This document shows, piece after piece, positions 1 to 64,000 of a stretch of 64,000 bases of DNA. The stretch lies in the NCBI GenBank assembly GCA_000697055.1, contig JNDT01001313.1:1-64000 (forward strand). The letters run 5' to 3'. A program made the translations under genes and the position numbers. The notes beneath the pieces are model-generated. The model worked only from the letters and a program-made list of their open reading frames with translations. It ran no database searches and was not told the origin of the DNA. The first letter of the stretch is position 1. Each line of letters begins with the position of its first letter. This DNA comes from Saksenaea vasiformis B4078. Lineage: Eukaryota > Mucoromycota > Mucoromycetes > Mucorales > Saksenaeaceae.

Positions 1-657
1 TTTTTTTCTACTGCTCCTTTCTCTTTTTCAGTGCTGTTCTTTATTTTAGTGCCATTCTTTTTTGTTACCATTTTGTCTTCTTACAATAAACATTGCAATT
101 ATGCTAATTAACTTGAACAATGTGACTTCTGGAATGAGTTCGGCAATTATAGCGCACTCATGGCTGCCTGTCTTCTATATATTTTTGCTTAATTTGTATG
201 CCGAGATTGCAATGATTAATAGAACTTAGAACTCAATGAATCATGTTATGATCTCACATATGAATAAACGAATGAATACGAATATTCTTAAAAATATTCG
301 AATGAATATGAATATATTCTTCCTTTTAATGAATGAATATGAATATCCTACTAAATATTCAAATATATTTGAATATTCAGATGTTCAAATATATTCGTTC
401 GTGCTGATGTCTAAATAGTATTGAATTATTTAGATATAACATTTTTTATATCTTTTTTTTTTACTTCTTTTTTTTTATTTTTTAAATCTTTTTTATAAAT
501 AAATAATTTATTAATTAATGTAAAAAATTTATATAAAAATTATATTACTTTCTTATATATAATATTTATTTTCAAAACTCATACCAATAAATATAAAAGC
601 AACACCAAACATTTCTACACGATTGTATTTTAGTAATAGATTTAGTAAAAATCAACT
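1..657. other. AT-rich intergenic DNA
   Basis: No gene is recognisable. Positions 255-410 are built from loosely repeated gaatat and attcaaat words, many of them self-complementary. Positions 420-560 are almost pure A+T. The short ORF across 236-418 only reflects this low-complexity DNA. Confidence 0.7.
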
Positions 658-740
658 GGTAATTTGGCCGAGTTGGTCTAAGGCGCCGCACTCAAGTTGC
701 GGTCTCGAAAGAGGCGTGAGTTCGAATCTCACAGTTACCA
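658..740 (+). tRNA. tRNA-Leu (anticodon CAA)
   Basis: A complete class II tRNA. The acceptor arm pairs GGTAATT (658-664) with AGTTACC (733-739), with one G-T wobble, and A740 is the discriminator. The anticodon stem CCGCA/TGCGG encloses the loop CTCAAGT, giving anticodon CAA, which reads the leucine codon TTG. A long variable arm, typical of tRNA-Leu, follows. The T arm is GTGAG-TTCGAAT-CTCAC. No intron interrupts the anticodon loop, unlike the budding yeast tRNA-Leu(CAA). CCA is not encoded, as expected in a eukaryote. A Pol III terminator, TTTT, lies at 742-745. Confidence 0.95.
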
Positions 741-1815
741 CTTTTGCACCTCTCACTTCGAGGTTACACGAATGTTCAACTATTCCCTTTTTTGGCCAAT
801 TATGGAATTTGCTTACGCTTTTTACATTATATGCATCTTTGCTGTTCTATTGTCAGCCTGATTACCTTCGTAATACATTCTTCGATCCATGTGTACCTCC
901 TTCCATGAAAAGGTACCGAGTAGGTGTTTTTATTTCTAAACGCACCACGTCGAAGTACATCGAGTATTCCTATTCTTTCTTCATCAGTTAATTGAAATAA
1001 AATATAAGTAACAGCGTTTCTCAAAGCCATTTCATTGATACAGTTAAAATTCTGGAGTTATTGGTATCCTTTAAAAAAAGTACTCACGTTACTTAGATTA
1101 GTGTTTCCAAGGGTGACAACGTGGAATAGAGAATTATCACTGTGGTATATGTAGACGGTCGTAGTATTCATCCTATTGAAATGTGTTCCATAACAGGAAG
1201 ATCGTGATTAACGTATTTCCATTTACAGTGAGCTTCTCTATATTGGAACACCGATTATGCCTCATCTCTAAATCATAGAGACATCGCCGAGGTCGTTAAC
1301 AAGGTGGCACTGCCACCGCAGTAATTACCATCATGAACACCTATCACCGAGAAGAACGTTCACTTAAATCTGAATTCCGAAAAGACTGAACAAATATAAG
1401 TAGGCAGACAAATTGAATGAAATAAAGATATCCAACAGTCTCAAAGGATTTTTATCCGTTTCCCTTTTGCTAAACTTGAATCACCAGGATAAACATGCAA
1501 GCCCATGGTCTGATGCTATTTGCAGCATACTTTTTAAATGATGCCACACCAACGCGCGCATAGATGAAGGGAGTGATTTACGAAGAACAATGTTTTGGAA
1601 TGCATAAGTGAATAGCTGGCCGCAATGAATTTTAAGGCTCGCCAAAAGTCTTGCAACGTGCGTTATCTAATAATTGGATGATAGACAAAATCTATCCAGA
1701 TCGCGCTAGTTATCAAAAATTCAAAATAGGAAATTCAGTCCACAGGAAAACTGCATAATACATTAGAACCTTGCTGTAACGTTGGCAGCGAAATAGCATT
1801 CCGATTCAAATGGTT
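741..1815. other. intergenic region, no gene seen
   Basis: This lies between the tRNA and the 3' end of the fucosidase gene. After the Pol III terminator I see no ORF with recognisable content on either strand. ORFs at 623-991 and 827-1030 overlap on opposite strands and resemble no family I know. Confidence 0.6.
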
Positions 1816-4204
1816 TTAATGATGATTTTTAATTTGTAATACCAAAACAGAATCGGTCTGATTGAGAAAATGATCAGGTACCTGGATTACCAGGTGACCA
1901 CTCATGCGTTCAGTATACCAAGGTACGGTTGGCTTGATTGAGGAGGATAAAATACTAATCGTAGCGTTAGGGTAGAGGGGCACCGGTGTTTTTACAGTCA
2001 ATACGGAGTTGACAGGTCCCAGAGAGAAGATGTAGAATGAGCCGTCGCGCCCTATAGTGAACCTGAGCGTGCGTTCTGTTGCAGTAATCCAATAAGGTTG
2101 TGTGTCAAATACAGCAGGCCCAGCGTTCTCAAGCCATGATCCAATCTCATGTAGCCGTTGCATCATCGTACTGTCTATTGCTCCTGATGCTTTGGGTCCA
2201 ATATTTAACAGAAAGTTGCCACCCTTTGCAACTGTGTCTACTAGCTGTTTCACGAGAGAAAATACAGTGACATACTGATCAGGTCTAGTTGCGTGGTTGT
2301 ACCTGCATGTAATATGTTTAGACGTACAGAAATCAAAAGCATCGTTACCCGAAAGAATATGGATCGATCCCCCGCGTAGCTTCCCAAAATCTCGCTGGTA
2401 AGTCGTTGGTTTGCTCATATTCCTTGGTCTGAAAATCGGAAACGCCATTCCCGCAACGATCATTGACAGCTACTTGAGAATTTTCTTTTAATGCCTTGTT
2501 AAAGTATTCTGATTGCCAGATAGTTGAGTTGTTAATTCCACCAATATCGCACCTAACGTTTGTTTAATAAAGTGTCGGACGCGATGTCAAAATTTTACCA
2601 GAAGATATCGGGACTATAGTGGCGTATAAGCTCTTGCGCTTGTGGGACCTGCAATTCGTTGACAAAATCATCCACTGGTGGCGCTCCCGTGTATGGTATC
2701 GTTTTGTTCGTATATGGATTTCTTGGGGGACCGCCCCAATCAGAGAGTCCGTGATAGTCCGGGTGATACCACTCTGGCAACGAGACTAATGGAAATCGGT
2801 TAACGATTGTATAATATCGGAGCGCGTACAATATAACCCGCGTTTTAGATGAGGATAGTTCCTTTTGGCTTCCTCTAACACTTCTCTAACAAAGTCTCGA
2901 TGGGGTGACAGGAAAGATGTAGATCGTTGAGTAATCGTAGTGTTGAACAGGGCAATGCCGTCGTGATGCTTCGTAGTAAACACAAAATACCGTGCGCGTG
3001 CCCTATGAATTAAGTCTAACCAGACACGTGGGTCGAAATCATTTGGTTGCCACTTTGGTATAAAATCATCGTAATTGAATTGCTTTCCATAATGTTTGCT
3101 ATGATAACTTTTTGTTGGTTCTTTTGCCATCTGCCACCAGTACCATTCCGCATAAGTCTTCCCGACAGGAGCCCACGAGGGAACAGAGTATACGCCCCAA
3201 TGGATAAATATACCAAACTTCGCATTGCGAAGCCAGTGTGGCGCCTCATGCTGCTGTAGTGACCTAAGGAATCCCCATCATAAGCGAACAAGGACTTGCA
3301 GGTCTGAAATAGCTCACGTTTCAATCGATTCATAACCACTGAACCCCAGATCAAAAGGGATGTCCACGGATGATGCAAGTAGCTGGTTCTCATTGTCCGT
3401 TATATACACATTCGCTAATACCTGGCCTCTCTGATCGCATTGGACGGCGACATCTACAACCTGGACATGTCCAGGCGCCAGGTACTCTATGACCCCTTCT
3501 TCCGATGTCATTACATATCTGCCTTCCACTCGTATCCGCGCTCTATTGATCCAATCCGGACTTGTGTTATGCACCCGAACAATCACGATGCGTTTCTGCT
3601 GCTGAAATCGAAATGTAGGTCGTGCAGAAATAATCTGGATAGGTTGTACTCTGTATAATGTCACTGAAAAGACATGAAAATCGGAATCTTCCGGAAAATC
3701 AATACGCTGTGCACGACGTAGAGGGTCAATGAAAACTGGCATCGAGAACAAGGCTGCTTTGTTCCCATCTTGCGTTTCTGAGAAGAACACATCCGCTCGA
3801 TCCATTTGCTCAAGAGATGAAGCTTGCCAGTCCGGTACACTAAGAACACTCGTCGTCTGTGTCCCATCGGCGTAAATCACGTCCAATTTCACCGTTACTG
3901 GTCCATGGCTTGCAGAAACAAGAATATACAGTGCACCAAACGACGTATTTGGTAATAATATTTGTTGGCCGTTTGCAATTATATTGTCTGCTCCAGAGCT
4001 GGGAAAGCTATAAGGCACCAACACAGATGGTTTCGTGACGTTATCACGAACAAGGTAATTACCAAGTGCGTCAAAGTCACCGTGTTCGCCGAAGGCTTGG
4101 TTATTAAATAGCTGTTGTAGATCTATTTGCTCTATGTCTGATGCAACTGCGATTATGGTAAAGAGGTAAGGCACAACGAAGAGGAAAGCTAAACATAGCA
4201 TCAT
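1816..4204 (-). CDS. secreted alpha-L-fucosidase (GH29)
   Basis: Hydrolyses terminal alpha-L-fucose, probably outside the cell. I join five exons: 4204-3318, 3263-2830, 2785-2599, 2552-2349 and 2302-1816. The total is 2199 nt (732 aa), all in phase, with GT-AG introns of 44-54 nt. A signal peptide begins at MMLCLAFLFVV. About 300 residues that I cannot assign precede the catalytic domain. The GH29 barrel is clear: FGIFIHWGVYSVPSW, then WYWWQMAKE, TKHHDGIALF, RGLYFSLPEWYHPDY across intron 2, and FWCDIGG across intron 3. The Asp of that last motif sits at the expected catalytic nucleophile position. NDRCG and KGGNFLLNIGP follow, with a beta-rich C-terminus. A TATA box lies about 50 bp upstream. 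The family call is firm; the substrate is inferred. Confidence 0.92.
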
Positions 4205-4248
4205 ATTGTAGAGAAGAAAGGAATAGCAAGCAGGAAGTCATGTACCTT

Positions 4249-4262
4249 TATATATATAATGG
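4249..4262 (-). promoter_or_regulatory. TATA box of the fucosidase gene
   Basis: On the minus strand the sequence reads TATATATATAAAGG, about 50 bp upstream of the start codon at 4204. It is followed by the pyrimidine-rich leader usual for fungal genes. Inferred from position and sequence only. Confidence 0.65.
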
Positions 4263-4617
4263 GTCTGTGTGGATCACTGTCGTGCACTCCTATTTGATGT
4301 GCCTTAAATAATGGCGTAAACCCCTTGCTTTTCGTTGTTCTAGGTGGGAATCTTCAAAAAAAAAAGAAAAGATGCGGCAACTCAACTTGCATTGCATAAG
4401 TATAAAGAGCCTTTTCTCTTTTGGTAAGACTTCGCTAACAAAGACGCAGACGAATAATTTCTGTATGGTGCAACATATGTATTATTGAACAAAAAAGTAA
4501 CTTTTTTCTTGAGGAAATCAGCGCTCACGTCTGCTCCATTTCTTCTTCTTTTTACACGCTTCTAACATTCAGCTACGAAATGATTTCAAATACTGGCGGA
4601 GATAACACCAGGGTTGT

Positions 4618-5992
4618 TTACAATCTGTTGACGTTCCCAAGGTTCTCGCATGCAGTCTTGACACGTTCGTACATGGACTTTTCAGCCTCGCGGATGAACA
4701 CACGGGGATCATAGTATTTCTTGTTAGGCTTGTTTGCTCCCTCAGGGTTACCAACCTGGGTCTGGAGGTAGTCCTTCTTGGACTCGTAGAACTTTCTCAA
4801 ACCGACCCAGTAAGCCCATTGAGTGTCAGTGTCGACATTCATCTTAATGACACCGTTCTTAACAGCAGTGGCAATTTCTTCTTCTGTAGAACCGGAACCA
4901 CCGTGGAAGACGAAGAAGACAGGCTTAGATTCCTCAGATTGGAGTTTCTCAGCAACGTAAGCTTGGTGCTTGCCCAACAATTCGGGGTGCAACTTAACGT
5001 TACCGGGGGCATACACACCGTGGACATTACCAAAACCAGCAGCAATGGAGAACAAGTCAGTGACCTCGCTGAAGGCCTTCTGGATATCCCAGATATCCTC
5101 GGGCTGTGTGTATAGAGCAGAGTTCTCGACGTCCTCGTTGTTCACACCATCTTCCTCACCACCAGTAATACCAATTTCCATCTCAAGCCAGCAACCAATG
5201 GCAGCCATGCGCTTAAGATACTTGAGACAGATCTCAATGTTTTCCTCCTTGGACTCTTCGGAAAGATCCAACATGTGCGAAGAGAACAACGGTTCCTTGT
5301 TGGCCTTGTAGTACTCCTCATCGGCAGCAAGCATGCCTAAATATCGCAACGGTCACATATCTGTCAATGTTTCTTGCTCAGCTTACCATCGAACCAGGGG
5401 AGAAGCTTCTTAGCACAGTGGTCAGAGTGGACAACAACAGGGATACCGTAGGCCTTGGCAACGGAACGGACGTACTAAAGCCGATGTTCAGCTCAAGCAT
5501 TACAAAATACAGCGCGCTACTTTACCTGAGCACCAGCAACGGCACCAATGATGGAAGCTTCTTGGTTCTTGTTAGACAAGCCCTTTCCGGCGAAGTAGGC
5601 AGCACCGCCGTTTGAGAATTGGATGATGATAGGCGACTTGATGTCACGGGCGGCTTCCAAAGCAGCGTTGACAGTGCTATTTTTAGAGGAGTTAGTGAAC
5701 TTGAAGTCCATGGCATTTAAACCACCGACTTCCCCACAATCTACCCATGCACGCTGTACGCGCCTAAACGAATCCCTCGTGTCCCCCTTTTCCCTTTTCT
5801 TAAGAAGACATCACGCATTTACCTGGTAGAAGTACAGTTGATAGCAGGGATAGCAAAGTTGTTTTCACGGGCTAAATAATAATATACATTAGCGATATAC
5901 AGTGCAGCATTATAATGCTTACCATAAGCAAAAAGCTTGCGGACGTCTTGTCCAGTGATAACACCAGCGGGAACAATATCGAGAACACCCAT
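4618..5992 (-). CDS. FBA1: fructose-bisphosphate aldolase, class II
   Basis: Cleaves fructose 1,6-bisphosphate in cytosolic glycolysis using zinc. Exons are 5992-5923, 5871-5823, 5676-5526, 5474-5387 and 5336-4618. They sum to 1077 nt (358 aa), the usual length for fungal class II enzymes. The start reads MGVLDIVPAGVITG. Metal and substrate motifs are present: VVVHSDHCAKKLLPWFDG, the acidic EMEIGITGGEEDG, the histidine in GFGNVHGVYAPGNVKL, and FHGGSGS. The end, YERVKTACENLGN, is typical. Codon choice is strongly biased to C- or G-ending codons, unlike neighbouring genes, which points to high expression. All introns lie in the first third of the gene. Confidence 0.97.
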
Positions 5993-6059
5993 GTTTATGA
6001 AAGTAGAAAAGTGTGTGAAAAAGAAGCAAACAGAAAGAAAAGGAAGTACGAGGCCTTCC

Positions 6060-6071
6060 GACTATTTATGC
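6060..6071 (-). promoter_or_regulatory. TATA-like element of FBA1
   Basis: On the minus strand the sequence reads CATAAATAGT about 70 bp upstream of the FBA1 start codon. Between it and the ATG the transcript strand is a long pyrimidine-rich tract, a common leader of highly expressed fungal genes. Confidence 0.5.
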
Positions 6072-6132
6072 CCCAAAATTAATCAGGTTTACATCACCAT
6101 CCGATTTGTCCCTCACCTGAGGGAGAGACACC

Positions 6133-6152
6133 GTGCGGGGCCAGCCCCGCAC
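6133..6152. repeat. GC-rich inverted repeat in the FBA1 upstream region
   Basis: A perfect palindrome-like hairpin: GTGCGGGGC and its reverse complement GCCCCGCAC are separated by only CA. It sits about 140 bp upstream of the FBA1 start codon in otherwise AT-leaning DNA. It could be a dyad binding site for a transcription factor; no factor is recognisable. Confidence 0.6.
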
Positions 6153-7234
6153 TTACGCTGCGACATTTTCATTGGTCAACTCCGCGTCTCTTTCCATCGG
6201 ACATCCAAACACCACAGTTTCCCAAGTGACATGAACGCAAGAATTTGGTGCTGCAGGAAAGCACCAAGGATACTGTAGACGGAGCACAACCGTCACTATG
6301 CCCCGGTTCCGCTTGAGGATAGGGATCACAGAACGGGCATCATGGGCCTTGGAGAGACAGGCTTTCATGGATTAACCTAAACGCAGCTCCCGAAGTTCTC
6401 CGCCGGAGAATCGGCTCATATGAAAATGACAGAAAAGGAAAACCGTGTTTCCCGCTATTGCCCCTTGTTGTTCAGAGATTTGACTTCCACTGTACCACAA
6501 AGCAATTTGGTCAATGATCTACACCGCTGTCTTATATGTACAGTTGGGAGGCAAACAGTGCAGATTCTTCCCCGAAATTTTTGCTTCCTCTTCCTTTTTT
6601 AAGCAGCCACGTAGTTTCCATTAGGTGTATATCAAGTAGCATGTCTTTGTATCGCCTTACTCACATTTGACAAGCAAAATTGAATTTTGAGGAAACCAAA
6701 GGCGTGATCAAATTAAAGACAGCAACTTGTTAGAAATACCTTAGCACGCATCTCCTTCTCCTGCCTCGTCTTACCAATAGTATAGTCTTAGAGCCTGTAA
6801 GTGGGAAAGGTCACTAACGTACCTCTGCACAATGAAATCATTGCTTATTGGGTAAACACGGCATTAAGAACGCTTGCAGTATTGACAGATCTGTTGCTGC
6901 TAGGCGCCGTCACTCCACCGACTTAACGGTCGCAGTCAATGATTTGACGTAGATCTGTTGTCAGAGTTCGCTGTCTTAGCCAGAAATAATAGTATTAATC
7001 AAAAGCTGAAATTATCTACTTTCCACTTTTTGTTGAGTCAAATAATCATTTCGAAATGCTTTTTCAAACCCAAGATGGCGCATAGTCCATCGATGAGTAC
7101 CACTTGAATTAAGATAAAAGCAATCGCTTCCTAGAGTAAATTCGTTTAGCGCCAACTGATGCAGAACTACATGAAAACTCCATTTATTTCAAAATTTCGG
7201 CAAAATTCTGTAGACAGGCATAATACGGTGGATG
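6153..7234. other. intergenic region upstream of FBA1
   Basis: About 1.1 kb between the FBA1 promoter and the 3' end of the DDB1/CPSF-A family gene. Short ORFs at 6153-6368 (minus) and 6420-6602 (plus) show no family resemblance. I see no RNA gene. Confidence 0.6.
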
Positions 7235-10200
7235 CTAACAATATCGCTCAAGTGCATCTACTAGTTGTCGAAGAAGGAATGCAACCTCCTGCGCTGGCAA
7301 GGAATCTTTATCCTCAGCCAATGATGTAAGTAACCTGTGATTGCTGTCCGCGTCCAGTAGTCTTTTATCATTTGAGTTCCCTTGTCCAGGCAGACACTGC
7401 AAAAATGACAGAATAGCATCTGTCATATCGATCATATTTTTCTGTTGGAGGCGAACTACTTCCACCTGTTCTTCCGGGGCTAATCTTAGGTACATCGCGA
7501 TCATGTCACCATGAATTGTATTCTTCTGTCCGCCCGATAGTTGACAAAACCATGCTTGGAAATCCCGGGTGGATCCTAACAGCAGTGAAGTGGGACCGTA
7601 CGCCATGATACGTTCCTGAAGAGCTAATAAAAGCTTGTACAAGCTTTCACTAATGCGATGAATCGTTACTACGCCTCCGGCGACAGTACAACCAATAATT
7701 GGTTCAACTTGGTCCGCTGACTTGGACAGTTTTTGATCATCCTTGCGTAGGTCTGCTGTCCATGGAATCAAATGAGCCGTTAGCTTGTTCTCTCCTTGCT
7801 GAAGCATGTATTGGGTCCGTAACGACCCAAGTTTAGGCTTGATGATGATATCTGGATAATGAAACGAAAATAATTGTAACAACCGCCGTTCAAACGATTT
7901 GTCCTCTGTCGTCCAAAGTAATTGAGCTTAATGGAAAATTTTAGAACAACATTACCTGGATCATCATACAGTGCCACAATGCCTCCAGATTGACATGCTC
8001 CAACCGCTATACGGCTATTGAGCATCAATGAATGGTGTACAGTGCGAGCGACCGTATCACTACAGTCCTGTTAGGCACCGTTTCTTCAGATTTCCAGAAA
8101 CTCACCTTTTTAAGAACTCTAATTTTCTTGTTTCAGCGTTGAACCTGTAAAATGAAATAGACTCCGTCTGTGAAGTGATGCAAATGCGATCTCCAATAAC
8201 ATGAATAGAAGTAATTAAAAAGCGAAGAGATTTGCAAGCAATCTCTTCTAGCCTAAGAAAAAACATTTTAGCAAAACGTGCCGTAAAAGATGTAGCCTAC
8301 GTACTTTCCGCTGTCCGAATTTAGGCGATATAGGTATAACACGGAGCCGGCTGAAAAAAGTAACCTGTTCCTTACTTAATTAATAGATTCAAAGCTTGAA
8401 TACCCAGTCTACCCGGCAGAATGTGGACAAATAGCAAATACGCCATCTTCAAGGTTATCTTTGTTCCAAATTCGACGCAGCTCGTAGCTAGTGGCTATGC
8501 GATGGCTGTTTTTCTCAAGACGATAAAGCAAAAGAGCACCGCTATCCATCCCAGATTTTGATACTGAGTTTGGCCGGCGAAACGGCTGGGGCTTTCGTGG
8601 ATGTCCTAAACCGACACATATGTATTTGCAATGACGATCGCGGCGTGGGACATCCCATTCTGAAAGCAGTGAGATGACCGTTGATAGGACTTTTTCTTAA
8701 AGAAAAAAGCGAGCTTACCTGCTGAGGAGAGGACTCTGACGCCACTTCTTCTAAAGTTATCATCGGTACGGATTATGTTCTCCACTGCAAGCGTACTGCC
8801 GCTAATAAGTTGTTAACGATCATTCCTGAACCAAGGAAGAGACAGATTACCTAAATGTATCGATTAATCTCACCGTGTTGTTTTGTGCTGTGCCGTCAGA
8901 AGATGAGGTTATCGTAGTAACGTAGTCATTCCTGTTATCGTGCAGGACTTTGCGTGGCGTCTAATTAAATTTTTCATGAATAAAATGACAGAAGAATAGT
9001 TGAAGGATCAAACCTCGCCGAGAGTAATTTTGCGTGTGTTTGGCCGGCTGTGCTGACCAACCTCAAGAAATTGTAACTTGCAATCTTCTACCACCGCAAG
9101 CACCTTCGTATCTGACGATAGCACAAAATCTGCATCAAAGCAGACGATTGCGCTGATAGATGCGGGCTTTTGCAAGAAAACTTTTTCAATGTCAAGAGAT
9201 TCATGACGCAATTCACTGCATTCGATTCTCCAAAGTTGATCCGAGAAAACAAAGGCTGTTTCGGTGGTTTCCCCAGTAAAATGAATCGTATATGTGCCTA
9301 AATCGCAGATTACAGGAGGTTGGCATAGCAGCGGCACACATGAGGATAGTCCTTGAAAGAAGGCAGGATTGATCCGATAGCTCAGCAAGGAACCTTGTCG
9401 TAATCCAACCAGAAGATGCTGAATAGGCGCTTCGGGGTTTCCTTTGCCATTGCTCAAAACTGTTACTGAAGATGGGACAGCAAACTCTCCTACAGCAGTA
9501 GAGCCTGATGATATTGACACAATTAGATTTACCTGTATGATACTATAAACCTAATACCTAAGTTTTCCTCATGTAAAATATCAATACTTTCATGATCAGT
9601 ATTGAAAAAAAGTAGGCGTGCCGTATAAGTTCCGACCATAAGGATCGATGTATCACCGGTTCTGGCGTCATTACTTATATATATTAAGCATTTGTGTGAG
9701 CCTTTGTTTCAAAAGCATAACCTTTTCACTTACGTTCGTAAAAAATGGCCTAAGTAACTGGGTTGTGTATCAAGAAGTAGTGATGTACCGGCCTTAATAT
9801 AGAGTGCGGGACTAAAGCGATGCCTGAGCATTCAATCGCAACGTTAACCACTTACCTTGGCAAACTACCTTGGATATCCAAAATATGAATTTGATATATT
9901 TGACCGTCAGACACGCATATGGCTAATCTATAGGCACTTTCTGCGATATTCCAGATGGTAGCAAATATAATGATGCACGATTCCGGTAGGTTAAGTTGCG
10001 TAACTTTCCATTCTAAAGTGTTTCCTAGATCAAAGGGCTTAGTACGAGGCAGATACTAGGGGAAGAAATATACCAAGGATACTATCGATTATAATTAACC
10101 CATATGCATGTACTTGGAGCAGATGTCGTCGCCCAGTTGTGTCGATAATGGAGTCGACCATTATCGTATTTCTGTTGGATACTATGCCGATAGAATCTGT

Positions 10201-12504
10201 GATATCTACGAGCCCTTCACCTAAATACAGATCAGAATGATTCCACAGGTTCATAGAACAAGAGCACTTACTGGTTTCCAAAACCGCCCTAGTAGCTGAA
10301 GAAGAAGAACCAACTAGGCAAGCTAGCTTTTGACCCTCGTCCAATGATACATACGCGCTCCACAGCTTGTTTACGCTAACAAACGCCAGCAAATCAAAGG
10401 TCACTACAATTTTCACACTTGTGCCTTTTAGTATACCCTTTCCATTCTGATGCTGATTCAGACAAAACTCTTGTATCGATTTCGCGCCCAATTATACACA
10501 GAGAACCTTGGCGATCCTGCCCTGAGCATGTAACAAGCGCATTTTGATGTCCATGGACATTGCTTGCAACCTCAAAGTCAACAATCGGTGCTCGGTTCGT
10601 TAAGTTATCCAGAACCACGGTAGGTGCCATTTCTTCGTGAGAGCATATTGAAAAATCGCAAACCTTTAGAACGTCGCGATCAGTTCAGCTAAAGGAAATC
10701 ATCTCTGATCATTTACCGCTATAACTTGGCTATCCGCGCTCTCTCCAGCGTACATCAACACATCACCAATACAATTATCTGGGGAATCTTCCAGGAGGAC
10801 TGTACCCAGATAACACAACGCCTGACCAACAGGATTCACTTGCGCCAATTCTGTCCATTTGATATGGTGTCGGTCTGATACATCCATCTTAAACAAGTAG
10901 CCATCCGCGGTACCCACATAAATCATCGGGTCGTGTGCATCCCCACGTAGTGAATAGGCCGTAATCATTGAGACTATCGATATGGTGAGTTTCTTGCTGC
11001 TGATGCTGGCCATTAGAATCCTTACGTTCGATATTATTAGGTGGCGCTGAAAGCAATCGGGTTCTGTAATTGACATCTCCAGTTACCAAGTCATCTACCG
11101 TTAAGATAAGGAAATCATTCTCCTAAAATAAAATAGTTATAATACCACTGTGTTAGTATAGAACGCTTACAGTGATAAGAACAAACGCTTCACGTAAGCA
11201 GGAGAGCGGTATTAACATTATCGGCAGAGAGTCACCTAGGATATTTGTCAGTTTCACATAGCTAACACTTGTTACTCGAAAAAATACTTGCTTTTACTGA
11301 GTTGATATGCACCAATGCGATCAATAATAATATCCTCACAATCCGACGCATTGATCGCATAGACAGCAACGCGACAGATACGCTCTACATCACTGTTCCA
11401 TATCAGTCTACGTGCTCTTACACGATTAGAGCTTACTTGTAAACTGCAACAGCCAACAAAATCCTGTCGTATGAGTCACTGCTGGTATGCAAAAATTCCA
11501 TATGCCAGATGATCCCTTGCTCTTCTGGCGAACCCATCTACCTTCCAATATTACTTTACGTCGTCGCACAGATTATTCTATTTACCCCGATAATAGGATT
11601 GAATCGTGTACGGGACATGGACTCTTTCAGAAACATAATATCAAACCGGTCTTGATATGAAGTAATGGCAATGGCGCGTGAACTACAAGGTCACTGAGCA
11701 TTAATTTCTCAATTGCTTCGAGACTTACTATGGATCAATAGCGAGCTTTTTGCCCACTTTGGTATACTCCATTCCTGGTTCATCCAATTGTACCTTTATA
11801 GTTTAGTTAGATTTCGTGTTAGGTATCACACTGCGCATGGCGTACTTGTGCTAGAATTTCGAATCGGCCATTTTCTGCAAGTTTTGACGGCTCTGGCGAG
11901 TTTATGGTCCAGAAAACTAAATTTCCATAGTCTGATACTGCTACAATGACCTCTTCACCGGGAATCCGCGTGTGTGGATTCTGTCGTATGTTCATGGTAT
12001 ATGGCTTTGCAATGGTATCGTCCGAATTTTTGTGTTCGTCATGAAGTTGATCAACCTCCTCGTCGTCGTTGTCATCAAATCGACATTTCAGTAAGCGTGC
12101 ATCGTTGATTGTGCCAAAAAGAGGCTGCTCAAATTGTTTTTTCAGAACGGAATTGTTAACTTCGGGCAATATACGCGTCAGTTTTAAGAGTTCCAGAGAA
12201 GTTCCCTACGGAAAGCGTAAATCCCAGAAAGCAGTGTAGGCAGTGCTACCTTCACAAGGATAACATCCGACGCATCCGAGCCAGAAACCGATCCATGAAG
12301 AATTCGCTGAACTGCGGTGCCATAACAAGTCGATCGATAGTGTACATACATAATAAAGCCGGTACAACTCTCAGGTAGCAGAGCGCTTCGGGCTTTGATA
12401 ACTTGTTCAAGCAACTCGTAAGAGGCACAACTTTCTGCCTCTCGTGCACAACGTTCATGTATAAAGCGGTCACAAAAGTCCCCAAAATGAACGCTGTTCA
12501 ACAA
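7235..12504 (-). CDS. DDB1/CPSF-A superfamily beta-propeller protein (MMS1_N type)
   Basis: A large protein of the family holding DDB1, MMS1, CPSF160 and SF3b130, which act as scaffolds in ubiquitin ligases or RNA processing. It has many short introns (roughly 18). The N-terminus, MYVHYRSTCYG through ILVKGTSLELLKL (joined at 12250/12205), matches the first propeller blade of the family. The middle shows HLLVGLRQGSLLSYR. The C-terminus shows GCTVAGGVVTIHRI, the CPSF-A terminal repeat. Most junctions close in phase, but one near 11431-11444 does not (see findings). The start is uncertain: the open frame has no ATG before the Met about 52 codons in, and BRF1 starts only 35 bp away on the other strand. 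It is too divergent to be the conserved spliceosomal member; I cannot choose between DDB1- and MMS1-like. Confidence 0.8.
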
Positions 12505-12538
12505 TTTTGATTCTCAAGCATACTCATTCAACAAAACA

Positions 12539-14984
12539 ATGCGTTGTCATCGATGTGGATCAGGAAGAGTAGAAAATGATAGTTCTTCAGGAACCACCTA
12601 CTGTGTAGGATGTGGTGAGGTAATGTCGAATGTTATATTCTACTATGCCTTATCCTAACATTCCCGACAGGTCTTGGAGGAGAACACTATCGTTGCGGAA
12701 GTCGCATTCCAAGAACTTTCTGGTGGTAAAACTATCCTACAAGGTTCTTTTGCAGGAGAATCAGGTATGAAAAAAATGTGGCAAACGTTTGTTAATAATG
12801 AATTCAGGCCGCATTTCTGGAGGCGGCATGTTTGGCCGAAGAGGCGGCAAAGAAGGTCAAGAACAGGCTATGGATAACGGTGAGTCTTTGTGATCTCATC
12901 TTTTTCAAGCTTTTGCTAATCCTGATGCAAATTATCTCAAGGCCGACAAAAGATTGCACGATTGGCATACGCTCTCCGACTTCCCGAACGTTATCGTGAA
13001 TCAGCACAAAGATATTACAATTTAGCTGTCATTAATCGATTCACAAGAGGACGTAAAAGCGATCATGTTGCAGCAGTTTGCCTGTACATCGTTTGTAGAA
13101 ATGAGCAGAGCTCCCAGATGTTAATTGATTTCTCGGACCTGCTGCAAGTAAGTGACGGTTTAGTTGGCTGCATTTAATGTATTCGGCTAGACCAATGTCT
13201 TCAACCTTGGTGGCACCTTTTTAAAACTCGTCCGCGTCTTATGTCTTAAACTACCGCTTGTTGATCCATCCATCTATATCTCCCGATTCGCAGCAGCGCT
13301 TGATTTTGGTGATTACACACAACGTGTAGCTCATGATGCAGTGCGTCTAGTACAGCGTATGGACCGTGATTGGATTCGTACCGGACGAAGACCTGCGGGT
13401 ATTTGTGGTGCATGTTTATTGATTGCTGCACGTATCAACGGCTTCCGTCGTACAACTCGTGAAATGCTTTATATTGTCAAGGTTGCAGATGTCACCATTC
13501 AGAAAAGGTATGGGAGCGAGAAAATGGCTTCAATTCATTTATCTTGCGTCGTAGATTGAAAGAATTCGGAGAAACTGAATCAGCAAAGTTATCGGTGCGG
13601 GATTTCCGAACAATGTGGCTCGAAACAGAAGCAGATCCTCCAGCATACGTGAAAAACAAAAAAAAGCAGAAAGAAGGCGAAGAAAGTGAAAGAAGAGGCC
13701 ACGAAAATGCTCGAAGCGAAGAAACCGCGAATGGGGAAATCGCAGAGCACCAAAATAATGCAGGAGATAAAAACGTCGAAGAAAACCAGCTTGATAAAGA
13801 GCAAGATCAGCTTACACCTACACCATTGCAAGAGGAATCAGCGGAAGTAACGAAAGAGGCGACGCAGGCGTCGTGCGATGCTGCGGTCCTTGTAGATGGT
13901 ATAGCTTTCCCAGATAACGAACAAACGCAGGTTGAAACACAAATTGAAACGCAGGTTTCAACAGATGAGGAAGCAACACAAGTAGGAACGCAAGTTGATT
14001 ACATTATCTCTAAAGAGGACGAGGAGGCAACACAGGTCGAAAAAGACGCATTATCAGATGGCGAGAGAAACAGCACTGAGAGCAATAGTTTCGATGAAGA
14101 TGGTGCACCTTTAGCAAATCCAGAACTTGACAAGGAGACAAAGTTACTGGAGGAAGAGATGGAAGGTTGGATGAAAGACCAATCTTTAATATCAGCTACC
14201 GAGGCTTTGGGTATGGATTTAAAACATGGGAGAGGAAGATGAAGTCGCTTGTGTCTAACATCATACTTCATAGAGAGCGAAATGGCAGAAAAGGAGAATA
14301 AAGCCGATGAAGACGAACGTTTGTCTGATGTGGACGATGACGAAGTTGAAGCAATGCTGCTTAATCCTGAAGAAATTAAATTGAAGACCACAGTGTGGTT
14401 TAATGCCAACAAAGAATACCTGGAAGAGATGGAAGCCAAAGCAAAGAGACTGGAAATGGATCGAAAGAATGGTGTTCATCCGCGAAGGGTAAGTAGTACT
14501 AAGACGATACGGATCGTGGTTGTAACCCTTTCAACAGAAAGGACAAAAGAAGAAGCGATTACCGCAAGCCTCCACACCGGCGGAGGCGGTGATGAGTCTA
14601 GTCAAGGCGAAGAAACTGTCCAAAAAAATCAATCAAGCGGTTTTCGATGATATGTTTGAGACGCCGGAGTCTATTGAAAGGATCAAGGAGCGGGATAGAA
14701 AGAGATCGCGTCAGAACACAGAAGTTGGCGGAGTGACGGATATGTCTGGTTTCGAAGTCGTCGAAGAATCCGGAGAGAGCCCACAACCGAAGAGGGCGAA
14801 ATCAGCTGATGGAACTGCAGAAGAGGAACATGTCGATAAGGGAGTAGAAGACGAAGACGAAGAAGATGAAGAGGAAATGGATCTTGATGACATGGCCGAC
14901 GATGAACGACTACTGCGTGAAGCACGAATGAGAATGGGATGGGATGAAGAAGTAACTGAGGACAATTATTACGATTACGATTAG
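12539..14984 (+). CDS. BRF1: TFIIIB subunit BRF1
   Basis: A TFIIB-related factor that recruits RNA polymerase III to tRNA and 5S promoters. Eight exons: 12539-12619, 12671-12764, 12808-12879, 12942-13147, 13191-13507, 13555-14210, 14274-14488 and 14538-14984. They total 2088 nt (695 aa) and close in phase. The N-terminal zinc ribbon has paired cysteines (MRCHRCGSG, then YCVGCGE). Two cyclin folds follow: AYALRLPERYRESAQRYYN with VCLYIVCRNE, and the second with GRRPAGICGACLLIAARING. The conserved C-terminal block is LSDVDDDEVEAMLL then ASTPAEAVMSLVKAKKLSKKIN. The linker is acidic and rich in TQ pairs. It is head-to-head with the DDB1/CPSF-A gene across a very short shared promoter. Confidence 0.96.
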
Positions 14985-15471
14985 GCAGCAGAACCATATA
15001 TCTTGTAACATAAAATCGATGCCACGGACTGCAACCCACTGTTAATAGACCTATTATTTATCTCAACTGTATCAAACCCAGCATGTCTGTCCTCATCGTC
15101 AGGTCGACGGAAATGGTACACAAATGGTTCACCGCACGAAGGATTGTAGTTAGCTGTTTAGTTTAAGTACGGATCAAGTACGTTCATTTAGGTTTTGTTT
15201 TAAGTCATGGTAATGCAATAATATAATAAGCAGAATGATGGTTGATATCACGAAACTGTAAAGACAAGAAGTTTGCGGCTGAGAGTTGTATTCACTATTT
15301 ATATCTATGCAGCTCTAGCAGTATGCGCAGTAGCCTGAGAAGTTTCTTTTTTTGGGGGAGATAAAGCAATGTACGATCGCTAAACAGAAATAATCTTGAT
15401 ATTTACATTGTATGATGAGGGATGATGATGCAAAATCTGAAATGCGGATCAACTGCAGCAAAGCAGCTCAT
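14985..15471. other. convergent intergenic region
   Basis: Separates the 3' ends of BRF1 and the O-fucosyltransferase-like gene. It must hold both polyadenylation regions. AATAAT-like words occur around 15217. No ORF or RNA gene is recognised. Confidence 0.6.
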
Positions 15472-17225
15472 TCATAAACGGCGCTGCTCTTGCTGTTTTT
15501 CAATAATCTCATCGACTATCGCGTGTCGGAACTGTTTGATGTAATTCTAGACGTGTTGACGTCAGTCAAAGATTAGATTACCATCTTTCCCTAGCGACAA
15601 ACTCAACTTACAGAGAAAGTGGAGGTACGAGTGCCGACAAATCTCTCGGCCCAAGCGCATACTGTCGCATCCACAAACATCACCAGATGATCGGTTAGAC
15701 TTTTGTGCGGGTCCAAGGGTGATCGGATCTGAGTTAGAGGCGTTCTCCAGTTTAGTGAGAAATCAGCCATGAAAAATGTACAAGGAAATGCGTCCAGAAT
15801 TGGTTGCAGTTGAACATTGGTTCGTGGTGATGGAGCATCTGTGGCTACGTAGAGTACCATCTCCTTTAATCTTGCACATTCAGCCAGACGAGATGTTATG
15901 CTCAGTTTATCCAAGTGTTCTCGTAGAGCTGATGGTGCTTTCGGCAATGGGTATGCAGCGTGCGTCACAATCTTGCTGTTCATCTGTTTGTTGTTGCTAG
16001 CGCCAATAAGATCGTCCAATGTTGTCTCCTTTCCAGTCTTGATATTCCAGATCTGGTGCACAAATTCAGGAACTCGATCTTTCAAGCCGACTAAGAAAAT
16101 CCCATCTCCTGCGCGTATATGGGCTGCAACAAATTTCGGTGGCGTGTATTTCCCCTGTTCTTCCAATACTTCTTGGGCCTGAATTGGATCTAGAGGCACA
16201 AGTTCGTTCTCTTCCATGTCAAGGCCATTTAGGAGTTGATCTATAATAATAGCTGAAGCTTCAGTGATCGCTTTGTGACGGAAGATCAAGGCTTGTTGTA
16301 TCCGCAGCCGGTATTCTTCACTTTCGGGAGAATCAATCGAAATACGGTCGTATCCAAAAATACCGTAAAAATGAAGTAATCGATGACGTACAGCTGCAAG
16401 TTCCTTCATGGAAATTTCATGTCGATAACGTGGATTTGCTGGTTGGCCTTCGCCTTGATAGATATGCCACTGGTATCGCTAGTATTGTAACAAGGATAAA
16501 TATGGGCAATCTAGCATGAAATCACTTACGATTTCATCTTCCATAAGAAACATATCTTCCTTTTGGAGGTCCAGTTGCTCTTGTAAATTCGCGAGAGACA
16601 TGTCTTGTCTTTCGATAATATTGATCCCGAGTCCACCTTCTTCTTCACTACGCGTTAATCGATACAAATCCGTTGCGTAGCTCCAGGGAACAATGACATA
16701 TGTCGTGAAATTGTAACATCCAAACAACGGCGGTTCTCCTTCCACAGGTACCACAGGTTCAAATTTGATTTCGTTTCCCTCGGCGTCAAAACAAAGATCG
16801 TGGTAGTCTGGATTGGTCATATTTCCCAACACATTGTACAAGCCAGGTGCAGGGGACCAACCATTTGCATAACCCAGAAACATAGGAGGAACAACCAACG
16901 TGCGGTTGAGATATTTCGCAAGCAGAGCCGCGTTAAGCAAGGTACTTCGTTGATTAGAGAAGCGCGAATATGGAAGGTAAGTGATATATTTTTCATTTTC
17001 AATAACGTTCAGGTCTTCTAGCTGTCGTGAAGAAGTGTCATCGCCGGTGCCCTGAGATGACCGAGAAAAGGAGTTATGCGAAAGTATGAATCGGCCTTGC
17101 AGCTGCACAATCTGAGAACCCAACACGATGATGCAAATCAGTACGAAGAGAACAAGTACAACTTTCCTCCTCAGATTATTCAGTGGGAAATACATTGCAC
17201 ACTCTGAATTCGTACTGACATGCAA
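15472..17225 (-). CDS. type II membrane O-fucosyltransferase-like protein
   Basis: Likely transfers fucose from GDP-fucose in the secretory pathway. Exons 17225-16530, 16478-15612 and 15546-15472 sum to 1638 nt (545 aa) in phase. A short cytosolic N-terminus is followed by a single hydrophobic anchor (VVLVLFVLICIIVLGSQIV), the usual Golgi glycosyltransferase topology. The lumenal domain opens with YLPYSRFSNQRSTLLNA and YLNRTLVVPP, typical of fungal members of the GDP-fucose protein O-fucosyltransferase clan. Later, AAHIRAGDGIFL resembles the donor-binding His/Arg segment of that clan. Several N-glycosylation sequons are present. The acceptor is unknown. The clan assignment is fairly sure; the exact reaction is inference. 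Confidence 0.78.
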
Positions 17226-18740
17226 AGGAAGTAAGGAGGAGTGGACGAGTTGAGGGCGAAAATTTTTTGGACTCGGCGACTGAAAGGGTATGTTTGTGCG
17301 ACATTGGTATCAGCATGGGGCACTCTGGTGTCGAAAGGCAACGGATGCTAACATCTTATTTCTCCTCAAAGAACATGCAATAAAAGAAACATTTTTAAAA
17401 GGTTGATAGATTCTCGATCTACTTTTTTCTAGTCGAGATTTGGTCGATGTACACAAGCTGCAAGTAAATGAACTGCAGCAGATCTTCTAATCCCGCATCA
17501 TAGCGAGATGAGGCAGGCATGACTAGTCAAAGTCAGAAAAGACACCAAGCCGCTAAAATCAGTGTTAAGGCTCTTAATGAGCTGTCCCTAATGGATCGGG
17601 TCAAGAAGTAGGCCGAAGGTCCAGTAAACTGGGCCACAAGTAGCCCCCGACGCCCGTAGGTCAATAGCTGACTCAAGGCACAGTAGATAGCGTTAAAGAT
17701 ATAAGCTGGTTTTCGTAGACATTACAGTCAGCGCAATCATCACAAGTAATACAATTTTAAAGGACGATGTTAATTTAATTTGTATAATTGCATTCCATCA
17801 GATACGCATCTGAGTGACCCGAGATACGTCGGAAGATCTTTATCTGACATGCTTTGTTAGAAAAGTCCTATGAACCTTAATTGTTCTATAGATAGATGCA
17901 TAAATGTTTGGATGATTGGGGGAGCTTGTTGGCCCAACAACCACCGAGCCGCATTAAAATGGGCCGGACTTAATGAGCCTGATCTCAGGGTCAACCTATC
18001 CCAACTTCGAACCCTATTCAGTGCAATAGTGGACAAGGCAGTGACGGGCATTCAGTTCATATACCTACTCCATCTGGCAAGGCATCTCTTCTTATTTTCC
18101 CGTGTCACTTGTATGATCTTCTTTTCTTTGGCTTGTAAAGCTCCGAGGGGTGCAGGTGGAGATTGCGCTAGTTGAATTCTTCTATTGTGGCGTTTGTGCA
18201 GAAGCTACACCCTGCATTTGTAGCGTCTCTCAAAAATAAAGTTGCTCCTGCTGAAAATCGATGTCGTATCACGCCAGGAAGACGTGCCTTGTTGCATAAA
18301 ATTCATCTCGCCACGCTGACAAGTCAGAGATCGATTTTTCAGAAAGTTTCGTCATACAAGTCTTGGTATCGCTTGGGTTATATAAGCGACACAGTGGTCT
18401 TTTTCTCCGCTGGTTTTCCCTTCTTCGCAATTTACAAGGAAAGCAGAGCACATAATGTCATGAGTATTCGATTTTTATATAGTCTTGTTATCGAAATGAG
18501 ATGACAATCCGCAAGTCATGGATTACACTGTTGATGCAAAGCAGTATGCTCTTGGAATAGTGAGTTCTTACAGACAGCACTTATTGGATTTTGAACAAGC
18601 ATTTGCGTCAGTTCGATATCCTCAGACGTTCATGTGTAATAATTTCGCGTTGGGAAGCGACGATCTTTTGCGCAGGGGAATAGTTTATTTTGCGTCAATC
18701 CAAGGAATAGTTCGCACCTTGATGACCCCATTTTTGTATT
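17226..18740. other. gene-poor intergenic region
   Basis: About 1.5 kb upstream of the O-fucosyltransferase-like gene. ORFs at 17870-18175, 18172-18504 and 18518-18742 are compositionally plausible but match no family I can recognise and have no supporting splice structure. I do not call genes here. Confidence 0.5.
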
Positions 18741-18745
18741 AAAGT

Positions 18746-18930
18746 GCTTCAGTGATGGTTTTTCGATATCCCGTCGGAAAGCAGTAAAAATGTCTCAAAA
18801 TAAGAAAATGTCTCAAGATAAGAAAATGTCTCTTTGAAACAAGAAATCGTTTTTGCATTGTGGGTACTCTAGTGATGGATTCCCAGCATCCCATCGGAAA
18901 GCAGTAAAAATGTCTCACGATAAGGACAGG
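18746..18930 (+). repeat. imperfect direct repeat, two copies
   Basis: A unit of roughly 45-50 bp occurs twice about 121 bp apart, at about 18750-18795 and 18871-18918. The shared core is TCGGAAAGCAGTAAAAATG followed by TCTCA and a gataag word, which itself recurs three times between the copies. It directly abuts the ~480-bp dispersed repeat that begins near 18950. Confidence 0.75.
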
Positions 18931-18949
18931 TTCCACCCAAAAATGAGCT

Positions 18950-19431
18950 GTATTTAAAGGGACGCATGGAATTTTTTTTTTTTTTCTTTGGCTCTGTCTT
19001 ATATAAAAAATATCCCGGTAAGGATGTCAATCCTTCAAAATGTATACATGATCATTCATTCTCCATGTTTATATTTTAGCCTACAAGACCTCTGTTCTGG
19101 ACCACCTTGGCTGAGTGAGCTCCCTCTTGTCACATTCGCTAAATGAAATGATATCCATTGGTATACACAGTTGTCACTCATCATTACATCCTTCAAGTCC
19201 TCGCCAGGTGCTGCATCGCCCAAGTCCTCTGTAGTGCTACCAATCTCGGCCGCATGGCCAATTTCTCTTTTCACTGGGCCCACCGGTCCAAGGTGCGGCG
19301 CTGGGAATACCCTTCGGGGGTATTCCCATTGACATCAAAGTATCTTTCATTTACTAACCGCGAATGAGTTTTTATGCTGCTCAAATAAATTTTGCGTCCA
19401 TCTGGGGTCCAAGTTTGATGTAAGTAGAGAA
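18950..19431 (+). mobile_element. dispersed ~480-bp repeat, copy 1
   Basis: This stretch is related along its length to 48791-49267, which lies on the opposite strand. Shared landmarks in order are: TATTTAAAGGGACGCATG; a T-run then CTTTGGCTCTGT; CCCGGTA; AAGACCTCT; CAAGTCCTCTG followed by AGTGC; TTAGTAAA-type and GCGTCCATC blocks; and TTGATGTAAGTAG at the far end. The copies are diverged, so it is an old family. No ORF spans it, which suggests a non-autonomous element or the terminal part of a longer transposon. Confidence 0.7.
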
Positions 19432-19494
19432 TTATTTTATCGCCAATCTATGTACTGATAACCGCGTAATTCATCCCTTCCTTAGCGCAAAACT

Positions 19495-19560
19495 GGCTCT
19501 TTGATGGACGCAAGATTTGTATAGAGTAGCGTAAAAATGCATTCAATAAGTAGTATATAA
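19495..19560 (-). repeat. partial copy of the dispersed repeat end
   Basis: Carries the GATGGACGC block followed by AGTAGCGTAAAAATGC, the end module of the ~480-bp repeat. It faces the end of copy 1 about 100 bp away, so the two form a head-to-head pair. Confidence 0.6.
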
Positions 19561-19848
19561 GAAGAATAAAAGGAGCATGAGTTCTTTTTCTCCCAGGCTC
19601 TTTTCAGATCTAGAAAATCGACTAGCCTCGATCTTAATCAAGCGGGTCGATGACACTGGGACCAGGTTGAGCGCCGTTTGACAAACAGAGGCATTTAATA
19701 AGAAGAACGGAACAGCTGGGGAACTGCATCCGTAGCTGCAAGCCGTCGGACAACTTGCAAAGCACGCTATCAACGCGGCTAATCGCTATAGATGGCGTTT
19801 GAAGACACGATCAAACATATCGATTACAAAGGGAGGATCATGTATTAC

Positions 19849-20040
19849 TTACATGAAGCAAGGATTCCGGTGAACCATGTTGCGAATTTCCATAAAACGC
19901 GATATCTCTTTTTGGAAAAGATGTTCAGAACTTCTGACCCAGAATTTTTCGATGTGACTTGAACAGAGCGCAGCACCGTTCTTTGCCAAGCTGTCCATTG
20001 TCGCTTGTCTCATGGATAATTCAACGGCTGATAGTTTCAT
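19849..20040 (-). CDS. 63-aa protein, possibly a mitochondrial complex I assembly factor (NDUFAF8-like)
   Basis: A single-exon ORF of 63 codons starting MKLSAVELSM. The segment LAKNGAALCSSHIEKF and the later FQKEISRFMEIRNMV resemble the small NDUFAF8/mitochondrial CHCH-like proteins, in which a GAAC-type segment precedes a KEF-type helix. However, the paired cysteines of that family are mostly missing, so the assignment is tentative. It lies head-to-head with GYP7, with 55 bp between start codons, which argues that it is a real gene. A second downstream exon after a GTAAGT at its end is possible but shows no conserved content. Confidence 0.4.
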   Translation of the reverse strand: MKLSAVELSMRQATMDSLAKNGAALCSSHIEKFWVRSSEHLFQKEISRFMEIRNMVHRNPCFM

Positions 20041-20095
20041 TGTAAATAAAAGAAAAACACTGCATTCCCTTTTGGAGTGGTAAAATGCTCAAAGA

Positions 20096-22929
20096 ATGTC
20101 TTTTCAGTTTATCAATGATCCCCGAGTACCTGCTGCAGGTGATGCGCAGCGTGCATCCTCGACCAGCGAGATTCCTGTCAAACTATTGTATTCAAAATCA
20201 AAAGTCTATGTACACCCTTCATCGAATGCAGGCGATCAGATTCCGGGATATATTTCCCTCATTGAAAAGGTCTGTGAATATTACCTTATTCTAACGTACT
20301 GAACCATGACCATAGGGGTCACAAGAATACGTTGTGTCTTGGACTCCCGAAGCGCTGCTTTCTTCTAAAACTTCGGAAGCCTTTCTACAAGTTGATAACA
20401 ATGCAGAAGATATGGACGGTTCAGGTCCAGGAGGTGAGAGTACCTTCAGTCAGATAAGCGTTACTTAAGAGTCATGACAGTTTCCATAATGATACCTTCA
20501 TTTGACTCCGTACCCAAGGATTGTTCACCATACGTACTTGCAGCACCGATAAGAAACATTCATTCACTCTCTGTTCGTCCTCCATCCATGACGAAATATG
20601 GTAGCGTGGTTTTCCATTTTAAAGATGGCCATTCGCCGCCACCATTCTGGTTCCATGATGATGAAAGTCGGAGCACGATGTTACAGAAGAAAACTCAAGG
20701 CGGGAAATTTTCTTTGGATGAAAAGCAACAAGTTCACTGGGGTGGGGATGAATTCTTGGATCGTCTCCGCCGTCTAATCCCGGTTTCACAGTATGTTTGA
20801 TTACGCCGTATTGCGTGCGGTGACATTGATATGGATGCATTTGCTCTAGATCTGATGGTGATAAGCACTTGTACTTCGTTGATCAGAAATCTCCTACAGC
20901 GGTGGAAAATCACCTGGATGGAATACGTAATAGAGCGTCATCACCCGACCTATCCATCGTTGGTGAAAAAGAGAAAGTCAGTCAAAACGAGAACGCAGAT
21001 CTCTTCGCCTCGGCTCAAATGGATCCAGTTGTAGCAGTACGCTTTTTACCCTGTTGTACGGAATCGTACTTATTACTATATATAGACAATGAAAGAGGCA
21101 AAATGGGTCATCATGGAGAAGCTATCACGAGTAACAAAATTCTGCAGGACCATCGCAGGTACGAGGTTTTCCGGTAATATAGTCACCTACTTAATGCGCA
21201 AACCATCCCCTGTAGACGATATACTTGGTCGCACTGCATTTCAAGATATGTTTAACAATGAGATTGTGAGAGAGACAATGGATGATTACGACCCTGCTCG
21301 GATCTACTTGGCTAAATGGGCGGCTAGTATAGCAGCTCAGGCCGAAAAATCCATGCCTCTAGATAGGAAATACCTCGATGTCGGTATCTGGGGTCATAAT
21401 GACTGGCAAGAAGAAACGGCTCTCGGCATCTTTGAGATTCTGAATGTAAATCAAAATGAAACGTACCTACATAACGTTTCTAACAAGTTCATTGCAGTCA
21501 GAAAATGATTCTTCTATACCAACACTTACTCGCCGAGAACCGGTAACGCCGCAGGAATGGGCGTCGTTTTTCGATCAGAATGGAAAATTGAGCGTAGGAG
21601 AGCCGTACTTACGGAAAGTTATCTTCAGTGGAGGGCTAGGTCCCACCTTACGCAAAGAAGCATGGCTTTTCCTGACAGGTGTCTTTGCATGGAAATCGAC
21701 CACAGCTGAACGAGACCAGCTACAAAGAGAAAAAAGGTACAATCCAGTTGGCACACATTGTGCTCATTGCTTTCCATAGGCAGTTGTATGAGCAGTTAAA
21801 GAGTCAGTGGGCAGAAAACGAAGATTGCAAATCAAGCCCAGACTTCCAAGATCAAAAACACAGGATAGGTAAGAGAATATTATTAATCACGTAAAAATAC
21901 TAATTCTCTGTGGAAGATAAAGATGTGCATAGGACGGACAGAACACATCCTCTATACTCAAATGAAGACATGCCCAATCCAGACCCTCTCATGCATGGTG
22001 GTACTAATCAGAATCTGGAAAATCTCAAAAACATTCTCTGCACGTACAACATATATAACCCAGGCCTAGGTTGGTCCTAATTGTCCCAGAAAGGAAAATA
22101 ATGACACATCATCTGCAGGCTACGTTCAAGGGATGTCAGATTTAGTGTCACCGTTATACGCAGTCATTGAAGATGAGGCTCTCGTTTTTTGGGCGTTTGT
22201 CGGATTTATGGAGCGTATGGTATGTGCATGTTTATAGATATACTTGGTATACTGACATGTTTTAGAAATCCAACTTCCTTATGGATCAGTCAGGGATGCA
22301 CAAACAGCTGACGGTCATGGATATGTTGATACAATTCATGGATCCAAGTCTAGCCAAACACTTCAAAAGCACCGGAAGTTTTAATCTATTCTTTTGTTTC
22401 CGATGGCTGCTGGTGTGGTTCAAGCGCGAGTTTGCATGGGAGGATGTATTGACGCTGTGGGAAGTTCTTTGGACGGACTATCCATCAGACCACTTTCATC
22501 TATTTGTAGCGCTGTCCATCTTGGATAGGGTAGGTTGCTTCTGATTTTCATTATTTCTCCTAAACTATGGCCTGTTATAGCATCGCACCTTTATGATAGA
22601 GAATTTAAAGAGCTTCGATGAAATCCTCAAGGTAAATACTTGTTCTGCGAAGATATTCATTATAACTAACCTTTTCTAAGTACATCAACGACCTTGCAAT
22701 GGACCCAGATAAGTCTCTGGGAGACACGCTTCAAAGAGCCGAAATTCTTTATTATCAATTCAAGCAGCGAGTGGAAATGGTGGACGCTAAACGCCAATAT
22801 CTGAATGAATGCATATCTACAAGTCAGACGAAGGAAGAAAAAGAAGATGCCGAAAAGGATCTGAGGAGGTTACCTATCATTAATGATGATCTCAGGGATC
22901 TCCTTGCAAAGCACAATGATACAAACTGA
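20096..22929 (+). CDS. GYP7: Rab GTPase-activating protein, GYP7/TBC1D15 type
   Basis: Stimulates GTP hydrolysis by Rab GTPases (Ypt7-like) at endosome and vacuole membranes. I trace 12 exons with consistent phase; the first are 20096-20269, 20316-20433 and 20481 onward. The N-terminus (KVYVHPSSNAGDQIPGYISL) and KHLYFVDQ match the Rab-binding domain of TBC1D15-type proteins. DDYDPARIYLAKWAAS precedes the TBC domain. That domain starts PVTPQEWASFFDQNGK and holds both catalytic fingers: the arginine in DVHRTDRTHPLYS and the glutamine in GYVQGMSDLVSP. The C-terminus is a charged helix. The protein seems complete and full length. Confidence 0.93.
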
Positions 22930-24160
22930 ATAGGAAGACGACTTGAATTGATTATGTAGATAATAACGATGAAGTCAAATGAACATTATATGGAATACCA
23001 CTAAAAATAGTCCTCAAAGGTTGGTGGGGGGAATGGCAGCATGTAGTGGGCTTCTCGCAGCTTTTTAAATCCTATTGCAGAGTCGGTTAATAGCACCTGA
23101 ACGTTTTATCCGCTAAGGTAGCAAGCTGTCACAGCACGTATATATATTCACAAACGTTGTCTTGAAGCTGCTCTATTATATATCGTTTCTTTGAAAGCAA
23201 AATTTTGTATGTTGAACAAAGCTATCACTGCCAGAAATACGCCCTGTTGTAAATGGCATCATTGATCACCATGTCCATTGACGTGCCTTTAAAACTCTAC
23301 TTACATCAATATATTCCCTCAATGGACGCGAAACTTATATAGGTTAGCGTAAAAAATGCCTTTATGGTTAGTAACTCGGGACAAAGCTTGGATCTCAGTT
23401 TACTGATCCCGGAGCAAAACCTACGCATTCGTAGGTGCCATGTCGATGAGTGCTCCACTATGATACTCCGATGCACGATTCTGTGGCACATGTGCAATCC
23501 ATGCTTTGGCGCCCTCGGTTGATGGAACAAAGCGTTGTTCGACAAACAACCCTGCAACTCCATCGGCAGGAACTCTATTGTCTGCAATGAATAATTTTCC
23601 CATTACGTCCTAATCTAACTCGGAAAAATACTTTACTTTTGCTCTTAATGATAAGATATCTTTTGAAAGCCGACCACAGATATGAGACACAGCAAAAAAT
23701 GCAGTGAAACCTATTAGTGTCTCGGAATAATAGAATAAAGGACTGTCTAAGTAAACTTGTTACCCGGAAACAGCTACAGATTAGAAAAACAGCATTCGGA
23801 TGGCTCGCTGACTTGGGCTTGCTGTAGTATATCATTAGGGAGAAAGGTCAGTGACTTTTTTAAAAGCAGCTGCTTACTTTGCGAGAGATCGCTCAATGAC
23901 GTGAGATGCTGTTATTAAGCTATTAGACAGGACGGATGGTCTTCCCCGAAACGAGAAACTTTTTCGAGAAAAGCTCACTTCATAGGAGGATAATCTATCA
24001 GTTTTAGAGGGAACAGGTTATGCAAGAAAGAATGGTTCCTCCGGATTTGCTTAAATAAGTAAGGTGAGAAACTTTAACAAGATTTCCAACTAAGCACGCG
24101 GCGGTAGAAATTACAAGACTAGAGACCTCAAATGGAAGTGACGTATATTGTTCTTGGGGG
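22930..24160. other. intergenic region with a partial repeat
   Basis: Lies between GYP7 and the RRM gene. It contains one partial copy of the dispersed repeat (23297-23400) and no recognisable gene. Minus-strand ORFs at 23306-23587 and 23575-23835 show no family resemblance. Confidence 0.55.
23297..23400 (-). repeat. partial copy of the dispersed repeat
   Basis: Begins CTACTTACATCAA, followed by CCCTC-AATGGACGCGAAA, then TAGCGTAAAAAATGC and GGTTAGTAA. This is the same order and spacing as the terminal module at 48791 onward and the reverse complement of 19431-19330. The TATTTAAAGGGACGC end of the family is not found nearby, so this copy is truncated or diverged. Confidence 0.65.
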
Positions 24161-24164
24161 AGAA

Positions 24165-24176
24165 TATATATAAAGG
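24165..24176 (+). promoter_or_regulatory. TATA box of the two-RRM gene
   Basis: TATATATAAAGG stands 67 bp before the ATG at 24232 and only 22 bp before an in-frame ATG at 24187. This spacing favours 24232 as the translation start. Confidence 0.6.
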
Positions 24177-24231
24177 GGACCAAAACATGTCGCAATGGGT
24201 CTTTCATTATTGTACTCTCAAAAGTCAAGTC

Positions 24232-25508
24232 ATGTTAGCTACCGATATTACATCCAACGAAGATTGTAAAACACTCAGCATATCTAAGCTTGATCCACGG
24301 ATAAGCGAAAAGATGCTATACGATGTGTTCTCGCTCTTTGCTCCAGTTTCCCGAATTATGACCGATCGTCGAAAGGTGAGAGTCGTGGTGTGACCATATT
24401 GGTCATCAGGCCCTTTTATTATTATTATTATTGTACTATCCATCGGCCGAGAACACTGTGCCACGTCCACATTACCAGGCTCTTGCACAACGAAATCTTT
24501 ATCACGATTAGATAAGATGATCTCGGCCAACCGATTGAAATCATTCTTTTTTCAACCACGTGAACTAGGGGTTAAGGGAAACTAAAAATCCCTACTTTTT
24601 TTTGTTAGTCCGCAAGAGGATATGACGGTTTCATCGAATTCCATGAACACAGGGCAGCAGAACAAGCGCTGCATGCAATGGATGGGCGGACGATGTTAGG
24701 CCAGGTATGACAATGTTTCATTTGTTTAAAGACCGCATACCTAAAACGGATCCCAAATAGCAAATCCGAGTTAGCTGGGCAACAACAGCCACCCCCGCCT
24801 CCCTTGATACAGTTACCACAGAGTCACAAGGTAACGGTGTCCTCAGCATGGCGGGCTATACACTTACAAAAACGGTAGATCTAAAAGCAACTGCTCCGTC
24901 ATACGACGAAATATTTGCAGAAACATTACCATACATCACAACTGTTTGTGTTAGTAATCTACCACATGAAACCACACGTATGGCAAATATAGGGATACGG
25001 GAGAAAACGACTAACCATATGATGTCTATTGGTTTTAGGACATCATATCATCAGCTACTTCCAACAGTATGGCTACGTTTCTAGCCTTAAACTGCAAACT
25101 GATCGACGGCGCGCCTTTGTCAAGTATGAAGACGTCATTACAGGAAAAAACGTCCGCTTTACTCACCATATGGTTAGACTGGATACACATGCCAATGCGG
25201 CGACCGCTATTTTTGCGTTGCAGGGACTTGACATCAGGGGTCGGGAAATCAAATTATCATGGGCGGATGAGAACCAAAAGAAATCTACAGACGATGACTC
25301 GGACTCCTGTGAAAGTACAAGGTTCGACCTGAATCGCATACAAATCCAGACTACACCAACAACCTGTGACACGTACATGACACGGCCGCCGGCACCTGTG
25401 GCAGGGTCATCCTCCACAGATCCAGGCAGTAACGCGGGCAGTGAAAGCTATGTCTGGAGCCAATACTATCATAACTCTTATTACAGCGGAGTATCTCATT
25501 GTAAATAG
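24232..25508 (+). CDS. two-RRM RNA-binding protein (TIA1/PUB1-like)
   Basis: Probably binds U-rich mRNA sequences and affects stability or translation. Exons 24232-24375, 24609-24704, 24761-24977, 25039-25123 and 25178-25508 sum to 873 nt (290 aa) in phase. RRM1 has an RNP2-like LSISKL and an RNP1-like RGYDGFIEF, ending RVSWA. RRM2 has VCVSNL and RRAFVKL, ending IKLSWAD. The paired W-A endings and the order fit the TIA1/PUB1/NAM8 group, although a third RRM is absent. The C-terminus is rich in S, T, P and Y. An alternative start at 24187 would add 15 residues. The RRM calls are sure; the subgroup is inference. Confidence 0.85.
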
Positions 25509-27140
25509 CCGAATTTCCCCATTTCACATATCACAAATTTTTATGCAAAGAACAGCAATATTAAATGAGCATCTGTTGTGCTTTCCATTGCACAGCGATG
25601 GTGTAATCCTTTACACAAATTTCGACTGGTTCAACTACTGAGAGCCTGTGCATTTCACACAGAAAAGCTGAGCCGTGTTCACTCCAAAAAAGTCCTACTC
25701 TTAAATTGTATGAATGAAACACAAGGGAAATGCAACCTGATTAAACCGTACAAAACGCTATTGTGTATATCACAAGCTCCCTAAGTTACACAACGTTTGA
25801 CCCCATGGGTATGCAATGAAGTCCAAGACATTGTTTTGGCTTATAGATTTTCCCATTACTGTGATCTCAGCTTTTGTTCACGGAGAGAACGTCTTGTATA
25901 GCTTTTGCGAATGGTATTCAAGTCAATTAGACAACGGTTTGGGCTATGGAAAGGAGATCAATGTTGCTTTGACCAGATCTGCGTCTCTTCCAATTCCTTT
26001 TCATCGAAATAAAGCGTCTACAAAGGCTCACTTCCACTGCCATCTGGGTGGGCCTCCAAAATATATTAACGGATTTCCGCTTGACGTTGTGATCATTGAA
26101 TATCACACCATTCAACATTTGTGGGTGATGCAACGTATGACAAGAAAACATTGTCCATATAGAATCTGGAGCACAGTCGTCATAATAGTGCATACCACCT
26201 TGTTCTATACCTGTACTTAAGGCATGTACATTCGTCTTTTGTGTTTTAGAACTCATGCCTTCAATCATGCAGATTTTGTTTGTTGTTTCCCACGGTTATT
26301 CAGGAATTTGAAGACCCTGAACACCTGTAGCGAACAGCTAATTTTCATACCGAACCATGGATGGTACCTTATGCGGTGCTGGTCTGCTTTCCAAATCAGC
26401 AGCGCGTCTTGTACGAGAGGATTATTTTTAGATCTACATTTTGCACGATTACATTAGGATGCGCTTATATTGGAACGCCATGTTCTGGATCTATCGGTTA
26501 GAAGCAATTAAAATAGACATCTCCATCATCAAAGGGCAACAAACGAAGCAGATCGCATATAATTTGCATTACAGTACCTATGTCAGCATATCTAGGAGTA
26601 ATCGCGCACTGTTTATTGAGATAGTGTTTTATGCCACTCTGAATAAATTTTGGGCCTCGACAGATCCAGTTTGCTCTGAAAAGGAAATAAACATGCGTAT
26701 TTAGCATACTAGTTATGGTAAAAATATCAGATACTATTTGCATAAATCTGCTTCTCTCAACGGGCGTCAAATTTGGTGGAGCAAGTATAGTCTATTTCAT
26801 GGTTAGTAAATACAACGATGCATTGCTATCTTTGTAGTTACTTCGAATGCCCCTCCGCTTGTGCTTATATCTATATCTATATATATATATATATATTTCG
26901 CATTTTACTAAGACATGGTATTAACAGTCGTTGCTTCTTGTCGTAAACACTACCTTTATTGAAAGTATTGCGTGATCTAATCCCCCTGAGTTCATGTTCA
27001 GACGCACTGCAGTCATATAATTAGAGTGCCTTTGCATCTTCTGCAATGCTATGTTTCTTTGCGTATCAGATAGTTTGCCATGCATTGGATTGATAAAGAA
27101 AGCGAATAAAGTGTATGAAGTCAGAGGGAAAATATTAGTG
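25509..27140. other. gene-poor intergenic region
   Basis: ORFs of 134 aa (25816-26220, plus) and 113 aa (25927-26268, minus) overlap on opposite strands. Neither resembles a known family, nor do those at 26441-26704 and 26498-26770. An AT dinucleotide microsatellite occupies about 26869-26896. I call no gene. Confidence 0.5.
26869..26896. repeat. TA-rich microsatellite
   Basis: A run of atatctatatctatatatatat. Simple sequence; nothing else is seen. Confidence 0.8.
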
Positions 27141-27154
27141 GGCCCCGCGAGTAC

Positions 27155-27465
27155 GCGTCACTTTTTCTTATCCCAAACGCCGTCTTTGTGTAAGATAGAA
27201 CAATCCTATATCCAACACGCCTTCTGCGTAGGACAATGGAATCCTGTTTCTGACACGCCGTCTGCGTGAGGCAAAGGATCCTATCGCCTACACCTCTACT
27301 CTGCAGGATAAAAGTATCATATTTATTACACATCTTTTGTATGAAATAAAAGAATCGGGTCACTGACACGTCTTTTGCATGAGACGAAGAGCTCTATCTC
27401 ACACACGAGACAACGAGACCCTGTCCCCGAACGATCTTTTGTCTCAGATAATGAAAAGCTGCATT
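27155..27465 (+). repeat. degenerate minisatellite, period about 38 bp
   Basis: Units start at about 27177, 27217, 27255, 27292, 27330, 27368, 27405 and 27431, a spacing of 37-40 bp with one short unit of 26 bp. A typical unit reads ACGCCGTCTGCGTGAG, then gcaaag, then GATCCTAT and a C-rich end. Divergence between units is high. The array lies between a gene-poor region and VPS29 and has no continuous open frame. Confidence 0.75.
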
Positions 27466-27663
27466 GTTTAATGAACGCAAAAGGGCACATTTCAAAGCGT
27501 AGAGTTCAATAAACAGTAATGGTTTCCAATCAATGAGATGCTTCAGTGGAGCAGTGCAACAAATTCATTCTCCGAAATCCACTGCGAACCGGATGGTGAC
27601 GGTGATGCTTGTAATGCTGCGCTCATTGGACAGACGAGTTCTGCTTTCTTGCAAGTTTAAAAG

Positions 27664-28489
27664 ATGGTGGTAAGAGACGAGGAAGGTTTCAACCATGAAT
27701 TGGCACTCATCGAGTAGCATGTTTATTGCCATCTTAGTTAGTCCTTGTTATAGGCGATTTGCATATTCCTCATCGTGTGCACGACTTGCCGCTGAAGTTT
27801 AAGAAGCTATTGGTACACTATTGTTTCAGGAGATAGCACCAGACTGAGAAACCTTGTCTCTGTTTGTATTAGGTGCCTGGAAAAATACAGCAGATCATAT
27901 GTACCGGTAATATTTGTGACAAAGAGACCCTCGACTACTTGAAAACAATCGCGGGCGATATTGCTGTGGTGAAGGGCGATTTTGACGAGGTAAGGGAAGG
28001 TGCTAGGTGGGAAACCTTTTGACACGGTGATGATAGCACACAAACTTCCCACAATCCAAAGTGGTTACATGTGGCAATATACGTGTCGGCGTACTGCACG
28101 GCCATCAGATTATTCCGTGGGGTGATAAGGAGTCGCTGGATATCACCGCGAGACAAATGGAGGTGGACGTCCTGTTGACAGGCCATACACATAAATTCGA
28201 AGCATTTGAAAGAAATGGTCGCTATTTCATTAATCCCGGAAGCGCAACCGGAGCCTACTCGGCTTGTACAGATGTTGTGTAAGTTGTGACACTTTTTCTT
28301 TTGGGAGGAAGGGATGTATATATGTTTATTGTATCTCTAATATGCCTGTCTAGTGAACCTGTTCCGTCATTTGTCTTGATGGATGTTCAAGGTTCCACCG
28401 TGGTCACTTATGTTTATAGACTCGTTGATAATGAGGTCAAGGTTGAAAAACTCGAGTACAAGAAAGCGGACGGTGGAAGAATGCTTTGA
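27664..28489 (+). CDS. VPS29: retromer subunit VPS29
   Basis: Part of the VPS26-VPS29-VPS35 retromer core that returns cargo from endosomes to the Golgi. Exons 27664-27669, 27738-27812, 27873-27989, 28037-28278 and 28354-28489 total 576 nt (191 aa). The first exon is only ATGGTG; joining it gives [15 protein letters not shown], the canonical start. Metallophosphoesterase-fold motifs follow: [48 protein letters not shown] and [15 protein letters not shown] replaces the GNHE of active phosphatases, as in other VPS29 proteins that act as scaffolds. It is convergent with the EF-hand gene, with 18 bp between stop codons. Confidence 0.96.
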
Positions 28490-28507
28490 AATAAAACGAC
28501 AACTCCT

Positions 28508-29073
28508 CTAAGCTCTGTACTTCTGTGGTATATATCCGCCCGTCTCTACTTCTTCTTCCTCTTCTGCTTCGTCGTGTTCTTTCCACTGCAAGATCTGGTG
28601 AGTGAATCTCACCACCTTCTCCTCTTGATGTTCTTCTTTCCACTGTTTTTCGGCTTTTTTCTCTTCTTCCGTCCAGTCAGGAAGTTTACTACGCATGTAC
28701 TCTTTCAATGAGATATATCCATCACGGTCACTGTCGAGTTCGTCAAACGCTCGGCCGATAATAGCCTTCACATGGGCTGCGTTGGGATCCACATCGCGTT
28801 CAAGTCCGTACATAGCACGAAGTTCTTTGTCATTCCACAAGCCATCACCATTAAGGTCATGTAATTTAAAAAATGTTACTTCATCTGTCACTTGGATCTG
28901 GTGTGAGTCGTGCATATGTCTACCATCAGCATTCAGTAACTTTCTCGAAGCAGAAGCGAAAAGAGAGCTTACTGTTCCTCGAAAATAGCAAAAGCCTTCC
29001 TTGAATAGGCTGACACAGAAACAGCCGAAGTTAGGCCTAAAAGCGCAAATAGAGAATACCTAACGATCACCAT
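28508..29073 (-). CDS. secretory-pathway EF-hand protein, nucleobindin/SSP120-like
   Basis: Exons 29073-28973 and 28919-28508 join to 513 nt (170 aa). The N-terminus is a signal peptide (VIVRYSLFALLGLTSAVSVSA). The first EF-hand loop is DLNGDGLWNDKEL and the second is DSDRDGYISLKEY; both keep the calcium ligands. Between and after them are charged helices, with an E-rich run before the end. The signal peptide, two EF hands and acidic tail match fungal nucleobindin-like proteins such as SSP120 that bind calcium in the secretory pathway. I see no HDEL-type retention signal. The function is inferred from architecture. Confidence 0.8.
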
Positions 29074-29473
29074 AGCCAAAGACCGTTACCACTTATAGAA
29101 GAAGGTTCTCTTACGGTGCACCAAACTTATAGTCCGCCGAATTTTTACCCAAACTTCTGGGATTAATAGCGAGACGAGGAACTTCAACCATCGAAAACTA
29201 ACGAGATTGCAAGATGGAGAGCATCAAATGTAACATAGTAATCTTGGTAGGATTGGATTTGCTCTTGAAAAAGAAAAAATTCTAGGCATTCAAAGTCTTC
29301 AACGTTTGGTCGTAGCTTTGTGGAGAGACTGAGATTTGAAACAGTATCATGGCAGGCAAAATCTGGGCTGCATGTCCGGTTAAACATTTATCCTCGTTTA
29401 AGCCATTGCGTACCTGATGTCGTCTTTTTCCGAAAATCGCCTTCCTTTCTTATTTGTCACTAACAGTGCTTAA

Positions 29474-31676
29474 ATGGCTCGCCCAAAAGCAAATGAAGAC
29501 TTGCATTACAGCAAGCTAAATCAGGAATTGGAGGTTTTACGCCAAACTCTCAGACGTCTGCCGAGAATATCGGGTCAATTGATGGCTTGGAGCAGGATCT
29601 AGTTTCTACTTATGACAGACTCAAGCTATTTTTACTAACCGAAGTCTCAACGACAACAAAATGGAGAATCAAGAGAAACTAGCAGGAAGCTCTTAAGTAC
29701 AACCGTGTGATACATGCGTATTTCCGATCTGTTTCTACGTGGATTATTACTCTAGCTAACAAGAATTTACTGCAATAGTCACTAAAAGCCTCTGAAATTA
29801 AGTTGATTGCAACCTACATGTATGAAAAAGCAGCAGGTGGAAAACCGGAATGGCGGGAAAAATCCGCTAATCAGGCTGTCGTGGATCGCATGGCTGATCA
29901 ACAGCATCTTGGGTCGCTCCCAGTAACAGCCAAATCTCTGTCTGCTTTGCCTCATGAATACGTGCCTTTTCTTTATAAAATCCAATTGGAATTTCAAGAT
30001 ACCAATACTGGTTTTCATGCTGAAGTGCGAGACAAACCACCGTTTGGGTGGTTACACCAGAAGTGTGCCGACAACGTCCCGGAATATGTACAAACAGGAA
30101 GTAAACGGCGGCGAAACAAGTCTATCCGCGAATTAATACGAAAGTTTACTTCGCCACAAGAAATGATAACAGTCGATGCCATCAACTTATCAACTTCCTC
30201 ACTGGATTTTTTTTAAAAAACGGTTACGCACAACAACATGGGCAGATCGCGCATTCGGTCAAGTTCCTGTACGGGAAAACTTCATCCTCGGAAGGGTGCT
30301 TCATGCCGGAGATACGATTCGCACAAAAAGGGGTGCGCCAGTTTACAATATTACCTAAGCAATCGTTGCGTCGTCCGTATTTAGCAATTGATGGCGATAC
30401 TTTACGTTCACTGGTAGCAGATTCGAAAGGAAAAAGGTAAATTATTCCTGAAGAAGCGCTGTTTTTTGAAGTATTCAATTTCAGCAAGACAAAAAATACA
30501 AGACGTAAGTAAAGAAAACGAAAAGAATAAGAAAAAAGGGGAGAAAATGGATGATTGTTTACGCGATACTAGAATTGAAGACATGTTGGGTGACTCAAAA
30601 GCTAAATTTATGAATATTGCTCGAACTGATGGTCAAGCAATTGATTTTATATTTACCCGACGTAAAAAGCTTGAAGAGCTCAAGTTGAAGCTCACAGCAG
30701 AAGATTTCTCTGTTGATGAACTTCAACATGAATTTCAACTTTGCGAAGTCGACCCAGGGTTAAACGACGTATTTGTAGCGTCATACGGCTGTGGTGAAGG
30801 ACAACATGAAATCAGAAGGTCCAGTACAGCAGAATTCTATTCGTTTGCTGGCTACCCTGACACGGATGAGCAAGTTCCGCGAATGAAACGGTCCCGTCCT
30901 GACATCGAGGAAATCGAGAGAAATATGCCCACGGCTAAGACTGGTAGGCTTAACGATTACGAACAGTACCTCACCTACTTTCTGTTGCACTGCCGTACGT
31001 TGCTCCAGTTCTATGACGAAATATTCTGTAAATTACGGTTCAATAATTACCGCGGACGCCAATCGGCATTGGACGAGATGGCAAACATTTTTCTATCAGG
31101 AGGACGAAAATACAACACGAAAACGAAGCGAAGACAGATGTTGCTAACCTTAAAAAGTAAGGATACGGTGCGATTTTCTGGTTACTGAATTTCCATCTTT
31201 TAATTATAGGCCACGTAAGTGGAAGCCAGCTGGACTTACTATCGACGAAAGGATCCCGCTAATTGCATACGGTGACGCAATGTTCAGCACAACGATGAAA
31301 GGAAAGAAATCTGGTCCGGTCAGACAGTGCCGCAAGAGATTAAATAGGAGCGAAAGGCTAGGAGAGCTTGTGGTAGTAGACATAGATGAGTATTTTACAC
31401 CTAGGGTACGTACTATTATAACTACAGTAACAATTGCACTGCTAATAACTTTATCAGATATGCTTAATACCATCGTGTAGACAAAACACACTCCGGAAGG
31501 TTAAAACTAGTGCGCTAGGCGGCACAGATCTCCACGTGGTATTAGCCTGTAAACGCTGCCATACTGTGTCCAACCGAGACGTGAACGCTTCGCGTAACGT
31601 GCTTTACATTGTTGAGTATGTTATTGTACACAAAGCGCGCCCGGACACATTCCGTCGTCCAAAACCAAGATCGTAA
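29474..31676 (+). pseudogene. Fanzor (eukaryotic TnpB-like) RNA-guided nuclease gene, probably frameshifted
   Basis: Fanzors are eukaryotic relatives of TnpB that cut DNA guided by an RNA from the element's flank. The C-terminal half is clear: RuvC-I at 30748 (VDPGLNDVFVASYG), a helical region (KTGRLNDYEQYLTYFLL), AYGDAMF at 31267, and RuvC-II DIDEYFTP near 31385. A 52-nt intron (31406-31457) joins to ICLIPSC, then CKRC, the zinc ribbon. RuvC-III is NRDVNASRNVL near 31575. Splices at about 30438 and 31157 also close in phase. The N-terminal half has an open frame from 29779 that breaks at T8A6 (30207-30220): the frame resumes only with one extra base. Exons from the ATG at 29474 to 29779 are unresolved. 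The family call is good. Whether the gene is dead or the break is an assembly error is open. Confidence 0.75.
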
Positions 31677-32102
31677 CAAATACGATTTATTTTATGGTGT
31701 AAGTCAACATTACCAGTTTAGATAGTCATGAGAATTGAAACATTGCCGTTTATAATAGGGCTGCACCATATCGGGTACCCAAACTTTGAACGCTTCACCC
31801 AGACCGATTAGTTCACAGTAAACCATCCAAGTAATATCATGCAATATCATGCAATACACAAAATGATTGGCATCTATTATATTTTAGCACATGCATTCCT
31901 TACAGATAATAAATAATGGGGACCCTGTCGTACCAATCTACTCTCTGACCGCGTCGATTGCACAGTTCTTCCCAAAAATGATACCGCTATTTGCAGAACT
32001 TTACAATACATGAATATATAAGATATAGCGACAGTCATTTTTAGGAAAATCCAGTATCCTTGGAAACAGACAGACCGATCATAGCAGAGTCCCAACGCAC
32101 TC
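31677..32102. other. 3' flank of the Fanzor gene
   Basis: Convergent with TOP3B. It includes a tandem 10-bp duplication, ATATCATGCA twice, near 31834-31855. The minus-strand ORF across 31877-32218 is a shadow of the TOP3B C-terminus plus noncoding DNA. In Fanzor and TnpB elements the guide RNA often arises next to the 3' end of the gene, so this stretch is where it would be sought. Confidence 0.45.
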
Positions 32103-35100
32103 TTATCGCATATCCGCATAAAGTTTGCGAAGTTTCGGATCGACAAACTTCCTCTTCCTCCTCCCTTTTCCTTTTTTGCCATATCTCCGCACAGTTCGTC
32201 GCGCGAATCTAGGTTCAATTTCTTAGATTCAATGCTTTACAGTGCATAGCGTACTTGCCTTGTTGCAAGAAGTGTTTCCATATCGTCATCACACATGACA
32301 CAACCCGAAATTGGTTCTTTCCTTTGATTTTCTCGGAACTCAGCCTTGAGAATAGAAGTACCACAATCGCACATTTCGTCCAACATGTCTACATCTGTAT
32401 AGAAAGAGGTTAGAGCCGACCTTCGCTTGGTCTACTTACTTTTTACAATATCAACAAATGAAGAAACGATGTTGCATTCATTGCAGCTCAATTTCCACCG
32501 GGGGGCCGATGTGGCATCGAGAATCAATCGTCCTTTGCATGGATCGACCTCTCTTTCGGATTCAGGACAAGGACATACTGCGTTTTTCACCATAGAATGA
32601 GGACAGCTTGGATGGGGACAGTGATTACAGCCCATTCCTAATAAACCATTAGAACTATTCCTTTATCATTATTGCACAACCTTTTGCGATGTTTTCAAAC
32701 GGAGGATGGTTGTAACAATAAGGACAGATAGGATATCCTGTTCCTTTTGATCCTGTGGAATAGAGCACAAGTTCAAAATCGTCAAGCGGCTAAAAAAGTT
32801 TGACATCAATGAATCATAGCTGTCTTTACGGACAATATGCTCACACAACGCAGCTCTCGATATAGTTTGATATTGCCATTTAATGGCAAAGAATACGTCT
32901 CGTCACAAGTAGCGCAATGCAGTCGATTGGGTTTCAAAGCGATATATTTCATGTATCTATTTGGATTATGAGATTAAGCTATGCGTAGGATGGATATAAT
33001 ACCTTTTGCATTTGCCGCATTTTGACAAGGGCTTTCCCGTTGCAGCAAGTGGTGAAAACGTAGCTTCAAACAGCTCGTCCATGCCTTCAATCTGATGATT
33101 ACATGTTAACCCGTGGTACAATTTTCGTTCAATAACTTACATGCTTTACAAAATACGAGAATTTTTGATCAAAAATATTCAAAAAATGGTGCAAAACGTC
33201 CTTGTCTGGTGCCTTTCCGGACGCAATCAGACTTAACTGCTGTTCCATATCCGAACGCATCGTGGGGAGAGACAACTCCGGGTCTATCTTTTCTGTACAG
33301 AATGGTTCAAGCAATGGCTTCAACATCATATTCTCAACTTACGGTACCTAAATAATGTAAATCTTCTGCGAGATGCACCAGTTGAACTTACCCGTGAATA
33401 AGAACAATGCCCAAGTTAGTAGGGATTAATTTCCGGGAAGAACCCGACACTTGCACATAATTGCGCTGACAAATGTTGTTAATATGGGTCGGGATAGACG
33501 CGTCTGTCCCTATCCCATGTTGTTCCTATGGCATTTCAGGTAAATTCATGATAACGAATCAATCTCCTACCATAAGACCAATAAGTTCTGCTTCCGTCAG
33601 ATAGTCCGGGGGTCCGGTTTTACCTTCCTGAATGGCAAGCGAGTTCACCTTCAAAACATCATCTTTTCTAAATTCAGGGATGTACTCATCGGTCTTGTTC
33701 ATCCTTGAAAAAAAATCTGTAAGTGTCTCTTGTTTTAGGAGTTGTTTTTACCAATGCATGATTGATGCAAATCCTGGGTTTGTTACTCGTGATCCTGTGT
33801 TCTTTCTATTATTAACGCTTTGCTTATTATTGTTAGACATACCTTTGCATTCAAACAGCTCATTTCCTATTGAAAATACAACACGTGTAGACAGGTATTG
33901 CAGGTTTGGTGATAGTGAGCCGATAAAGGTACGTGCAATGAACTCATAGAGCCTCCAAGCGTTCCCAGAAAGCTCACTTTCATCCGCTATGTGGATTGGT
34001 GTTCTACGGGATGTCATGTTAAGAAATGTCTACGTCGTCAGTATGCTTACATAGGGGGATGGTCACCAACATCAGTTCCTCCTGTAGGCCTATCAAAGCC
34101 GCGGTCTAACAAGTCGCGACAATAATCACCCCTTTTTTTAAAAAAAATAAGTAACGAATGCCGATTGTTCTCGCATGTGTACCATATCGGGTGGCGCGCT
34201 TGTTCATTTAACACAGAATGAACATCAAAACTTTCAGGATATTTTGATGTTTCTGTTCGTGGATAAGATATGTAACCTTGCATATACAACCGCTCGGCGA
34301 GATTCATCTACAAGGGCCGAAAAAATAATTAGATTGTTTTGCACTGCATTGTCTGCATGAGTATGTACGCATTCGTTAGGACTGATTCCGAGATAAGATG
34401 ATCCGTGTTTCAGCATCTCCACCTAAACGAAAATAATTCAGTCCAACTTGCAGCAGTCATCCTCCTGCTTACTGTATTTAATGCATGCGGCCTCTGTTTT
34501 ACTTTCTTGTCAGTTGCAACAGATTTCACCCTAATTCCCAATTAGGAAACTAAGTTTTCGATGCATCAGGCGCCCTTTACCTCGCCCCTGCATGCTTTGC
34601 AGCTTCGATATTGTTGAGAAATAGGTAGGCTATTGCGCGATCAAACACTCGTTCTCGTTGCCACATGAGTTTGACGGGAATATCATCCTGTTTCACCGTG
34701 GCGGTGATAAACCAGAAAGCCTCGGGCTGAAAACTTTGGATACGATCATGTCGTTCAACACAAAATGAAAGGGTAGGTGTCTGACAAGGGCCGTAGCTAA
34801 TCACCGTGGAATCCAGATTACCATATTTGCCTTGGAAGAACTTCGTTTGAAAACGAGTAAAGGCTACACCGACTTTGAGATCAAATTCTTGGCGTGCATC
34901 CACAGCTAACAATGAATTATATTACGAGAGCAATTATTGGTCACATTATCATTACCCTTGGCTTCATTCTCGTTGGGCTTAACTAGATTAGCCATGGATT
35001 TTTGAATTTCCTGAGCCGTAATAGCTAAGACGACTTAATTTGGGAATCATATATTGACATCATATTTACCTGAGAACCGTGCTCGCAAAATTTGATCCAC

Positions 35101-35612
35101 TTTAGGTAGATGTTTCATATACGGCTTGCAGTTCTCGATCACCTCAAAGCAGATATTCTCGCCTTCACGATCACAGTCCAGCCACAGTACTAAATAATCT
35201 ATCCCTTTCGCCTCGCGCTGCAGATGCTGCGTAAGTCTCATTTTTGGATTCGCTTCCGTCTTTTTCGTGCGAGCCCCAAAGAGTTTTTGTGGATCGACAT
35301 CCCAGGAATTATATTCTTGTACAAAGTCTATTGAATAGACATGCCCAGTAACGGATGTAAAACGGAATTTGGCAGGTTCATTTCGAAATGTCGCGATCCA
35401 TTCGTGAACAGGTGTAGTTGCTTTGATCGTGTCATACTAAAAATGGTATCAGCATAAAAACGCAACATGGCGGACTACCTTTCCCCCTGGAGCCAGTAAA
35501 CGACTGAGGGATTCCGCCAAGGATGGCTTTTCAGCCACCTAAGCAATACAATCGATAAGAAGAACTGTCATTCGGGTATGTTAAGTACCATGAGAACTCT
35601 GCATTGAGCCAT
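32103..35612 (-). CDS. TOP3B: DNA/RNA topoisomerase III-beta
   Basis: A type IA topoisomerase that passes single strands through a transient 5'-phosphotyrosine break. The first exon (35612-35589) gives MAQCRVLM, spliced to [15 protein letters not shown]. The TOPRIM motif is [18 protein letters not shown]. The catalytic tyrosine lies in [15 protein letters not shown], preceded by [25 protein letters not shown] and the C-terminal CxxC zinc fingers ([32 protein letters not shown]) fit the beta, not the alpha, isoform. The basic tail, [15 protein letters not shown], corresponds to the RNA-binding RGG tail of animal TOP3B. The last intron appears to be a GC-AG intron (32258-32209). About a dozen exons; the protein seems intact. 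Confidence 0.94.
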
Positions 35613-35983
35613 TGATAGATGTCAAGGCAGCAGTGGAAGTCGAAAGCGCCCCTTACGGTTCACAGCATTGACAGTCACCCGAGATTGAATAGGACGATGT
35701 GCAACAATCCAGCTCTTTACCGTTCCTTAAATGGTTTTTACTTTAGATGCACCTTGCGCGCTCCATAAAGAACAAAATTTGGGTTAAGAAGGATTAAGTG
35801 TGCCATTAACCATTAGAGTTCTTCACAGGGCCAAATGACTACGGAAACTTGGACCCCAATGAATGCTCGAGCTGCATAAACATATCCATATCTAATCAGT
35901 ACTTCCTCATTGAAATCACAGAGCCATATGCGAATCCTGTAATGCGATTTTATGTTTTAAAAGGAAAAAAAAAGAGGTGTAAA

Positions 35984-36015
35984 AGAAAGAAAGAAAGAAA
36001 GAAAGAAAGAAAAAA
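35984..36015 (+). repeat. GAAA microsatellite
   Basis: About seven tandem GAAA units between the 5' end of TOP3B and the 3' end of the chitin synthase gene. The surrounding 35613-36087 interval has no recognisable gene. Confidence 0.85.
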
Positions 36016-36087
36016 GACATCAAGCGTAGTTGCAGAGTTGGATGGGATGTGCAATGGTTTACAGATAACAAAAAAGTGAAGAAATGT

Positions 36088-39000
36088 TTAAAGGCGACCC
36101 TGCAAAACATATTCGATGCTGGTGTTGATAAATTCCTTCTTGGGTGTCATGTCAAATCCGAAGAAGGCACTCAGTTGTTCTCGAACTAAAGTCATTTGTC
36201 AGTATCAATCCTTTCGTCTCTCTGTTCATTACAACGTACCTTGTTTCTTAGTGACACTCATCAAATTGGCTGTTGCGAGAATATTCTTAATCTCGGAGAG
36301 AATCTCATCATCTGAGGGGAACCCAGGTGGTGTCATTGGTTGCAAACCACCTTGTGATACTGGCACTGAATACTGACTTGCATAACCACCCATCATTGGC
36401 ATTTCATATTCACTTGGTTGGGCCATCATTCTACTTCCAGCAACACTTCGTTGGTCGTACATCGCACCAACCTGTTCTTGTGGCATCATGTAACTTGCAC
36501 GATCCTGTGGCATCATATAGCTTGCACGGTCTTGAGGCATCATATAACTAGCTCGATCTTGAGGCATCATGTAACTTGCCCTGTCAGTCATCATGGGTGG
36601 ATTTCCTCCGTACTCAGACCCGGTACCAATGACAGATCCTGCGTAAGGACTACGTGATCGTGTTGCCCGCTTGTCACCAGCAACATTAGTATCGCGGAAA
36701 TAGTCATAGTCGCCCGCTTGGCTGCCACCACCGTACTGACTTCGTCCGTCATGAATGACCGATCCAGCTGCTCGAGATCCACGGGATCGGTGACTATGGT
36801 AACTGTTTCCAGTGACACCAGTCTCCTTCGAACCACTAGAGCCCATTTCCCAAAGCTCTTGTTCATACACGCTCCATTTCTTGAGCGGAATCATCTTCTC
36901 GTCGAACTTTTCGTCATCAGCCACGATAATCTTCTTCTGTTTGTTGTCACCAACGACAACACGCGTGTTACCCCATGAGAAATCATCGAAATGCCAGAAT
37001 GAGTACACGGGTAGGAAGAAAGAGAATACAGGAATGGCAAGAATATAAAAGATCATCCAACCGATGTGCTGCCATTGGCGTTTGAGAATGAAAAGAAGTG
37101 CTTGAAGACCATAGACACCTGCCAACATGGCAACGGCCAGGATAGGGAAGGGACCAGTTTTGGAAGCAATCACGTAGATCAAATACACCAAGTAGATCAC
37201 TGTCACAGGCAAAGTGAGGGTACCAATCAAATCAAGCAACACGACAAAGCGCATAGAGAAACAGCAGAAACCGCAAAGATCAGGAAGCAACACCAGTTCG
37301 AACAGGTTGTGAATCGTAGAGTTAATCCAACGACGACGTTGAGACAGCAAAACTTGCCAGCGATCAGGAGCAACAGTCTTACACTGAGCATGTGGAGTGA
37401 ACTTCATCTTGTACTGTGGGAAATGTTTCATCATCAGTGTCGTCAGATAACGATCTTCACCAAGATGGAGCAAGTTCTTCTTGTGCAGTGTGTCAACGTG
37501 ATTATCCGAATAATCCGAAATGATTTTAGGTGAAATGATCAACGGTTCATTCTTGACGGGCGTTCGAATACGGTACATACAGAAACAACCAGGCAAACAA
37601 GTGACAGAGCCGAAAAGCGATTCAAACGCCTTTGCCAGATGATGGGAAATGTAGTATTCGTAAACCTGAATCATAGTCGTCCATGAATTGTCTTCGTTGG
37701 ATAATTTTGTTTCACCACAGAGACCGATGATACGACCATCGTGAAGCATGCAGGAAATCATATGATTGAGAGCATTTGGCAGGACTTCCGTATCGGAATC
37801 GACCATGAGAATATACTCATAGAAAGATGGGTTGACACCAATGACGTTCTTAATTTGATGGTACATCTCGAGTTCCAGGGGAGTCATCTCGCCATCAAAG
37901 TGCACCTTGCTCAAAAAGTTCATACAAATCATCTGCGAATCACGCTTGCCACGATTGCCAGGCTTTGCACGTTCAGATGCCTTTCCAACCTTGACCACAA
38001 CAACATATGGAACAACATGACCTTCGCATTCGTATAGACCTGAGTACACCTTGCCGTAGTTGAGCTGTTTGCTTCCTTCGCCAATGGACTTGAACATGAG
38101 TGGTTCAGGATCGTTCTTCGTATCATAGCCAAGGACATCCAACACAATACGGGGCGTTGGTCGGTCGTTACCGCTACCCATAATCATACCGTCAGCAATA
38201 ATGAACAGCAATTTGCGCTTGTCATCGTAATTCAACATAGTCAACGAGTCAATGGTTTTCTTCAGCGATTCCTCATCCTCCGTGTAACAAGGAACTTGAC
38301 AAATGACGAACTTGTCGTGATCTTCTGGTGTAGGTGCACCGCCAAACTGAAGGGCAGCAAGGAATTTGATCAAGATGGTGAAACACATAACGCATGCAAA
38401 AGCCAGCAGAAGATAGTTGGTGAACATACAACGTGCCGAATCACGAACATCAACATCACCAATGTAGAACATGTTGTTCAGACAATTCAGGTTCATCGCC
38501 TGTTGTTCTGGTGTCATGGCACCCTTATATTGGTTCCATTGTTCCGTGATATCTCCTCCACCGAACTTCTTGAAAATTTGTTCCACGGCTTCGTTCAGAT
38601 AATGGTAATCACCTCCTGCCGCACCTGCGTCGTACCGGCTAGCAGTATTCATGTAGTCAGTAATGTCATAAACCTTGCCGTTAATTGCACCAGTCAAGCG
38701 GCCCCAACCGTCGTAGTCCCCTCTCAACATGTTCAAGGGATGTACTAGCGGTCCTTTTTTGTACAGGTTCATAGTGGGCAGGAACATATTCCAGTACCAT
38801 TGCGGGTCGCTCATTTTGCTGAGTGATGGAACCTTGTTCTGGTTGCCAGAGTAATGAGTAAAGCTAACGGTAGGGAGCGAGGTGTTTGCTTCGACAGTAA
38901 CAATCGGGTTCGACACCAAACCATCACATGCCATGGTCAAAGGTGGAGGGATCACAGCGGAGGCGTCTTGCCCTGCAACTGGCTTCATCGTTTCGAAGTT

Positions 39001-42000
39001 TGCTGGGAAAAGTGTGGTGCCGTGCGTCGACCGCACAAAGTTGGTAATATCGTACACGGTACCTCGGACACTCACGTAAAAGTTGTCTTGCGTGTTGTGG
39101 TCTGCGACATTGGAAATGGAGTACATATTTTTTGTTCCTGGACAAATCACCTCTCCCAGACCAACAATAAAGAAGATAGTGATAGCTGAGAAAAAGAAGA
39201 TAAATATACACAGAGTTGTCTTTTCCCGCCACGCCATCTGGACGTCTTCACGATTCATCTTGCCGAACCAGCGGAGGAAAGGTGAAGGGATCCACCAAGT
39301 CATGAGCCATACGAAACGAACCCACCACACGCGTACTGCAGTAATGGGAACTTCTTCGACGGATTCATGCTGAGGAGGAGAATAGTCTTCGACCATTTTG
39401 CTCATATCCATGTTTGGACCAAATCTGGTAAAATAAGGTTAGCCCATCTTCTATTTGACAGAGCAGATACTTACGCTTCTGATAAACCGCCTTTTACACC
39501 CCATTCTGATTCTTCGCCCCACTGACTACCGTCTATTTCGCGTTTCATGCCATCCTCACTTTCGATGTAACTGGCGCCGTCTTCGTACACAGAGGAACCC
39601 ATCATTCCTGCAGCCATACCGGGACGTAGATGGTCACCCTCGGGTTGCAGAAGGCGGGCTTGACTGTCCTGGTAGTAACCGCCCATATCGTGGGAATCAC
39701 CACGGGGAACATCACCGAGCACGCCTTGCTGGGCTGGGTCCAAGCCCTTGGCACGCGCTCGTTCTTCTTTTTCAGCCGCACGAAGACCATCTTCCAACTC
39801 CTTCCATGTTTCGAAAGATAGCCAGATCATTTCGTGACCAACGACAGCCTGGTGTTCGGTCCAGTTCATGATAGCAGCCACTACTTCTACCTGATCACGC
39901 TCCGCCTTTGAAGCATCGATTTGCAGTGACGATACGAATCGGTCATAACGCGTCAGGAATTCAGCGAAAGTGTAATAGTTGGCGACTTCTTGACTACAGC
40001 GTAGCGTCAAGTCTGGCAGCAAAAACGCTCGAACTTGCATCTTTACGCGTTTCATATCGAACATGTCTGGTGATTGTGAGTCATTCGGTCGAATGTGAAT
40101 AACGTTGTAAATGCGGGTATCAGAGATAGTGTAGAAAAGATCTCGCAGGGTCATGTACAGCTGATCCATGACAGTCATCACTTGCATGTTTTCGTATGCC
40201 TCCTCAGCTTCCTTTATCAATTTCTGCTTGCGAATTTCTTCTGCGTCGAGCTCGCCGCTTTCGGGTATCGGGGCATTCGCTAGAGCATTGTCAAGATTTT
40301 GACGGCGCTTGTTGGGGCGTTTCATTGATGGTGCACGTGTAGGTTTGCTGGTCAACTGAGCGTTGACAATGGTTCGATCATCTTTTGGATGCGACTCTGT
40401 CGCCATACCTGTGCCGTGGAACAAGTTGGAAACAAAAGTGTTTGAGCTGTTATCACGCAGAAGATTGACAAAATCGGGCGATAGTGTATCCAAATTCTTT
40501 TCCAAAAATGATTCGACAGTGTAGTGAACCGTTCCAGAGAAATGGTTGATACCAAATGAGTATGTCTGTGTTGACTTTGAGAAGGATGAGTGCGAACCAT
40601 ACTGGCGTTGAAGATTTGCCAAGAAGTTTGCTTCGGTTGCATCTGTTGCACCACTTTGTAGCTTGGCACAATCGCGGTCCATGACACCGACAATACCACC
40701 CATGCCCAATGCTGCGGACTTGCTGACATTCTTTCCCTGAATGTCTTTCTCTTTACCAACAATGAGGTCCACACAGCCCGAGTTGTCCATTGTGATCACT
40801 TTTGGCAGTGGAACACCGTCTCGGATCATCATGCCGTTCATACCTTCATTGTCGTTGAATCGCTGATTAATTAAAAACTGATGTACGCGTTCATTGGCAA
40901 AATTGGTGCAGAATTCCTCAAAACCATTGGTTTTAAAGTTCTGGAAACCAAACTGGTCAAGGATGCCAATAAAATTTGCGGGCTCGCCGTCGTTGTAGCA
41001 GATCTTGGTATTGAGAGATTCGACGATCCAGAGGAAAAGCACGTTGTAAAGAGCCCGTGCCAATGAATCTCTCTGCTCAATCGCACCCTGTGGATTTAAG
41101 AAAATAGTACAAAGCTCTTTGCGGATAAGCTTGAGCTTATAGGTCAACGATGTTTCCAATTTTGCGGGCGAGACACCAAGCATGGCGGCCACAACATCCA
41201 ATACTTCGCGGTTCTTGACGCTACAAGCTTCTTGAGCAAAGTTTCCGGCGTCATGATTGTCCATAAACTGTAAGTTGCCTAGATGAAGGATAGCCGCCAG
41301 CAACTGGAAGATTTGGGTCACGGTCTTTGCCTTGAAACCGCACACCTTGAGAGCACTCTTGAGATCACTGAAAGCAATTTCATCATTCACGTCTGGCACG
41401 GTGATGCATTTTGATTGAGCGAGATAATGAAAATAATCGGGACTGAAATTGATATGCAGTGCAGTTTTTTCTTCAACCGTTGTGCCTGCCATCAATGAAT
41501 AGAAAATATGGAAAGATCTCTCTTCCTTAGGAACAGCTGTCAACCGAGACTTGTCAAAAGCATAGGTCAAGGTCTTTGCACCCAAGATGCGACCCCTTTC
41601 GCTGAACTGAATCTCTTGAAAAATACTGAACTTGGAGGCGGAAGAATTCTGGGTCGTGCGAGCATTACCAAAAGCTTCAAGGATGGTCTGAGCTTCACGG
41701 ATTTGTATCTGTAATTTCGTCTCTTTCTTGCTATGAGTGGAAAGTAATAATAATTGATCAAGCAGATGCTTGCGGGTTGTGCTTTTTCCAGAACCGGTGA
41801 TTCCACTACCACATGCGTGATTAATATGTGTCATTTACCATATTTGTGCAGGGACCAGTAGAACCCAGACACACAGCCAATGGCTTAGTTGCCCTTGATC
41901 TAAGACTTTACCTCAATACGATACTTTGGTCTTCGCCTGTTCTTCGCATATGGAAATATACTCTCGCGGCAAGATCGTACACGTGAGGCTGCATAAAGAG

Positions 42001-42237
42001 TTTGTGCTCGGAAACATCCCGATAACCTGCGTCAGCATAGGCTTCCAATGTCGCATTATTGAGAAGTTCCAGTTGCTGATAGGGGTTAACCACAACCAAG
42101 TTCGAGTGGCCAGCCCGGGTGTACGGCAGGTTACGCCTAAACCTGCTCTGCAACAGGTTTGTGACGCTCTCCTCCGATGGCGGTTGATTTCCCGCTGTGA
42201 TGAGACGTGACAGGTCTGTGCGAGATTCGTCTTGCAT
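36088..42237 (-). CDS. chitin synthase with myosin-like motor domain (class V/VII)
   Basis: Polymerises UDP-GlcNAc into chitin at hyphal tips. Exons 42237-41912, 41805-39475, 39424-36240 and 36185-36088 total 5940 nt (1979 aa) in phase. The N-terminal third is a myosin motor-like domain; its P-loop GITGSGKST is formed across intron 1, and GILDQFGFQNF is in the relay region. Membrane segments and a cytochrome b5-like domain (FYVSVRGTVYDITNFV) follow. The catalytic domain has DSDTEVLPNAL, LGEDRYLTT and QRRRWINST, the chitin synthase signature. The C-terminus carries four 9-aa repeats and a DEK-type terminal domain (ILATANLMSVTKKQ, REQLSAFFGFDM). Codon use is biased, suggesting strong expression. 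Length and order are normal for the class. Confidence 0.96.
36478..36588 (-). repeat. 27-bp tandem repeat inside the chitin synthase gene
   Basis: Four consecutive units encode DRASYMMPQ. The units differ at silent positions, so the repeat is constrained at the protein level. It lies in the hydrophilic tail between the last membrane segment and the DEK-type domain. Confidence 0.9.
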
Positions 42238-44250
42238 GTTATGAAAATGAGGGGAATGTTGTCGGACCGCGCTCTATAGTCCAGTTCTTGCGATGTATGA
42301 TACAGAAGTTAAGACAGCAATACGATAGAGTAATGAATAAGAGGATTTGAATCACCTACGAAAGCAATTGTGTACCAATGCAATCGAGATGGTGTTCAGG
42401 AGAAGTAAGGGAATGCAGAAAGAAGAAGGAAAGCCCTCTCGGACGTCTATTGATTGTTTTTTTCTAGCTCAACGGTGGAATCTAAAAATCTTCTTGTCGT
42501 ACAGACATGAACGACTATTTTTAACATCGAAGCGCGACTTGCGACCCAAATTTAGACCCCTCTCGCGCTTGAATCCGTACGATTTATGCTGTGAAAAAAG
42601 TGGATAACATCCATGTTTCTACCTAAAATAAAGAAACCCTGCGCACTCTTTTCTCTGCCCTCCACAACCCCCCTTTCATGTGCTTGAACCAAAATAGATG
42701 AAAATGACAGATTGCGGGTGTACCTCGAGACTGTGACTTGCGATAACTTTTTCCCCTACGACCTCACTCGCAGCCTCCCGAAGCATCTATGCAGCTCTAT
42801 GCCCAAAAAGTGTTTGTTATTATTCTATATACTATTGTTAGGAAGTGAAAAGACGACATCTCATCGCCATTGCTATGCATTCAGACAAGATGACAAGCTA
42901 TACACCGTAGACCAATGGACAGAATAGAAAGTATACCAAGCGCGTAAGACGTTACAATTGATATTACCCCATGAACACGTTTGGGTCGGGTTGAAATTTC
43001 AATCAATTTGAAATCGTACACATCAAAGGAGTTTGTTTTCACCGCTTGAGTGGGGATAAAAAAAATATTCTACAAGAAGTGAAACAAGGATTGGACAATA
43101 CAGCTCTCCCCGAGCACTGAACTCGATTTATCTGCTCAGGACTGGCGACAGATTTATAAACAGTACGGGGAGTCTGGCCACAACAACAGCCGATCATCGG
43201 AAAACTACTTGATGAAAGGATTATTGCCGTGTAACAGCAACTCGGGTGCGACCCCATGCTGGACCAATTCCGACAGTGAGGTTCGGAGCGCTTCCCTACG
43301 ATCGCTGATCCTCAAAACGAGGGACGACTTACCGTGCTTTCCACCCTTTCTGTAGTACGCAGAGCACAAGTTTTTAAACAGAAAAGAAGTGACAATTGAT
43401 CACACTCTCTAAGACCCAAGTATGTCGTGAATCTTATCGAGTGTTCAGCCGGATCAATACAAACACGGTAATTTCGGAGTGCGAAGCATGTGGATTTGTA
43501 AACACACGGCAATCAATGCTGTTTGTTGCTTCTCATAATGATACAAAATCATAAAATGTCATTGGTAACCAATCGTACAAAGAAAACAGGAGCTTGTGGT
43601 GCGCAGACTGTCGTAAAAATAACATAACGATATATCCATTTCGTACCTGCGACCTTCCTGACGACTCGCCTGACTCTGATGCCTGCTGACCAGAGCTCGC
43701 GTATCACGATAACGAAATGACGGTATCAATCTTAAAATGGTGTATATGTTATTCCAAAGCAACCACTCAATTTTGGCATGAAGAACGCGGAAGAACATAA
43801 AGAAACCGATCTATTTACGCCAAACACCGGGTCCCATTTCTCAGAACAAGGGTAAACTGATTTCTAAATTTACACAGGCCCCAACTCTCACGAGCTGGGC
43901 TATAGCTTGTAGCAATGAACCTCCGCCTAAACATTCGGAGCAGCATCCTGTATGGTAGCTAGTTTGACACAATGGTAGATTGTCAATGGTAGACGTACCC
44001 TACGTCTATGTAACCACATGTTTGGAAAAAAAAAAAGATAAAGTTAGCGGCATTTATAGACCATTTTCGGATCGTAAATTGGAAAGCATCGCAAGACTCT
44101 TGTCATGAAGAGGACTGAACCGTCAGGTGAATGATAAGGACTACGTTACCTTTGTACCAGATAGGATACATGTAGATCATGTGCGTTGCTTTTGTGTACC
44201 AATGAAAAAGTAGTCGGTTTTGTAAACTTGTATACTAAGACCGGGCGGTT
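42238..44250. other. long intergenic region upstream of the chitin synthase
   Basis: About 2 kb without a recognisable gene. Pyrimidine-rich stretches near 42640-42690 could belong to the long leader or promoter of the chitin synthase. ORFs here (for example 42347-42607 and 43039-43257) show no family resemblance. Confidence 0.55.
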
Positions 44251-44253
44251 CTT

Positions 44254-44264
44254 GGAATATAAAA
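44254..44264 (+). promoter_or_regulatory. TATA-like element with no recognised gene
   Basis: GAATATAAAAGG lies about 115 bp before an ATG at 44381 (MARKRTNSIF, 37 codons). The codon after the second residue forms a GTAAGA donor, and several AG acceptors follow, so a small spliced gene is possible between 44381 and about 44750. No family is recognised in any joined reading I tried. Confidence 0.3.
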
Positions 44265-45588
44265 GGTCGATCTCCGCGAATTCTAAAACGAAAGCTCGCA
44301 GGTGGCTGTTGCGTTTCGTGGAAGAGCAGCGAAAGTAAAAGAGCTTGTTGAGAACAGTTGTATCAGAACCTGCCGCACCAATGGCGCGTAAGAGAACAAA
44401 TTCTATTTTCGGATTTCAACATACTATTAAACGCTTTCATGTAAGGAGAAGGCGGTTTGTGGCTACACAATACTCCGAAAACGTTTGAATACGCTTGAGT
44501 AACCCCGCCTGTAGGAAATTTCTTGAAGCAGTTTCATTCCATGGTGCTATGACGCTTCCCTCATGTCTATCACTACATGTCTTGATTTACATCTATCGAC
44601 AGGTAAGAATTATGCTCAGTAAATTGTGGCAAAAGCATTACACATCCTTGCAGCAAGGACTCCTACAGCTGCTGCTTCCATTAGCGGGCACTTTCTGTTT
44701 TGGACGTATCGCTGTCGCTCGCTTACATTTCTTTAATGGAGCCTAAATCAGTAACTTGAATAACTTAGCCTACTCAGAACGGCAAGAGCATTCATCGTCT
44801 TCCACTACTACGAAGTAGTTGTCTGTGGAACGTAACATTATCCTCCTGCATGTAGGAGGAAAAGTTTGTTAAGTCTCGCCCAATTCTATCGGCAGACATC
44901 ATGCATCGCAATGCACCATAACGAAGTATCTTCAGGCATGAATAGTATATCCCCTGTAGAATATGACGTTCTAAGGTGGAACCATTGCAAACTGCGCATT
45001 ATGATTAGTTGTCACAAACTAGTGGTACGACGTACTTTTGACTTGACGTGACAGTACCTGTTTGTCTAATCGAAAGCTCACTGCTTCTTGTCGCATGATT
45101 GGTTTAGCACCATTGCAAATGGTACCTACTTATGCAAATGTTTTTTCTAGATCATGTAGTCTCCTTTTCTGTAGCTTGCAAGGCTTATTACGGGTAGCAT
45201 CTTTCCATCGATAACGACTGACCAAAAACGCGATCTCTATAGTGGATAGTGTATCGACTCATGTTATCTTACTATTTATATCTTAAAGAGGGACAAGTTT
45301 ACTACGGGAATTCGCCCAAGTGTAAGGGTAGAGTATCCTTTAAGTTCAAATACAAATAAAAGCATTATGTTAGAAAAGGCTCTTGGTAACTTGGCAGTGT
45401 ACTTGTCAAAGATGGATTCTGACTTTGCAGAGCAGTACGCTGAACAGTCAAAGATAAAATTAACAGCTGAAACAGATACCTAAACAAAGTGATAAAGGTA
45501 TGTTTATTCTTGGTAGTCTGGCAAGGAAATAGTGGCATGACAGCAGCTACAACGAATAGAAGAATCCGCGATATTCGTATCTCTGATC
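44265..45588. other. intergenic region, possible unrecognised small gene
   Basis: Apart from the TATA-like element and the possible short ORF at 44381, I see no gene. The plus-strand ORF at 45489-45695 is the complement of the TBCA terminal exon and adjacent DNA. Confidence 0.5.
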
Positions 45589-46059
45589 TTAATTATCCTC
45601 AGATGCATATGCTTCCACCTGAGAAAGCACAGCTAAGGCTTCAGTTAATTCAGTGGAATTCGTGTACTCTGGATCCTCCTATAGAATCATGGTGAGCATA
45701 CTGCAACGCAATCTTCCGTAATACACTACCACTTTGTTTTGCAAGTCTTGGTAGGCCTTGATCAATCTCTGTTTCACGTCGGGGATCATATTCAATGTCT
45801 CCTCGAGCACCTCTCGCTACATAATGTTAACGTAACTACCGGTGTTAACATACGCTATAACTAACCTGCTTTCGAACATCAGCCTCATCGGCATTCTCTG
45901 AAATGAGTTTGTCGATCCGTTTCTGCTGATACTCCGCTTCTTTTCCGTAGGCGAGATGTTCTTTATAGATACTGTGAAATCGTAAGTTATTATACAACAA
46001 TGTCGCTGTACTCACCGAGAAACAACGTTGGTTTTGATTTTCAATTCGCGAAGGGTCAT
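45589..46059 (-). CDS. TBCA: tubulin-binding cofactor A
   Basis: Captures beta-tubulin intermediates during tubulin heterodimer assembly. All four exons are too short to stand out as ORFs: 46059-46016, 45971-45866, 45816-45730 and 45678-45589, together 327 nt (108 aa), the same length as human TBCA. The protein starts MTLRELKIKTNVVSRIYKEH, continues with a charged three-helix bundle (YGKEAEYQQKRIDKL, REVLEETLNMIPDVKQRL) and ends VEAYASEDN. All three introns are GT-AG and the phase closes at each. Neighbouring DNA is non-coding for kilobases on both sides, so this is a compact isolated gene. Confidence 0.93.
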
Positions 46060-47330
46060 GCTGTCAAATTGAATGAAGGTTGTTGGGGGGCTTTGTTTTC
46101 ACCGGGAAATGAATGCGTACCCAAACCCGTTGAATTGATTCAACGTTTAGCCCGGGCCGGAACTTGGACCCCTCGAGACGACTCCCGATATTGCTTATCG
46201 CGAATCTAGCCGTGAGCATTAAAGGATCAGGTCTCTGTATTACGCTTAGAATTTGCTGTGGGTAACACTGATTTGTATGGTGATAGCAGACGCATAAGCA
46301 TAATACTGGAAAAATTGTAAAGTTTTAGACTATGCAGTGCAGCGTATACATAGTATGAGTATCGTTTTTCTGTTACCAGAGACAGTCATCCAATTCACCG
46401 AGCTGGGATGTAACTATTGCCATGACACAGAGTACACTTTGATTTGAGTTGATATTATTGCCATAACCGAATCCTTTGGGGTAGTAGCTCTCGCCGAATA
46501 CCGTAAATGGCATACTTTATTGTAATGAAAGAGCTATTCACAGCTTCCGCTTCAGTAACTGTACCAACACACTCCAACTAGTCAGAGTTTCTTTCCCAAC
46601 GGTCTCAGTCACACATAACCTCCAACTAGAAATGTTGTATATGCATAAACTCTACATGCTAGTGTTGTGGTGAACGATGTTGGTACAATGGACGATATTG
46701 ATATGGACACTACTTCTTTACACGGTGAACAATATTGGAGGTGATAATATAAACTGGTATACAAATACTGAGATGTCGGTTAATGCGGTGTGTTCGATCG
46801 GACTGAAGAGTACGTGAGACTCGGCATGGAAGCTTTATTCAGTGAAAGAACCAGGAACTCTGGTATTAAGATTACTACCCAATTAACCGAGCTATCTGAA
46901 TTGTGCTGAGTATACATTCTGATATTGATGTATGACAAAGATGTCCAGACACAACAGATACGCACTTGTTTAAGTTTCAAAGCAGCAGCGGGCAATGTCT
47001 GTGGAGGTTCTTTGATCGATCAAGCAGCTGACGAAGCTCAGGTGTGGATCAAGATGGCCGTTTTTTGTCGTCAGATACTAATGGACCGTTTCTTTTGTTT
47101 TTTTTTTTATCTGCATGATTAGATGGTTGAGGAGAAGCAATGCATTCAATGTATTCATGGATAAGAGACGAGAGATTGTATCAAATGAATCAGGAACTTG
47201 AATATGAGCAATCTCTGTCATGGTGTACATTGCCTCGTGTTTCAGTTCAGCCAAGTAAAACCGGATGTTGAAGCCTATAATATCCCCATTTTAATATCTG
47301 CACTATTCAATACGGATCCAAACATACCAG
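46060..47330. other. intergenic DNA with coding-like fragments
   Basis: Short open stretches (for example 46925-47095 and RRSNAFNVFMDKRREIV near 47130) look like decayed coding sequence. Two related words, CCAATT-ACCGAGCT, occur near 46389 and 46877. Nothing is long or conserved enough to name. Confidence 0.4.
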
Positions 47331-47334
47331 GTAT

Positions 47335-47623
47335 TTGAAACGTAACACAAGTGGCAGTCGTGCCAGAACCGTGTTTTTTTCCAAACATGGCCAATCACAA
47401 CAAATCCTTGCGAAGTCCATCAGTGTTCCTGTTTGGTTCAGCAACCTTTGCTTCACCTTGTTCAGTTGTCCTATCGTATCATGGTTGTGCGAACAAAGAA
47501 ATCACTGCATCAGGTCCGCCGTGTGACCTATTACTGTGCCTCTATGGTGTGATTGTAGCAACCCCTCGTAGAAGTATGCGTTTTTCTGGATCGGCGAGAA
47601 TGGCGGTAAGAATTGGGTCGTAA
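47335..47623 (+). pseudogene. coding fragment, possibly a decayed Fanzor-like RuvC gene
   Basis: A 90-codon frame reads SPSVFLFGSATFASPCSVV followed by LSYHG. This resembles the glycine-rich strand that precedes the RuvC-II motif in Fanzor-type proteins (compare AYGDAMF at 31267 and MAIGTQGTG at 60823 in this window). A later RRSMRFSGSARMA could be a remnant of the region after it, with the cysteines lost. No RuvC-I or RuvC-III motif is visible and flanking frames are broken. This is a weak assignment. Confidence 0.25.
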
Positions 47624-48006
47624 ATGCAGTTCCACAACTCAGTCTCGCTTATGCATGTGGTATTGGCTACTGACATGATAGGGATTTTTGAGAGACCATA
47701 AGCGTATTATACAATTAGTATTGAGGAACATTTGATTGACAACGCATCTACAGTACTTGCAGCAAAGCAAGTTCCAGCATTACTCTTGATACATTGTATG
47801 ATTGTTTGCAGGCAATCCCAAGCAGCTTTGGCATGACTTCAAGGCGGGACGAAGGGTTCTTTGGTTCAGGGTGTGTTAATTCATCAACAATATTGTCTTT
47901 TTCTTAGGAGCCACACCAAAATCTCGGCCCGGAGGTCAATAAAGTTTAGGGTAGTTTTGGTGGGTGTGCGGTTGTGCAAGGTATGGCCCCAAAAAGTGCG
48001 GGTCGG

Positions 48007-48690
48007 ATTAGGTCTGGCTCCTAAGATATCTGATAGTATTGCTGATTTGCAGAAAGGTAGCATCAGGGAACTTAAGGTCGTGGTTGAGAAAATCAGCACG
48101 GGATTGAGAGTACAGGCTGTTGGGTGTATCCTCGCCAAATGTGTCAGTCATCATTTGGCTATATTGTCCTTGCTTCAAAATGAGCACGTGGGATAATGCC
48201 GCAATTTCATGTGTTTGGGTCCCAACTTTAAGACCCTCTCCATTACAAGCTGCTTGTAATGCCTTTTGCTTGTAAGTATGAAAACGTAAAGTCATGTTTG
48301 TTGAATCGATCATGAACGATTCATTGGGAACTGGTCCCAGTCCGAAACCACGAGGGTGACGCAAGGTTGTAGGGCTGGCAGTGTTGAAAAACTCGTCAAT
48401 TTCGTCCGCAAGTGCTAGAGGTTGTGCACATTGATGATGACTTGGTGCACCAGGAGACCAATATGGATTCTTTTATGATGTATTAGGATGAATTCTTTAC
48501 AACAAATCTTTAAAGTGTCCGCATGTAGTACCTCATTGTCAATGTCTGTGTCAGAATAATTGTTATTATCGTCACCTTGCACACGTGTTGGACTGGGTGA
48601 AAGTGCTGTGGTCGTTTCCGCAGTAGGAGCAGAGGAAGAGGATGGGATCTGCAGATAGTAGTTACACTGTTTATTGAACAAACTTGCACT
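48007..48690 (-). pseudogene. hypothetical protein fragment next to the dispersed repeat
   Basis: The frame from about 48416 to 48008 reads DEIDEFFNTASPTTLRHPRG, continues through FGLGPVPNESFMID and KVGTQTHEIAALSHVLILKQ and ends LRSQT. Its composition is that of a real protein. An upstream frame (48681-48500) is low-complexity S/T/D and could be an earlier exon joined through the CTCTAG acceptor near 48415. I do not recognise the family. It stops 100 bp from a copy of the ~480-bp repeat, so it may be cargo of, or a remnant of, that element. Confidence 0.35.
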
Positions 48691-48790
48691 CTAATCTATA
48701 CAAGTTTTACGTCCATGAGGAACCACTTTTACTCTGAGAAAAGAATAAGTATGCGTTCGTTAATACATAAGTTGGTGACAAATTCATACA

Positions 48791-49267
48791 CTACTTACAT
48801 TAACACGGCCCTCGATGGACGCGAAATTCATGCAGACAACGTAACAATTTGTTCATGATTAGTAAACGGAATAATATTTTGATGTCAGTTTACTTACCTC
48901 CGAACTGTATTTCCATGATTTCATGGCGGCCATACCGCGTACTGTGATGGGTGGGGGCAGGAGAGGGAGAAGATTGGCACAGGGCCAATTGTTACGCACT
49001 GCAGAGGACTTGCAGCGATACAACGTCCAGAGATCCATTGTACAAGATAAGTGATGCTGAGTGCGACAACACTCAAGTTCACTTACTTAGGTGATGGGTA
49101 AACACGCCACCACAGCCGGGACGGTTCGGGAAGAGGTCTTACAGACTAAATAGTACATCAAAAGACATGAGCGATCCTGGATGCATATTCCATTAAAAAT
49201 ACATACCGGGGATGTAAAATGAACAGAGCCAAAGAAAAAAAGGAATTCATGCGTCCCTTTAAATACT
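48791..49267 (-). mobile_element. dispersed ~480-bp repeat, copy 2
   Basis: This is the reverse-oriented, diverged counterpart of 18950-19431. On the plus strand it starts CTACTTACATTAA, then CCCTCGATGGACGCGAAA and GATTAGTAAAC, and ends with GCGTCCCTTTAAATA. Between these, the minus strand carries CAAGTCCTCTG, AAGACCTCT, CCCGGTA and CTTTGGCTCTGT in the same order as copy 1. The two lengths agree within about 5 bp. Confidence 0.7.
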
Positions 49268-52200
49268 GCCGTTTTACGCGTTCCGATTGGTGCGTTGGGG
49301 AACCTAACCAGCTACAGCTTTGAACTCGTTTTCACCGTCATCGCGACTTGCAAACTTGAAGTGCTTGTAAAATCCGATGATCGAGAAATGTTTTCCGCTG
49401 TGATTGTTTTTGACGCATGCTATGCTTTCTTCTTCGGTGGACATGGTTAAGGAAAATGGTGTGAGAGGGCAAAACGTGGAACTGCGAGCTGATAGTTTTG
49501 GTGAGGGATGACAGTCAATAGAGTCGCAATAGCTTAAAAAGCTGAACGCGAATCAAAATCAGACCATAGATATCACCTCTCTTTGCATGACACCAATCAC
49601 CAATTTCCATTTGTGTTATGCAAAGATGAAAGACATAATACTATATTGACTGCTTGTTTTGGTGCCACTACCGATACCATCTCCAGAAGTATATCGAGAA
49701 TGGTGAAAAGTACCGGATTTTGAATACACAATTGCGTCATCTAAGTATTACTTTGCGTTGATACCACCTGAATCATGCGGTGAGGAGCAGCCGATCTTTG
49801 AGCAGAGAAGCAGCAAAAGTTTTTGCTCGATCCAGGTTAAATCAAACAATTTATATACAAATTCCAATCAAAACAGAGGTGTAATAGCATGGCCTATGGC
49901 CAATGTCGCTATTAACTTACGAAGATCGGGTTCGTATGTATAAGGGAAGAGGGCGAGGAAGCGAGCTGTCAGGATATTCGTTCGGAATGGTAAGTACCGT
50001 TTTCTAAGTGATAAAAATGTAGGGATCCTGGATTTAGGATCCCGTCCTTTTATGACAATCTCGGTATCTGAATGGAAAAGAATGCGTTCGATTGTATTGA
50101 ATAAACATTTTTCGTGCAGCACAAGCCTGTCATCGCAGAAATTAACGACAAGAAACAGCAGACATTCGGGATGCGCTCTCAGTATGGCTGCAGATATAAC
50201 CTCATCGAGAAATGCTGAGAAATAGCAAAGAAACATGCAAGCAATATGATTTTTCATCTAAATTGCTGAACGGAATCCACCAGAGATAGCAGATGATGTG
50301 CCTTTTGATACCAGCGCCTGATATCCAAGGAAAGCTCGCAACTGCATTCTCGGTATGCAAAGGACTATACAGAACAGGAGAAGGAAGAGAGATCGGAGGC
50401 CAAAGACGAAGAAGGATCGAATTACCATTGTAGAAAGCGACATTTGAAATATAGAACGTTACAAAATTTGCTTGCAGAACTTCCTCAAAGGACAAATGAA
50501 AGTAGTAGCGTTGATCCCCAAGTTGCGACTTAGATAACTATCACATATGGAAAGTTTGAAAAAAGGGCACGTCGTTATTCAGTCGAACCGTCAAAATATC
50601 TCCAATCGCTTACATTATACACCGGTCGAAGAATATGTCTCTTCGTCAAAGCGGTTGGGTGATTTGATACATTGCACCACAATGGCCTACCAGCGGATTT
50701 ACGACATCTGCGATGCACGTGGAACCTTGTGGACAATCATGCAATCCTACTATACATACTCTACGGTCTTGTAGATACAAAAGATATCTTAATACACTAT
50801 TATCGCTTGTCCTAATAGGGTTCACCAATTGGAAGGGAATCACAAATCAAAGAACTTAATGATCCACCTATCAGCTGCAATAATAAAGGGATCAATTTCA
50901 TGCGGAAATAAGCGAAGATGGGATAAACCAAAAAAGTGCAAAATGAGGAAAAAGAGGAACCTGCCATATAATATGTACTCCGCAGGATAAACAATCTTGT
51001 CTTGATGTCATGGTCTAGTTCTACAAAAAATGGCATTTTTGGTGCTGATTACGGTGACCTCTTTGGTGCCTGCAGCTCATCGTATGGATGACGTATGAAT
51101 AACCTGCAACGGCTATATGAGAGAATCCCCACCTGGCCTGACTGCCGCGGTTGAATAAATAATTTGTACCAGTAGCTGTTCAGCCTGGGGAACGTTCTTC
51201 TTGTTTTCTTTGGCGCTTTAGTATCTCCATCCCATCTCTCTATATCTCAGCAGCAAGATAAAGTCTTCGAGGGTGGTGTACTGTAATCCAACATTGGAAC
51301 TTATCACGCGAAGCTGATTCTAACTGAAGCTTAGATGCGAAAAGCTTAGGTTTCTTGAGATTTAACATTCGTTCTAAATGTATCCTGACAGAATGAATGA
51401 AATGTAGTCTTCTGGTCACAATTAATATTCTGCATAGATGCCAAACATTTGTAGCAACGTCAAAGTCTCCGGTGTGTGTATTCAACGTGAATGACGATAC
51501 CTCCAGCCTTTCAATGACCATTGCATGTACCATGTGTTATCCAATATGTACTTCGTTATAGGCTGAAAAAGGAGTAAAGAATGAATTTTAACGAATTGTA
51601 TACGGTAGTAACGGTGGTTACAGATCATTATGTAGAGAGTTTGCCTGTAGGACACATGGTGGATCGCGTCTGAAGAGTACATACGGAGGTTGCGATCTAA
51701 CATATCCGTCAGAGGTTGTCTAGACTGCAAGTTATCATTAAAGAGGAGATACTGGTGGTAAATATTTTGGACGCAGTTTATGTCTCTAGTATACAGCTTT
51801 ACGTGGATACATGGTAGGACATAAAATAGATTTCCCTTCACTATCTTCATTTGATTACTTCGCCTTACCGACCAGATCACGATAAATTCCGAAGGAAATG
51901 TACGCTCCTGTATGGACAGAAACGAGATTTAAAGATATAGGATTTGTGTATTGGATGTACAATGCGTTGGCTTGTGAGGAAAAGAAAATAACTTAGAATA
52001 TTACAGAACGAAGCCTGATGATGAAGTAAAAGACAGATCCAAAGCATACAACTGCTCGAAGTCGTACCTACATTTCAAATAATCGAGTTTACCTATAAAT
52101 CTCTGCACAATACGAGGACTCAAACCAACGATGGTAATCAAACTAAACGATGCGGCTGTACATCTATCCAGTCCTAGTCATTAGCGAAATGAGATTCAGG

Positions 52201-53190
52201 TTCAATTATTGGCTCTATTACAGTTACAGTTTGTCATTTATGAAGAGCTATTACCTAGGAATATATCGACTTTACAATTGTTTAATTCGTTGGTGCATGA
52301 TTAATTGAATATCGAATTTTCGAGAATGCGCAACAATTTCTGAATGCAACTTATAAGCATTCCGTCCTTGTCCGCTGTTTAGGGCGCCATTAAGTTTCCA
52401 AGGGAGCGACTCCCGGATCTTTGCGGTTTGATCAGTTTGCGTAAGGCTGTACGGTGCGTGTCACATGTCTGCTATGAATCCACAATGGAAACAAACAACT
52501 GGACCAACTTGCATGGCTAGATTGAGTAATACACCGAATAAACGGGCGCAACTTTTAATTGAGTATCGGTGTGTTTGGAATCAAAAATAATTACGCAAAT
52601 GTTCATACGTCGTTAGTTTCTGCACTCCTCCCATATTCAATAAAGCTGCTTTCTTAGAACACGTCAAGCAGAAATGCGGGCGTTTTTTCGCTTGCCACCA
52701 TTATCACAAACCTTTCATCCCTGCTGCTGTGAATGTACCAGGTGCAGCGACATTCAATTTAGTCCAATATTTTATTCGATAAACAAACCCACTCGGCACA
52801 GTTCACTGAACGATTTCTTACGTTATTTTCACCAAAAGTTTATATATTGTTTTTTCTGCTGAGTAAGGCAGTCAATTCATACTGGATACTTTTAAGAATT
52901 ACGCATCACCGATTAAAGGGTGTTTTTCCGTGCTTTCAATGTATTCTTTTTTGTAGTACATCAGTGTGTGCCTACACAGCACATGGGAAAAGGCAGGGCG
53001 TATAACTGTGACTTCGTCGTATTGTGTCTGAAAGGGCAATTCCCTTTTCGCGCAACGCAAAAGTCACCTCAGAACTCCTTTACCCATGTTTTCATTTCTG
53101 GGTCGAACTGTAGGCGTTGTGGCTGAATCCAGTGCGAAAGGTAGAGCATGCTAACGAATACTGTATATTAAACGCTGTTTAGCTCTGCGC
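49268..53190. other. large gene-poor region
   Basis: Nearly 4 kb with no recognisable gene on either strand. The longest frames (49868-50257 minus, 50202-50495 minus, 51482-51880 minus, 50547-50774 plus) do not resemble any family I know and have no convincing splice partners. Confidence 0.5.
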
Positions 53191-53911
53191 ATGGATGGAC
53201 TTAGGGGATGGCAGAAGGAACTTCCCATGCTGGCTCTTAATTCAAAACAAGAATTAGATCAGTGGGCTATTGGCTGCGATAAAGATATTGGTGGTTTCTC
53301 CAATGCGTCACTCGAAATTACACCTAACAATACCGGCTTGTTTCATGGTAACATTTCGCTCGAGCTCCCTGTCAACCGAGAAATTCAGCAAAGTGGCTAT
53401 GCAGCTGTGCGATCTAAGGTAGTATAAGCATCACGATCGGCGACAGCTCGATGATAATAACAACAAAAATAGCCACAACCGTCGTCGATGTTTGGCACTC
53501 CTTGTTGGGATACAAGTTTATTCCGGTATCTGGCTCTACGTGTGCGAGGCGACCGCCGAAAGTATTTTGTTAACATCCAAACCGATGGCGTGATTGCAAC
53601 GGATGTATATCAGCATCGATTATTCTTACGCAATCCTGGGGATTGGGAGGTGGTGATGGTAAGGAAAGGTATGGTACGCAGATTCGCTTTAGCTATGGAT
53701 TTTGTAGATTCCTTTTCGAGACTTCATCTTGACCAACAATGGAATGATACAGGAACAGCAGGTAGAAATGTTCCGCGAAAAGATTAAGACAGTTGGATTT
53801 TCGCTACAAGATCGTCAGGAAGGGCCATTCAAGCTGGAAATTGATTGGATAAAGGCGATGAATACCGAATTTACCGAAGGTGACCTGAACCGGGTACCTA
53901 CCAGCCAGTGA
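53191..53911 (+). CDS. mitochondrial complex I intermediate-associated protein CIA30 (NDUFAF1)
   Basis: Assists assembly of the membrane arm of respiratory complex I. Exons 53191-53418, 53473-53658 and 53708-53911 join in phase to 618 nt (205 aa). The CIA30 fold is evident in WAIGCDKDIGGFSNASLEI, GLFHGNISLELPVN, MFGTPCWDTSLFRYLALRVR, GDRRKYFVNIQTDGVI, and RDFILTNNG joined across intron 2. MFREKIKTVGFSL then IDWIKAMNTE follow. There is no obvious presequence in the short N-terminus, so import may use an internal signal. A single-frame reading of exon 3 gives nonsense; the splice to ATTCCTTTT restores the conserved block. Confidence 0.94.
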
Positions 53912-54397
53912 ATATACGTTTGCATTTGTACAATAAAGAAAGAGAACTACCAATTGTCCGATAGCTAGGATCAGTATCGTATCGTTTAATGTTATAAAAG
54001 AATTCCGACGATGGTCACCTAAAGTTGATTTGCGTCCATGGCACTCCGTCAATGTATAACGTGCGTGTGTGAAAACTGCTATCAGTTTGTTAGGACAACG
54101 ATACACGAGATACAATGTTGTCAAATTGTGGTTCTAGATTTTCCTTGGCACGATAATCCAGATCATGCGTAAAGAAAATTGTCCATGAGTTTGGCTTATA
54201 AGCGCCCTTATTGATTTTTGTATATATCTAAATCTTTTCAGAGCTGTATATTTATATTTCGTGAAAATTGTGAACGGAGATCTTCGACAATGGGATTGAT
54301 AGGAGTGGGCCACAGTAACTTTCTACACCAGACCGCATAACGCCATCCTTGTGTGACTTATTTCTCTCAACTTTGTTCCTGAACACCATTGTGAATA
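53912..54397. other. intergenic region between CIA30 and Aurora kinase
   Basis: Holds the CIA30 terminator region (AATAAAG at 53931) and the kinase promoter. No ORF of note. Confidence 0.6.
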
Positions 54398-55896
54398 ATG
54401 GCGGATGACATGGATGGCTACCAAACGCCAGACAATGTGATAGAAACACCCACGGTACCTTTGTCGGCCTACGTTGATTACACGCCACGACGGACATTCG
54501 CAGCAAATCGGCCTGATCCTTTTCTACAAGCTCATCCAAACAATGTTCCCTTGTCACGACAGAGTCGTGCGTATTACTTTCACCAGTTAGCGCAGCAAGC
54601 TGCCGACGAAGCCAATGAAGAGTATTCAAAACCAACTAGCTATATGGATTCACCAGTCGTTCGACGATATCTCGGCGTCAGTAGCACTGTTGTACCTATC
54701 ACCCCTCAAAAATCGCCTTCCAGGCCCACCTTAGAAAGAGCACCTCTAAAGTACAGAATTTTACTTTCTAACAGGAAAATGGCTCACACTTAATTATAGG
54801 AAGCGACAGGAATGGTGCATCGATGATTTTGACGTGGGAAAGCATTTAGGAACTGGTAAATTCGGCACGGTTTATCTTGCTCAGGAGAAAGCGAGTCAAC
54901 AAATAGTGGCACTGAAAATACTGGAGAAGACAGAGATTATCAACGCAAAAGTAGTGGCCTTTGTTAAGAGAGAAATCGAAATACAGAGCCATCTCAGGTA
55001 CATGAAGCAGTATGCAGAAGCAATTACCATCTAACGTTCATACGTACCTCAAGGCATCCTAATGTTCTTGGATTATTTGGTTATTTCCACGATGAGAGGC
55101 ATGTGTATATGGTTCTTGAATATGCTGGGCAAGGGGAGCTGTACTCTTTGTTGAGAGCTCGAGGGCGGCTTTCAGAACGAACAGCAGCACTTGTAAGTTC
55201 TGGCTTGTTGAAAACGTATTCCATGTGGTTCTTATACTGCATTAGTACATCACACAAATTACGAGAGCTCTACGCTATATTCATAAGCTGGGTGTCATCC
55301 ATAGAGACCTTAAACCCGAAAATGGTAACTTATGCTGTATGTTGTATGTGCCTCTAACAACTTGCATTAATCAGTGCTTGTTGGTGATGATGGAAAGCTT
55401 AAATTATCGGATTTCGGATGGTCAGTTTATGATCCAAAACCACGGTAAGTCGGATATGGAGCATCCGTCGACATTTATTTAGACATAAATGTAGTCGCCG
55501 GACGTTCTGTGGTACGCTGGATTATCTGCCACCCGAGATGATTGAAAATAATACGCATGATCAAAGCGTCGATCTGTGGGCGTTGGGAGTCATGTGCTAT
55601 GAAATGCTAGTCGGTACGCCGCCCTTTGAAGATTTGGAAGGGTACGCAGAGACCTACAACAAGATAAGACATGTAGATTATCAATTTCCGGCTTACTTAA
55701 GTGAAGAAGCCAAAGACTTCATATCTAAGGTAAAAGGAAAAAGATCCAAGAAATCTGACGATCACTTAACACTGTATCGCCGCTCTAGCTGCTACAACGC
55801 AATCCCAAAGAGCGCTTACGATTGAGCGAAATTGGGACGCATCCCTGGACTACAAAATACCAGAGGGGGAGGGGGAATTTTTGGGCCAAGCCCTGA
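54398..55896 (+). CDS. Aurora kinase (Ipl1/Ark1 type)
   Basis: A mitotic Ser/Thr kinase of the chromosomal passenger complex. Seven exons, 54398-54750, 54800-54997, 55054-55192, 55246-55324, 55375-55444, 55495-55729 and 55789-55896, total 1182 nt (393 aa). The N-terminal ~120 residues are disordered and proline- and serine-rich. The kinase domain starts [20 protein letters not shown]. The lysine is in ALKILEK, the catalytic loop is [10 protein letters not shown], the DFG motif is KLSDFGWSV, and the Aurora-specific activation segment is [16 protein letters not shown]. The domain ends [13 protein letters not shown]. The C-terminus, [13 protein letters not shown], is short and comes from a G-rich stretch, possibly a replaced tail. 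Confidence 0.95.
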
Positions 55897-56232
55897 CTCA
55901 GACCTGAGACTTGCTGAATTCAAGCGGAGTGAGACTCGGAGGCAAATACCCTCTGGAAGAAAAATTTTAATATCCGCTGCTGTGCACTCTGATCCATGCA
56001 CCCAAAATGCATAGATCAGCAACGTAAGAGCTGTTAGTTTCTTTATGAACCTATAAAAAAGCGCGTAAAATGACCTTATATCGTAAGATAATATATTTTA
56101 GACAAGTTTCTTTTGGAAAATAGAGTAATTCTACGACCTCTGTATTAATAGTTACTAAATTTCATACCTGAAAGGTTTCTTATGGCATTGCTTGTTATAT
56201 TGTTACCAAATAAGATATGTGGATACATAGCT
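55897..56232. other. intergenic region downstream of Aurora kinase
   Basis: No gene recognised. AT-rich after 56040. Confidence 0.55.
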
Positions 56233-56600
56233 TTACGGACTAATAGAGTCTTTCAATGTTTTTCTAAGCTTATCAAGGGATATGCCCATCTCTACTCGTT
56301 TTTGCTCCAATCTTCTGACTGCTTCTTCGCAAGAAGTACGCTCCCTCCTGGCTGTTTCTTCAATAACCTTGTAGAGCTTATTTCTTCTGCTGAAAAAGCG
56401 AGACAATTTTCGATCCTTTCTCCAAGAAGTTCCATATCTTGTTCCTATGGACTCTGCGGAAGGATTCCAGACAAGCAAACATTGTTCCCTCTTTCCAGAT
56501 ATATGTTACAGGTGCAATCAATCTGTTGAGCCGGTATATAGGTGGAATCAGTGTTGGAGGCAGATTAGAGACATTGTGGACTGGCCGATGGCAGAACCAC
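56233..56600 (-). pseudogene. GCR1_C-domain protein fragment, frameshifted
   Basis: The frame 56478-56233 reads RYGTSWRKDRKLSRFFSRR, then KLYKVIEETA and a LEQKR-SLDKLRK-type end. This is the pattern of the GCR1_C DNA-binding domain (activator of glycolytic enzymes), which also occurs in fungal mobile-element proteins. The preceding piece, YRLNRLIAPVTYIWKEG, is in another frame just upstream (about 56565-56490), so one base shift separates the two halves of the domain. No start or complete gene is present. It lies directly upstream of the large Fanzor-like gene. Confidence 0.5.
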
Positions 56601-57290
56601 AGATATTAAAGGCGTTGTGGTCTGCATTCTACCTTAAACCCGCGTCACCCACAGTGTAGAGATCCACAAAGTTCTGGTTCATCCTCTGAAGTTCAGATGT
56701 ATTGAAATACTAAATTGCAAGCAGTATATGTAAGTTATGCTGTGACCATAGGCCAATCGATAGAGAGATAGGGCCGGAAGTACGTCGACTTTTGGATAGT
56801 TCTTCATCCAGTTCTTCGTTTTGTGAGTTATAGCAGTTATTTTGATCCATAGAATACGATAAACACAATGGTTACTGAGTGGTATTGCATAATGTACATA
56901 TTGTATTTTGCTTTGTAATCTATCTGTAGATGTCATTTTCGTTCTGCCCTTTATTCCTTTACTGACCTGAAGCTAATTACCTCTTGGTGCTCTGTTGATG
57001 GTCTTATCTCAGAAACATATGTGCAAAAATATCTGCAAATACACTACTTATTAGCGGTATATTGTTTAACATTTACGGGCAGCCGCCTGACTGAACTTTG
57101 AACAGGTAACAGTATCAAAGATTATGTCAAGGCCCACAGGACCGTTGAAATTTTGAAAGAAAAAAAAAAGACCGTCTACTGACAACTTTTCTTCTCTTTA
57201 TCTCACATACATCCCCAATTTTTACAGAGTGAGACGTTGTAGAGCGATATCTGCAGAAACCTACTAACAGACGTATTCTGTTTATTTAGC
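56601..57290. other. upstream region of the large Fanzor-like gene
   Basis: About 700 bp. Contains a poly-A run (57161-57170) and pyrimidine-rich DNA before the ATG, but no clear TATA box or gene. I found no obvious terminal inverted repeat matching the 61.3-62.3 kb side. Confidence 0.45.
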
Positions 57291-60200
57291 ATGACTGTAC
57301 CACTAGCCCAGTTACGCTTGAAGCGCAAAAGGAAGAGGACGGATGAATCAGGGATATCAGTAGAACAAGCCCCTCAAGCCTTGTACAGTGTCTTCCACGA
57401 CCAACTGAAAGTGATCGTCCTAAAAAACCTTGAAGATAAACCTAAAAAAAAGTCTACAAAAAGAACACGTCAGGAGTCAAAAGAAAAGAAGCAAGAAAAA
57501 CAGAGGAAAAAGTTGCAAGAGCTACGAGAGAGTCTGGAGAAGGCAGATCGCGTTCCAAGGTCATCGTTCGAACAAGCCGATGATATGCTCAATGCAGAAC
57601 AAGGGACTACCAGGAAGACACTCGCTTCGGAATATCCTGGGTCAACGCAGATTGGGGCTCTGGGGCAAAAGTATGCCATCGCGAATTTTGATGATGCTGT
57701 CGAAAAAGCACAGAAAGAAATTGAAGAAAGAGTGCAGACAAAAGAACAAGGCTGCAGCACAGATACCGCTGAAAACGACGAAAGCGAAGACGAAAAGGAC
57801 ACAATCCGTACATGTTCGGTTCGACTACCTGCAATCTTACGAGATGATCTAGATGATGAAATGAGACAAATGTTTCTCGACACCATAACTGTCACATCCG
57901 AACAAGCTACGGACTACATTGCTGAGCTTGGGACAGCAGTACATGCAACTATGCTAGAATACGCTGCTAGTACCATCATATTGGATCCACGTTCAAAGCA
58001 AGCTCATTATCAGCAAGACAGTCCAAATATGTTTAACATTTTGGAGGCTATTCCCAAAGGATCAGTCCGCGATCCAGAAGCTCTGAACTCAAATTGGACA
58101 ATACCAGTGGCGCCACTGCCTGAGAATATGTCAAGTTATCTGAAAGCTTTGCCACGGAAGAGCAATGATGAATTCATCAATCTGTTCAGCGAAGCCCACT
58201 TGCAATTCATCCATTCAAGCTGTTTCGGAAGACAGAGTTATAAAGCTAGTGAGAAAACTCTCTGGTCTGCGCTGCATCACCCAATGTTGAAAGATTTACC
58301 AAACCCACCTGCCGGTTTAAGCACCACGATGCATTTTCAGCTGAAGCAAAATGCCACCAATCTACAAAACATGTGGGCAGGCGGTTTGTTCCATAAATCG
58401 GTGAACCACCTGCTGCGGATCCTTCTTAAAATAAATCTTGCCCCTGAGCGAGAACAACAAGTCCGTCAGATTGCCGAGAAAAAGGCCAAAGAGAAAGAGA
58501 AACAGCAGGAGGAGAGTACCAAAGCGAGGAAAAGGAAGAAGGAATGGCATCGGCGTCAGATCAAAGGACGAATTAAACAAGAACACAAGAATTTAAGACG
58601 CCCGAAGAAACGGCTGGGGGTGGAATCGGACGAAGATCAAAGGATTAAGCTATTGCGACGTGAAAAGTCATGCACGGATGCGATTACAAGACTGCAATCA
58701 CGCACAAGCGAGGAATACATGCCTAAGAAAGGTGAAAATCCACAGTCTCGGAAGAATGAAGATGTGAGCGCAATATCCGATGTCTTCGACATATTAACGG
58801 AAAGCACATTACGTAGCCTAAATGTGATGTAACCGAGATGGATAGCCCTGTGGATATAAGTGGGGTAGACGATGAAGAGATAGATGAGGCAATTGAGATG
58901 GTAATCGAAGAGATACAAGAGGAATTAGAAGTAGTTCAGGCGAATGACGCGAAGAAGGAGCCCAGTAGGAGAAAATTAATGCGTATTCAAGCTATTGCGA
59001 AGAAACTGTTACTATCAGCAGCTATTGAGGGAAAAGTGAAAGCCACTGATGTCTTGGGGATATGGAACGACGACAACGAGCTCCAGAAGGTCGAGATAGA
59101 TACGGTTGTGCAGATTACGAACGCGCTAAGGCCGTATACACCGAAAGGTCGGTCAAGCACTGCAATTGCTTTGCGTGTTCGATTTGCTTTGTTGTCGAAT
59201 ACCATTTTCCGTGCTACTGGGTACAGCAAATTCACTGCTAACATTTGCCCAGCGATGAGCCCTGCCTCAATCCATGCCCTGCCCCTCGATGCGGCGTCCA
59301 TGTATGAACTCTTCGGTTCGAGTTCGGCAAAATTTGATTTGTACAAAGAAGACGGAAGCGCGATTGTAAGTATCCGACAAGCTCGAATGAACAAAGCTGC
59401 CGTAATCGGTTCCTTCTTTGATCAAGACGAAATCACCCGTATTTGCAACGCTCCCGGTTTGGAACCACGGTGGCAAGTAACTGTTACGCCCCATCAGATG
59501 GCGGTCATTGATGGGAATATTCGAAAAGGCAGGATCATAAGTGTATCTAACTATGAGGAAAGAAGGAAGAACGCAAAAGGGAAGAGTACGGATGCGGGGA
59601 ACAGCTTCTTTGAGAATGGATCAAATATCGATATTTCCACTGTTACAACGTCACTGGAGGACGCGAAGTATAAGGTGAAAGCTCTGGAATCGGCAGAAAG
59701 GGAATCAAAAAAGGCTTTACAGCAGGCAGAAAATGTTGTCCAAAATCGGACAGAAGAGCATCGACAGAGAAAAAACGCTGTCCAAAGGAAAATCTGGGAC
59801 AAGCGTAAGCGTGACAAAATGAATATCAGCGATCCGCGGGCGAAGGAAAAGCAGAGCGAGAGCTACAAAGACTTGAAGACGTCGAAATTGGAGCGCGCAA
59901 AGAAACAACATAATTTATGCAAGATACGGTCGGAACTGGCAGATCGACGAAGACGGCGATATGTATTTCAGAAGGTAACTGAAGGATATCGTATGCACCA
60001 GTCAATCAACCGAATTAAATCAACCTATAGCAGCTGGATATTCTCAAGAAGCAAAAGGGCAAGGAAAAGGAATCAGAGAGAGATGATGAAAAGGAGGAGG
60101 TAAAGATGTGTAAGGTTACAAGTTGGAATAGTCCAGGTTGCGAAGCCAGTACACAGTTCCTTGACATTACAGAGCTGGATCAGCAAGTCAGCCAGGATCA

Positions 60201-61266
60201 CAGGAAAGCTATTACCTTTGGTGGGACGGATTATGGGTTGAGGGTTCTTTCGACAACTGTCCCTCTTACAATGGAACGCGCTCGCCTTCACTTCAACTTA
60301 CACAACCGCCAATTGGACGATACACAAATACCGGTATCCATTCCTGAAGAAATGTGCAAACTTCCCAAACCAACGCGAATCACGGCAGGGTATCTGGAAG
60401 AGAAAACCTTTTCCAGGAAGTTTCGCAAAAAAAGAGAAAGGAGGAAAACGGTACAGTAATGGTAGTCAGTGGATTCAGGGTTCTCACTTCATACTAGGAC
60501 GACTTGACGGTTAAGAGCGCAGAAAAACACTTAGAAGAAAGTTCATCGGCTTTAGCAATTACTATAGAACAAGTTTTAGAGTCGCAAGAGGTGCTATCCT
60601 TTTTTTTTCTTCCACCTCTAATTCTTCAATACCTATTAGGTGAAAAGAAACTGCCGAAAACAACTGCGATCGTTTTATCACTCAAATCACGCTCACCATG
60701 AAAAACGTACTCAGTCACTGGTTACTAGTCGCGTTTATGATCAGATTGCTGCGCAGGAGCGAAGCTTCGTCAGGACAGCTGCCAACACTAACAAGGATGG
60801 TGCACAAAATATTGTGCCCATCATGGCCATAGGAACTCAGGGCACCGGTGTCGGTTCTCGATTGAAGGGTCATATTAGACGTGGAGGAGCATGGTTGCGT
60901 AGACGACATCGCCTTTATGTACCAGTGTCAATGACGAACGAGCATCGAAGTTCTCAGTTATGTGTCTACTGTTTTGGAAGAGTGGAAAGGGCCAAAGCTA
61001 GGCGAAAGAAGAAGGGAGAATGGAAGACAGTGAGAGTAAACGGTGCCTCTCAGTGCGTGAATCCGAGTTGCACAGCATACCAGTCAGGCCATACTACACA
61101 AAATAGAGACGTTCAAGCAGCTCTTGCAATAGGTCTGGCATGCGCAAGCAACGTCCTGTCCGTAGATAGAAAGACGCTTGCACCTTTCGACCCCAGCAAT
61201 TTCTCGGCTGGAAGACCATTCATCCCGGGGCAGCCAATTATCGGTAAATTACCGTCGACTGTATGA
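57291..61266 (+). CDS. very large Fanzor-like RuvC nuclease, 1271 aa by splice model
   Basis: Appears as ORFs 57291-58832, 58838-60103, 60106-60459, 60504-60701 and 60640-61266. Four introns unite them in phase: 58829-58860 (32 nt), 60100-60131 (32 nt), 60451-60497 (47 nt) and 60591-60639 (49 nt). The total is 3816 nt. The N-terminal ~900 residues are mostly charged helices with an early nuclear-localisation-like RLKRKRKRTDE and two coiled-coil stretches; I recognise no other domain. The C-terminal 350 carry a Fanzor/TnpB layout: RuvC-I ITFGGTDYGLRVLS (about residue 960), IVPIMAIGTQGTG, RuvC-II NEHRSSQLCVYC (about 1165), a second cysteine pair CVNPSC, then RuvC-III NRDVQAALAIG (about 1221). 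All three acidic residues remain. Known Fanzors are mostly 400-700 aa. An intact relative with a novel N-terminus is my inference. Confidence 0.72.
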
Positions 61267-62340
61267 CATATATACACTAATATTTTGCACCCATAATTTA
61301 AAGTGCGTGACCTCTCCATGGAAGCTCCGCGAAGAGTAAGTACTGCCTCTGCCTTTGCGATAATAACACCTCCTACCAAACGAAGGTTGAGTGGATCGGG
61401 ACCTGTTGCCATGACAGGAGTTATCGTGAATTCTGGATCAGGTAAGAGGATCAAATACAGTATTACAGTTTTCTGACTTTTCTGGGTCATAGATGAGACC
61501 TAGGGTTCAGATACCAGATGAAATAGGCATAAGCCTCTCCGTACATAATATGCTCGCATGATCACATTTTTTACGTATCTTTTTTACATTATTAAGGCTG
61601 CAAACGCTGCCTATGGAGCACGCGCCTTCCGATAGAGTTCGGTCCTCTGGAAGAATACATTTACAACGTTTAACTGTTCAGGGTGGCTCACTCCAGTAAT
61701 AAATGACGTTACCAAATATTGTGGCATTCAAAAGATGGATCCACATATCAAAGGATGATCATGATGGCGCGTAGCTCTAACATATGTATTACATCAACTA
61801 TCAACTTTATCTAAAAACCGTACTCGTTGGACTGTCTGGCATTGATCTATCGTAATACTATCGTTCGCTATAATTATGAATTGAGGACACCATGGTCGAC
61901 AAAATCATTGTTGTAAAAGGCTGTTGCGCATGCCTGGCCGCGTACCGTCTACCCCTGTACCAGGTTGATATGCACGCAAACACGCTAAACATAGCGATAC
62001 CATGATTGAGTCTTACTATAATATGAACCTAGATTAAGCTATATTGTGATTGTACCATACGATTGTCTTTTTATTCTTCATTCAAATAGCTGATCGTTGG
62101 ATGGTGATGCCATTGATGATGTCGATTCAGCTGAGCAGGATGTTTCAATCCCTTTAAATCATAATCCCTGATGAACTGCAGAGGCATCTCACTGTTATAG
62201 CAAAATCATTACGCGTTGGTCATTCGTGAAGTCGGCTTTGCTATCCTAATACACGAAGTTTATAGTTCTTGCAAATACAAAATATGCGTGGAGAAGTGGG
62301 AATTACGGCGGAGAATGGAAGGGTAAACGGAAAGGATAAT
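61267..62340. other. 3' flank of the large Fanzor-like gene
   Basis: No recognised gene. A 52-codon ORF at 61318-61476 (MEAPRRVSTASAFAIITPP) is of unknown value. If this gene belongs to an OMEGA-type element, the guide RNA would most likely be encoded near here; I see no hairpin strong enough to name. Confidence 0.45.
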
Positions 62341-63665
62341 TTACATGATGATTTGAGGTTCTGTGATGTTGGAGGAGATACCTTTATGAGGGAGAATCGA
62401 GCCACCATTGACATAGATTTCATCATTGATTGTCACGTCTTCACCTAGCACGGAGCAACCTTCCAGCCGTGACCAACGGCCGACAGATGAGTGCCAACCC
62501 ACGATACTCGAGTGAACCCAAGCAAAGTCTTTCACCTTGGCGCCCTCAAGGATCACACAACGTTGTAGACGTACACCATCACCGATGACTGCATTGGGGC
62601 CGATCACAACATTTGGACCAATACGGCAGTTTCGGCCTACCTTTGCTGTAGGATGAACAAGAACATTACCCTTGTAGACGTACTCCGACCCTGGGTTGGC
62701 CAGCTCTTGGGGATTCTTCTTGGCCAGGTGCGACAAGTACAGACAGGTACCGGTCAAAAAATCTTTGGGTTGACCCACGTCCATCCAAAATCCTTCCAGG
62801 TCGAATGTGTGTAGCTGGCCGTCTTGTGCTACATGTGGGAAGACTTCCTTCTCAATTGACGTTGGTTTCAACTACAGCAAGAATTTTTGTTTTGTCAGGA
62901 TATGCAGGTTGGCGCGCGACACGGTGTATTACCTCGATGCGGTCTAGAATAGAAGGGCTCAAAATGTAAATACCAGCGTTGATCTTGTTGCTGATGAATT
63001 CCTTGGGTTTTTCAACGAAACGTTCCACTTGGGAAGAAGCTGGCTTGTTGACGATAACGCCGTATTTGGAAGGATCGTCGACCTTTGTAACCTGCAACAC
63101 GTGTCAAATCACTTCTTGCTCCACTGTTGCCTCTTTGGTTATAACTTACCACGATAGTTCCTTCTTGTCCGTGGCCCAAGTGGAAATCTCTGAGTTGCTC
63201 AAAGGGATAATCACAGATAATATCACTGTTCAAAACAAAGAACGGGCTATCGTCCTTGCCCAAAATTTCTCTTGCTAACGCGAGGGGTCCTGCGGTACCA
63301 AGTGGTTCTGTTTCCACAGAAAAAGTGATCTTGACGTTGTATTCTTTTTCGTATTCCTTTAGCGCAGCCACCATGATCTCAGGACGATAGTTCACAGCCA
63401 ACACGATATCTGTCACTCCAGCCTGAGATTTTTCTTTTATCAGTAAATCACGTATCTCCATCGTCTTCTTTTCTATTTTTTACCTTGGCTAAACCTTCGA
63501 TCTGATGAAGGATCATAGGCCTGTTGGCGAACTCAACCAACGGTTTGGGAAGTGTGAGTGTAAGGGGTCTGAGACGGGTTCCGAAACCTGAAGGAAGATG
63601 TCAGGGACTCTCCAGAATGTAACACTGCAATAGAATTTACCACCAACAAGAATAAGTGCTTTCAT
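62341..63665 (-). CDS. PSA1: mannose-1-phosphate guanylyltransferase (GDP-mannose pyrophosphorylase)
   Basis: Makes GDP-mannose from mannose-1-phosphate and GTP, the donor for N- and O-mannosylation and the precursor of GDP-fucose. Exon 1 is ATG-AAAGCACTTATTCTTG up to 63641. It splices to [19 protein letters not shown], completing the [10 protein letters not shown] nucleotide-binding signature. Later exons give [57 protein letters not shown] and [12 protein letters not shown]. The C-terminus is a left-handed beta-helix of hexapeptide repeats ([20 protein letters not shown]), ending [15 protein letters not shown]. The usual single-gene length and all motifs are present. Five exons separated by short introns. 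Confidence 0.96.
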
Positions 63666-64000
63666 CGTTAATTACAAGAGGATGAGAGATGGCCAAGAGA
63701 TGAAGGGAAAAAAGGAAAAAAAAAGAGCGGAAGGAGTTCAAATATAAAAATAATAGCATGGCCGCGTTGCTATTTGCTGCTAGTCGTACAAAGACCCTAA
63801 AAAAAGCGCCTAATAATCCTCGACTAGCCAATCACACGCCAATCTTTTTCGCTAAAAAGAACATGGCTTTGCAGATCATTTGGTCAAACGGAAGAGTTGC
63901 ATGGGTCATACTGCCACTAGGACACGTTATTTGTTCTTACAATAACAAACAGCTATTTCCTTTGATGCCAACTGCTAGTGGAATGATGTGAAGTATGGTA
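63666..64000. other. PSA1 upstream region
   Basis: On the minus strand a TATA-like TTTTTATATTTG (about 63740-63752) is followed by a pyrimidine-rich leader up to the PSA1 start. The plus-strand ORF 63758-63991 has no recognisable family. Confidence 0.5.

Follow-up and report, generated by a model that had tools for sequence, protein, structure and literature searches.

The 64,000-nucleotide stretch of Saksenaea vasiformis B4078 DNA analysed here (hereafter the window; it is part of contig C160, in a genome of 38.7 Mb and 666 contigs) contains a mobile element that carries a giant Fanzor-like gene. We consider it probable that this is a CryptonF-type transposon with a Fanzor1-type gene whose own spliced 3' end would act as guide scaffold, directing the cutting of the site that the element has emptied. 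The gene structure, element ends, motifs, predicted fold, purifying selection and hairpins were obtained by comparison or prediction. Judging from this anatomy, RNA guidance is likely, and we infer a TAM, cutting and a benefit to the element; it is the anatomy, rather than the activity, that is established.

Gene structure across the copies

A genome search with the last exon returned at least 149 matches (the best 150 of 183 candidates were scored, and one copy can give several). Apart from the window, the listed matches include 13 copies with a near-complete last exon (87-93% identity) and one, C139, at 75%, along with some close fragments and a series of ever weaker matches, the lowest at 24%. 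The loci compared were the 13 close copies (L031-L043), the C139 copy (L044) and six loci of distant families (L045-L050), together with P0001, an annotated 1285-aa protein of Apophysomyces ossiformis that matches at 65% identity and 99% coverage. Introns were judged by canonical GT-AG ends in each aligned row, the window being counted as a row and the internally deleted L033 being omitted upstream of 60362.

An initial annotation had described five consecutive open reading frames at 57291-61266, joined by introns into one protein, and the ORF check of the window found them as described. Comparison of the copies indicates that introns unite these frames into one long, split gene for a TnpB/Fanzor-type protein, all parts of which lie on the forward strand. 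Exon 1 (57291-58763) encodes a basic N-terminal tail and the first part of the WED/REC lobe, and P0001 can be aligned from residue 1 onward. Intron 1 (58764-58837; 74 nt, GTGAGC...CCGAG), at which the annotated P0001 model differs by a few residues, has GT-AG ends in 12/12 aligned rows, as against 6/12 for the 32-nt intron formerly placed at 58829-58860. Exon 2 (58838-59974), which completes the WED/REC lobe and adds a coiled-coil hairpin, is followed by intron 2 (59975-60030; 56 nt, GTAACT...CTATAG; GT-AG in 12/13 rows); the exon-2 homology of distant families drops between QK and V at this point, and the join is identical in the independent Apophysomyces gene model P0001. A second 32-nt intron had been proposed at 60100-60131, inside what we read as exon 3 (60031-60450), the exon that encodes RuvC-I with GTDYG (D937 of the 1249-aa reading). 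It has GT-AG ends in a single row of 13, that of the window itself, and the segment is coding sequence (EEVKMCKVTSW.PGCEAS) conserved in distant families and in the annotated Apophysomyces protein. The proposed pair of about 48 nt did stand: intron 3 (60451-60497; 47 nt) has GT-AG ends in 14/14 rows with lengths of 45-47, and intron 4 (60591-60639; 49 nt) in 13/14 rows with lengths of 47-52, with exon 4 (60498-60590) between them. A frameshift or operon reading of the joins is ruled out, as GT-AG introns, three of the four varying in length, explain them.

Introns 1-4 all fall in phase 0, and their removal leaves 1249 codons before the stop in the window, in place of the 1271 counted before. 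The gene end given earlier, 61266, is likewise not that of the family. Exon 5 (60640-61243) encodes the RuvC-II glutamate E1142, the C4 zinc ribbon and the RuvC-III NRD, and near its end the frame of the window is lost; in nine of the 12 other aligned copies the frame passes three more small introns and ends in ...GPVAMTGVIVNSGSDEI-stop or variants of it (the exceptions are L032, L020 and L024; L031, among the nine, has no GT at intron 5). The TAG of those copies corresponds to window positions 61501-61503 and leaves 11 nt to the sharp end of the element. This extension comprises the exon 6 position (61303-61335), in frame in other copies, where the acceptor of the window is not intact; exon 7 (61386-61441), which codes ..GPVAMTGVIVNSGS and holds hairpin 1, described below, together with the 5' arm of hairpin 2; the last intron, intron 7 (61442-61492), which lies within the loop of hairpin 2 and has GT-AG ends in 12/13 rows (not in L020); and exon 8 (61493-61503), which ends in the family stop. 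P0001 has GPVAMTGVI near its C-terminus, matching the exon 7 tail. The conserved 3' region contains three small exons, which rules out its being plain UTR. The frame of the window copy diverges from that of the others near 61.2 kb, downstream of the catalytic motifs, and its own tail differs; copies open through this stretch do exist. The window copy retains the catalytic motifs but is frame-broken near its 3' end.

On sequence grounds, the protein is under purifying selection. The dN/dS of the window against 12 copies (L033 omitted) was 0.14-0.30, and in exons 1, 2, 3 and 5 the variability of third codon positions is about two to four times that of the first and second. The counts of frame-changing indels in this comparison are an alignment artefact and were excluded.

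Catalytic motifs, predicted fold and homologues

The motifs named in the initial annotation (RuvC-I GTDYG, RuvC-II TNEHRSS, a C4 zinc ribbon and NRDVQAA) are present and largely conserved in other families. The Fanzor/TnpB motif of Bao & Jurka, D-X(125,275)-[TS][TS]-X-X-[C4]-X(5,50)-RD, is read in the window as D-X207-SS-QL-C4-X11-RD, with X207 also in P0001 and X229 in P0007. The RuvC-II glutamate is displaced, with six residues from E1142 to the first Cys of the zinc finger, and occurs in 19/20 RuvC-II rows, a count that excludes seven exon-1 rows misaligned under RuvC-II. RuvC-I reads TDYG in 19/19 rows, and also in P0006 and P0007, instead of DPG. The TDG string of the Fanzor1 WED domain is missing from the window reading, which has IDG at residue 715; P0001 has a TDG at 1101, downstream of RuvC-I. 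Profile searches of the protein with Pfam, NCBIfam and PHROGs gave no informative match, the best PF07282 zinc-ribbon hit staying below the family cut-off (E 0.022; 15.3 bits against 26.3), and a PDB sequence search gave no detectable sequence similarity to Fanzors.

The approximately 900-residue N-terminus had been thought to match nothing known and perhaps to be an added module. Structure prediction of this lobe by itself gave a model whose six top PDB matches after re-alignment were all Fanzors (6/6) and which aligned best with the WED/REC lobes of the three solved Fanzors; the Foldseek ranking on its own put coiled coils and axonemal proteins on top. Because of this alignment, we take the N-terminus to be an enlarged Fanzor1 WED/REC lobe and not a module of foreign origin. 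The predicted fold is Fanzor-like for the whole protein as well as for the N-lobe alone, includes the WED/REC lobe of Fanzor1 and contains large coiled-coil additions. The earlier model, with its 32-nt introns, protein end at 61266 and unrelated N-terminal module, is almost certainly wrong: GT and AG do stand at those places in the window copy, but the row counts, the coding conservation, the P0001 join, the Fanzor matches of the N-lobe and the later stop all contradict it. Its broader claim of a single spliced, very large Fanzor-like RuvC protein of a distinct lineage is upheld.

Homologues were found, as the initial annotation had suggested seeking. Among the best approximately 8000 candidates they comprise P0001 and P0004 of Apophysomyces (the latter partial, 73% identical to L049), P0002, P0003, P0006 and P0007 of Mortierella and one JGI cluster (P0005). 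When the RuvC half of P0001 was used as query, P0001 was the sole match. P0007 (1285 aa) has the complete set of DYG, displaced E, C4 and RD; in P0002 and P0006 the sequence contains GTDYG and stops shortly afterwards, and the RuvC-II pattern was not found in P0002-P0006. P0007, from Mortierella sp. AM989, ends in GPSGSTGVL, which resembles GPVAMTGVI, the tail that hairpin 1 encodes, and it is possible that the scaffold-coding tail is conserved across phyla. In the distant family represented by L049 (4496-8248), which is about 29% identical to P0001 and has the same architecture with few if any introns, one tblastn match runs across P0001 residues 1-1268, with two in-frame stops and open stretches of 849 and 401 residues.

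Two other readings of the protein bear on these motifs. First, a separate TnpB lineage may have entered fungi independently and only resemble Fanzor1. According to the available text of PMC10711439, Fanzors are recognised by a near-exclusive DPG in RuvC-I together with a RuvC-II glutamate placed six residues ahead of the zinc finger, and D-hydrophobic-G with a displaced glutamate is reported there for TnpBs outside the Fanzor clade; this, and the lack of detectable sequence similarity to Fanzors in the PDB search, would favour such an origin, which we regard as quite unlikely. Second, the protein may be derived from a Fanzor and no longer use a guide RNA, binding or nicking DNA on behalf of the Crypton element instead, or being a passenger with another job. 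The replacement of DPG by DYG in 19/19 rows and the large coiled-coil additions are consistent with this; however, the D-E-D motifs and zinc ribbon are mostly retained under purifying selection and a conserved two-hairpin end adjoins the element boundary, which makes the loss of guidance unlikely.

The Crypton carrier

The multicopy CryptonF-type carrier of the gene, which is absent from the initial annotation, spans 55861-61514 on the forward strand (5.65 kb), with a left flank ending in ATAC and a right end of ...GGGTTCAGATAC; its outermost bases were set by eye from the flanks. At the right end, the blastn matches of 12 of the 13 close copies and of L044 stop at 61513-61517 (L043 at 61481). 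The left end was seen at 55873-55878 in five of 13 copies by blastn, the rest being cut by contig ends or having a different 5' side. Both ends are readable in six copies (the window, L032, L033, L036, L037 and L041), in which the left flank ends in TAC (5/6) or TGC (1/6) and the element ends in GATAC. ATAC-NN thus stands at both ends, with the two nucleotides that follow being equal on both sides in 6/6 copies. The shared dinucleotide is TG in four of them, which is also the usual start of the element, so that CA in the window and AG in L041 are the informative cases; L032 shares nine nucleotides after the end motif. No terminal inverted repeats were found by short-word blastn of the two element ends. 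Among the distant families, L046 stops short of its relatives L045 and L022: its right end, near 7307, is at an internal GGTATAC with TG after it, which looks like the use of a second end site.

A remnant of the C-terminus of a CryptonF tyrosine recombinase (56236-56505; GCR1_C domain at 56296-56466, PF12550, E=2e-12) lies 5' of the gene and is read from the reverse strand. A search of the genome placed GCR1_C at 28 sites, and it stands in this upstream, opposite-strand position in eight of the 11 close copies with at least 5 kb of upstream sequence, the window included; it is not found there in C548 (internally deleted), C472 and C643, nor in C139. The C561 and C282 copies have a longer, broken recombinase with NDC10_II and GCR1_C, one of three NDC10_II pieces lying below the family cut-off. 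The element family therefore has the GCR1_C recombinase as a decayed gene, of which the window keeps GCR1_C only. According to the parts of Kojima & Jurka 2011 (PMC3212892) available, CryptonF elements encode a tyrosine recombinase with GCR1_C, carry short direct repeats, usually of 6 bp, at their ends and lack terminal inverted repeats. Because the recombinase remnants, the short end repeats and the lack of inverted repeats fit this description, the carrier is assigned by its sequence to the CryptonF type, with the window copy as a non-autonomous member.

The same genome has an apparently intact CryptonF recombinase, an open 661-aa frame with NDC10_II and GCR1_C (G000:C604:99836-101485, forward strand), which could act in trans. 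Elsewhere in the window there are GDP-mannose pyrophosphorylase-like exons to the right of the element (62344-63103, reverse strand; GMPPB_C E=1.4e-39, NTP_transferase E=8.8e-12) and a tRNA gene (658-740, forward strand), the sole Rfam gathering-level match.

The right end and known systems compared

Structure prediction supports a putative omega-RNA scaffold at the right end, where the hairpins overlap coding sequence, so that some of the apparent conservation can come from constraint on codons. In the consensus fold of 13 right ends, exon 7 pairs with the terminal 17 nt. Putative hairpin 1 (61402-61418, forward strand) is predicted both in this consensus and in the fold of the spliced end; hairpin 2 (61422-61513, forward strand; arms 61422-61439 and 61497-61513) is compact only when intron 7 is removed and ends 1 nt before the flank, which is the putative guide. 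The spliced final 62 nt fold into two hairpins that end at the boundary or one nucleotide before it, with z from -2.7 to -5.8 in 13/13 rows (0-3 of 200 shuffles as good), as against +0.9 to -1.9, and +1.3 to -2.1 in another run, for longer unspliced right ends. By these unspliced values, a right-end hairpin formed before splicing is weak. The terminal-stem scores of the unspliced sequence, counted per 300 single-base shuffles, were 3 for the window, 0 for L032, L036 and L018, 1 for L040, 6 for L024, 10 for L020, 29 for L044, 173 for L045, 196 for L022, 213 for L046, 32 for L047, 11 for L048, 295 for L049 and 146 for L050, the ends of L047-L050 being where the blast matches stop. In the terminal helix, 97.1% of 207 cells pair against 95.2% in shuffled alignments (2/500 as high), and the covariation score is 0.138 against 0.105 (2/500); two double-change pairs (60/500) and eight further pair types (361/500) are unremarkable. 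Sliding the helix cuts pairing to 10-48%, partly since the helix was derived from the same sequences. An Rfam search of the element gave no match.

The same arms might instead be a DNA site of the tyrosine recombinase or a splicing aid. The 3' arm is nearly invariant and stands at the recombination end, and such recombinases do bind inverted repeats, but those described in PMC3212892 measure 11-13 bp and are spaced by 6-8 bp. Against this, tens of nucleotides of DNA separate the arms, which splicing brings to 6 nt from each other, three pairs of hairpin 2 are mostly G-U and would pair in RNA only, and a second hairpin lies upstream of the arms. The unrelated end sequences of L045 and L022 also take up a similar two-hairpin layout when an inferred GT-AG intron of 46 or 50 nt is removed (z -1.46 and -2.30; 19 and 1 of 200 shuffles); if true, this would mean that selection has maintained the layout. 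Taken together, the DNA-site or splicing-aid explanation is possible though doubtful.

For the guide-scaffold reading, we propose the following sequence of events. The protein would combine an enlarged WED/REC lobe with a RuvC/zinc-ribbon nuclease lobe. Its scaffold would be the 3' end of the gene's own spliced transcript, folded into two hairpins that end at the right boundary, and its guide the flanking DNA downstream of that end. Once a Crypton recombinase had cut the element out in circular form, the nuclease carrying this transcript end and flank guide would cleave the emptied site, in which the TAM-like AAATAC of the left flank is joined to the guide-matching right flank, and repair from an element-bearing copy would restore the element. 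The circular excision proposed for Cryptons would leave a clean empty site that such an RNA-guided homing step could exploit. Because the last intron sits in the loop of the terminal stem, mRNA splicing would both complete the frame and fold the scaffold beside the flank-derived guide; that a giant DYG-type Fanzor lineage, extending to Apophysomyces and Mortierella, uses this splice-assembled OMEGA design on Crypton elements is a plausible suggestion that we hold tentatively.

Displaced-glutamate TnpBs are compact, prokaryotic proteins and, to our knowledge, lack the enlarged REC lobe of the present protein. They share its RuvC fingerprint of D-hydrophobic-G, as far as described in the accessible part of PMC10711439. 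The Fanzor1 proteins SpuFz1, PpFz1 and GtFz1 resemble it in the order of RuvC motifs and zinc ribbon, the displaced RuvC-II glutamate and the predicted WED/REC fold, and the predicted two-stem layout at the right end is like that of the SpuFz1 omega RNA, whose scaffold consists of two stems and a linker followed by the guide; the omega RNA of GtFz1 overlaps 17 codons (PMC10432273, in the text available). Unlike Fanzor1, the present protein has about 1249-1285 aa, DYG instead of DPG in RuvC-I, seven introns and a Crypton carrier. Fanzor1 proteins are mostly of 600-700 aa (PMC11423790) and reach about 800 aa (PMC10711439) in the passages of these papers available. Against these figures, the present protein has about double the usual length and exceeds the largest length given by about half, and its DYG breaks the DPG fingerprint by which Fanzors are recognised.

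The Fanzor-Crypton link itself is already known, because MCi-2 of Mucor circinelloides pairs a Fanzor with a partial Crypton transposase; it has a 6-kb 3' Fanzor-coding region, a variable 5' region and no recognizable TIRs (Bao & Jurka 2013, PMC3627910, as far as available). By this description, the present element resembles MCi-2 in its Fanzor gene, Crypton transposase remnant and lack of detected TIRs, and differs in its ends: MCi-2 has 11-12 bp TSDs of ATAATTNNNN(N), whereas here ATAC and a shared dinucleotide are found (13 shared nt in L032). No ATAATTNNNN(N) duplication was seen at six left/right flank pairs, although ATAC-NN is of a similar kind, and the MCi-2 proteins may be close kin. 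With CryptonF (Kojima & Jurka 2011, PMC3212892, in the sections available), the element shares the tyrosine recombinase with GCR1_C, the lack of TIRs and the short direct repeats at its ends, but its recombinase is decayed or mostly deleted and it carries a giant Fanzor gene. No report of a spliced omega RNA or of a Fanzor of more than 1200 aa was found in the literature searched, mostly papers outside subscription and without their supplements. As far as that literature goes, what is new is the giant size, backed by the gene structure, together with the DYG fingerprint and the possible assembly of the scaffold by splicing, and a scaffold truly made by splicing would be a eukaryotic way to couple a nuclease mRNA with its guide RNA.
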